Assembly: GCA_944391325.1 (NCBI GenBank)
Contig: CALXTC010000008.1
Location: forward strand, 1-36,509
Reading direction: 5' to 3'
Source of the DNA: an uncultured Candidatus Saccharibacteria bacterium
GTDB taxonomy: Bacteria > Patescibacteriota > Saccharimonadia > Saccharimonadales > Saccharimonadaceae
DNA length: 36,509 nt
The first letter of the stretch is position 1; each line of letters begins with the position of its first letter. The notes under the pieces were generated by a model. The model did not search any database, was not told the DNA's origin, and saw only the letters and a program-made list of their open reading frames with translations. The position numbers and the translations under genes are program-made. Positions 1 through 36,509 of this stretch are shown here, in pieces.

Positions 1-13
1 CTGTGTGGTTATA

Positions 14-40
14 CTGATGAGTTCCAAAAGGACGAAAAGT
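14..40 (+). other. Hammerhead-ribozyme-like core (weak)
   Basis: CTGATGA (14-20) is followed by a short hairpin (21-25 with 30-33, AAAA loop, one bulged T) and then GAAA (34-37). This is the order of the conserved hammerhead core. Stems I and III and the cleavage site would lie upstream of the window, so the call cannot be completed. It could be chance. Confidence 0.2.
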
Positions 41-47
41 GGGTGAG

Positions 48-56
48 TGGTAAAAT
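48..56 (+). promoter_or_regulatory. Extended -10 promoter of murD (leaderless)
   Basis: TGG-TAAAAT ends 6 bases before the murD ATG at 63. No Shine-Dalgarno sequence lies between, so transcription should start at or next to the start codon. Confidence 0.65.
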
Positions 57-62
57 AGGGTT

Positions 63-1385
63 ATGAAGATTGCAATTGCTGGATATGGAGTAGAGGGAAA
101 ATCTAATTATCATTATTATCGGACTAAAGAGCCAGAGGCTGAGATTACTATTTTTGATGAGCGAGAGCGGTTGGACGACGCTCCGACCGATGCCAAGTTA
201 GTGTTGGGCAAAGGAGTCTTTGGCAAAATTCATGGCTTTGACCTAGTTCTACGTAGTCCATCGGTGCCTCCACGAAATATAGGTCAGACAGAGCATATTT
301 GGTCGGCAACACGTGAATTTATGCGACATTGTCCAGCGCCGATTATTGGTGTCACTGGGTCAAAGGGTAAGGGGACTGTCTGTAGTTTTATCGCCGAAAT
401 CTTAAAGGCGCACTTTGCGGAGCAGTCTAAACGGCATATTCACCTACTGGGCAATATTGGTGTGCCAGCGTTAGATATCTTGCCACAAGTTAATGAAGAT
501 GATGTGGTCGTTTACGAGATGTCGTCGTTTCAGTTGTGGGACTGCACGCAGTCACCGTCGATTGCCGTAGTGACGATGATTGAACCAGACCACTTGAATG
601 TTCATAGCGACTTTCAGGATTACGTTAATGCTAAATTAAATATCCTATATTACCAGCATGACGGCAATACGGCCGTCTACAACCAGGAAGAAGCCAGTCC
701 AGAGCTAGCAGAACTGATCGGACATATTATTACTACTACTCAGGCTGACGATATGCCGTATCCATATCGGGTCGGGGCTCATTTCGACGATGAGAATTTA
801 TATATGGGCGACGAGATAATTTGCCCAGTTAATGATATTAAGTTGCCGGGACGACACAATTTACTAAATGCCTGTGCGGCTATTGCGGCTACCTGGGAGA
901 TTACTGGTCATGATAAAGCAGCAATCGCTAAAGGTCTAGGCGCGTTTGAGGGGTTACCACATCGCTTGAAGTTCGTTCGCGAGGTTAACGGTACTCGTTT
1001 CTATGATGACAGTATTGCCACGACGCCAGGTTCGGCTATTGCTGCGATTAAGGCGTTTGACCAGCCAAAGGTGCTAATTTTAGGTGGCTCAGATAAAGGT
1101 GCAGATTATCATGAGCTGGGTCGGGTAATTGGTCATGGTAATGTGCGAGTAGTTCTAGCCATTGGGGCTAATCGGTCAAAAATTGCCGAACAGATTATGG
1201 ACGAAACTGAGGTATCGGTGGTGCAGAGTAGTGCGACCAGCATGCAGGATATTGTGCAAACGGTCTACGATTTGTCTAATCCTGGTGATGTGGTTATTCT
1301 GTCGCCAGCAGCCGCTAGCTTTGATATGTTCAAATCCTATCAAGATCGAGGCGATCAATTTGTCGCAGCGGTGAATGAGTTGTGA
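63..1385 (+). CDS. murD: UDP-N-acetylmuramoylalanine--D-glutamate ligase
   Basis: MurD adds D-glutamate to UDP-MurNAc-L-alanine in the cytoplasm, using ATP, as the second Mur-ligase step of peptidoglycan precursor synthesis. The 440-residue product has an N-terminal Rossmann-like nucleotide-binding start (IAGYGVEGKS). Its Mur-ligase P-loop is GVTGSKGKGT at residues 96-105, a variant of the usual GTNGKT/S form, with K103 as the likely ATP-binding lysine. Further Mur-ligase motifs follow: EMSSFQL, the EPDHLNVH stretch, GRHNLLNACAA, and in the C-terminal domain DDSIATTPGSA and LGGSDKG. Length is normal for the family. The start is the ATG placed 6 bases after an extended -10. The gene is about 28 kb from the dcw cluster that holds mraY, ftsW and murG, so murD has left the usual cluster. 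It ends in TGA. Confidence 0.96.
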   Translation: MKIAIAGYGVEGKSNYHYYRTKEPEAEITIFDERERLDDAPTDAKLVLGKGVFGKIHGFDLVLRSPSVPPRNIGQTEHIWSATREFMRHCPAPIIGVTGSKGKGTVCSFIAEILKAHFAEQSKRHIHLLGNIGVPALDILPQVNEDDVVVYEMSSFQLWDCTQSPSIAVVTMIEPDHLNVHSDFQDYVNAKLNILYYQHDGNTAVYNQEEASPELAELIGHIITTTQADDMPYPYRVGAHFDDENLYMGDEIICPVNDIKLPGRHNLLNACAAIAATWEITGHDKAAIAKGLGAFEGLPHRLKFVREVNGTRFYDDSIATTPGSAIAAIKAFDQPKVLILGGSDKGADYHELGRVIGHGNVRVVLAIGANRSKIAEQIMDETEVSVVQSSATSMQDIVQTVYDLSNPGDVVILSPAAASFDMFKSYQDRGDQFVAAVNEL

Positions 1386-1403
1386 CGGCTGACGCCCAGT
1401 ATA

Positions 1404-1412
1404 TGATATAAT
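1404..1412 (+). promoter_or_regulatory. Extended -10 promoter for the 1472/1869 pair
   Basis: TGA-TATAAT lies just after the murD stop. No clear -35 is seen at 17 bp. The predicted leader is about 50 bases and carries hairpins before the Shine-Dalgarno sequence. Confidence 0.6.
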
Positions 1413-1417
1413 CAACA

Positions 1418-1450
1418 CATTCGTATCACTGGTGATGGTGCGAATGCACC
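1418..1450 (+). promoter_or_regulatory. Leader with two mutually exclusive hairpins
   Basis: CATTCG (1418-1423) can pair with CGAATG (1441-1446), enclosing ATCAC/GTGAT. Alternatively GGTGC (1437-1441) can pair with GCACC (1446-1450) around GAAT. The two structures share bases and cannot form together. The Shine-Dalgarno GGAGG follows at about 1461-1465. Confidence 0.35.
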
Positions 1451-1471
1451 TGAGATGATTGGAGGATTGAC

Positions 1472-1837
1472 ATGGCTACCGATGTGTCACCCGATGTCCG
1501 GACGAGGATGGTTGACGACTCGATGCGTGATGTCAGACAGGCTCACAAGGCGTTGGACGAGGCCATGGCGGAAGTGGTCGAGCTGGACGAAAAGTGTCGC
1601 ATGCTTGATACTGGCATCTTGACTGACGAGTCGTTCGATCTTTATGACAAGCTGACCGGCAAGCTGGAAGAGGCCACTAAGTTGGCCCAAGCCCTCATGG
1701 CTGATTTTGACGAGGCGCGAGCCTGTGCGACTGACAATTATCCGCTTCGTGATGTCAGTCTGGATGGCAGCGACCAGCCGATCGAGCCTAGCTCGGAGCG
1801 TCGGGCAGAGAACGTTCATTGTCCGTTGTGGAAGTAG
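1472..1837 (+). CDS. Hypothetical helical protein, 121 aa
   Basis: I do not recognise this protein. It is acidic and strongly helical. Two amphipathic, possibly coiled-coil stretches run over roughly residues 17-50 and 55-85. There is no signal peptide or membrane segment, so it should be cytoplasmic. The ATG at 1472 is preceded by TTGGAGGATTGAC, a clear Shine-Dalgarno at good spacing. Codon use is richer in G+C than in neighbouring murD (many CTG, GTC, GAC codons where murD uses CTA and TTA). It is the first gene of a two-gene unit with 1869-2099, ending at an intrinsic terminator. It belongs to a recurring class in this window: small unknown genes with leaders and Shine-Dalgarno sites. Confidence 0.75.
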   Translation: MATDVSPDVRTRMVDDSMRDVRQAHKALDEAMAEVVELDEKCRMLDTGILTDESFDLYDKLTGKLEEATKLAQALMADFDEARACATDNYPLRDVSLDGSDQPIEPSSERRAENVHCPLWK

Positions 1838-1868
1838 ATGTCCCTCTAGATAGGAGGCGGTTGCAATT

Positions 1869-2099
1869 ATGCCGACTATTTACCCAGATACCGAGCAGTT
1901 GCGCCAGAAGTTGTTCGTGGCGCGAGCCAATGCGGCTCGTCGAATCGCCGTCCTGCGACGTGAGCAGGCCAAGCCCGAGAACGCTCCGTACGCCAGCTAC
2001 TTTGATGATCAGATTGAGGACATCAAGGCGAGCGTTGCGCCAGCCCAGGCAGCCTATGATGCGGCCATGGACATGGTGGCTGGTGGCATCAACCGCTAG
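1869..2099 (+). CDS. Hypothetical helical protein, 76 aa
   Basis: No family is recognised. The 76-residue product is alanine- and arginine-rich and predicted to be almost entirely helical, with no membrane segment. The ATG at 1869 is preceded by TAGGAGGCGGTTGCAATT, a strong Shine-Dalgarno. The gene starts 31 bases after the preceding stop and shares its G+C-rich codon use, so the two are probably co-transcribed from the 1404 promoter. The terminator at 2126-2160 ends the unit. A longer reading frame overlapping it in another frame is considered a shadow because it lacks this ribosome-binding site. Confidence 0.72.
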   Translation: MPTIYPDTEQLRQKLFVARANAARRIAVLRREQAKPENAPYASYFDDQIEDIKASVAPAQAAYDAAMDMVAGGINR

Positions 2100-2125
2100 G
2101 CTCGTTCATCTCCTCCCAGTGGTTT

Positions 2126-2160
2126 GTGGCTCCCACTATAAAAAGAGCCACTTTTTATTT
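2126..2160 (+). terminator. Intrinsic terminator after the 1472/1869 unit
   Basis: GTGGCTC (2126-2132) pairs with GAGCCAC (2145-2151), followed by a T-rich tail. Confidence 0.8.
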
Positions 2161-2166
2161 TGTCAT

Positions 2167-2196
2167 TTGCCATATTATCTACATTCATGCTACAAT
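2167..2196 (+). promoter_or_regulatory. Promoter of the surface-protein gene
   Basis: TTGCCA (2167-2172), an 18-bp spacer, then TACAAT (2191-2196) with an upstream TGC. The predicted transcript start near 2203 gives a leader of about 195 bases composed largely of hairpin repeats. Confidence 0.6.
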
Positions 2197-2254
2197 AACC
2201 ACTAACATTATGGTGTGGTGGAGTAAAACTAATCACAAACAAACATCATCTCTT

Positions 2255-2423
2255 ACCACCCCAGTAGGGGGGGGGTAATTCTCAGAACCTAAACCAACGG
2301 CTTAGCCTTACCTCCCATACTAGGAAAGGTCACTTACAAGAGCGACCACGGAACAACCGGCACTCTCTATACCTTGCCTCCCCTACTAGGGGAGGTGACT
2401 TGCATCGCAAGTCGGTGGGGTTC
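2255..2423 (+). repeat. Array of three related hairpin repeats in the leader
   Basis: Three imperfect units begin at about 2255, 2310 and 2377, spaced 55 and 67 bases. Each has a pyrimidine-rich arm (CCACCCC, CCTCCCA, CCTCCCC), a loop containing AGTA or ACTA, and a purine-rich arm. The last unit is intact: CCTCCCC (2377-2383) pairs with GGGGAGG (2389-2395). Then GACTTGC (2397-2403) pairs with GCAAGTC (2407-2413), followed by GGTGGGGTTC. The middle unit aligns to it with decayed arms. This 300-base stretch has no other gene. The intact unit has the same layout as the copies around 22363-22993. Confidence 0.7.
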
Positions 2424-5156
2424 AAAACCATCACTATCGCTTGCTTAGCCTTAGCCCTCATTAGCACTATCTCCCTCAACATCATCAGAACCTACTCCAT
2501 TAACAACACTAGGACTAATGCCCTAGGCAGTAGTAGTAACTATAACAGTAACTCTAGTCCTCTTTCTGACCCATCCGCCATTAGATTATCTATCACGAAT
2601 GGAACTAACTCATGTAGTAATACCCAATTAACTAACGCTGGTGATGTCTGTATTAACACTCCCACCAATGACGCCAAAGTTGCCGTTGGTAGTCATACCC
2701 TAACCATAGAAGTAGGTGACTATGTAGACATCCTAAAGGTAACCCTAGGCGCATATAGCAATGGTAATAATAACTACCTAGTCAACCAGTCAGACAGTAG
2801 CCTAGTTATTCCTCCAACTAATGGTTCGCTTACTAATCCTCAATCCCTAACAGCTAGTGACCATAATGTTGGTAGCTGGGGTTATGCTATACCAGGAGAG
2901 TTTGGCTTTGACCCCATCTCTCAATATACCGATACAACAACCCTAGAGCAGGCTAAGTTTGCCAAGGTTCCCCAAGGCTACTTACCAGACACTATCCTAC
3001 AGATTGATGACGTTAACCAACCTGAGTATACTAAACAACTTTATTATGGTATTCGCCTAAACAATCCCATCAACACACAGGCAGGCGTATATTCACAAGT
3101 CATTACCTATACCGCTACTGCCACCATTCCTACCCCCACTCTCACTAGACTAGTCGTCAATGACTCAGTCCAACAAAACCAAACCAGTGAATTTGCCATA
3201 GAGGGTACTAATCTAGATACCGTCTCTAGCATTAAACTATGCCCAACTGGTCAACAACCAGATACTACCACTACCAACTGCTATGAAGTACCTAGTGGAG
3301 ACATAGATACCTACCTAGACGACACTACCACCTCAACCAAAGGTACTATCCTATCCTTTACTAACCCAGCCATCTCAGAACCAGGTACCTATGACCTATA
3401 TACCATCTCCCCAGCTGGTCAAACTAAACTAGACCAACCCTTCATTGTCCAAGAACAATCTACCTGCCGTAATGGTGATCCTAACTCAGACTGCCAAGTA
3501 GACATAGATAACAATATGATCCCCATCTACTATGCTGGTAATAACACAGATGGTTCTGCTATATGGAAAGTAGCCAATGTTAACAACCTAGGTGAATGGT
3601 ATGACTATACTAAGAAGCAGTGGGCCAATGCCGTTACTGTCCAATCCAACAAACTCACTACCTACAAGAACAAACCGGGTACAGTCATTAACAACAATGA
3701 TGTCCTCGGTTACTGGGTCTACATTCCTAGATACGCCTATGAAGTCCAACGTCCTAATGCCATAGACAGAGTAGTCACTGATGAATACCCATTACCAGAC
3801 AACAGGATAACCAACAACTACAATAGCCACTCCATTAGAAACGAATTCTCCATCCACTTTGAAAAAGCCACAGACACAAAGAAAACACCCGCTGAAACAT
3901 GTAATACACTAAACATAACCAATCCTAACCAAATGTGGGCTAATGGCACACCAACAGAAGAAGCTGGCCCAGACAACACTAACATCCTAGCCAAAGACTA
4001 CCGCACTGGCTGTGCTGCCCAAGGTAATACCAATAATATCTCTCGTCTATACACAGATGCCAACGGAAAAGGTAACAATACCACCTGGGCTACCCATCCT
4101 GCCTTTACATTCGGTAGTACCGAACTAAACGGCCTGTGGATTGGTAAGTTTGAAACCACTGGCAAGGTTAACGCTCCAACCGTTAAACCCAATCAACATG
4201 CTAACGTCAGTGAATACATTGGTGAATTCTACACTATGGCTAGAAGTATTGGTACGGGTACTTATGACCCAACTAACAATGGCGGTAATACCATCCCTGA
4301 CATTACCCAGAATTCCCACAACCTAAATAAAGCTACTAGTCATATGCTCAAAAACTCTGAATGGGGCGCTATAACCTACCTAGCCTCCTCTAAGTACGGT
4401 GCTGGTACTAATAACGTCTCTATTAACAGTGCTAATCCGCCATCTACCTCAACTGATGCTGATGGAAATAGTTCTAGATACGGCATCACCGGTTGTGGCC
4501 CCAGCAACATTAACCGTTCAACTACCGACTATAGTTCTGTCACCACCTCAACTGGTGAAACAGCTGACCTACCAGCGCTATCCAGTAGCCATATAGAGGA
4601 TCCCCTAGCCTGTGGTGATGTCGATCATTCCTACGTAGGCAGTATTGGTCAACTAGCCAGCACGACTAACAACGTCTACGGCATTTACGACATGTCCGGT
4701 GGAACCTATGAGCATGTTATGGGCAACTTAACTAGTTATGACGACCAATCTGAATCTGATCTTACCGTCTACACTAGAAACCCCATTAAGCCACCTTATA
4801 TAGACCTATACAAAGAATCCCTAGGTTTTGACTATTCTAGCAGCGATGATACCAAACCAGCTTGGTCGTATTCGACGGGTGTTTTAAGTGCTATGGACTA
4901 CAACAACGACGTCTGTGCCTGGGGCACCTGTGGTGGCCATGCCCTACACGAAACTAAACAATACCAGTCGGTCTCGAGCGGCCACCAGTCCTGGGGAGAC
5001 GATTTCTCCTCCTTCGTCTACTCGAGCTTTCGTTGGTTCCAGCGTGGCGGTAACGCGTATAGTGGTTCCAGCGCTGGGTTGTTCGCCTCGGGCGGCGGCA
5101 ATGGCCGCAGCGTCAATCAATACGGGTTCCGCTCTGTGCTGCTGGCCGCTCCGTAA
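2400..5156 (+). CDS. Large exported surface protein with a variable-type C-terminal lectin-like domain
   Basis: The 918-residue product begins with a basic stretch and a hydrophobic segment (about residues 9-27) that acts as a signal peptide or anchor. Threonine/asparagine-rich extracellular domains follow. Residues about 245-355 resemble an IPT/TIG immunoglobulin-like domain. The rest matches the sulfatase-modifying-factor/FISUMP-like type, with LWIGKFETTG, NSEWGAITYLASSKYG and IYDMSGGTYEHVMGN. The end, WFQRGGNAYSGSSAGLF followed by YGFRSV, matches the C-type-lectin fold used by targets of diversity-generating retroelements. The start is TTG 2400 or GTG 2415, and both lie inside a hairpin repeat. 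Up to about 4960 the coding strand has far more C than G, unlike every neighbour. Beyond that it becomes G+C-rich with mostly NNC/NNT codons. A role in host attachment is inferred. Confidence 0.85.
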   Translation: MHRKSVGFKTITIACLALALISTISLNIIRTYSINNTRTNALGSSSNYNSNSSPLSDPSAIRLSITNGTNSCSNTQLTNAGDVCINTPTNDAKVAVGSHTLTIEVGDYVDILKVTLGAYSNGNNNYLVNQSDSSLVIPPTNGSLTNPQSLTASDHNVGSWGYAIPGEFGFDPISQYTDTTTLEQAKFAKVPQGYLPDTILQIDDVNQPEYTKQLYYGIRLNNPINTQAGVYSQVITYTATATIPTPTLTRLVVNDSVQQNQTSEFAIEGTNLDTVSSIKLCPTGQQPDTTTTNCYEVPSGDIDTYLDDTTTSTKGTILSFTNPAISEPGTYDLYTISPAGQTKLDQPFIVQEQSTCRNGDPNSDCQVDIDNNMIPIYYAGNNTDGSAIWKVANVNNLGEWYDYTKKQWANAVTVQSNKLTTYKNKPGTVINNNDVLGYWVYIPRYAYEVQRPNAIDRVVTDEYPLPDNRITNNYNSHSIRNEFSIHFEKATDTKKTPAETCNTLNITNPNQMWANGTPTEEAGPDNTNILAKDYRTGCAAQGNTNNISRLYTDANGKGNNTTWATHPAFTFGSTELNGLWIGKFETTGKVNAPTVKPNQHANVSEYIGEFYTMARSIGTGTYDPTNNGGNTIPDITQNSHNLNKATSHMLKNSEWGAITYLASSKYGAGTNNVSINSANPPSTSTDADGNSSRYGITGCGPSNINRSTTDYSSVTTSTGETADLPALSSSHIEDPLACGDVDHSYVGSIGQLASTTNNVYGIYDMSGGTYEHVMGNLTSYDDQSESDLTVYTRNPIKPPYIDLYKESLGFDYSSSDDTKPAWSYSTGVLSAMDYNNDVCAWGTCGGHALHETKQYQSVSSGHQSWGDDFSSFVYSSFRWFQRGGNAYSGSSAGLFASGGGNGRSVNQYGFRSVLLAAP
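4958..5153 (+). other. Candidate DGR variable region
   Basis: The last 65 or so codons change abruptly in composition. They consist largely of NNC or NNT codons at positions where diversity-generating-retroelement targets carry mutagenised AAY codons. They encode the RGG...AGLF...GFR pattern of lectin-fold variable proteins. No template repeat or reverse transcriptase is present in this window. Confidence 0.5.
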
Positions 5157-5187
5157 GGCTAATAAAAATACCCAAACTCTCTGGCTA

Positions 5188-5196
5188 TGATAAAAT
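5188..5196 (+). promoter_or_regulatory. Extended -10 promoter of the LOG/prfB unit (leaderless)
   Basis: TGA-TAAAAT ends 6 bases before the ATG at 5203. An alternative ATG at 5197 touches the -10 and would lie upstream of the transcript start. Confidence 0.6.
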
Positions 5197-5202
5197 ATGG
5201 TT

Positions 5203-6072
5203 ATGGTTAAAAAGAAACAGAATCTAAAGCTGGATAGTAGCCGAATTAAGCTACGGGCTAGGCGACGGGCGATTGCCCGAACAGCGATGGTGGACAAGCC
5301 CTGGGAACGCATTTTGGGAACAGAGCAGATGACGCCTGATGATGACCGACGGTTTGCTAGATATACTCGTGACTTGGTCTATGGACTAGAAACTATCAAA
5401 CAATTTCCTCAGGGTGTCACCATTTTTGGCTCAGCCAGATTTCATCCAACTAATAAATATTATCAGGCGGCCTATGAACTAGGTGCCAAACTGGCCCAGC
5501 ATAATCATACGGTGACGACCGGTGGTGGACCGGGTATTATGGAGGCAGCCAACCGTGGTGCCTTTGAAAATCATGGCCGGTCAGTGGGGATGAATATCAA
5601 GTTGCGTACCGAGCAGGATTTGAACCCGTGGACAACTGATTCGATGGAATTTCATTACTTCTTTGCTCGCAAGGTAATGATGACGATGGCGTCCAAAATG
5701 TTTGTCTTTTTCCCCGGTGGCTTTGGTACCATGGATGAATTTTGTGAGGTACTGGAGATGGTTCATACCGGCAAAATGCCGATGTCGCCAATCGTTTTAT
5801 ATGGTCAGGAGTTCTGGTCGGGGCTGGACCAATGGTTTGGCGGGTTAATGAGCGACTGGCACCTGATTGAAACTGGCGATCCCAATGAAATGAACGAGAT
5901 GTCCCATGTTAAGGCATCGGACTTTGGGCTGGTCAAAAATGCTCGAAACCTATACTATATAACTGATAACGTGGATGAGATTGTTAAAATTGCTGACCAG
6001 ACGGATCCACGGGATATTCAGGAACTATTCGACCAGGTTAGTGCTTGTCGTCTATTTGGTCGATGCGATTAA
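5203..6072 (+). CDS. LOG family protein (TIGR00730-type)
   Basis: This is a Rossmann-fold protein of the LOG/lysine-decarboxylase-like family. Characterised members are nucleoside 5'-monophosphate phosphoribohydrolases that release free bases such as cytokinins; the substrate here is unknown. The signature TGGGPGIMEAANRGA and the second motif PGGFGTMDE, both of the nucleotide-binding catalytic site, are present. A basic N-terminal extension of about 40 residues precedes the domain. The ATG at 5203 is preferred over 5197 because it fits the leaderless spacing. prfB begins 6 bases after the stop, so the two are probably one transcript. Family assignment is firm; function is not. Confidence 0.92.
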   Translation: MVKKKQNLKLDSSRIKLRARRRAIARTAMVDKPWERILGTEQMTPDDDRRFARYTRDLVYGLETIKQFPQGVTIFGSARFHPTNKYYQAAYELGAKLAQHNHTVTTGGGPGIMEAANRGAFENHGRSVGMNIKLRTEQDLNPWTTDSMEFHYFFARKVMMTMASKMFVFFPGGFGTMDEFCEVLEMVHTGKMPMSPIVLYGQEFWSGLDQWFGGLMSDWHLIETGDPNEMNEMSHVKASDFGLVKNARNLYYITDNVDEIVKIADQTDPRDIQELFDQVSACRLFGRCD

Positions 6073-6078
6073 TCGTAT

Positions 6079-7158
6079 ATGAAAGATGAATTAGCCAAGC
6101 GACTGCGACAGTTGGCGGTGGACATTGAGTCTGCCGTTGCTAAGTTGGGCTTGGATGAAAAGCAACGGCAACTGGCCGACTTAGAGGAGCAAGTATCACG
6201 ACCAGAGCTGTGGAATAATCCAGACCATGCCCAGATGGTTACTAGGGAGTTGTCTAGTCTGAAATCGATTGTTCAACCCTGGAAAGTGTTGCAGGCTCAG
6301 GCCAATGATGCAATTGAATTATTGGATATTATCGATGACGAACTAGCTGATGAGTTTGCTGGCCAGGTTCAGGCGATGGAGAAGACTTTTGCCGAGCTAA
6401 AGCAGCAGTTGATGTTTGATGGTAAATACGATGCCGGCGACGCCATCCTGCGTCTTAGTAGCGGGGTTGGTGGTGATGACGCCCAGGACTTTACTGAAAT
6501 GCTAGAGCGCATGTATCTGCGTTGGGCAGAGCAGAACGGCTTTACTGCTAGTGTAATTGAGCGTAGCCCTGGTGAACAGGCTGGTGTTAAAACATCGGTG
6601 ATTGAGGTGTCGGGGCCGTATGCCTATGGCTGGCTAAAGAGTGAAAATGGGGTGCATCGAATGGTTAGGCTAAGCCCATTTAACGCTGAATCACGGGAGA
6701 CATCATTTGCGTTGGTCGAGGTGCTGCCAAAAATTGACGCTCCAGATGAGGTGCAGATTGACGACAAGGATTTGCGCATCGATATCTATCGTAGCGGCGG
6801 CCATGGTGGACAGGGTGTTAATACGACTGACTCGGCAGTGCGCATTACTCATCTGCCGACAAACACTGTGGTGACTATTCAAAATGAACGTTCGCAAATT
6901 CAAAACAAGGCTAAGGCAATGGAGATTTTGCGTGGTAAATTAGTGGCTATGCAATTGGAACAACACGCTGCCAGCCTAGACGAACTAAGGGCGGGGGATA
7001 GTGCCAGCTGGGGGTCGCAAATTCGCAATTATGTACTGCACCCATATAAATTAGTTAAAGACACTAGAACAAAACACGAGGAAAAGGATGTCGAGGCTGT
7101 CCTAGATGGTCGATTAAAAGGTTTTCAACTAGCCTATCTAGAACAGTTGCATTCATAG
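6079..7158 (+). CDS. prfB: Peptide chain release factor 2
   Basis: RF2 recognises UAA and UGA stop codons in the ribosomal A site and triggers peptide release. The 359-residue product has the helical N-terminal domain, the SPF anticodon-like motif in VRLSPFNAES, and the catalytic loop GGHGGQGVNTTDSAV whose GGQ enters the peptidyl-transferase centre. The C-terminal WGSQIRNYVLHPY block is typical. The frame is continuous, so the programmed +1 frameshift that controls RF2 in many bacteria is absent. RF2 together with TGA stops in neighbouring genes shows that UGA has not been reassigned here, unlike in Gracilibacteria and Absconditabacteria. No Shine-Dalgarno is seen. Translation probably depends on the upstream LOG gene 6 bases away. 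Confidence 0.96.
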   Translation: MKDELAKRLRQLAVDIESAVAKLGLDEKQRQLADLEEQVSRPELWNNPDHAQMVTRELSSLKSIVQPWKVLQAQANDAIELLDIIDDELADEFAGQVQAMEKTFAELKQQLMFDGKYDAGDAILRLSSGVGGDDAQDFTEMLERMYLRWAEQNGFTASVIERSPGEQAGVKTSVIEVSGPYAYGWLKSENGVHRMVRLSPFNAESRETSFALVEVLPKIDAPDEVQIDDKDLRIDIYRSGGHGGQGVNTTDSAVRITHLPTNTVVTIQNERSQIQNKAKAMEILRGKLVAMQLEQHAASLDELRAGDSASWGSQIRNYVLHPYKLVKDTRTKHEEKDVEAVLDGRLKGFQLAYLEQLHS

Positions 7159-7175
7159 CGATTATGCATTAAAAT
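7147..7175 (+). promoter_or_regulatory. Promoter of the sortase-ftsEX unit
   Basis: TTGCAT (7147-7152), a 17-bp spacer, then TAAAAT (7170-7175). The -35 lies within the end of prfB. The leader is about 60 bases and contains two copies of GGAGACAAA (7190-7198 and 7233-7241); the second is the Shine-Dalgarno of the sortase gene. Confidence 0.65.
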
Positions 7176-7242
7176 ATATCGTATAGTCCGGAGACAAACA
7201 GACTAAACAATATATAGATAAAAACATTAACAGGAGACAAAA

Positions 7243-8787
7243 ATGGTAAACACTAATGACAGGGGGTCATTGGCTGATCGAACTCGTTTGGTAGTACCAA
7301 AAATACACGAGTCGGTTTGGGCGTCGTCGAATCGCCAGCAATCTACCCCACGACAAGATATTGTTGCCCAGGATGTAGTTGTTAAACATCCAGTGGCTAG
7401 TGAAGTTGTTAAGCCGGTTGTTAGACCAGCTCAAATTCAACACCGTCAGGGCGGCTATGCCCGACCTACGTTCGCTAACTCGGCCCAGTCCCAGCCTAAG
7501 GTGATGATGACTCGTCGCAGCAGTCAGACTATTAGCCCGATTGTCGATAATCAGGCTGGTTTCATGCCAACTATTCCACAATACAAGACTGAGCAACCAG
7601 CTACCAAGCCAGTCCAACATCGTGTTACGCCCAAGGTTAATGTGCATCCCGCCAGCAAATTGAGCGAGGCTGATCGACAGGCTATTGTTAAGCGTGCGGC
7701 CCAGGTGCGCGAACAGGCTCGTCGCCAGGCGGAGGCCAAGGCTAAGGCTGATGCGTTGGCTAAAATGCAGTCCATGGTTGACAAGCAAAATGCTAGTAAG
7801 CGTCAGGCTAATAGTTTGACTAGCGTAATGATGCGATCGGCCGATGCCGGTAAGCAGCCGAACCAGGGCAAGCATGAATTGGCGTCTCCTGCTGTTAATA
7901 TCTTTGCTCCTGCCGCTGTTAATCCTGTATCTACTAAGAAGTCTGTCTCCACTCTTGCTAGTTCTACCAACACTCAGGCAACTAAGGCTGAGTCCAGCCA
8001 CAATAATCTCAATGACGCTAATATACAGGTTAACCAGGCTGGTGCTATGGCGGTATCGCAACCAAACTTCTGGCAGCGATTGGCTGGCGCCAAGATTACT
8101 TTTTCATTCAAGTTTAACAAGCAACGTTTCTTTACAGTGTTGCGCTATTTGGCAGTTATCGTCATTATCGCGGCTAGTGGCTATCTAGCTTGGGACACCT
8201 ATATGACGAATCGTGCAGTCAAGGAAAACTTTAGTGGTGACAATGTAGCTGCGGCCATGTCGATTGCCGGCGCTAATCCAGCCACTGCCGACCAAACTGC
8301 CGTTAGTCAAGAGGACAAGGCGGCCTATACCGTGCCGGCTGACCAGCCTCGAATGATTTATATTCCAGCAATTGGTGTTAATGCCAGGGTGATGAGTGTT
8401 GGTGTCAACAGCAAGGGTAATATTGATACCCCAGCTAACTTGAACGATACCGCCTGGTATGATGGTAGCGCCAAGCCGGGTCAAGATGGTCAGGTCTTTA
8501 TCGATGGTCATACCTCGTTCTCTAATTCGTTGTACGCTGCCTTTAATGATTTGCCTAAACTTCATCAGGGCGACTTAATTACCATCGAAAAGGGTAATGG
8601 CGAGAAAATTAATTATCGTGTTTCAGCCGTCGAGACAGTTGACGCCGACAAGGTTGATATGGGCAAGGCTCTAAACCCACCAGAGGGTGCAACCAAGGGG
8701 TTAACCCTGATGACCTGCACCGGAACGTTCAACTATCGCACCCAGACAGCTGATAAGCGACTAGTAGTTTACGCGGTTCAGGAATAG
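7243..8787 (+). CDS. Sortase (class E/F-like) with long cytoplasmic N-terminal region
   Basis: Sortases are membrane-bound cysteine transpeptidases that join surface proteins to the cell wall or to each other. The 514-residue product has an unusual N-terminal region of about 280 residues, rich in Gln, Ala, Val and Pro with an Ala/Lys/Arg helix near 145-175. One membrane segment follows (about 300-320), then the sortase barrel. The catalytic triad is visible: His423 in DGHTS, Cys492 in LMTCTG, and Arg506 in DKRLVV. The TC-TG-F-layout is closer to class F than to class A. The start is supported by AGGAGACAAAA. It is followed after 22 bases by ftsE, so it is probably in an operon with ftsEX. No LPXTG substrate is seen in this window. 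Confidence 0.9.
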   Translation: MVNTNDRGSLADRTRLVVPKIHESVWASSNRQQSTPRQDIVAQDVVVKHPVASEVVKPVVRPAQIQHRQGGYARPTFANSAQSQPKVMMTRRSSQTISPIVDNQAGFMPTIPQYKTEQPATKPVQHRVTPKVNVHPASKLSEADRQAIVKRAAQVREQARRQAEAKAKADALAKMQSMVDKQNASKRQANSLTSVMMRSADAGKQPNQGKHELASPAVNIFAPAAVNPVSTKKSVSTLASSTNTQATKAESSHNNLNDANIQVNQAGAMAVSQPNFWQRLAGAKITFSFKFNKQRFFTVLRYLAVIVIIAASGYLAWDTYMTNRAVKENFSGDNVAAAMSIAGANPATADQTAVSQEDKAAYTVPADQPRMIYIPAIGVNARVMSVGVNSKGNIDTPANLNDTAWYDGSAKPGQDGQVFIDGHTSFSNSLYAAFNDLPKLHQGDLITIEKGNGEKINYRVSAVETVDADKVDMGKALNPPEGATKGLTLMTCTGTFNYRTQTADKRLVVYAVQE

Positions 8788-8809
8788 AAATTAGAAGGAG
8801 TGTTGTTTA

Positions 8810-9562
8810 ATGGATAAAAAGATAAATCTAGATACGGAAGGGGGGCGACCAATCGTTAGGGCACGGTCAATGATTATGATGGACCGGGTTAGTAAACGAT
8901 ACGACAAAGGTTCACCGTTGGCACTAGATAAGGTGACGTTGAGCATCGCACCACGAGAATTTGCCATAATTATCGGTGCGTCTGGTGCCGGCAAATCCAC
9001 ACTACTAAAGATGCTGACGCGTGAGGAAAAACCTGATTCTGGTAAAATCGTCGTCGGCGGCATTGATTACGATACGTTAGACGATCGTGATATTCCTTTG
9101 TTACGCCGTCGAATTGGGGTGATCTTTCAGGACTTCAAACTGCTACCTAACCGAACTGTTTTTGAGAATGTGGCTCTGAGCCTAGAAATTTCGGGTCATT
9201 CTAATCGGGAAATTCGGGATAATGTGCCACGAATGCTAGAGGTTGTTGGCTTGCGTAGCAAGCAGGACAAATTCCCCAATCAGTTATCCGGTGGCGAAAA
9301 ACAACGTGTTGCCATTGCCAGGGCGATGGTGCGCCAACCAAAGATTTTGTTTGCTGACGAGCCGACCGGCAACTTGGATGCTCGCAATACCTGGGAGATT
9401 GTCAAATTGTTGTTAAAGATTAATAAGTTCGGCACAACCGTGGTTCTCATTACCCATTCAGACGAGATTGTTCGCCGACTGAACACTAGAACTATCACCA
9501 TTGACCACGGTCGGGTAGTGAACGATGTTCAACACGGCGGGGAGGTAAAGAATGAGCGCTAA
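8810..9562 (+). CDS. ftsE: Cell-division ABC transporter ATP-binding protein FtsE
   Basis: FtsE is the cytoplasmic ATPase of the FtsEX complex, which relays cell-division state across the membrane to activate peptidoglycan hydrolases. The 250-residue protein has Walker A GASGAGKST (residues 56-64), signature LSGGEKQRVAIARA, Walker B ILFADEPTGNLD and the switch histidine in LITHSDE. An N-terminal extension of about 23 residues precedes the ABC domain. The Shine-Dalgarno AGAAGGAG lies 8-10 bases upstream. ftsX overlaps its end by 11 bases, giving translational coupling. Confidence 0.94.
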   Translation: MDKKINLDTEGGRPIVRARSMIMMDRVSKRYDKGSPLALDKVTLSIAPREFAIIIGASGAGKSTLLKMLTREEKPDSGKIVVGGIDYDTLDDRDIPLLRRRIGVIFQDFKLLPNRTVFENVALSLEISGHSNREIRDNVPRMLEVVGLRSKQDKFPNQLSGGEKQRVAIARAMVRQPKILFADEPTGNLDARNTWEIVKLLLKINKFGTTVVLITHSDEIVRRLNTRTITIDHGRVVNDVQHGGEVKNER

Positions 9563-10538
9563 GAAAGAGCTAAAAAAGGAACGTCTGGTAAATAATCAGC
9601 GACGTCGCACGTTCTTAACCTGGACTAGGGTGGTGCGATATGGTCTGCGTAATTTCACTCGTAATGCCTGGCTGACAGTTGCGGCAACAGTGGTGATGAC
9701 AATTACCTTGCTAATTATTCTAGTGACAGCTGTGGCCAGTTCAGTATTGAGCGAAACAATCGCCAGCCAAAAGGACAAAATGGAACTGTCCTTTTACATT
9801 CGCTATGATGCCGACGAAGATGTCCTTAGGAACTTAACTGGTAAATTACGCATTCAACCAAACGTGCAAAGTGTCGATATTAGTACCAGCGAGGAAGAGT
9901 ACAAGAAGGCCTCTAAGGACAACGCCGAGGCTTGGTCAGAGGTAGTTAGCCAGGGGATTGCCCCTACGTTAGCCTCGGTAATTCACGTCAAGTTAGATGA
10001 TATGGAACAGCGCGATGTTATTGAGAATTTTGTTGACAAAGACCCGCAGTTCCAGGAGTGGATTGACACTAGTGTCACAGAGTTGCAAGATGTCGAGGCT
10101 CGGCAGGAAACCATTGATAAGTTATCTAACATCATGAGTTATGCCAGCCGTGCTGGTGCGGTCGCTGCGGCTATTTTCATCGTTATTTCGGTGCTAATTA
10201 TCTTTAACACCATTCGTATGACTATCTTTAGTCGCCGAGATGAAATTAGCATGGAGCGATCTATCGGGGCAGATAACTACTTTATTCGTGGTCCATTCCT
10301 AGTCGAGGCTGAGTTATACGGGATTATCGCCGCCGTTCTAGCGATGGCTATTGGTTATCTGGCAGTGTCGAAAATTTTGCCAAGTTTGGGCAGTTACATC
10401 GAGGTTGCTAAAACTCAGGCTATATTTAACCAATGGTGGTGGGCAATATTGCTGGGAATGCTAGTGTTAGGCTTCCTGATCGGCAATTTGTCCGCCCGAA
10501 TGGCACTACACAAATATCTAAAGAAAACTAACTACTAG
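9552..10538 (+). CDS. ftsX: Cell-division protein FtsX, ABC permease
   Basis: FtsX is the membrane partner of FtsE. It has four membrane segments (about residues 37-60, 200-222, 247-275 and 297-320), with the large extracytoplasmic domain between the first two. In Gram-positives that loop contacts the hydrolase (PcsB, CwlO or RipC). The cytoplasmic N-terminus is basic, and the conserved IFNTIRMTIFSRRDEI stretch follows the second segment. Shine-Dalgarno GGGAGG precedes the ATG, which overlaps ftsE. The next gene encodes a coiled-coil/CHAP exported protein, the expected partner. Confidence 0.94.
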   Translation: MSAKKELKKERLVNNQRRRTFLTWTRVVRYGLRNFTRNAWLTVAATVVMTITLLIILVTAVASSVLSETIASQKDKMELSFYIRYDADEDVLRNLTGKLRIQPNVQSVDISTSEEEYKKASKDNAEAWSEVVSQGIAPTLASVIHVKLDDMEQRDVIENFVDKDPQFQEWIDTSVTELQDVEARQETIDKLSNIMSYASRAGAVAAAIFIVISVLIIFNTIRMTIFSRRDEISMERSIGADNYFIRGPFLVEAELYGIIAAVLAMAIGYLAVSKILPSLGSYIEVAKTQAIFNQWWWAILLGMLVLGFLIGNLSARMALHKYLKKTNY

Positions 10539-10551
10539 ACTGGTTGATGTC

Positions 10552-10580
10552 TTGCAAAATAAACATTAGCAATATAAAAT
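10552..10580 (+). promoter_or_regulatory. Promoter of the CHAP hydrolase gene
   Basis: TTGCAA (10552-10557), a 17-bp spacer, then TAAAAT (10575-10580), followed by a short leader with AAAGGAGGG before the ATG at 10611. Confidence 0.65.
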
Positions 10581-10610
10581 TACAATAACGAGCCTAATAA
10601 AGGAGGGTTT

Positions 10611-11834
10611 ATGAGGTTCCACCACAACAACTCAACCGGGACAACATCGTCCCGCCGAACTAAATGCCACCGCGGTAATATACTTCGTGGCAACTGTCGC
10701 CGTGTAATGATTCTGGGCGCAGTGGTTGTCTTTACCATTGCTAGTTGTCTGTCGATGTTTAACACTCAGGCACCGACGGCATATGCCCGTGATTACGATG
10801 CCGAGATTAAGGCACTGCAAAATCAGATCGATGACTATAATAAACGGGCTAGCGAACTATCTGCCCAGGCTGATACCTTGCAGGGCAAGATTAATGAATT
10901 ACAGAATCAGCAGGCCTCTATTCAGGCGCAGATTGATCTCAGCGAGGCTGAAAAGGCTCAGTTGGAACAACAAATAGCTGATGCCGAGGCAAAGATTAAG
11001 GCGCAGGCTGCTGCTCTAGGCGAAACCCTCAAAACTCAGTATTACAGCAACCAGACATCAGCGCTGGATATCCTGATGAATAGTGATTCGGTCAGCGATT
11101 ATGTTGATCGTCAGACTAGGCAACAATCAATGAGCGACCAAATTACAGAAACTGTCAACGAAATCAAGCAGGCCAAGGCTGATTTAGAGAGTAAAAAGGC
11201 TGAGGTCGAGGAGCTGATTTCTCGTCAGAATGCTCAAAAGCAGGATTTGGCCGACAGTCAGGCTGAACAACAGGCGTTGTTAAATCAGACGCAGGGGCAA
11301 GAGGATAAGTATCGTGAACTAACCGATGCTAATAACGCCAAGATTGAACAACTACGCAAGGAACAGGCTGAGGAAATCGCCCGACGCTTAGCTGCTGCAA
11401 ATAATAGTGGTTCAACCATATACTATAACAATGGTGCTAGTTGCGGTGGTGGTTATCCAGCCTACCTGTGTAATGCGCCTAAGGACTCATTGGTTGACCC
11501 ATGGGGCATGTATAGTCGCGAATGTGTTAGTTACGCTGCCTTTAAGGTTGCCTCAACCTATGGTTGGCCAAATTACTGGGCACGCGGTGGCAATAACGCC
11601 AATCAGTGGCCAGGCAAGGCTGATCGCTATGGTATTCCTCGCGGTAGCACGCCCAAGGTTGGTTCAGTCGCAGTGATGATGTCGGGTTATTACGGTCATG
11701 TGGCTTGGGTCGAGGAGGTTCATGGCAATCGCATCGTGGTCAGTGATTACAACAGCGATATGCGGGGTAATTATGCTCGCTATGAGACTTCGGCTTCAGC
11801 CTTTGACACTTATATCTACTTTGACCAAAGTTAG
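10611..11834 (+). CDS. Exported coiled-coil CHAP-domain peptidoglycan hydrolase (PcsB-like)
   Basis: The 407-residue product starts with a long basic stretch and a hydrophobic signal segment (about residues 33-50) with an ATAYA-like cleavage region. A coiled coil rich in Gln, Ala and Glu runs over about residues 58-265. A C-terminal CHAP domain spans about residues 275-405. The catalytic pair is visible: Cys305 in RECVSYAAFK and His363 in YGHVAWVEE. CHAP enzymes cut peptidoglycan as amidases or endopeptidases. The coiled-coil plus CHAP layout is that of PcsB, which FtsEX activates in streptococci. Its position directly after ftsEX supports the same role in daughter-cell separation. It has its own promoter and Shine-Dalgarno and a terminator after it. 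The name pcsB is not given because only the architecture supports it. Confidence 0.9.
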   Translation: MRFHHNNSTGTTSSRRTKCHRGNILRGNCRRVMILGAVVVFTIASCLSMFNTQAPTAYARDYDAEIKALQNQIDDYNKRASELSAQADTLQGKINELQNQQASIQAQIDLSEAEKAQLEQQIADAEAKIKAQAAALGETLKTQYYSNQTSALDILMNSDSVSDYVDRQTRQQSMSDQITETVNEIKQAKADLESKKAEVEELISRQNAQKQDLADSQAEQQALLNQTQGQEDKYRELTDANNAKIEQLRKEQAEEIARRLAAANNSGSTIYYNNGASCGGGYPAYLCNAPKDSLVDPWGMYSRECVSYAAFKVASTYGWPNYWARGGNNANQWPGKADRYGIPRGSTPKVGSVAVMMSGYYGHVAWVEEVHGNRIVVSDYNSDMRGNYARYETSASAFDTYIYFDQS

Positions 11835-11858
11835 TTCTAATTATTGGCAAATTGATTT

Positions 11859-11884
11859 GGCACCCGTTAGATCGGGTGCCTTTC
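11859..11884 (+). terminator. Intrinsic terminator after the CHAP gene
   Basis: GGCACCCG (11859-11866) pairs with CGGGTGCC (11873-11880), followed by a short T run. The tail is weak. Confidence 0.6.
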
Positions 11885-11903
11885 AGCAATCTTAAAGTGA
11901 TTG

Positions 11904-11912
11904 TGGTAAAAT
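11904..11912 (+). promoter_or_regulatory. Extended -10 promoter of the S41 protease gene (leaderless)
   Basis: TGG-TAAAAT ends 7 bases before the GTG start at 11920. There is no Shine-Dalgarno. Confidence 0.6.
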
Positions 11913-11919
11913 TATAGTT

Positions 11920-13203
11920 GTGAAACGAGAGAAAACAGGTGAGAAAAATACAGATACTAGCGCTAATCACGAGCCTCTAGTGCCAGTGGTTAAATACGAC
12001 GATCGGGGGTCGGCTCCACATAGCATTCATCCAGCTAAAATGGATCGAACCAGCAAATTTAGCATCGGTATCCTGGGCTGTTTAATTGTGGCGCTTTTAA
12101 CTGGTGTTATTGGCTTTACTATCGGCACTAGATTACAGAATTTGTCGGCAACTCAGTTGGACTATTCGAGATTAGCCGAGGTCTACAATGTTCTGAGCGC
12201 AAAATATGACGGCAAATTGGACAAGGACAAGTTGCTAGAGGGGGCCTTAAAGGGCATGGTGGCTGGTACCGGCGATATTTATACCGAGTATATGACAGCC
12301 GAGGAATATAGCCTGCTAGAAACTGATTTATCTGGTGAACTAAACGGCATCGGGGTCGAGATTGGAATGAACGATGATGGATTATTGAGTGTAATCTCAA
12401 CGCTTGATGATAGCCCGGCCAAAGAGGCTGGTCTGCTGGCTGGTGATTTAATTGAAAAGGTTGATGGTGAGGACGCTACCGGCTGGACTACTAGCCAGGC
12501 GGCGGCCAAAATTAGGGGCGAAAAGGGCACAAAGGTCAAGATAACTGTCGTGCGCGACAGCGAGGAGAAGGAATTCGAGGTTGAGCGCCAAAAAATTGAG
12601 AACCCTAGTGTTAAGTGGGAAATTGACGATGACCGAATTGGCTATATTCGCATTTCCACCTTTGGCGACGATACGGCAATGTTGGCACAGGAGGCAGCAG
12701 AGGACTTCGTGGCTAACAACGTCCGGGGTATTATCTTGGACTTGCGCAGTAACACGGGTGGTTATGTTGACGCCGCCCAGGCAGTGACCAGTCTGTGGCT
12801 GAATAAGGGTGAAACTATCACGCAGGAGCGAGCCGGCAGTCAGACCCTGGCAACGGTTAAGGCGACTGGTGGCAATATCCTAAAGGATATCCAAACAGTG
12901 GTGCTGATCGATGGTGCTACGGCTAGTGCCAGTGAGATAACCGCTGGCGCTTTGCGTGATAACGCTGGGGCTAAGTTAGTTGGTTATCAGTCATACGGCA
13001 AGGGGTTAGTCCAAGAGGTCATCGAACTAAATAGTGGCGACTATCTAAAGGTGACGATTGCTAAATGGTATACACCAAACGGTGACAACATCAACGAGGA
13101 GGGGCTAAAGCCAGATGAGGAGATCGAGATGACATCGGCGCAGTATAATTCTGGCGACGATACTCAGCGTGAGCGAGCCAAGGAGATGTTGTTAGAGCAG
13201 TAG
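11920..13203 (+). CDS. S41 family C-terminal processing peptidase
   Basis: CtpA/Prc-type serine proteases trim or degrade extracytoplasmic proteins, often those controlling cell-wall hydrolases. The 427-residue product has one N-terminal membrane anchor (about residues 46-70). A PDZ domain covers about residues 145-215, with DSPAKEAGLLAGDLIEKVDG, and the S41 catalytic core follows. The Ser-Lys dyad is Ser336 in TASASEI and Lys361 in SYGKGLVQ, 25 residues apart as in characterised CtpB. The GTG start is chosen because it sits 7 bases after an extended -10. Its position after the CHAP hydrolase gene may mean it processes that enzyme; this is inference. Confidence 0.93.
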   Translation: MKREKTGEKNTDTSANHEPLVPVVKYDDRGSAPHSIHPAKMDRTSKFSIGILGCLIVALLTGVIGFTIGTRLQNLSATQLDYSRLAEVYNVLSAKYDGKLDKDKLLEGALKGMVAGTGDIYTEYMTAEEYSLLETDLSGELNGIGVEIGMNDDGLLSVISTLDDSPAKEAGLLAGDLIEKVDGEDATGWTTSQAAAKIRGEKGTKVKITVVRDSEEKEFEVERQKIENPSVKWEIDDDRIGYIRISTFGDDTAMLAQEAAEDFVANNVRGIILDLRSNTGGYVDAAQAVTSLWLNKGETITQERAGSQTLATVKATGGNILKDIQTVVLIDGATASASEITAGALRDNAGAKLVGYQSYGKGLVQEVIELNSGDYLKVTIAKWYTPNGDNINEEGLKPDEEIEMTSAQYNSGDDTQRERAKEMLLEQ

Positions 13204-13224
13204 ATGGCGCATAATACTTAATAC

Positions 13225-13253
13225 TTGCGAATCTGGTAAATTACGGTTATACT
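13225..13253 (+). promoter_or_regulatory. Promoter of the response-regulator gene (leaderless)
   Basis: TTGCGA (13225-13230), exactly 17 bp, then TATACT (13248-13253), which ends 7 bases before the ATG. This is the clearest full promoter of the leaderless class. Confidence 0.75.
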
Positions 13254-13260
13254 AAACGTT

Positions 13261-13644
13261 ATGGAAGGCCAAAAGAAAAAGATTTTACTGGTTGAGGACG
13301 ACGATACCTTGGCAGAGGTTTATCGACAGCGCCTAGAGCTAGAGGGTTTTGACGTTCGTCGTAGCAATAACGGCGAGGATGCTCTTAAGGACGCCGTGGA
13401 TTACCACCCTGATTTAATTCTTTTGGACGTGATGATGCCTAGTCTGAACGGCTTTGATGTGCTGGATATTCTACGTAACAGCCCACAGACCCGTAATATT
13501 CACATTATTATGCTGACAGCGCTGTCTCAGCCCAAGGATGCTGAGCGAGCCAAGGAGCTGGGCGCTGATGACTTTTTGGTCAAATCGCAGGTCGTGATTG
13601 GCGACGTGGTTGCTCGCATCAAACACCAGCTAAATATGCTATAG
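13261..13644 (+). CDS. Stand-alone response regulator receiver protein
   Basis: The 127-residue CheY-like protein has only a receiver domain. The acidic pocket is D13/D14, the phosphoacceptor D56 sits in LILLDVMMP, the switch residue is T86 in IIMLTAL, and the conserved lysine is K108 in DDFLVKSQ. No output domain and no adjacent kinase exist, so it must act by protein-protein contact or serve a distant or the degenerate kinase at 18569. It has its own leaderless promoter and a strong terminator. Confidence 0.93.
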   Translation: MEGQKKKILLVEDDDTLAEVYRQRLELEGFDVRRSNNGEDALKDAVDYHPDLILLDVMMPSLNGFDVLDILRNSPQTRNIHIIMLTALSQPKDAERAKELGADDFLVKSQVVIGDVVARIKHQLNML

Positions 13645-13666
13645 ATTACTAAAATTCTCATATATC

Positions 13667-13700
13667 AAAACAGCCCTCGTTCTTGACGGAGGGCTGTTTT
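13667..13700. terminator. Bidirectional intrinsic terminator
   Basis: AAAACAGCCCTC (13667-13678) pairs with GAGGGCTGTTTT (13689-13700), with A- and T-runs on the two sides. It lies between the convergent response regulator (+) and rpmA (-) and can serve both. Confidence 0.85.
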
Positions 13701-13732
13701 AGATACTAAAGCAATGGCTAATTGAATAACCA

Positions 13733-14005
13733 CTATTCAACGGTCACCTGGGTGCGGCGAACGGTTTTGCCAGTAAAGGTGCGAACCTTACGCTGAACAA
13801 ACTTAACTACGCCATCCTGGGCGGCGTGAATGGTAAAGTTGCGGCTAGTGTAGGTACCAGGGCCAGCAATCTTGGTTGCACCAACCTGACGGACGATTAC
13901 CTCGCCAGCGCTAACCTTTTGGCCACCAAAGCGCTTGACACCCAAACGATGGCCAGCATTGTTGTGAATATTCTTGGCGGAACCGCCAGCTTTAACATGA
14001 GACAT
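13733..14005 (-). CDS. rpmA: 50S ribosomal protein bL27
   Basis: bL27 reaches toward the peptidyl-transferase centre of the 50S subunit. The 90-residue product has the family start HVKAGGSAKN, then AGHRLGVKRFGGQKVSAGEVIVRQVG and the DGVVKFVQRK end. No cleavable N-terminal extension of the Firmicutes type is present. A Shine-Dalgarno (AAAGGAG) lies upstream on the minus strand, so unlike many housekeeping genes here it is not leaderless. rplU, its usual neighbour, is not next to it. Confidence 0.95.
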   Translation of the reverse strand: MSHVKAGGSAKNIHNNAGHRLGVKRFGGQKVSAGEVIVRQVGATKIAGPGTYTSRNFTIHAAQDGVVKFVQRKVRTFTGKTVRRTQVTVE

Positions 14006-14040
14006 ACTTAAACAACTCCTTTTTCACTTACTTGTGGTAT

Positions 14041-14069
14041 ATTCTACAAAATAACTAACGTTTTTGCAA
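14041..14069 (-). promoter_or_regulatory. Promoter of rpmA
   Basis: On the minus strand TTGCAA (14069-14064), a 17-bp spacer, then TAGAAT (14046-14041). The -35 overlaps the last codons of the methyltransferase gene. Confidence 0.65.
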
Positions 14070-15239
14070 TACTAATAGCTCGCGACCAACAATTTGGTCA
14101 GGTCGATGGTAAATTAGATTGGCTCCGTCGGTTTGGTTGATAAAACGATGACTATCAAGCTGATTGGTGCAGGGTAGATGATGGATGTGGTCGCGAACGA
14201 ACCATACTGGTACGCCAATACATAAACCGCAGCCTGATGGCAATTGTTTACTAATGTTTGCTAGAAACTTGTCGATGATGATGTTGCAGGCCGTGATATT
14301 GTATTTCAATTCATCAGCGGCTGGTGGGGTGGTGTAGGCTCTACCCAGGTAGGTTTCGGTGGCGATCAAGTTGATCTTGTCGGGGCTAGCCCAGGATTTC
14401 CAATCAAAGGTGGTCGCATCGCCGATGGCGAGGTTGGGCGTAACATCGAGATGCAACATACGGTTTAGCCAGTTGATATTGATCTTTGTATTATTAACCA
14501 TATCTGGATTTAGATCAGTGCCAAAGACATCCATACCCATCAGGGCGGCTTCTTGCAACACGACACCCGTTCCGCAGAATGGGTCCAACAGATTGGCCTC
14601 TTGGATCTGCCCAGATTTACTGGCATGGACGGCTAGGTTAATCATTGTTTGGGCTAATTTGGGCGGCAACATGCCATTGCGGGCATCGCGTCGAGGTCGG
14701 CGACGATCTCGAAAAGTGTAGGCATCAATATCCTGAATGTAGATGGTTCGCCCAACGCATAGCGAAGCTTGGTCAGATGTTTTAATGAAATTGAGTTCTA
14801 TCTTTTTAGGGTTTTGTCCAGATAGACCGTTGTGTAGAATTGTGGCTGCCCCTAGGACGGCATTATTGGTGGGCAGTAGTCTAGTTGAATGACCTAAGCC
14901 CTTAAGGATGCTTTGCAGTTCCTGGCCTAGGCTAATTGCCGAGCGCTTGCTGGCTCTAGGGTCGTAATAGGAAACGCCTAGGGTAATCTTGCCATCAACA
15001 TTGTTAAACAGCTGTCGACATAGGGTCGTCAAATTGCTTTTACTGACGGTAAACTTCTTGTTGACGACTTGGATAATTTTAACTATCGCCCCCAGCCGCT
15101 TGCTGCTGGCTAGGGCGGTCTGACTAGAGATGTCTAGCAGGGCAACATTACTGGCAATTAGCCGAGGCTCCTTCTTATAGACAGCCTGTAGTTCAGCTAG
15201 ACCAATTTCGGGCTGGCGACCCAGAATAAACGCAATCAT
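14055..15239 (-). CDS. THUMP/TRM11-type RNA methyltransferase
   Basis: The 394-residue product has an N-terminal THUMP-like half and a C-terminal Rossmann methyltransferase half of the TRM11/UPF0020 type. Relatives methylate guanine N2 in tRNA (TrmG10/Trm11) or in 23S rRNA. The SAM-binding motif LLDPFCGTGVVLQEA and the acidic DVFGTDLNPDM are clear. The usual catalytic motif DPPYG is not present; the equivalent position reads TETYLGRAYTTPP. It may be a variant active site, so the target base is uncertain. The ATG lies 8 bases downstream of a TATAAT on the minus strand, fitting leaderless transcription. rpmA follows on the same strand with its own promoter. Confidence 0.85.
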   Translation of the reverse strand: MIAFILGRQPEIGLAELQAVYKKEPRLIASNVALLDISSQTALASSKRLGAIVKIIQVVNKKFTVSKSNLTTLCRQLFNNVDGKITLGVSYYDPRASKRSAISLGQELQSILKGLGHSTRLLPTNNAVLGAATILHNGLSGQNPKKIELNFIKTSDQASLCVGRTIYIQDIDAYTFRDRRRPRRDARNGMLPPKLAQTMINLAVHASKSGQIQEANLLDPFCGTGVVLQEAALMGMDVFGTDLNPDMVNNTKININWLNRMLHLDVTPNLAIGDATTFDWKSWASPDKINLIATETYLGRAYTTPPAADELKYNITACNIIIDKFLANISKQLPSGCGLCIGVPVWFVRDHIHHLPCTNQLDSHRFINQTDGANLIYHRPDQIVGRELLVLQKR

Positions 15240-15247
15240 TTACCTAA

Positions 15248-15253
15248 ATTATA
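15248..15253 (-). promoter_or_regulatory. -10 element of the methyltransferase gene (leaderless)
   Basis: TATAAT on the minus strand ends 8 bases before the ATG at 15239. Confidence 0.55.
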
Positions 15254-15310
15254 ACGCATTGTAATGCGAGCAGTAATGGCGAAGACTGATGTGTAGGTGA
15301 TGATATGTAG

Positions 15311-15316
15311 TATAAT
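15311..15316 (+). promoter_or_regulatory. -10 element of the flippase-like gene (leaderless)
   Basis: A perfect TATAAT ends 6 bases before the ATG at 15323. It stands about 60 bp from the divergent methyltransferase promoter. Confidence 0.6.
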
Positions 15317-15322
15317 GTGCTT

Positions 15323-16498
15323 ATGTCGAAGTTCAGTGATGATTTCAGGGCTAGTTATCGTGAGGCCAAGGCTAATATGCAACGCAAGCATCACGGTGGT
15401 TTGCGCACGTGGATTAATATACTGACATTCATTCTGATAATTTTTGTTCTATGGGCGGCGCGACATGAACTAATCGAGGCATTTCATTTGTTGGGTGGCG
15501 TCAACATCTGGATATTGTTGCTGATAATCCCAGTTCAATTTGCGTCATACTATGCCAGTGCTGAGATATTTTTCACCTATTTACGAGGTCGGGGACAGCT
15601 AAAAAAGACCACCCCACTACACGTGACAGCAGTGGCGCTAGAATTTAACTTTGTTAACCATGTTTTTCCGTCGGCTGGCGTCAGTGGGGCCTCATATATG
15701 GTCTGGCGTCTGGGAAAGATGAAAGTTCCCGCCGGGCAGGCGGCAATGTCACAACTAATTAACTATTTTAGCCTGGGAGCCACCTTTATGATTATGATGG
15801 TGGCAGCACTGATTTGGGCGACCTTTGAGGATCGAGCAGCCAACTGGTTGGTAGTGGCGACAACTATCGCAGTGATGGGGCTAATCTTTATTGTGATTTT
15901 TGGTGCCTATTTGATTGGTAGTCGCGATCGATTAATGAGCTTTGCTAGATGGCTAACCAGACGGACTAATTGGTTGGTAAATAAAGTCACCTTTGGGCGC
16001 AAGAAAAAGGTTCTCAAGATGGCGACGGTCGAGGGATTCTTTAGCGACTTTTACGACGACTGGCAGGCTATTCGCGAGAACAAGGCGCTACTGAAATGGC
16101 CAATCATTTGGGGTTTTATCTCTAACATTCTGGATGTTTTGTTGATAGCGGTGGCCTTCTGGGCGCTGGGCTACTCGGTCAACCTGCCGATTTTGCTAAT
16201 CTCGTTTGGGGCATCAGCGGTTGGCAGCTTTTTGTTTGTGACGCCAGGTGGTGTCGGCGCCTACGAGGCAGTTATGATTGGTGTGCTAGTGGCTGGTGGA
16301 ATGGAGGCTGACGTGGCGTCGGCTGGAGTTATCTTAGCTAGGGCAATTTTAGTGGTGGGCACTATTGCCTGTGGTGTGTTTGCCTATCATGCAGCCATGA
16401 AGAAATATGGTCGACCAGTATTAAAATCGCCACAGGACCTCAGGGAGTTTGATGGCAAGGTGAATGAGGAACACTTACATGGACGAAATCGTACCTGA
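15323..16498 (+). CDS. UPF0104/lysylphosphatidylglycerol-synthase-like membrane protein
   Basis: This 391-residue polytopic membrane protein matches the membrane domain of lysylphosphatidylglycerol synthases (MprF/AglD/UPF0104), which move lipids between leaflets. The C-terminal aminoacyl-transferase domain of MprF is absent. About eight hydrophobic segments are visible. The conserved FNFVNHVFPSAGVSGASYM block and the VTPGGVGAYEAVMIGVL block near the end are typical. It may be a lipid or isoprenoid-linked flippase; the substrate is unknown. The ATG at 15323 is preferred to the upstream GTG at 15317 because of the promoter position. Its 3' end overlaps the chosen xseA start by 20 bases. Confidence 0.85.
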   Translation: MSKFSDDFRASYREAKANMQRKHHGGLRTWINILTFILIIFVLWAARHELIEAFHLLGGVNIWILLLIIPVQFASYYASAEIFFTYLRGRGQLKKTTPLHVTAVALEFNFVNHVFPSAGVSGASYMVWRLGKMKVPAGQAAMSQLINYFSLGATFMIMMVAALIWATFEDRAANWLVVATTIAVMGLIFIVIFGAYLIGSRDRLMSFARWLTRRTNWLVNKVTFGRKKKVLKMATVEGFFSDFYDDWQAIRENKALLKWPIIWGFISNILDVLLIAVAFWALGYSVNLPILLISFGASAVGSFLFVTPGGVGAYEAVMIGVLVAGGMEADVASAGVILARAILVVGTIACGVFAYHAAMKKYGRPVLKSPQDLREFDGKVNEEHLHGRNRT

Positions 16499-17597
16499 AT
16501 TTACTGTCTCCCAGGCGATCGCAGTATTCAATCAAATATTAGATACGGCAACTCCTAGTATTGTCGTGGTTGGCGAGGTGGCAAATTTCAAGGTTAACCA
16601 GGGCAAGTGGGTCTTTTTTGATCTTAAGGATGAAACGGGATTGCTGAGTTGCTTTATGCCTGTCTACCAGCTACGAATGGCGCTAGAGGACGGCATGAAG
16701 GTGCGAATTGTGGCACGACCGAATATTACAAAATGGGGCAAGTTCTCGCTAACCGTTCAGTCAATTAAACCTGTCGGGGAAGGGTCGATCAAAAAAGCCT
16801 TTGAACTACTACGTAAAAAACTGGCCGCTGAGGGATTGTTTGACGAGGCTCGTAAGCGTCCATTACCGAAACTACCACAACATATTGGGGTAATTTCATC
16901 GGTTGACGCTGCTGGTTATCGGGACTTTATCAAAATAATTAGTGCCAGGATGGGTGGTTTAACTATTGACGTTATTTCTACTCAGGTGCAGGGTGAGGCT
17001 GCTGCTGACCAGGTAATTGCTGCGCTACAGCAATTCAACGAAATGGCTAATCCGCCGGAGGTTGTGGCGATTCTGCGTGGTGGGGGGTCGCGTGATGACT
17101 TGGCAGTGTTTGACGATGAAAGATTGGTTAGAGCCGTGGCGGCATCGCGTATTCCGACGATTGCTGGGATTGGGCATGAGGTCGATACGACATTGGTTGA
17201 CTTGGCGGCCGACTGTCGCGCCTCGACACCGTCAAACGCGGCCGAATTGCTGGTTCCTGACCGTCGCGAATTAATTGCTTCGGCTGACGATAAGTTAGTG
17301 CAGATGGTGGCAATGCTACAACGTCGCGTGGACAGCCAGCATAGTGATTTGAATAATCGATTAATGCGACTAGAGCAACTAATGGATAGCCAATTATCGA
17401 GTACCAGGCAACGCTTTGTCGCACTTAGCCAGGCCCTGCTAGCCTATGATCCCCGAGCTGTGTTGCGGCGAGGCTACGCTATAATTTGGAATGGCAACGG
17501 GGGGTTGGCTAAGCTGCCTAAAATTGGCGATCAGATTGTTGTTGAAACAGAGAATAAGTTAATAGATGCGGAGGTAAAAAATGTCCGAAACAAGTAA
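16479..17597 (+). CDS. xseA: Exodeoxyribonuclease VII large subunit
   Basis: XseA is the catalytic subunit of ExoVII, which digests single-stranded DNA from both ends in recombination and repair. The 372-residue product has the N-terminal OB-fold (EFTVSQAIAVFNQILD through VVGEVANFK). The catalytic core contains QHIGVISSVDAAGYRDFI and LRGGGSRDDLAVFDDE, then IAGIGHEVDTTLVDLAADCRA. A coiled-coil tail ends in DPRAVLRRGYAI. It is shorter than the E. coli protein by roughly 80 residues, mostly in the helical tail. ATG 16479 is chosen over 16464 because GAGGA lies 8 bases upstream. It overlaps xseB by 17 bases. Confidence 0.95.
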   Translation: MDEIVPEFTVSQAIAVFNQILDTATPSIVVVGEVANFKVNQGKWVFFDLKDETGLLSCFMPVYQLRMALEDGMKVRIVARPNITKWGKFSLTVQSIKPVGEGSIKKAFELLRKKLAAEGLFDEARKRPLPKLPQHIGVISSVDAAGYRDFIKIISARMGGLTIDVISTQVQGEAAADQVIAALQQFNEMANPPEVVAILRGGGSRDDLAVFDDERLVRAVAASRIPTIAGIGHEVDTTLVDLAADCRASTPSNAAELLVPDRRELIASADDKLVQMVAMLQRRVDSQHSDLNNRLMRLEQLMDSQLSSTRQRFVALSQALLAYDPRAVLRRGYAIIWNGNGGLAKLPKIGDQIVVETENKLIDAEVKNVRNK

Positions 17598-17814
17598 TAG
17601 GGAAAAATTAAATGAACTGACCATTACTGAGCTGATGGCTAAATTAGATGACATTGTTAACTGGTTTAGTGGCGACAGTATCGACGTAGATCAGGCGACG
17701 GCTAAATTTGATGAAGGCATGGTAATTGCCGAGGTGATAAAAGACAAGTTGTCTAATACAGAAAACAAGGTCAATCAGATTAAATTAAAGCTGGAAAAGT
17801 TGCAGGATAAATAG
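17581..17814 (+). CDS. xseB: Exodeoxyribonuclease VII small subunit
   Basis: XseB is the small helical subunit that coats the XseA tail. The 77-residue product has the family pattern: LTITELMAKLDDIVNWF, then DVDQATAKFDEGM and a C-terminal helix ending in KLEKLQDK. GGAGG upstream of the ATG and the 17-base overlap with xseA indicate coupled translation. Confidence 0.93.
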   Translation: MSETSNREKLNELTITELMAKLDDIVNWFSGDSIDVDQATAKFDEGMVIAEVIKDKLSNTENKVNQIKLKLEKLQDK

Positions 17815-17842
17815 TCATAATCTGGCGAATTAATTAGGCTTA

Positions 17843-17851
17843 TGGTAAACT
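17843..17851 (+). promoter_or_regulatory. Extended -10 promoter at 17858 (leaderless)
   Basis: TGG-TAAACT ends 6 bases before ATG 17858. TGGCGA (17823-17828) stands 17 bp upstream as a possible -35. Confidence 0.6.
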
Positions 17852-17857
17852 GTGATT

Positions 17858-18544
17858 ATGAATAAAGTGGGTGGAAAATGGCTATCTGATCAGCGTGGTT
17901 CAGCGAACCCATTACTGATAGCAACTATTCTATTATCGATTTTGTTAGTGGTGGCGGCCGGTGGCTTCGTCTGGGCCTATATGGGGATGCTGGATTGGCA
18001 GAATAATGGTCAAACCAAAATTGACCAGGCGGTCACAACAGCCAAGGAGGAACAGCAGGCTGAGGATCAGAAACATTTTGACGAGGAGGAGAAAAAGCCG
18101 AATCGTTCCTACCAGGGCCCGTCTGACATGGGTTCGGTTCGTTTTAATTATCCCAAGACCTGGGCTGGCTATATCGCCAAGAGCGATAACTCTGGATTAG
18201 AGGTTTATTTTAATCCGTTATTAGTTCCCACGATAAAGGGTGGTGTTACGCCATACGCACTGCGGGTTTTGGTTAGCAACACTAGCTATTCAGATGTTTT
18301 GGACGACTATCAGGGCATTGTTGAGGAGGGCATCGCCACGGCTAGGACAATAATTATCGGTAAAACCGACGACTTTGCCGGCTATGAGGGCGTCCGGGTT
18401 GATGGACAGTTGAGCGATACCATCAACGGCTCGGTTGTCATCTTTAAGGTTCGGGACAAGACCTTGCGCATTTTCTGTGATAGCCAGGATTATATTAGCG
18501 ATTTTGACAATACTATTCTGACATCGTTGCGATTCGAGCCATAG
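17858..18544 (+). CDS. Membrane-anchored extracytoplasmic protein of unknown function
   Basis: The 228-residue product has one N-terminal hydrophobic anchor (about residues 18-42). A charged Gln/Glu/Lys linker (about 50-82) follows, then a C-terminal globular domain of about 140 residues with a DMGSVRFNYPKTWAGYI start. That opening resembles the PsbP/LpqN-like fold seen in many exported bacterial proteins, but I can assign no function. ATG 17858 is used because it fits the leaderless promoter; a GTG at 17852 would lie at the -10. It stands between xseB and the kinase gene, each with its own promoter. Confidence 0.8.
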   Translation: MNKVGGKWLSDQRGSANPLLIATILLSILLVVAAGGFVWAYMGMLDWQNNGQTKIDQAVTTAKEEQQAEDQKHFDEEEKKPNRSYQGPSDMGSVRFNYPKTWAGYIAKSDNSGLEVYFNPLLVPTIKGGVTPYALRVLVSNTSYSDVLDDYQGIVEEGIATARTIIIGKTDDFAGYEGVRVDGQLSDTINGSVVIFKVRDKTLRIFCDSQDYISDFDNTILTSLRFEP

Positions 18545-18552
18545 CTTCGTTA

Positions 18553-18561
18553 TGGTATACT
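18553..18561 (+). promoter_or_regulatory. Extended -10 promoter of the kinase-regulator-recO unit (leaderless)
   Basis: TGG-TATACT ends 7 bases before the ATG at 18569. Confidence 0.65.
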
Positions 18562-18568
18562 GTCATTA

Positions 18569-19315
18569 ATGAGTGTGGAGGGGGTTGACTTTGGGTCAGT
18601 GGCGCTAACTGCGGCGGCACGTGATCTAACGGCCCCCTTGGTTTTATTGCGACAACTATCATTCCAGCTGGATGGTCAATTAGCAACCAACGAATCGCCA
18701 GCAACTAGACAAACGCTACAAAATCTTAGGACTGCTGTTGGGCGAACATTTAATATTGCCGACCAACTAAGGTTGGCTCTGACAGATGAAAATAACCTTG
18801 TCCTAGAGCCAGTTCAGTTAAAAGGGCTGTGCCATGAATTAAATAGTGAATTGAAGCCACTGCAACGCGAACTGAAATGCAATCTAGACTTTGAACTGCC
18901 ACGTCGTCAACCAGTGGTGGCCGTCGGAAATTACCAGGCGTTAAAAACGATTCTGAACGGCTTTTTGTCGGACGCCATTCGCTATGAGGGGCAATGCCAT
19001 CAACAAGATGCTAATCGTCGCATTGTTCGTTTGCGTGTGGCTAATCGACATAGTGGGGATGTTGCAATTGAACTGCATGATGATGGCCCAGGCATTAATC
19101 TGGCTAGATCATTAGAGGCGGTTATGGAGCCAAATAACGTTAATCCCACCGTTGCTCGGCCGTTAATGGGTAGTCTCAACTTGTTATTGGCGGATCGGCT
19201 AATTAGAGCTATGAATGGGCGGCTGACAATACATAATCGCCGACGAGGTGGAATAACCATCGAAACTATTTTGCCAACTAGCCATCAGTTGACCTTGTTA
19301 GAGGCGATAAGATGA
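18569..19315 (+). CDS. Degenerate histidine kinase, cytoplasmic
   Basis: The 248-residue protein has a HisKA-like helical dimerisation region and a C-terminal GHKL ATPase domain. The G1 box HDDGPGI and the G2-like SLNLLLADRLIRAMNGRLTI are recognisable. Where a kinase has its phosphoacceptor motif HELRTPL or HDLRAPL, this protein reads ARDLTAPL, so the histidine is replaced by arginine. The N-box reads FLSDAIRY instead of the usual NLLSNAIRY, losing asparagines needed for Mg-ATP. No membrane or sensor domain is present. It is probably a pseudokinase or regulatory scaffold. Its TGA stop overlaps the start of the next gene, a response regulator, and recO follows in the same unit. Confidence 0.8.
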   Translation: MSVEGVDFGSVALTAAARDLTAPLVLLRQLSFQLDGQLATNESPATRQTLQNLRTAVGRTFNIADQLRLALTDENNLVLEPVQLKGLCHELNSELKPLQRELKCNLDFELPRRQPVVAVGNYQALKTILNGFLSDAIRYEGQCHQQDANRRIVRLRVANRHSGDVAIELHDDGPGINLARSLEAVMEPNNVNPTVARPLMGSLNLLLADRLIRAMNGRLTIHNRRRGGITIETILPTSHQLTLLEAIR

Positions 19316-19716
19316 TGTCGAATATTGATACTAAACCGATAGTGACATTACTAATCTTGGATGATGATCAGCAATTTGCCAGTAGTCTAGCTGATTCTTT
19401 GGCTGTGGCGATTAATGCCAATTGCTATTGCGAGAGTGATCCTGAGCGGGCAATGCAGGCAATTGACAACCAAAAAATTGACTTACTAATAATTGATATT
19501 CATCTAGGTGATCGTAATGCGTTGACACTTCTAAATGAGTTATCTACTTACCCCGATACATTGGCGTTGCCCAAAATTATTTTGTCGTCATCGGGTAGCC
19601 AACTGTCTATAGACGATCTTGGTAGCTATGGCGTGGCGGCAATATATGATAAAAGAACCTACGATTTGGCAGATTTAGTTCACAAGATACAGGAGTTGAC
19701 CGACAGTGGCGACTAA
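19312..19716 (+). CDS. Response regulator receiver protein
   Basis: This 134-residue protein is a single receiver domain. The acidic triad DDD is in LLILDDDQQF, the phosphoacceptor Asp is in LLIIDIHLGD, the switch Ser is in IILSSSG, and the conserved Lys is in YDKRTYDL. There is no output domain. The ATG overlaps the kinase stop codon (ATGA), and its end overlaps recO by 11 bases, so the three are translated together. Because the partner kinase lacks its histidine, phosphate may come from elsewhere. Confidence 0.9.
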   Translation: MMSNIDTKPIVTLLILDDDQQFASSLADSLAVAINANCYCESDPERAMQAIDNQKIDLLIIDIHLGDRNALTLLNELSTYPDTLALPKIILSSSGSQLSIDDLGSYGVAAIYDKRTYDLADLVHKIQELTDSGD

Positions 19717-20404
19717 CCTAACTACCCCAGCAATTATTCTGCGTCGCACCAATTATGGCGAGGCTGATCGTATCTTGACAATTTTGACACCCGAACATGG
19801 CGAACAGGCGGTAATCGCCAGGGCAGTGCGTCGGGAAAAATCCAAATTGGCCGGTGGAATTGAGCTATTTGCTGTTTGTGAGTTGGGGCTAGTGCGAAGT
19901 TCGTCAAATCAGGACGGTATGTGGACATTGACATCATCACGGATTATCAACTTTTACGACCAGATAATGACCGACTATGATCGACTGCAATTTGGTTATG
20001 AGGCAATCAAGCAGGTTGCTGGGTTGGCAAGTGTTATCGAAACGCCAGAATTGTATCAGGTTCTCAATGACGTATTGGCTGTCCTGAATAATATGTTGGT
20101 TGATTTGCGATTAATCAAGACATGGTTTTATTTACATCTAGCCAGACTGCGAGGTAGTGAATTGAACCTGCTAACCGACAGTAATGGCATGAAACTGGTT
20201 GAGGGGGCAAGCTATGACTACGAAATTGGCGAAAAGGTACTAATTTACGTCGAGCAGGGTGGGCGATTTACCACTGAAATCATTAAGTTATTGCGAGTCT
20301 TAAGTGCCAATCCTGCCACTATTTTGCCACGGCTAACGTCAATTAACGGTAATACAATTGCCGAGGCGTTATACCTAGCCCAAATCGCCGTCGAGAGCAG
20401 TTAG
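19706..20404 (+). CDS. recO: DNA repair protein RecO
   Basis: RecO helps load RecA on SSB-coated single-stranded DNA in RecFOR-type recombination. The 232-residue product has the N-terminal OB-fold with ILRRTNYGEADRILTILTPEHGEQAVIARAVRREKS-type family motif (read in overlapping segments), then the helical C-terminal domain. The zinc-binding cysteines found in many RecO proteins are not evident. The start is GTG, 11 bases inside the preceding gene, with AGGAG upstream. Being co-transcribed with two-component proteins is unusual for recO. Confidence 0.9.
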   Translation: MATNLTTPAIILRRTNYGEADRILTILTPEHGEQAVIARAVRREKSKLAGGIELFAVCELGLVRSSSNQDGMWTLTSSRIINFYDQIMTDYDRLQFGYEAIKQVAGLASVIETPELYQVLNDVLAVLNNMLVDLRLIKTWFYLHLARLRGSELNLLTDSNGMKLVEGASYDYEIGEKVLIYVEQGGRFTTEIIKLLRVLSANPATILPRLTSINGNTIAEALYLAQIAVESS

Positions 20405-20442
20405 TTTTATCGATGTTGCAAAGGCAAGGGGTTACGGCGATA

Positions 20443-20471
20443 TTGACGAAATTGTCATATTATGGTAATGT
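20443..20471 (+). promoter_or_regulatory. Promoter of the small membrane protein at 20572
   Basis: TTGACG (20443-20448), a 17-bp spacer, then TAATGT (20466-20471) preceded by TGG. The leader is about 95 bases. Confidence 0.65.
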
Positions 20472-20571
20472 TTACTTATCAACAGGCTAGTTTCTGCTGA
20501 TGCACCTATGATAGTTGTGGTTAACTTCCGATAGCGTTTCTGGAAAGTCTTGACGAAAGGATGTGTTTGCT

Positions 20572-20913
20572 ATGCCGTCTAGCTGGATGGACGTTCGGCT
20601 CTACTGGTGGGCTGCCTGGGTGGAAGCTCCGAGCAACGAGTACAACCCGTACCACAAGCCTCTTCTGCAGGTTAGTGACTACCTCAGGTCGTTCGTGTTC
20701 GCCGTGGCAATTCCTGCCCTGGTGATTGCCATGATGGCTGGCGCGGTACTTCTTACTACCGACGCTTGGCCTGACAGGGGAGTGTGGACTCCGCTCTTTC
20801 TCTACTGCATGTCGCTGGCTAGCGTCGCTCTTGTTCGCGAGATACTTGCCCGTGTGATTTGCTGGGTTTGTGAAAAGCACGATGCTGCAGTTAGAAGGAG
20901 TTATTGGAAGTAG
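20572..20913 (+). CDS. Small membrane protein of unknown function, 113 aa
   Basis: I do not recognise a family. The N-terminal third is rich in aromatic residues. Two hydrophobic segments follow (about residues 39-62 and 74-98), then a basic C-terminus, so it should lie in the cytoplasmic membrane. ATG 20572 is chosen over GTG 20563 because the Shine-Dalgarno AAAGGA (20556-20561) is 10 bases from the ATG but only 1 from the GTG. The gene has its own TTGACG promoter and a strong terminator. Its codon use is G+C-rich, like the other lone small genes in this window. Confidence 0.72.
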   Translation: MPSSWMDVRLYWWAAWVEAPSNEYNPYHKPLLQVSDYLRSFVFAVAIPALVIAMMAGAVLLTTDAWPDRGVWTPLFLYCMSLASVALVREILARVICWVCEKHDAAVRRSYWK

Positions 20914-20924
20914 CGTACTCTATC

Positions 20925-20957
20925 GCACCCTCGCCGATCGTTGGCGAGGGTGCTTTC
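20925..20957 (+). terminator. Intrinsic terminator after the 20572 gene
   Basis: GCACCCTCGCC (20925-20935) pairs with GGCGAGGGTGC (20943-20953), an 11-bp perfect stem, then TTTCATT. Confidence 0.8.
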
Positions 20958-20996
20958 ATTGTGCATGCATCTTGCACCTATCATGCAGTGCTATCG

Positions 20997-21005
20997 TGAT
21001 AAAAT
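20997..21005 (+). promoter_or_regulatory. Extended -10 promoter of glyQS (leaderless)
   Basis: TGA-TAAAAT ends 7 bases before ATG 21013. It rules out the longer reading frame that opens at a TTG inside the preceding terminator. Confidence 0.65.
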
Positions 21006-21012
21006 ATTAACC

Positions 21013-22362
21013 ATGGATGACATTATTTCACTATGTAAACGACGAGGTTTTATTTATCAGGGATCAGATATCTATGGTGGTCTAGCTGGCACCTGGGACT
21101 GGGGGCCGTTTGGTATAATGCTGAAACGGAATGTGATGCAGGCCTGGTGGAACTTCTTTGTAGACAAGCGCCCCGACATTTTTGGTGTTGATGCGGAAGT
21201 TATTATGAACCATAAGGTTTGGGAGGCGAGTGGCCATGTCAAGACCTTTGCCGACCCCATGGTCGAGGACTTGGTTAATCATAAGCGTTGGCGCGCTGAC
21301 CACTTATTAAAAGATCATGGTATTGATGCCGATGGGTTGACCAACGACGAGCTGACAAAGCTAATTCAGGATAATAATGTTAAGTCACCTGACGGTAATC
21401 CACTATCAGGTGTTAAAAGTTTTAATATGATGTTCCGGACTACTGTCGGTGCCATCGAGAGCAGTGATGCGGTAACTTATCTGCGACCAGAGACGGCTCA
21501 GGGTATTTTTGCAAACTATCGCAACGTGGTTGACTCATTGTATCCAGATATGCCATTTGGTATTGCTCAGCAGGGCAAGGCCTTTCGCAATGAAATTAGT
21601 CCTCGTGACTTCATCTTTCGTTCACGCGAGTTCGAGCAAATGGAAATCGAATATTTTGTCCATCCTGATCAGTGGGAGGCTGAGTTTGAAAATTGGCTAA
21701 AATTAGTTCATGAGTTCCTAGAGCAGGTAATCGGCTTGCCAGCCAAGATGATTCACGATTATGAAGTTCCCGCGCAGGATCGAGCACACTATAGCAAGCG
21801 AACGATTGATGTTAACTTCGATTATCCAATTGGCCAAGAGGAATTGATGGGGATTGCCTATCGGACAGACTTTGATTTGATGAACATTCAGAATGCGACG
21901 GGCAAGTCAATGGAATATCGACCCAAGGATGGTGGCGAGCCGTTTGTGCCACATGTTATCGAGCCGTCCTTTGGTGTGGAGCGACTAATTATGGCAATAT
22001 TAACGGCTTGCTATACCGAGGACGAAGTAGACGGTAGCAAGCGCACACTATTGAAGCTGCCTAAGAGTCTAGCGCCAGTAGTTGTGACGGTATCGCCCCT
22101 ACTAAAGAACAAGCCTGAGTTAGTTGCCAAGGCTAAAGAAGTCTACAACCAGTTGCAGCAGGCGTTTCCAGGCCGAGTAAATTGGGATGATAGTGGCAAT
22201 ATTGGCAAACGCTATCGCAAAGCAGATGAGATTGGCGTGCCACATTGTGTAGTAATTGACTTTGATAGTCTAAACAATGACGATGTTACTGTACGTGACC
22301 GCGACACAACTAAGCAGACACGAGTCAAGGTGTCCGAACTAGCTGAATATCTGGGAAAATAA
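21013..22362 (+). CDS. glyQS: Glycyl-tRNA synthetase, dimeric alpha2 type
   Basis: This class II synthetase charges tRNA-Gly with glycine. The 449-residue product is the single-chain alpha2 type, not the two-subunit GlyQ/GlyS type of Proteobacteria. Family blocks are clear: IYGGLAGTWDWGPFG near the N-terminus and TYLRPETAQGIFANYRNV. Motif 2 is in FRNEISPRDFIFRSREFEQMEI, here quoted only to locate it between about residues 194-215. Motif 3 is PHVIEPSFGVERL, and a C-terminal anticodon-binding domain follows. The start is ATG 21013, which fits the leaderless promoter. A hairpin repeat begins immediately at the stop codon and may end transcription. Confidence 0.96.
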   Translation: MDDIISLCKRRGFIYQGSDIYGGLAGTWDWGPFGIMLKRNVMQAWWNFFVDKRPDIFGVDAEVIMNHKVWEASGHVKTFADPMVEDLVNHKRWRADHLLKDHGIDADGLTNDELTKLIQDNNVKSPDGNPLSGVKSFNMMFRTTVGAIESSDAVTYLRPETAQGIFANYRNVVDSLYPDMPFGIAQQGKAFRNEISPRDFIFRSREFEQMEIEYFVHPDQWEAEFENWLKLVHEFLEQVIGLPAKMIHDYEVPAQDRAHYSKRTIDVNFDYPIGQEELMGIAYRTDFDLMNIQNATGKSMEYRPKDGGEPFVPHVIEPSFGVERLIMAILTACYTEDEVDGSKRTLLKLPKSLAPVVVTVSPLLKNKPELVAKAKEVYNQLQQAFPGRVNWDDSGNIGKRYRKADEIGVPHCVVIDFDSLNNDDVTVRDRDTTKQTRVKVSELAEYLGK

Positions 22363-22422
22363 TCGAATCCACAGATTGAAATCCTAGCGGATTTCAATCT
22401 GCCTCCTTTTACGAAAAGGAGG
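22363..22422 (-). repeat. Two-hairpin repeat, copy at the glyQS stop
   Basis: TCGAATCCAC is followed by a perfect 12-bp hairpin (22373-22384 with 22389-22400, loop TAGC). A 9-bp hairpin follows, CCTCCTTTT (22402-22410) with AAAAGGAGG (22414-22422). The layout matches the copy at 22941-22993 in the same orientation. It starts one base after the glyQS stop codon and ends in TTTTGCC, so it may act as that gene's terminator. Confidence 0.75.
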
Positions 22423-22458
22423 TTTTGCCTTGTTCTCCTGTAAAGGCAGAGTAGCAGC

Positions 22459-22472
22459 ATGCTTACTTGTAA
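22459..22472. repeat. Short palindrome between repeat copies
   Basis: GCTTAC and GTAAGC are separated by two bases. The stretch 22423-22534 has no convincing gene. Confidence 0.4.
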
Positions 22473-22534
22473 GCCCCTTTGGGCGGCGTAAGTATGAGGC
22501 CTGCGTTCAAATTAAAAGGGGGTGTGTTTATTTA

Positions 22535-22590
22535 AGCTCCCTTGGGATCAAGGGAGCTGTCAGTCCATTAGGGCTGACTGAGGGTTCGAT
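22535..22590 (+). repeat. Two-hairpin repeat, left arm of the DUF559 unit
   Basis: AGCTCCCTTG (22535-22544) pairs with CAAGGGAGCT (22549-22558). GTCAGTCC (22559-22566) pairs with GGGCTGAC (22571-22578), followed by TGAGGGTTCGAT. The inner end encodes the last residues of the DUF559 protein on the minus strand. Confidence 0.75.
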
Positions 22591-22936
22591 CAATATACTC
22601 CTCAATAAAGTCAACTACTCCAGCTAGATTATAATTAATCTCATTGTTTGGTATGCGTATAACCGCCTTAATGCCGTATTCCATTAATTCTTTTGTTCGT
22701 TTATTGTCATACTGAATACCTTTATCTAAATAATGTTGCGATCCATCTAGTTCGATTACTAAATGTAGCTTAGGACAGTAAAAATCTACTATAAAATTGC
22801 CGATTGGCTTTTGTCGTAGAAATCTAACGCTACAGTTACGTAAGTATCTATACCATAAAGTTTTTTCTTCTTTGGTCATATTGCTACGTAGCTGTCTAGC
22901 GAGTTGTTTGTTGTTCTGGTTATACATTCTACCCAT
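22568..22936 (-). CDS. Stand-alone DUF559 (Vsr-like PD-(D/E)XK) endonuclease
   Basis: The 122-residue product is a complete DUF559 domain, a relative of the very-short-patch-repair endonuclease fold. An N-terminal helix-rich part (LARQLRSNMTKEEKTLWYRYLR) precedes the nuclease core. The core is NFIVDFYCP with D51, then VIELDGSQH with E62 and D64, then the ...YDNKRTKELMEYGI helix. All expected acidic residues are present, so it may be active; the natural substrate of this family is not established. The start is ATG 22936 or 22927, with no Shine-Dalgarno or evident promoter. The last seven residues are encoded by the flanking repeat. Codon use is more A+T-rich than the surroundings. Repeats on both sides suggest transfer. 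Confidence 0.85.
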   Translation of the reverse strand: MGRMYNQNNKQLARQLRSNMTKEEKTLWYRYLRNCSVRFLRQKPIGNFIVDFYCPKLHLVIELDGSQHYLDKGIQYDNKRTKELMEYGIKAVIRIPNNEINYNLAGVVDFIEEYIDRTLSQP

Positions 22937-22940
22937 AAAA

Positions 22941-22993
22941 TCGAACCCACCGATGAGCTTTGCTCATCTGCCTCCCTTGAGGCTCAAGGGAGG
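22941..22993 (-). repeat. Two-hairpin repeat, right arm of the DUF559 unit
   Basis: TCGAACCCACC (22941-22951) is followed by hairpin GATGAGC/GCTCATC (22952-22958 with 22962-22968). Then comes a near-perfect palindrome CCTCCCTTGAG/CTCAAGGGAGG (22971-22981 with 22983-22993). Confidence 0.8.
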
Positions 22994-23030
22994 TCTATTC
23001 GATTATTATATATCCGTTTAGTAATGAGGT

Positions 23031-23050
23031 GCCCCGCCGTATGGCGGGGC
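23031..23050 (-). terminator. Hairpin, possible terminator of the 23119-23364 gene
   Basis: GCCCCGCC (23031-23038) pairs with GGCGGGGC (23043-23050). No T-run follows on either strand, so the function is uncertain. Confidence 0.35.
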
Positions 23051-23052
23051 TA

Positions 23053-23080
23053 ATAAGGTGCGGCTGATAAGGTGCGGCTG
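23053..23080. repeat. Tandem 14-bp duplication
   Basis: ATAAGGTGCGGCTG occurs twice in direct contact (23053-23066 and 23067-23080). Confidence 0.9.
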
Positions 23081-23118
23081 GGCTGGCGACTAACTGGCGT
23101 GAATAACGAGGCGATGGG

Positions 23119-23364
23119 TCATAATGGCAACGCGCCATATTTTCTGATCCAGCGCCTAATTATCGCATCGGCAATATGGTCGCCGATGTTTACTGTCAAA
23201 CGACCAGTTATAAAGGTGTGCTCGCTGATTGGATGCCAGCTGTCCATATGCTCGGTGGTCTGCCACAAAGTGATTCTGACGTGTTCATCTCCTCCGAATG
23301 TATTGACTAGATAACGTCTCTCATAGGCATATCGAGCAGTAGAGCAGGTATTGTTTCTCCCCAT
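23119..23364 (-). CDS. Hypothetical protein, 81 aa
   Basis: No family is recognised. The product is a mixed hydrophilic protein with several His, Trp and Thr residues and no membrane segment. On the minus strand the ATG at 23364 is preceded by TTTGGAGGGATTGTA, a strong Shine-Dalgarno. Further upstream lies an extended -10 (TGA-TAAAAT, 23424-23416). These signals make it more credible than the overlapping plus-strand frame. It resembles the other lone small genes here in having a leader and a Shine-Dalgarno. Confidence 0.55.
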   Translation of the reverse strand: MGRNNTCSTARYAYERRYLVNTFGGDEHVRITLWQTTEHMDSWHPISEHTFITGRLTVNIGDHIADAIIRRWIRKYGALPL

Positions 23365-23415
23365 TACAATCCCTCCAAAGATTGGTGATAAGTCTCCACT
23401 AATCCTGCTATCTGT

Positions 23416-23424
23416 ATTTTATCA
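23416..23424 (-). promoter_or_regulatory. Extended -10 promoter of the 23364 gene
   Basis: TGA-TAAAAT on the minus strand, divergent from and within 20 bp of the tRNA promoter. Confidence 0.5.
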
Positions 23425-23428
23425 TCTT

Positions 23429-23437
23429 TGATATAAT
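23429..23437 (+). promoter_or_regulatory. Promoter of the tRNA pair
   Basis: TGA-TATAAT ends 14 bases before the first base of tRNA-Pro. Confidence 0.6.
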
Positions 23438-23451
23438 AAACCACAGCTTGC

Positions 23452-23527
23452 CGGGGTGTGGCGCAGTTGGTAGCGCGCAGCGTTCGGGACGCTGAGGTCG
23501 CCTGTTCAAGTCAGGTCACCCCGACCA
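23452..23527 (+). tRNA. tRNA-Pro (anticodon CGG)
   Basis: The acceptor stem is CGGGGTG with CACCCCG, discriminator A, and an encoded CCA (23525-23527). The anticodon stem CAGCG/CGCTG encloses loop TTCGGGA, giving anticodon CGG for CCG codons. D- and T-arms fold normally. Confidence 0.95.
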
Positions 23528-23571
23528 AGTTGAAAAAAGTGTCACTGTATGTTAGCATAACTAGTGCATAT

Positions 23572-23650
<79 letters not shown>

Positions 23651-23669
23651 TACACACCTTGTAAATCCT

Positions 23670-23696
23670 GAGTCCCCTGGGGCTCTTTTTATTTTT
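23670..23696 (+). terminator. Intrinsic terminator of the tRNA unit
   Basis: GAGTCC pairs with GGGCTC around a four-base loop, followed by TTTTTATTTTT. It lies between the tRNAs and the convergent membrane-protein gene. Confidence 0.8.
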
Positions 23697-24413
23697 CTAT
23701 CGATTGCGGGGTCGTTCTAAAATGTCATTATTGATGAGAGTACGCCTGACTCGTTTGCTGGTCGAAAAATACCCGTATAGAACAATAGCTAAAACGACCT
23801 TGGCGATGGCCGAGATGACGGTAAAAACTGACATTAATAGAATAGTTAGACCATTGGTTGGTATGGTACCTAGCCCCATCGAGATAGATGTAGATAGTCC
23901 ATCCAGAAAGAATAGTCCCAGCTCTACAACACCGTAGGTGATTAAAACAGTGCATATAATGGCCAATAGTCTGAGCGGATTGCGTCGCTGAAAGATATTT
24001 TGAATAAACATACCTGTTGTCCATGCAATAATAGTGTTTGGAATGACGCTAGTGGTGGCGGTGACGTTGCCAGATAGTGCACTGAGTAGCCAAGCCAGGG
24101 CGGGTATGACTGAGATAATCAACAAAATGATTAGCAGGATAGTGATAACTAACAGCCAACCGCCTAGGTCCTCCTCAACGGGCTGACCGCCGGTTTTATT
24201 CATTAATCGCTCGTGAGCGTCCTGGATAGCCTTTTGGGCGTCGCTAGCAGTACTAGTTCTGTCTGGCTCAATAATGTCTAGAGGATCAACATATAGGCTA
24301 TCATCGTTGTTTTTATATGATTGGTTATCCTTTTGCTGGTCAGCCTTGGTGACTGCATCATGTGCCTGATGGAGAAGCAAAGGGTCGTAATTGGCGTTTT
24401 TATTGCCTGTCAT
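23697..24413 (-). CDS. Polytopic membrane protein of unknown function, 238 aa
   Basis: The N-terminal 85 residues are hydrophilic and charged and include a long helix (about 58-75). About four hydrophobic segments follow, the clearest at about residues 85-115, 143-170 and 185-220. The C-terminus is basic and cytoplasmic. I do not recognise a family. ATG 24413 is chosen because the minus-strand extended -10 TGC-TATAAT (24428-24420) ends 6 bases before it; the upstream in-frame start at 24419 would touch the -10. It is transcribed toward the tRNA terminator. Confidence 0.78.
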   Translation of the reverse strand: MTGNKNANYDPLLLHQAHDAVTKADQQKDNQSYKNNDDSLYVDPLDIIEPDRTSTASDAQKAIQDAHERLMNKTGGQPVEEDLGGWLLVITILLIILLIISVIPALAWLLSALSGNVTATTSVIPNTIIAWTTGMFIQNIFQRRNPLRLLAIICTVLITYGVVELGLFFLDGLSTSISMGLGTIPTNGLTILLMSVFTVISAIAKVVLAIVLYGYFSTSKRVRRTLINNDILERPRNR

Positions 24414-24419
24414 AACCAT

Positions 24420-24428
24420 ATTATAGCA
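24420..24428 (-). promoter_or_regulatory. Extended -10 promoter of the 24413 gene (leaderless)
   Basis: TGC-TATAAT on the minus strand, 6 bases from the start codon. Confidence 0.65.
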
Positions 24429-24463
24429 ACTGATTCGTTGTTAACATTAACTATTCCGTAGTA

Positions 24464-24492
24464 TTGACACGTTTAATCCAATGTTGTAGAAT
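24464..24492 (+). promoter_or_regulatory. Promoter of the 24558 gene
   Basis: TTGACA (24464-24469), a 17-bp spacer, then TAGAAT (24487-24492). The leader is about 60 bases. Confidence 0.75.
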
Positions 24493-24557
24493 AGTCTGCC
24501 CGTAGTAAGGATGCTATTGGGATGGGGATATTCCCTTGAACCTTAGGAGGTATGAAT

Positions 24558-25097
24558 ATGGTGAATGCTGTTCTGTCTAGCAAGGATCATTCTGGGCAGG
24601 TGGCGGAGCTGCAGTATCGTATTGTCAAGCAGACGAAAATGATTGGATTGGTGGGAAACATTATTAAAGCCTACGATGACAAAGACGCAGAGGCGGCCGA
24701 TGATAGCGCCTACATTCATGCAGTGGACGAGGCGCTGGACTACCTGCGGTCGATTAACCACGAAAACAAGATGGCGTCTGAGCCTGAGTGCGCTGCAGAT
24801 AAGATGCTCTGGGATATGTGGTTTGCCTACATGTCGAGCGAGTGCCGTTGCTACCAGGGTCATATGCCACGGACGGGCCGTCGAGACGTGTTGGCGCAGG
24901 CCGAGGCTGAGGCCAAGAAGCGCCTGCTGATGGACTACCGAATGCTGGAGAGCCGGATCGGGCATGCTAACGAAATGCTCGATTTTGAGCGGCGGTGCAG
25001 TGGCTCGGGCGTGTCCTTGCAGCTTATACATGGCAAAAGGCGGCCTAGCCCAGTCGAGGCTATGCCTACACCTGTGCCCACGTTGGCAATGGCTTAG
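24558..25097 (+). CDS. Hypothetical protein, 179 aa
   Basis: No family is recognised. The product is soluble and mostly helical, acidic in its first half, with several Cys and Met residues. It ends in a flexible Pro-rich tail. ATG 24558 is preferred over 24552 because AGGAGG (24545-24550) is 7 bases upstream of it and only 1 from the other. A consensus TTGACA promoter and a strong terminator frame the gene alone. Codon use is G+C-rich, with CTG for leucine, in contrast to the neighbouring membrane-protein gene. A highly expressed accessory protein is a reasonable guess. Confidence 0.78.
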   Translation: MVNAVLSSKDHSGQVAELQYRIVKQTKMIGLVGNIIKAYDDKDAEAADDSAYIHAVDEALDYLRSINHENKMASEPECAADKMLWDMWFAYMSSECRCYQGHMPRTGRRDVLAQAEAEAKKRLLMDYRMLESRIGHANEMLDFERRCSGSGVSLQLIHGKRRPSPVEAMPTPVPTLAMA

Positions 25098-25138
25098 TGT
25101 GTAGCAGTTCCCGATTTTTTGTATCTCTAGCGGATTAT

Positions 25139-25175
25139 CGACCCCGGGACGTAGGACTGTTCTGGGGTCGTTTTT
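25139..25175 (+). terminator. Intrinsic terminator after the 24558 gene
   Basis: CGACCCC (25139-25145) pairs with GGGGTCG (25164-25170), followed by TTTTT. Confidence 0.85.
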
Positions 25176-25201
25176 CTGGTTTCAAAATTAGTGCTCGTGT
25201 A

Positions 25202-25230
25202 TTGACATAATCGACATCAGATTGTAAGAT
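25202..25230 (+). promoter_or_regulatory. Promoter of the 25314 gene
   Basis: TTGACA (25202-25207), a 17-bp spacer, then TAAGAT (25225-25230). Confidence 0.7.
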
Positions 25231-25255
25231 AATAGAGATTTGTAGTATAAATCTA

Positions 25256-25287
25256 GCTATGGATAGCCTATCGCCATGGTGGCGATA
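25256..25287 (+). promoter_or_regulatory. Structured leader of the 25314 gene
   Basis: GCTAT/ATAGC (25256-25267) is followed by a perfect hairpin TATCGCC (25269-25275) with GGCGATA (25281-25287). It lies in the middle of an 80-base leader. Confidence 0.4.
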
Positions 25288-25313
25288 ATGAAAATGAAGG
25301 GATGTGATGTTAA

Positions 25314-25751
25314 TTGGCAACGGAGATTCATCCGAAGAGCGTTGCCAACCGCGAGGCTGTGGCGACGATGCCATTGGAACTGCTGGGCGGTGAGTTAGAA
25401 ACGTGCTATTCGGTTGCTCACGGTCGTGTTCAGCTGAAGCGCAGCGATGGCGATAAGGTGAAGATAGTCATCATCTTGACTCCGTCGCGCCGAGCGGCGC
25501 CGCACAAGACTGCTCGGGAGTGGGCCGAGAAGATTCGCGAGATCGATGATAAGTCTCGCAAGAAGAGAAGCTCGGACACTCAGAAGGCTCGCGACGATCA
25601 GCTGTGTCGTCGGCTGGTGATGGCCATTGTTGACTTGTCGCCGGACGACGATCAAGTCTCCAGTGACTATACGACTGCTATGGGGGCGTTCGTTAGCATT
25701 CAGCGACTTGACGATGGCACGCTCAAGGCTGAGATTGTCTATCCCTGGTAG
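25314..25751 (+). CDS. Hypothetical protein, 145 aa
   Basis: I do not recognise this protein. It is soluble, with a central very basic helical stretch (about residues 60-100, rich in Arg, Lys and Ser). Mixed beta/alpha segments flank it, such as KVKIVIILTP and the GAFVSIQRLDDGTL end. Nucleic-acid contact is possible but only inferred from the charge. The start is TTG 25314; in-frame stops lie just upstream, and a weak GAAGGGA stands about 13 bases away, so initiation is not ideal. It has its own promoter, a structured leader, and a strong terminator. Confidence 0.7.
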   Translation: MATEIHPKSVANREAVATMPLELLGGELETCYSVAHGRVQLKRSDGDKVKIVIILTPSRRAAPHKTAREWAEKIREIDDKSRKKRSSDTQKARDDQLCRRLVMAIVDLSPDDDQVSSDYTTAMGAFVSIQRLDDGTLKAEIVYPW

Positions 25752-25793
25752 GGACAACTCTCGGCGTAGCTTTGACTACAGATTGTTCTTTTT

Positions 25794-25826
25794 GGGGCTG
25801 GCCCTGTGCCAGCCCCGCAACCTTTT
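25794..25826 (+). terminator. Intrinsic terminator before pth
   Basis: GGGGCTGG (25794-25801) pairs with CCAGCCCC (25809-25816). A short T-rich tract follows at a distance. Confidence 0.7.
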
Positions 25827-25831
25827 AATAG

Positions 25832-25840
25832 TGTTATAAT
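25832..25840 (+). promoter_or_regulatory. Extended -10 promoter of pth (leaderless)
   Basis: TGT-TATAAT ends 8 bases before ATG 25849. Confidence 0.6.
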
Positions 25841-25848
25841 TTGTCGTG

Positions 25849-26421
25849 ATGAAATTGATTGTTGGGTTAGGTAATCCTGGTGTGGAGTATAGTCGAACTC
25901 GGCACAACTTTGGCTTTATGGCGGTAGATAATTACATAAGGCGTAGTGGCGGGGTCTGGCACTTTCAGGCTAAGTTTAATGCCCAAATTGCCGAATTATC
26001 CTTGGACACAGAAAAAGTTCTGTTTGTTAAGCCGCAAACTTTTTATAATCTAGTTGGCGAATCGGTGCAACGAATTCGTTCGTTCTATAAAATTGATCTA
26101 AACGATGTGTTGGTGATACATGATGAAATGGCCTTGCCACTAGGTGCGATTCGCACGCGTCGCGGTGGTTCAGATGCGGGTAATAATGGTATAAAAAATA
26201 TTATTAACACTAACGGTGCCGAGTTTGCTAGGGTTCGTATTGGCTCTGGCGTGCAGCCTAATGCCAGTGGCGATGCTCAACCTAGTTCAGGTCGACGTAA
26301 TTATGTCCTGGGTCGGTTGTCTAGCGAGGATGAGACGACCTTGAGGGGTGAATTAAGCGTTGTTGATCAAATTATTACGGAATTTATTACTGGCAAATTT
26401 ACCGAAACGACCTATCGCTAG
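25849..26421 (+). CDS. pth: Peptidyl-tRNA hydrolase
   Basis: Pth frees tRNA from peptides dropped by the ribosome. The 190-residue product starts with the family motif LIVGLGNPGVEYSRTRHNFGF, located at residues 3-23, and includes the catalytic His in TRHNFG and the Asn after NPG. VKPQTFYNLVGESV, LVIHDEMALPLGAIR and GGSDAGNNGIKNI follow, all conserved. FYN replaces the more usual FMN. A GTG three bases upstream could also serve as start. It has its own leaderless promoter and no partner genes. Confidence 0.95.
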   Translation: MKLIVGLGNPGVEYSRTRHNFGFMAVDNYIRRSGGVWHFQAKFNAQIAELSLDTEKVLFVKPQTFYNLVGESVQRIRSFYKIDLNDVLVIHDEMALPLGAIRTRRGGSDAGNNGIKNIINTNGAEFARVRIGSGVQPNASGDAQPSSGRRNYVLGRLSSEDETTLRGELSVVDQIITEFITGKFTETTYR

Positions 26422-26426
26422 CGATA

Positions 26427-26455
26427 TTGACAAATAACATAATATATGTGAGAAT
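26427..26455 (+). promoter_or_regulatory. Promoter of the 26571 gene
   Basis: TTGACA (26427-26432), a 17-bp spacer, then GAGAAT (26450-26455) preceded by TGT. The leader is about 110 bases, with an extra GAAGGAG at 26505-26510 that serves no evident frame. Confidence 0.55.
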
Positions 26456-26570
26456 ATACAGGCTGGTTGGATTGTGACCAGAGTATTTTTTGCTAAACGA
26501 ATAGAAGGAGCGTGATTAACTAGGCACTAACTATTGCGACAAGCAGGTAAATCGTAGAACGGAGCAATGG

Positions 26571-27221
26571 ATGAGTGACGTTTTGGAGCAGGTGGCGACC
26601 GAGAGCAAGCCGATTTCTATGCTGGACATGGAGGCTCGTATCGTCAACCTGGGCGGTCTGTGTCTCAAGAAGGCCGACGGTTTTGGCGCGATTGCACACG
26701 AGGAGTGTAGCGAAGCTGTTGACAACAGTGGCAACAGGGCACTGACGACGACCTATTATCGGTATTATGACCCGATTCGGTCGTTTGACTGCTTTGCCGC
26801 CGAGTGGTTGCTGGGGCTCAACTACAATGATGCGCTGGAGCACGGTCTGCGGAACGACGAGCTGGTTCGCGACCGATACGGCAAGATTGCCTATCGCTAT
26901 CTACATAATGGTCGATTGAAGTTGCCGGTCAACGATGTCCTGGCGACGGCGATCAATGACCTTAGCAAGAACTTGACTGGTGTCGACCCAAGGGTGGGAC
27001 GTGAAGGCGTCTGGCTCATGATGGCGATCGATGACCGTGACTATGTGGATCGAGATAGCCGTCGTCGCGCCAGAGAGGATGATGCGCCTGAGCGTCGGCT
27101 GGTGCTGTTGCATCTTGAGGACACTGTTGACCCAGAATGGCTGCAGATCAGCCTGTCGCCGGAGTTGGGTGAGCCACCAGTGTTTAGCGGCACGAACTAC
27201 CCTAAGCCCAGTGGCAACTAG
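26571..27221 (+). CDS. Hypothetical protein, 216 aa
   Basis: No family is recognised. It is a soluble, acidic protein of mixed alpha/beta prediction, with a Tyr-rich stretch (TTYYRYYDPIRSFDCF) near the middle and an Arg/Asp-rich segment before the C-terminal third. There is no signal peptide. GGAG stands 6 bases before ATG 26571; a nearer ATG at 26567 opens a frame of three codons. It is framed by a TTGACA promoter and a strong terminator. Codon use is G+C-rich, as for the other lone small genes. Confidence 0.78.
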   Translation: MSDVLEQVATESKPISMLDMEARIVNLGGLCLKKADGFGAIAHEECSEAVDNSGNRALTTTYYRYYDPIRSFDCFAAEWLLGLNYNDALEHGLRNDELVRDRYGKIAYRYLHNGRLKLPVNDVLATAINDLSKNLTGVDPRVGREGVWLMMAIDDRDYVDRDSRRRAREDDAPERRLVLLHLEDTVDPEWLQISLSPELGEPPVFSGTNYPKPSGN

Positions 27222-27271
27222 TGGTTCGATCAGTTAGGGCTGTTGAGTCGTTTCTTTTATTGGTGCAAGCG

Positions 27272-27303
27272 GGGCGAAACCTTGTCGGGGTTTCGCCCTT
27301 TTT
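27272..27303 (+). terminator. Intrinsic terminator after the 26571 gene
   Basis: GGGCGAAACC (27272-27281) pairs with GGTTTCGCCC (27289-27298), then TTTTT. The following 27304-27449 is A+T-rich and holds nothing I can support. Confidence 0.9.
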
Positions 27304-27449
27304 GCGTAATAGAGATTTATGCACGCAGTGATATATTGGCCCTTATAATGCAATCTTTTATATATTTAACAAGACCTGGAATTTACAGTGGTAGCGTGGA
27401 CTAAGCCGTCAGTTGAATTTAGATATTATGCTAAATGATGTTATGAAAC

Positions 27450-27478
27450 TTGACATTTTATATTGCTTGTGCTAATAT
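27450..27478 (+). promoter_or_regulatory. Promoter of the 27489 gene
   Basis: TTGACA (27450-27455), a 17-bp spacer, then TAATAT (27473-27478) preceded by TGC. It is nearly consensus and leaves a leader of only about 4 bases. Confidence 0.75.
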
Positions 27479-27488
27479 GGACAATGTT

Positions 27489-27758
27489 ATGAAAGAGAAC
27501 ACCAACAAAAAAACAATAAATAAAAAGGACGTTGACGCTAATAATGATGTTGACGTTGTTATGAACGACCAGGACTTTAGTGGCGATGCTCAGGTTCAGG
27601 CCGTGGCTAAGTTGTACCGACACGAGGATGCTGAGCGCAAGGTAGCGCTGATGATCTCGTTAATGATGAACATCATGTTCCTTGTAACTGCCTATACAAT
27701 TTTGTGCTATGACACAACTGGACGGTTGTTCGGTCGTTTACTTGGCATCAACCTCTAA
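27489..27758 (+). CDS. Small single-pass membrane protein, 89 aa
   Basis: I do not recognise a family. The N-terminal 50 residues are hydrophilic (Asn, Asp, Lys and Val rich), then one hydrophobic segment (about residues 55-76, LMISLMMNIMFLVTAYTIL) and a short tail. The ATG at 27489 stands 10 bases after the -10, so the message is nearly leaderless. The longer frame opening at TTG 27450 begins in the -35 element and is rejected. A strong terminator follows. Confidence 0.7.
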   Translation: MKENTNKKTINKKDVDANNDVDVVMNDQDFSGDAQVQAVAKLYRHEDAERKVALMISLMMNIMFLVTAYTILCYDTTGRLFGRLLGINL

Positions 27759-27786
27759 CCAATGTAATTTGGTCGCTGATTTTGGA

Positions 27787-27819
27787 ATACCCCGCCTGGA
27801 TCACAGAGCGGGGTATTTT
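27787..27819 (+). terminator. Intrinsic terminator after the 27489 gene
   Basis: ATACCCCGC (27787-27795) pairs with GCGGGGTAT (27808-27816), then TTT. Confidence 0.85.
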
Positions 27820-27833
27820 GATGTTGCGGTGAT

Positions 27834-27876
27834 TGTGGAAAAGTTTTATATCTGTTGTTCCACAAGTTTTTCCACA
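27834..27876. promoter_or_regulatory. Cluster of DnaA-box-like sites upstream of mraZ
   Basis: Two exact matches to TTWTNCACA (TTTTCCACA) lie at 27834-27842 (minus strand) and 27868-27876 (plus). A one-mismatch site TGTTCCACA lies at 27856-27864. They lie 50-90 bp upstream of the mraZ promoter. Confidence 0.5.
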
Positions 27877-27899
27877 TTTTGATGTTGAAAATGCGCTAT

Positions 27900-27948
27900 G
27901 TGGGTAAAAATCTTTATAAAAAGACTTGCAAGTGGGTAATGGTGGGTA
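27900..27948 (+). promoter_or_regulatory. Probable MraZ operator repeats
   Basis: GTGGGTA occurs at 27900-27906, 27932-27938 and 27942-27948. The last two are exactly 10 bp apart and fill the spacer between the -35 and -10 of the mraZ promoter. Known MraZ operators are short direct repeats of TGGGN spaced about one helical turn, so this fits autorepression. Confidence 0.6.
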
Positions 27949-27955
27949 GTATAAT
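27926..27955 (+). promoter_or_regulatory. Promoter of mraZ / dcw cluster
   Basis: TTGCAA (27926-27931), an 18-bp spacer, then TATAAT (27950-27955). The leader to the mraZ ATG is about 85 bases, with no clear Shine-Dalgarno. Confidence 0.75.
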
Positions 27956-28048
27956 TCGGTCAGTGGAAATCAAACAGACACCACGAACATCAATAAACAA
28001 CAACACAAATTAACAAAATAAGTCGAACTTCTGGGTAGGCAACTATTA

Positions 28049-28411
28049 ATGTCCAAGATAGACTACTTTGAACGCAAACTAGACGACAAACATCGTCTAA
28101 CTATCCCGGCGGAGCTTCGGGCAGAGTTTGCTGACGGTGTAGTTATCACCCGCGGTTTCCAGCAGTATTTGCACCTATATCCCAAAAACATTTGGGACGA
28201 GGAAATGGAGCCAGCCTTGACGGGCAGCATCTTGGATGAACGGGTAGCCGACCTGAATGTCAAGTTTCGCACTGGCAAGTCTGAGGCTACACTTGACGCC
28301 AAACAGGGACGCATTACTCTTGAACAACACTTATTGGATTACGCCGGCATTACATCGGATGTAGTGGCAGTGCGAGCTGGTAAGTATTGGCGGTTATCGG
28401 CTAAGAATTAA
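28049..28411 (+). CDS. mraZ: Transcriptional regulator MraZ
   Basis: MraZ is a DNA-binding regulator built of two AbrB/SpoVT-like swapped-hairpin units that controls the dcw cluster. The 120-residue product has both units: ERKLDDKHRLTIPAELRAEF near the N-terminus and EATLDAKQGRITLEQHLL in the second half, each carrying the D-x-R type DNA-binding motif. It is slightly shorter than the usual 140-150 residues. GTGGGTA repeats in its own promoter are the likely operator. A gap of about 300 bases then separates it from rsmH, which has its own promoter. Confidence 0.93.
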   Translation: MSKIDYFERKLDDKHRLTIPAELRAEFADGVVITRGFQQYLHLYPKNIWDEEMEPALTGSILDERVADLNVKFRTGKSEATLDAKQGRITLEQHLLDYAGITSDVVAVRAGKYWRLSAKN

Positions 28412-28705
28412 TTTGTTGGTTGGATATGGTTTTGGTAGCCGAGTAGGCTGGCGAAACCGACTGCAATTGCACCTTAACATTTACGAGGACACATACGCGA
28501 CAACCAGCCAGAAGTTGGTCGCTGGACCGAAAGGACCGTCGCACCGGAAAGTTTTATACTTTCTTAAAATCCACCTCACACATAAGTCTCTCATTATGCT
28601 TTGTAGCCGTAACCTCACATCAGCGGTGATGAAGCATGAACAACTTAAAACAAAAAACAAAAACGCAAACAAAAACTGATTGTCGCATATGTGTCCTCCG
28701 TAACG
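28412..28705 (+). other. mraZ-rsmH intergenic region, no gene supported
   Basis: This stretch of nearly 300 bases has one 88-codon open frame (from 28413) with no Shine-Dalgarno, no promoter of the local types and an unconvincing composition. Partial inverted repeats occur (GCGAC with GTCGC near 28500-28525). Nothing else is supported. Confidence 0.5.
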
Positions 28706-28711
28706 TATAAT
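28706..28711 (+). promoter_or_regulatory. -10 element of rsmH (leaderless)
   Basis: TATAAT ends 6 bases before ATG 28718. Confidence 0.6.
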
Positions 28712-28717
28712 AAGAAT

Positions 28718-29623
28718 ATGACAACACCACCACAACAACTCCATATTCCAGTTCTTTTGTCTGATGTTTTAGCTTTGCTGAATCCGGGCAATGGGGAGCG
28801 TTACCTTGATTTGACAGCTGGCTACGGTGGCCATGCACGTCGGATTATTGATCGGATAGGCGGGGCAAAGTATGCCGCGCTGTGCGATCGTGACGACTAT
28901 GCGATTGATCACCTAGCTGATCTGGCGGAACATGGTGCAACACTAATCCATCAGGATTATCTGTCGGCGACTCGTCAACTAATTGATGACGAACAAACGT
29001 TCGATATGATTCTGTTGGATTTGGGCGTTAGCTCACCACAACTTGATCAGGGTGACCGAGGTTTTTCGTTTAGTCACGATGGCCCACTGGACATGCGAAT
29101 GGATCGTCGACAAACGTTGACAGCAGCCGACGTTGTTAACCGCTATAGCGAGGATAAATTGATTGATATCTTTCGTAATTATGGCGAAATTAATATCGGC
29201 ATTGCTAGGGCGTTGGCCAGAATGATTGTGCTACGTCGGCGCAAGCAACGATTCGACAGCACAAATGACCTGGCCGAGGCGATCAGGATTAAAATCGGTG
29301 AGTTAGATCATGGCAAATACCACAAGGTTCATCCAGCCACGCAGGCCTTTCAGGCGCTACGTATCGAGGTCAATGATGAGCTTGGTCAGTTGCAACGAAC
29401 TTTGCCATTACTAAGTCGATTATTAAACCACGGTGGTCGGTTAGCCATTATTACTTTCCATAGTTTGGAAGATCGTATTGTTAAGGACTTCCTACGGGAT
29501 CGGTCAGATGGCTTGGATGCACCATATACCTTATTAACTAAAAAACCAATTGCAGGCAATATTAACGATGATTCCAATCCGCGTGCTCGCAGTGCCAAAT
29601 TACGAGCCGTATGCAAAAAATAA
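28718..29623 (+). CDS. rsmH: 16S rRNA (cytosine(1402)-N4)-methyltransferase
   Basis: RsmH (MraW) methylates N4 of C1402 in the decoding centre of 16S rRNA. The 301-residue protein opens with the family signature HIPVLLSDVLALL, then the SAM site YLDLTAGYGGHARRI. Next are LLDLGVSSPQLDQGDRGFSF with DMRMD, and KVHPATQAFQALRIEVNDEL. The end HSLEDRIVKDFL and ARSAKLRAV are conserved. ATG 28718 is chosen over a GTG at 28691 because the latter lies upstream of the -10. It precedes the ftsL-ftsI genes as in the usual dcw order. Confidence 0.96.
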   Translation: MTTPPQQLHIPVLLSDVLALLNPGNGERYLDLTAGYGGHARRIIDRIGGAKYAALCDRDDYAIDHLADLAEHGATLIHQDYLSATRQLIDDEQTFDMILLDLGVSSPQLDQGDRGFSFSHDGPLDMRMDRRQTLTAADVVNRYSEDKLIDIFRNYGEINIGIARALARMIVLRRRKQRFDSTNDLAEAIRIKIGELDHGKYHKVHPATQAFQALRIEVNDELGQLQRTLPLLSRLLNHGGRLAIITFHSLEDRIVKDFLRDRSDGLDAPYTLLTKKPIAGNINDDSNPRARSAKLRAVCKK

Positions 29624-29646
29624 AAACAACAGAAAGGAGCGATACA

Positions 29647-29709
29647 ATGCCAATCAAAATCAGCGGCCGCAGCTACGCTCACGAAATTCGGGTTCGCGTT
29701 GCTAAATAA
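29647..29709 (+). CDS. MicroORF of 20 codons between rsmH and ftsL
   Basis: An ATG preceded by AGAAAGGAGCGATACA, a strong Shine-Dalgarno at good spacing, opens a 20-residue basic peptide starting MPIKISGRSY and ending RVRVAK before TAA. It lies 23 bases after the rsmH stop and should be on the same transcript. It is either a conserved microprotein or a leader peptide controlling the genes after it. I do not recognise the sequence. Confidence 0.5.
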   Translation: MPIKISGRSYAHEIRVRVAK

Positions 29710-29943
29710 CTAATTATTTTACTTTAGTTGCTAGCAACTGGTGGTCACTCCCATGGGCGGTGGCCACCGACCCTGCTGGGCTTTAACCAAATCCAAATTA
29801 ACGGGTTTTATGAACAGAAGCGTGCTAATTAACGCTACCTGGCTTATTCGTTGTGCTTGAATAGGCAGTGGTATAGTTGGTGCGGTTCTGGGTCTAAAAC
29901 TCGTGGCAAATATAAACACTTAATCGAAAGGTAGATCAGGTAA
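29710..29943 (+). other. Structured leader before the ftsL-like gene
   Basis: This stretch of 234 bases has no gene on the plus strand. It contains GTTGC/GCAAC, a 9-bp hairpin GGTGGTCAC with GTGGCCACC near 29741-29770, and GCGT/ACGC around 29819-29836. It may be a regulatory leader or an unrecognised RNA; it does not match tmRNA, RNase P or SRP RNA motifs that I know. Confidence 0.35.
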
Positions 29944-30312
29944 ATGACTTCATCACGGCAGCAATTTGTATCGACTAGACCAAGTGCGCGGGCCTATGCA
30001 GGAGCTGGCAATTGGGGTCGTAATCAGAATCTAGTCGAGTATAAGAGTGGTGTCAAAATAGGACCGGTCATGAATATGGTAGTAATTGTGTTGTTGTGCG
30101 CCCTAATGGGGCTATTATATTTGACCCAGTTGAGCAAGACCGGCTCCTATGGCTACGAGCTGAATGATATTAATGAACGTAAAACAGAGCTGGCGGCTGA
30201 GCAGGATAACCTAAAGGTCGAAAATGCTCGTTTACAATCGTTGAACACCATTAAAAACAGTGAAGTGGCAAAGGCGATGACGACGCCAGCCTCGACTGAT
30301 TACGCCGAATAA
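29944..30312 (+). CDS. FtsL/DivIC-like cell-division protein
   Basis: The 122-residue product has a hydrophilic N-terminus of about 42 residues, one membrane segment (about residues 43-62, MNMVVIVLLCALMGLLYL) and an extracytoplasmic coiled coil (about 75-105, rich in Glu, Leu and Asn). This bitopic layout, directly before ftsI, is that of FtsL, which scaffolds FtsQ/DivIC and FtsI-FtsW at the septum. Sequence conservation in FtsL is weak, so identity rests on topology and position. A GAAAGGTAG-like Shine-Dalgarno lies upstream. Confidence 0.75.
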   Translation: MTSSRQQFVSTRPSARAYAGAGNWGRNQNLVEYKSGVKIGPVMNMVVIVLLCALMGLLYLTQLSKTGSYGYELNDINERKTELAAEQDNLKVENARLQSLNTIKNSEVAKAMTTPASTDYAE

Positions 30313-30334
30313 TTACTAAATCTTGATACCTAAC

Positions 30335-30355
30335 TAGCCCAGATTGATTGGGCTA
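30335..30355 (+). terminator. Hairpin between ftsL and ftsI
   Basis: TAGCCCA (30335-30341) pairs with TGGGCTA (30349-30355). There is no T-run; it directly precedes the ftsI promoter and may be a weak terminator. Confidence 0.35.
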
Positions 30356-30356
30356 A

Positions 30357-30367
30357 TGTTATATAAT
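30357..30367 (+). promoter_or_regulatory. -10 promoter of ftsI (leaderless)
   Basis: TGTTATATAAT contains TATAAT at 30362-30367, which ends 7 bases before ATG 30375. The ATG at 30366 lies inside this -10 and is unlikely to be transcribed. Confidence 0.6.
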
Positions 30368-30374
30368 GAAATTA

Positions 30375-32147
30375 ATGACAAAGCAGTCAACAGGGGATAA
30401 AAAACCTAGGTTTACGCGCTACCAGGCAATGACCGGGCTGTTTTTTCTGTTGCTGATTATTATTGTGGTGCAGTTGTTTCATATTCAGATAATTGACCAC
30501 AAAATGTATGCGGCCAAGGCCGATAATATGCAGACAGATAAGCAGACTATTAATGCTGCTAGGGGACAAATCTACGTACGCGATGCTGACGGCAACATTG
30601 CGCCACTAGTAATGAATCGAACGGTTTACACGCTGTTTGCTGATCCATCGGCAATTGAGGACGTTGACGAGATTAAGGAATTGATTACTAGTGTCGTGGG
30701 CGATAGTTTGATTCAGGACGGGGTAGCGCAACTAACTGACAAGGATCGTCAATACGTAGTTCTGGCTAAACAACTATCGCAGGAGCAGGCCACTACTATT
30801 AAAGATGCTAATTTATACGGATTAGGATTGCAGGCTGATACTCAGCGGGTTTACCCCGAGGGAACGTTGGCGGCGCAAGTTTTAGGCTTTGTTAATAACG
30901 ACGGTGACGGTCAGTATGGGGTCGAGCAATACTATAATGACAAGCTGTCTGGTACGCCGGGGGTATTGCAGACTATTACCGATGTTCGAAAGATTCCCCT
31001 AACTATCGGGGCTAAGGATATTAGCATTCCTGCTCAGGACGGTGAGGATATAGTGCTAAGTATTGATCGCAATGTCCAGTCGCAGGCCGAGCAAGTCTTG
31101 GCCGAGGGGTTGCAAAATGCCAAGGCAACCAGTGGCAGCATCGTGGTGATGGACCCACAGACTGGACGAGTTTTGGCGATGGCCAATCTACCATCCTATG
31201 ATCCAGCCAATTATGGTGAGGTGGAGTCAGCGGCCGTTTACCAGAATAACGTTATCTCTAACGCCTACGAGCCGGGGTCGGTTATGAAGTTGTTCACGGT
31301 TGGCACGGGGCTGGACACGGGCGTAATTACACCTGAGTCGACCTTTTACAACAATTCATGTATTCAGGTCGATGATGCTGAAATATGCAATGTCACGCGG
31401 TCGGTCAGTGGCCAAAATATGACACCAATGCAACTACTGGAATATTCATTGAACACCGGTGCAGTCTGGGTACTTGAACAACTGGGCGGTGGACAAATCA
31501 ACCTAGCCGGTCGACAAAAACTATATGATTATCTAGTTAATAATTATCGAATGAATGCTCCAACTGGGATTGATTTAGCCAACGAGGTCGATAGTGTCAT
31601 TTACAAACCAGATACACCTAACGGTGCGAGAGTGCTATATGCCAACATGACCTTTGGCCAGGGCGAGCAGCTGACGATGATACAGGTTATCTCGGCCTTT
31701 TGCGCAGCCATTAATGGCGGTGTTTACTACCAGCCAACCGTAATGCTGGGGACGCTGAACGAGGACGGGGCTAGCATAACCGAGCAAGAGCCAAAGGTGG
31801 TAGCGGAAAATGTCTTGAAGCCAGATGTCAGTGCTGAATTAAAGGAAATGCTATATCAAGCCCGTTATCTAGGGGCTAGTGGTAGCTCAAAGGACAACGG
31901 CTATTATGTTGGCGGCAAGTCAGGCACCGCCCAAAAGGTTGACCCTAACACGGGGGCGTATTCTGACGAGTTGACGACTGGTACCTATATTGGTTTTGGT
32001 GGCGACAAGACGAAAACACCAAAATATGCAATAATGGTGCGGGTAGATGATGCGCATAACGGTGGATATTCTGGATCAGCCGCGGCGCAGCCAATTTTTG
32101 ATAGTATGAGCAACTTTATGATCCAGTATGAAGGAGTGTCTAAATGA
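30375..32147 (+). CDS. ftsI: Septal peptidoglycan transpeptidase FtsI (class B PBP)
   Basis: FtsI crosslinks septal peptidoglycan with FtsW. The 590-residue protein has an N-terminal membrane anchor (about residues 20-40), a PBP dimerisation domain with RGQIYVRDADGN, and the transpeptidase domain. Catalytic motifs are SVMK (Ser302, Lys305), SLN (358-360) and KSGTAQ (515-520). No PASTA domains follow. The TGA stop overlaps the mraY ATG. The start at 30375 is chosen from the promoter position. Name ftsI follows its dcw location; pbpB or spoVD would be equivalents elsewhere. Confidence 0.94.
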   Translation: MTKQSTGDKKPRFTRYQAMTGLFFLLLIIIVVQLFHIQIIDHKMYAAKADNMQTDKQTINAARGQIYVRDADGNIAPLVMNRTVYTLFADPSAIEDVDEIKELITSVVGDSLIQDGVAQLTDKDRQYVVLAKQLSQEQATTIKDANLYGLGLQADTQRVYPEGTLAAQVLGFVNNDGDGQYGVEQYYNDKLSGTPGVLQTITDVRKIPLTIGAKDISIPAQDGEDIVLSIDRNVQSQAEQVLAEGLQNAKATSGSIVVMDPQTGRVLAMANLPSYDPANYGEVESAAVYQNNVISNAYEPGSVMKLFTVGTGLDTGVITPESTFYNNSCIQVDDAEICNVTRSVSGQNMTPMQLLEYSLNTGAVWVLEQLGGGQINLAGRQKLYDYLVNNYRMNAPTGIDLANEVDSVIYKPDTPNGARVLYANMTFGQGEQLTMIQVISAFCAAINGGVYYQPTVMLGTLNEDGASITEQEPKVVAENVLKPDVSAELKEMLYQARYLGASGSSKDNGYYVGGKSGTAQKVDPNTGAYSDELTTGTYIGFGGDKTKTPKYAIMVRVDDAHNGGYSGSAAAQPIFDSMSNFMIQYEGVSK

Positions 32148-33181
32148 GCGAGACATTACAGTCACTGATGGACCCAATCACCAAGGTATTTTTATTGGGT
32201 GTTGGTTCATTTATTTTGGCAATGGTGATAACACCGATTTATACCTATTTTGCCTATAAATATAAATTCTGGAAACAGATGCGTCATGCGGCCATGGGTG
32301 GCGGGGCGGCGCCTGTCTATGAAAAACTTCATGCTGCCAAGCACAAGCGCCACATTCCAACTATGGCGGGAATTATCTTTGTAGTGGCTATTAGTATTAT
32401 TACTATCTTATTTAACTTCTCGCGTGAACAGACTTGGTTGCCACTGGCTGCCTTAATTTGCTGTGCGGCAGTGGGATTGGTTGATGACTTTATCAACATT
32501 CGCTCGCATGGCAAGGGCATTGCTGGAATGCGGGCGCCGGTAAAATTTGCCCTAATTTCTGCCATTGGCTTGGCACTGGGTTGGTTCTTCTATGCCAAAT
32601 TAGATATGCATACTATCCATATCCCATTTGCCGGTAGTTGGGATGTCGGTATTGGTATTATTCCTATTTTTGCCTTTGTGGTGGTGGCGACGGGCAACGC
32701 TGTTAACATCTCCGACGGTTTGGACGGGTTATCGGGTGGGTTGGCAGCCTCGGCCTTTGCGGCCTATGCTGTCATCGCCCTATTAGACCAACAGTTTGGA
32801 CTATCTGGCTTTTGTTTCACTATTCTGGGTGCATTGGTTAGTTATTTGTGGTTTAACATTAATCCAGCACGCTTCTTTATGGGTGACGTTGGTGCATTTG
32901 CCCTGGGTTGTTCACTAGCTGTGGTGGCGATGCTGACAGATACGCTATTTATTCTACCGGTGATTGCTGCGGTGTTTGTGATTGAGACCTTGTCGGTCAT
33001 TATCCAGATCACATCAAAGAAGATTCGACATAAAAAAGTTTTTCTGTCGGCGCCAATTCACCATCATCTAGAGGCGATTGGCTGGCCCGAAACCAAGGTG
33101 ACAATGCGCTTCTGGCTATTGGGCGTAGTGGCGGCGATTATTGGCGTGGTTCTGGCGATTGTTGGAGGATGCATTAAGTAA
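32144..33181 (+). CDS. mraY: Phospho-N-acetylmuramoyl-pentapeptide-transferase
   Basis: MraY moves phospho-MurNAc-pentapeptide to undecaprenyl phosphate to make lipid I. The 345-residue protein has about ten membrane segments. The aspartate pair is in VGLVDDFINI, then GNAVNISDGLDGLSGGLA, the FMGDVGAFALG motif, and the cytoplasmic histidine motif SAPIHHHLEAIGW. All catalytic residues are present. Overlaps of 4 bases with ftsI and 1 base with ftsW show tight coupling. Confidence 0.96.
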   Translation: MSETLQSLMDPITKVFLLGVGSFILAMVITPIYTYFAYKYKFWKQMRHAAMGGGAAPVYEKLHAAKHKRHIPTMAGIIFVVAISIITILFNFSREQTWLPLAALICCAAVGLVDDFINIRSHGKGIAGMRAPVKFALISAIGLALGWFFYAKLDMHTIHIPFAGSWDVGIGIIPIFAFVVVATGNAVNISDGLDGLSGGLAASAFAAYAVIALLDQQFGLSGFCFTILGALVSYLWFNINPARFFMGDVGAFALGCSLAVVAMLTDTLFILPVIAAVFVIETLSVIIQITSKKIRHKKVFLSAPIHHHLEAIGWPETKVTMRFWLLGVVAAIIGVVLAIVGGCIK

Positions 33182-34584
33182 TGACTGGAAACGGGGCAGC
33201 GCGGTGGCGCTATAACGCCACTAAGGCCTCGACTAGTGGCAACTGGGCGGGCAAAAACAAAAATGCGGCGAATGACCGACGAGCCAAGGCGTGGGCTCGT
33301 CAGGTTAAAGACGACCTATTGAATGCAAGGGGCGAGCTAAAGTTGGGTCGTCGTCATCGACCGGACTATCTAATCTTTGTGTTGGCTGTTGCTTTGGCTG
33401 CCTTTGGCCTAGTGATTATCTATTCAATTTCGCCAGGATTATACGATGGCAACGAGCAGACTATTCGCCAGGAGATGATCAAGCGAGGTCTATTTCTAAT
33501 CGCTGGCATAACAGCCTTTATTATAATGAGCCGCATTCCGCTTAACTTCCTAAAGAAATGGAGCCCAATTCTGTTTCTAATTGCCCTACTGGTATGTTTA
33601 GCCCTGCCACTACTGGGTTGGGCGAATGTGCCGGTGGCGACCTGTGCCTTGGGTGCCTGTCGTTGGTATAATCTAGGCCTATTTTCGGTTCAGCCGGCTG
33701 AAATCTTGAAGTTATGCACGGTGCTATTTATGGCTGGGTATCTGTCCACGAGATTAGCGGGGGGCAGGCTAAATTCAAAAAGCACTATTATTGAGGTGAC
33801 AATAGTTATGATGGTGTCGCTGGCTATTATTGTCGGCTTGCAAAAGGATATGGGGACAGGCTTTGCTCTGGCGGCAATCTTTATATTCCAATTAATTATG
33901 TCGGGCATATCGTGGAAAAGAATGGCAGTTGTTTTTGGGATGTTATTGGCGCTGATGATAGCAATGGTTATTATTGCGCCCCACCGAATTGCCCGTATTT
34001 TAACATTTGCTCAGGCTGGTGACGCTGATTCGGATTACCATATTAACCAGGCCTTAATTGGGTTAGGGTCGGGCGGCTTAACTGGTCGTGGTCTGGGTCA
34101 GTCGGTGCAGGCGTTTGGTTGGCTACCCGAGGCGGTCAATGACTCAATTTTTGCCATTATTGGTGAAACGTTGGGCTTTGTCGGGGCAGTGACTCTGATA
34201 ATAGTTTTTGCCTGGCTGATTATGCGCATGTTCAATAAAACAAACTATTTGGATAACATGTATCTACGCTTGGTGGTAGCCGGGGTAGTGGGCTGGTTTG
34301 CTTCGCATGTATTACTCAATATCATGGCAATGACGCATTTAATTCCATTGACTGGTATTACCTTGCCACTGGTTAGTTCGGGCGGCACTTCTCAGGTGTT
34401 CGTGATGGCTGGTCTAGGCATAGTGTTTAACATATCGCGATATACTAGTCATAGGCGAATCGCAATGAATGATGTAAACGAAAGTAAATTAGCAGGAGGC
34501 ACCAATGAAGATTCTGTGCGTGGGCGGTGGCAGCGGTGGGCACATAACGCCGATCGTGGCGGTCATAAACAAATTGCTAGATAA
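33181..34584 (+). CDS. ftsW: Peptidoglycan glycosyltransferase FtsW (SEDS family)
   Basis: FtsW polymerises lipid II at the septum together with FtsI. The 467-residue protein has a basic cytoplasmic N-terminus of about 60 residues, then about ten membrane segments of the SEDS fold. The conserved SVQPAEILKL, GLQKDMGTGFALA, GLTGRGLGQSVQAFGWLPEAVNDSIFAII-type region (read in parts) and ITLPLVSSGGTSQV are clear. A hydrophilic C-terminal tail of about 40 residues follows. The last 80 bases overlap the start of murG in another frame, so the tail is encoded by the same DNA as the MurG glycine loop. Confidence 0.94.
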   Translation: MTGNGAARWRYNATKASTSGNWAGKNKNAANDRRAKAWARQVKDDLLNARGELKLGRRHRPDYLIFVLAVALAAFGLVIIYSISPGLYDGNEQTIRQEMIKRGLFLIAGITAFIIMSRIPLNFLKKWSPILFLIALLVCLALPLLGWANVPVATCALGACRWYNLGLFSVQPAEILKLCTVLFMAGYLSTRLAGGRLNSKSTIIEVTIVMMVSLAIIVGLQKDMGTGFALAAIFIFQLIMSGISWKRMAVVFGMLLALMIAMVIIAPHRIARILTFAQAGDADSDYHINQALIGLGSGGLTGRGLGQSVQAFGWLPEAVNDSIFAIIGETLGFVGAVTLIIVFAWLIMRMFNKTNYLDNMYLRLVVAGVVGWFASHVLLNIMAMTHLIPLTGITLPLVSSGGTSQVFVMAGLGIVFNISRYTSHRRIAMNDVNESKLAGGTNEDSVRGRWQRWAHNADRGGHKQIAR

Positions 34585-35761
34585 TCACCCACCACGTGAT
34601 GGGGCTATGGCGCATCCGCATTTAAATAAAAGTTCCCTCTCCCTGGCGGAGAGAGCAGATGAGCCAAGCTTATCGGGTGAGGGGAAGTCACGTTATGATA
34701 TCCGTGTCTGGTGTGACAAAAAATTTGCCCCACAGGCCAAAAAACTGTTGACTAATACAGGCGTGCGGGTTGATGTTATATCGGCTGGCAAACTGCGTCG
34801 TTATGCCAATTTAAAATGGTGGTATCGCTGGTTTAGTCCGTATCATATTATCCATACCCATATACCAAACCTAATTGATATGTTTAAAATTCTGGTCGGC
34901 TTCATTCAGTCACTGGGTAAAATGCTGGTTTGGCGGCCAGATGTTGTCTTTTGCAAGGGTGGTTATGTTAGCCTGCCAGTTGGTATTGTGGCACATCTAT
35001 ACCATATCCCATTGGTGATTCACGATAGCGATACTGTGCCAGGGTTGACTAATCGGGTATTGGCGAGATACGCCACAGCCATAGGTACTGGCGCTCCGAT
35101 TGAAAACTACCCATCTTATCCTAAAAAGATAACAAAATTTATTGGTATACCAGTGCGAGATGACGTAAGGCACGTTTCGGCAACCAGGCAATTAACCTTG
35201 CGGGCTGATTTGGGACTAGATCAGAACCGTCCGCTAATTTTGGCCATGGGTGGCGGTCTAGGAGCTGTTGCCATTAATGATGCTATGACTGGTATTGCCA
35301 CCAGGTTGGTAAAGGCTGGTTATCAGGTGGTGTTATTAACGGGGCGAGGCAGGACTGTTGATATTCCGACCAGTGCTAAAAAATATTTTCATGTTTATGA
35401 TTTTTCAGACAAAATAGTCGAATACGAGCAGGTGGCTGATGTGGTAGTGACCAGGGCAGGGGCGACCACTATGGCTGAGCTGGCCGCTATTGGCGTGGCA
35501 ACTATTATTGTGCCGTCGCCATATTTGGCTGGCGACCATCAGACCAAGAATGCTATGGTTTATGAAAAGGCCGGGGCGGCCGAGGTGATTAATGAGTTCG
35601 ACATGAAGGACGACCCCAAAATCCTGTTCGATGCAATAGATAATCTATTATCGGATAAGACTAAGCGAGCCAAATTGGCAAAAAACCTGCATACCTTTGC
35701 TAAGCCAAACGCCCTAGACGGCATGGTGCAGATGATACTGGACGCTTGCAAAAAGGAGTAA
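34505..35761 (+). CDS. murG: UDP-GlcNAc:lipid I N-acetylglucosaminyltransferase with repeat-derived insertion
   Basis: MurG adds GlcNAc to lipid I, giving lipid II, on the cytoplasmic face. The 418-residue GT-B protein is about 60 residues longer than usual. It has the N-terminal loop GGGSGGHITP and FCKGGYVSLPVGIVA. IHDSDTVPGLTN replaces the usual HEQN-type motif. The C-terminal LAMGGGLGAVAIND, TRAGATTMAELAAIG and AGDHQTKNA follow. The start is fixed by AGGAGG 7 bases upstream, and it overlaps ftsW by 80 bases. Residues about 28-63 are an extra segment between the first helix and second strand, encoded by a hairpin repeat. It is likely functional because all core motifs remain. Confidence 0.93.
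   Translation: MKILCVGGGSGGHITPIVAVINKLLDNHPPRDGAMAHPHLNKSSLSLAERADEPSLSGEGKSRYDIRVWCDKKFAPQAKKLLTNTGVRVDVISAGKLRRYANLKWWYRWFSPYHIIHTHIPNLIDMFKILVGFIQSLGKMLVWRPDVVFCKGGYVSLPVGIVAHLYHIPLVIHDSDTVPGLTNRVLARYATAIGTGAPIENYPSYPKKITKFIGIPVRDDVRHVSATRQLTLRADLGLDQNRPLILAMGGGLGAVAINDAMTGIATRLVKAGYQVVLLTGRGRTVDIPTSAKKYFHVYDFSDKIVEYEQVADVVVTRAGATTMAELAAIGVATIIVPSPYLAGDHQTKNAMVYEKAGAAEVINEFDMKDDPKILFDAIDNLLSDKTKRAKLAKNLHTFAKPNALDGMVQMILDACKKE
34637..34687 (+). repeat. Two-hairpin repeat inserted in frame in murG
   Basis: CTCTCC (34637-34642) pairs with GGAGAG (34648-34653). GATGAGC (34658-34664) pairs with GCTTATC (34668-34674), followed by GGGTGAGGGGAAG. The layout equals that of the copies near 22363-22993; the second hairpin shares the GATGAGC arm with the copy at 22952. 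It encodes residues of MurG in frame. Confidence 0.65.
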
Positions 35762-35830
35762 AAACAAAAAGAAAAGGAAGTTTCCGCTTTAGGGACATCC
35801 TGCTCCGTGCCATCACTTCCTTCTAGTGCT
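35762..35830 (-). ncRNA. Candidate small RNA or isolated promoter-hairpin unit
   Basis: On the minus strand an extended -10 TGG-TATACT (35846-35838) is followed by about 70 bases. They end in an 8-bp stem (35822-35815 with 35781-35774) and a T-rich tract (35773-35761). There is no open frame of note. The inner 33 bases are not recognised as any known RNA; it does not match the SRP RNA apical motif. Alternatively the hairpin is only a terminator. Confidence 0.35.
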
Positions 35831-35837
35831 ATGATGT

Positions 35838-35846
35838 AGTATACCA
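35838..35846 (-). promoter_or_regulatory. Extended -10 of the candidate small RNA
   Basis: TGG-TATACT on the minus strand, identical to the element in front of the kinase gene at 18553. Confidence 0.45.
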
Positions 35847-35878
35847 CGGTGTGCTATGGGGTGACGAGGGTAAGCGTA

Positions 35879-35907
35879 TTGACAATAATTGTATTAGATG
35901 ATAGAAT
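35879..35907 (+). promoter_or_regulatory. Promoter of the 35964 gene
   Basis: TTGACA (35879-35884), a 17-bp spacer, then TAGAAT (35902-35907) preceded by TGA. Confidence 0.75.
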
Positions 35908-35963
35908 ATGGCAAGCTGCTTGGGAAAGGCCTAGGCAATTGTTCTTTGTGGAGGTGAGAGATC

Positions 35964-36197
35964 TTGTCGAACGGTTGGTTGATCCTTCTTTTGTTCGGCG
36001 TTGTCTGCATCGCGGTGTTCGGCTCGAACAAGAAGGCGATGTGGAGCTGGATCGTCCTGGTCGTCGGGATAATTCTGCTGTTTTACGCCTTGAGCATGGC
36101 TGTGTACGATCCGTTCGCTTGGTTGGTTGCGATCATTGCGCTTGCCGTAATGGCATATCGTGCCTATAGCAGGCGCAACAGGTCTAGCGGCAACTAA
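35964..36197 (+). CDS. Small membrane protein, 77 aa
   Basis: I do not recognise a family. Three hydrophobic segments fill most of the protein (about residues 4-19, 25-47 and 50-66), ending in a basic tail (YRAYSRRNR). It should lie in the cytoplasmic membrane. The start is TTG 35964, with GGAGGT (35950-35955) 8 bases upstream. It has its own TTGACA promoter, a leader of about 50 bases, and a strong terminator, like the other lone small genes. Confidence 0.75.
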   Translation: MSNGWLILLLFGVVCIAVFGSNKKAMWSWIVLVVGIILLFYALSMAVYDPFAWLVAIIALAVMAYRAYSRRNRSSGN

Positions 36198-36221
36198 CGG
36201 TTCGCACTAGTACCAACCATA

Positions 36222-36253
36222 CGCCCCGTCAGCTTGTCTGTCGGGGCGGTTTT
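36222..36253 (+). terminator. Intrinsic terminator after the 35964 gene
   Basis: CGCCCCG (36222-36228) pairs with CGGGGCG (36242-36248), followed by GTTTTG. Confidence 0.8.
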
Positions 36254-36509
36254 GTTACGGGCAACGCTGGATACGTATGATGCTGTCGCCAAGGTGGCAG
36301 CTGAAAATGGGCTGTCTAAGCCAGTTATTCTGGGTAGTGGGGCGATGTATATACATGCCATCAACAGTGGAAATTATTCAATGTCAGAGCTTAACAGAAG
36401 TTATGATGAGCGTCGTAATTTTGCAACTACATCACATGGTGTTGATATTGACTTTGGTTTTGATAGTGAGGCTGACACCGATAGGCTAGTGGCGATAGCT
36501 GGTAATGGT
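36252..36509 (+). CDS. Partial CDS running off the right edge; possible nucleotidyltransferase-fold protein
   Basis: A frame opening at TTG 36252 stays open for 86 codons to the window end. It reads as a normal protein. VILGSGAMYIHAI followed about 35 residues later by HGVDIDFGF resembles the GG-x-A-L-x-x-H-G and D-x-D pattern of nucleotidyltransferase-fold proteins; this is a weak resemblance only. The true start is uncertain: no promoter or Shine-Dalgarno is seen, and an internal ATG lies at 36345. The competing 70-codon frame starting at 36277 is less protein-like. Confidence 0.5.
   Translation, partial: MLRATLDTYDAVAKVAAENGLSKPVILGSGAMYIHAINSGNYSMSELNRSYDERRNFATTSHGVDIDFGFDSEADTDRLVAIAGNG

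What the first reader, a model, noticed from the sequence alone, without database searches (positions are those of the whole stretch)
22535..22993. DUF559 nuclease gene enclosed by inverted two-hairpin repeats: a possible minimal mobile unit
Seen: two repeat copies (22535-22590 and 22941-22993) lie in opposite orientation, each made of a purine/pyrimidine hairpin, a second hairpin and a GGGTTCGA end that points inward. The nuclease gene fills the space between: its start is within 20 bases of one inner end, and its last seven codons lie in the other. Known: DUF559 is a Vsr-like PD-(D/E)XK fold without a settled role; REP sequences moved by RAYT transposases also pair a small nuclease with hairpin repeats. 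Inference: the nuclease may recognise or move the repeats.
Basis: partly seen in the sequence, partly recalled or inferred. Interest (0 to 1): 0.78.

Follow-up and report, generated by a model that had tools for sequence, protein, structure and literature searches.

The report
Nuclease gene mobilised by triplex-forming ends
A tiny DNA-cutting-enzyme gene sits between two inverted DNA repeats that look able to fold into three-stranded structures; the same unit recurs in very different bacteria, moves between genomic sites and leaves gene-less copies behind, so it looks like an undescribed kind of minimal mobile element and a candidate source of the long-known 'BoxC' triplex repeats.

Summary
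Two inverted two-hairpin repeats (22536-22590 +, 22940-22993 -) enclose a DUF559 gene (22568-22936 -). A diverged second unit (50% identical protein, same arms) lies on another contig; the genus mate has neither gene nor arms. H1 and tail covary (p~1e-16 to 1e-20), as expected of an intrastrand purine triplex: the published BoxC/PIT/TM repeat class, whose authors found no mobility gene. In 95 DUF559 loci from several phyla a triplex-type motif adjoins the gene in 88, versus 40 of 566 control ORFs. Clostridial genomes also carry 105-145-bp gene-less inverted pairs (MITE-like). In one clostridial family, repeat presence follows DUF559 (OR 11). Deinococcus operons show filled and empty sites; no target-site duplication is seen in the clostridial copies. 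The protein is under purifying selection (dN/dS 0.07) and folds like NGO0050, I-Bth0305I and Vsr. Best reading: an autonomous mobile element whose Vsr-fold nuclease acts on triplex-forming ends. Mobility as a unit is well supported; nuclease action on the arms is inferred. No paper linking DUF559 to such repeats was found in the open-access library.

The parts
22536..22590 (+). 3' arm of the unit: hairpin 1 (22535-22558), hairpin 2 (22559-22578), mirror tail GAGGGTT ending ..TTCGAT (22579-22590); holds the last 7 codons of the nuclease gene
   Evidence: CM R1 50.9 bits; DNA fold z -5.5; same arm type ('GCTCCC..GGGAGC TGTCAG..CTGACTGAGGG') at the 3' side of DUF559 genes in Clostridia
22568..22936 (-). 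DUF559 gene, 122 aa, Vsr/I-Bth0305I-like PD-(D/E)XK fold, conserved acidic/His residues E24, D51, E62, D64, H68, D77 intact
   Evidence: PF04480 E 2.1e-28; invariant columns over 44 relatives; AF2 model pLDDT 87.5; Foldseek 3hrl 1.1e-5, 3r3p 4.9e-4
22940..22993 (-). 5' arm of the unit: hairpin 1 (22993-22971), hairpin 2 (22968-22952), mirror tail GTGGGTT (22951-22940), 4 nt from the start codon
   Evidence: CM R1 45.1 bits; DNA fold z -5.3
2377..2425 (+). a further arm of the same type in the window, without a partner arm, just upstream of or overlapping the start of a 918-aa ORF
   Evidence: CM R1 34.0 bits, E 5e-8; mirror tail GGTGGGGTT matches AGGGGAGG

Best explanation
The 458-bp unit is an autonomous minimal mobile element: a DUF559 (Vsr-fold) nuclease gene between two inverted ends. 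Each end is one hairpin (H1) plus a second hairpin plus a purine tail that can lie back on H1 as a third strand (intrastrand purine triplex). The nuclease recognises this folded end and cuts at its foot (consensus AAG| outside H1); the unit, or a gene-less derivative with the same two ends, is then excised or copied and re-inserted without a target-site duplication in the clostridial copies, often near terminators or at gene junctions. Single ends left behind, or spread in trans, give solo repeats of the BoxC/PIT/TM type. Shown: anatomy, covariation, co-occurrence, gene-less pairs, occupied and empty sites, purifying selection, lateral spread. Inferred: binding and cutting by DUF559, the order of steps, and that solo BoxC repeats derive from such elements.
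For: Second, diverged unit in the same genome with the same arms. Same gene-arm geometry in Clostridia: arm end 0 nt from ATG, C-terminus in the other arm. H1-tail covariation at three positions, p 9e-16, 1e-19, 4e-20; mean mirror matches 6.39 of 8 vs 5.53 shuffled, max 5.77 of 2000. Triplex motif on at least one side of 71/75 clostridial and 17/20 diverse DUF559 genes vs 37/496 and 3/70 control ORFs; both sides 41/75 vs 2/496. Unit sizes are bimodal: 52 of 101 below 160 bp (gene-less), 33 at 400-480 bp. DUF559 is the only gene seen repeatedly between facing arms. Copies: 14 in own genome vs 0 in genus mate without DUF559; family of 150 genomes OR 11, median 9 vs 0 copies. Occupied vs empty sites: ox-hpaE junction (Deinococcus NW-56 occupied; deserti, ficus, proteolyticus empty), hpaB-ox junction (proteolyticus, wulumuqiensis occupied; deserti, ficus, radiodurans empty), paaD-paaZ (psychrotolerans occupied, QL22 about 450 bp shorter). 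dN/dS median 0.07. Protein tree puts both own copies in a clade dominated by Bacillota (98/98), the G156 copy of the same host family in another clade with different arms.
Against: No biochemistry; nuclease action on the arms is not shown. 31 of 105 genomes without a DUF559 hit still carry repeats, some at high copy number (e.g. G308, at or above the listing cap), though these are assemblies of unstated completeness. No target-site duplication and no sharp junction could be fixed; in the Clostridia empty site (G375) the flank also differs. E. coli ycjD sits at one fixed place with repeats only on its 3' side. Arm layout differs between clades (Clostridia H1-H2-tail from outside in; Deinococcus H1-tail-H2 from inside out). 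In the own genome at least five of the 14 copies belong to one duplicated gene family, so they are not independent insertions.
Confidence: 0.66

Rival explanations
1. DUF559 is a free-standing homing-type or other endonuclease gene that inserts into pre-existing triplex/hairpin repeats: the repeats are the target, not the ends of the element.
For: Fold match to homing endonuclease I-Bth0305I; PHROG homing endonuclease hit; solo repeats are far more numerous than gene-bearing units.
Against: The gene always lies between inward-facing arms at nearly constant distance, with the start codon touching one arm and the stop codon inside the other. Arms and gene are gained or lost together in Deinococcus operons whose empty sites hold no repeat. 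Unit sizes are bimodal, as for an element and its deletion derivatives.
Confidence: 0.14
2. Arms and gene travel together, but the moving enzyme is something else (for example a host repair or replication process acting on structured DNA, or an HUH transposase in trans); DUF559 is a passenger with another job such as defence or repair.
For: Structured DNA alone causes rearrangement: TM-bearing loci are unusually rearranged in E. coli (PMC4666352). Repeats persist and reach high copy number in assemblies without DUF559. Weak PADLOC hits to methyl-directed restriction enzyme and DpdF models. A Caulobacter DUF559 protein (VsrA) is reported to trigger an SOS response when cytosine methylation is lost (PMC12907096).
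Against: No other gene recurs between facing arms. Copy number follows DUF559. The association holds over several phyla with an enrichment of 25 to 49 fold. Strong purifying selection keeps the nuclease, not a passenger, intact.
Confidence: 0.15
3. The arms are ordinary bidirectional terminators or translation-coupled hairpins that happen to flank small genes; no mobility is involved.
For: The outer flanks are A-rich before and T-rich after the unit; some copies lie by terminators.
Against: Mirror covariation of a third strand is not needed for a terminator. The same arms flank one gene family in several phyla; gene-less inverted pairs exist in many copies; occupied and empty sites exist. Other ORFs in the same loci lack them.
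Confidence: 0.05

Closest known systems
BoxC / PIT element / TM intrastrand triplex repeats (Holder et al. 2015, PMC4666352)
   Same: Pyrimidine arm, purine arm and mirror-image third strand on one DNA strand; dispersed intergenic repeats in many bacteria; linked to genome instability.
   Different: The published work found no mobility gene near the repeats; here a DUF559 gene lies between inverted pairs.
REP/REPIN repeats with RAYT (IS200-like) transposases
   Same: A single small nuclease gene framed by hairpin repeats; solo and paired non-autonomous copies elsewhere in the genome; no target-site duplication seen in the clostridial copies.
   Different: DUF559 is a Vsr/PD-(D/E)XK fold, not an HUH/Y1 enzyme; the tail is a mirror purine tract rather than a GTAG-type guide; arms differ at the two ends.
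EDxHD / Vsr-like homing endonucleases (I-Bth0305I) and DUF559 proteins NGO0050, YcjD
   Same: Same fold and conserved acidic/His residues; YcjD was assigned to PD-(D/E)XK and to the Vsr neighbourhood before (PMC1189080).
   Different: Not in an intron or intein and not at one conserved site; framed by its own structured ends.
MITE / autonomous insertion-sequence pairs
   Same: Long autonomous unit plus short gene-less derivatives with the same inverted ends.
   Different: No DDE transposase and no target-site duplication in 101 clostridial units.

Membership tests
BoxC/PIT/TM intrastrand triplex repeats | Y-R hairpin plus third strand that mirrors the purine arm | tested here: met
   Mirror matches above all 2000 shuffles; covariation at 3 positions p<=1e-15; window arms AAGGGAG..GAGGGTT and AAGGGAGG..GGTGGGTT
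BoxC/PIT/TM intrastrand triplex repeats | short loops (1-6 nt) as in the published ITxF search | tested here: not met
   Second loop is a hairpin of about 15-30 nt in the window and Clostridia; short loops are met in Deinococcus and E. coli copies
BoxC/PIT/TM intrastrand triplex repeats | forms a triplex in solution | not testable with these tools
   Needs CD, NMR or chemical probing; published for the E. coli motif only (PMC4666352)
RAYT / IS200-IS605 | HUH (Y1) transposase | tested here: not met
   Protein is DUF559 by Pfam and Vsr-like by fold
RAYT / IS200-IS605 | no target-site duplication | tested here: met
   No excess of direct repeats at junctions of 101 units; a 3-nt TCA repeat at one Deinococcus site may only reflect the start and stop codons
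DDE insertion sequence with MITEs | DDE transposase and target-site duplication | tested here: not met
Homing endonuclease gene | insertion at one conserved site / allelic homing | tested here: not met
   Different sites within the same Deinococcus operon and many sites per clostridial genome
DUF559 (PF04480) / Vsr-fold nuclease | family profile, fold, conserved E/D/H residues | tested here: met
DUF559 (PF04480) / Vsr-fold nuclease | DNA cutting activity | not testable with these tools

The most novel reading that the evidence does not exclude
DUF559 units are a separate, widespread class of mobile element in which a lone Vsr-fold nuclease acts on DNA ends that fold as intrastrand triplexes, and they are the source of the BoxC/PIT/TM triplex repeats found across bacteria, including those beside ycjD in E. 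coli.
Probability: 0.5. Interest if true: 0.93.

Novelty: categorically new. Interest (0 to 1): 0.86.

Why it matters
Triplex-forming BoxC/PIT/TM repeats have been known since the 1990s and tied to genome instability, but no gene that moves them was found (PMC4666352). DUF559 is a very common 'function unknown' family. Joining the two gives each a testable role: a nuclease with a physically unusual substrate, and repeats with a candidate source. If right, it adds a transposition mode outside the DDE, HUH, serine and tyrosine enzymes, with ends read by shape, and it can be tested at once in laboratory E. coli with ycjD.

Tried and rejected
Rfam: only two tRNAs in the window, no match to the arms. 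Reading GGGTTCGA as a tRNA T-arm: not supported, since the inner sequence varies between copies (ATTGT, TTTAA, TTCGAT). Clean target-site duplication: tested at 2-9 nt on 101 units, none. Hairpins as targets: outer flanks show slight extra complementarity (5.36 vs 4.43; 13% vs 1.4% at score 8 or more), but nested arms inflate this, so it is only a hint. Clean empty site among clostridial loci on hand: none sharp. A broad alignment of 8 DUF559 proteins was too diverse to scan with, so 4 were used; the 80 loci are therefore biased to close relatives, mostly gut Clostridia MAGs. Other genes between facing arms (L102, L107, L111, L112, L115): host genes or chance, no alternative nuclease. The E. 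coli sapF-fabI region is not a clean empty site: strains without ycjD carry an efflux operon there.

Full report
What is there. The window is contig C8 of a 624-kb, 27-contig genome, probably a small-genome gut bacterium of the Saccharibacteria type (inferred from size and gene content, not tested). Between glyS (20941-22362) and two tRNA genes (23452-23650) lies a 458-bp unit: arm, DUF559 gene, inverted arm. A second unit with a 50% identical protein and the same arm types lies on contig C25 next to lepA.

Anatomy. Each arm, read from outside inwards, is hairpin H1 (pyrimidine strand CTCCCT, purine strand AGGGAG), hairpin H2 (variable stem, 152 distinct forms in 227 arms) and a purine tail (GAGGGA). 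The tail is the mirror image of the H1 purine strand, which is what a purine-motif third strand needs (G.GC, A.AT, T.AT triads; established triplex chemistry). Where H1 changes T-A to C-G, the tail changes A to G: position 3, 100/0 against 4/15; position 7, 80/4 against 3/29; position 8, 81/3 against 3/28. Related sequences inflate such p-values, but both forms occur within single genomes. This layout is the published BoxC / PIT / TM repeat class, whose authors reported that they never found mobility genes around the E. coli motif. The window and clostridial form differs in that H2 fills the second loop.

Association with DUF559. A scan of 84,980 species genomes with a DUF559 profile gave 80 loci, mostly gut Clostridia. 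In these the 5' arm typically ends at the start codon and the gene's end lies in the 3' arm. Inverted repeats across the gene: 46% of loci vs 0.4% of controls. A generic triplex finder (8-nt purine arm, at most 1 mismatch) hits beside 71/75 clostridial and 17/20 other DUF559 genes (Deinococcus, cyanobacteria, Proteobacteria and others) vs 37/496 and 3/70 other ORFs in the same loci (Fisher 1.5e-57 and 1.2e-12). E. coli ycjD, a DUF559 gene, has BoxC-type repeats on its 3' side.

Mobile behaviour. (a) Gene-less pairs: of 101 distinct units, 52 are under 160 bp (two arms, no gene) and 33 are 400-480 bp; many of them are flanked by AAAG and CTTT. (b) Copy number: G000 has 14 arm matches, its genus mate G001, 95% complete and without DUF559, has none; at least five of the 14 belong to one duplicated gene family. 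In 150 genomes of one clostridial family, repeats occur in 37/45 with and 31/105 without DUF559, p 2.8e-9. The 31 are the main evidence against strict dependence. (c) Occupied and empty sites: in Deinococcus hpa operons the unit sits at ox-hpaE in NW-56, where deserti, ficus and proteolyticus have overlapping ORFs; at hpaB-ox in proteolyticus and, decayed, wulumuqiensis, where deserti, ficus and radiodurans have 0-33 bp; and at paaD-paaZ in psychrotolerans, where QL22 is about 450 bp shorter. In Clostridia one gene-less pair shared by G199 and G202 is absent from the matching site of G375. (d) Lateral spread: only 3 of 198 genomes of the host family have a hit. Both own copies fall in a clade dominated by Bacillota (98/98), while the G156 copy of the same host family falls elsewhere and has a different arm type; G156 may be contaminated, so this is suggestive.

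The enzyme. AF2 model pLDDT 87.5; best PDB folds NGO0050 (3hrl), I-Bth0305I catalytic domain (3r3p), then Vsr. E24, D51, E62, D64, H68 and D77 are invariant in 44 relatives. dN/dS among clostridial copies is 0.07, so the protein function is kept.

Mechanism. Most likely the nuclease reads the folded arm and nicks or cuts at the H1 foot; the broken or copied unit re-inserts by host repair. Short pairs move in trans and solo arms are relics. Shown: structure, covariation, co-occurrence, derivatives, occupied/empty sites, selection. Inferred: binding, cutting, route. Unsettled: the exact ends, the role of AAG/CTT, and whether hairpins or terminators are targets (hints).

Novelty. Neither the enzyme class nor the end structure fits RAYT, DDE insertion sequences or homing genes (membership table). 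Searches of the held open-access library found no paper holding DUF559 with 'inverted repeat', and none tying it to triplex repeats; subscription journals and most preprints were not searchable, so novelty is provisional.

Noticed in passing
window 2377-2425 and L209-L212 (G000 C3, C22, C23, C19): An arm of the same type sits at the start of a 918-aa ORF; the arm and its flanks recur at four further places in the genome, apparently a duplicated gene family that carries the arm along.
   Followed up: partly
L166, L169, L170 (G199) and relatives: A companion repeat of about 130 bp adjoins the 3' arm in many copies of this clostridial genus, always ending at the arm; it may be part of a longer element.
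   Followed up: no
L166 vs L186: A gene-less pair plus the companion repeat begins in the loop of what is an intact terminator hairpin in G202, suggesting hairpin loops as targets.
   Followed up: partly
L207, L208: In Deinococcus wulumuqiensis and radiodurans an SMI1/KNR4 family gene occupies the ox-hpaE junction where NW-56 has the DUF559 unit: a possible insertion hot spot.
   Followed up: no
L203 3879-8744: DUF559 domain in a very large protein (4866-bp gene) inside a BREX-type cluster of Pseudanabaena galeata.
   Followed up: no
E. coli sapF-fabI region (L033, L034, L035): About 3360 of 5426 complete E. coli genomes match over most of the ycjD region; in ATCC 25922 and strain 115 an efflux operon follows sapF instead.
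   Followed up: partly
G001 C31, L021 331-380: The genus mate without DUF559 has a weakly similar two-hairpin sequence just after glyS that the covariance model does not score.
   Followed up: no
literature, PMC8044849: Recurrent G-rich repeats in Methanomicrobiaceae archaea have the same hairpin-plus-third-strand layout; a DUF559 link there was not tested.
   Followed up: no
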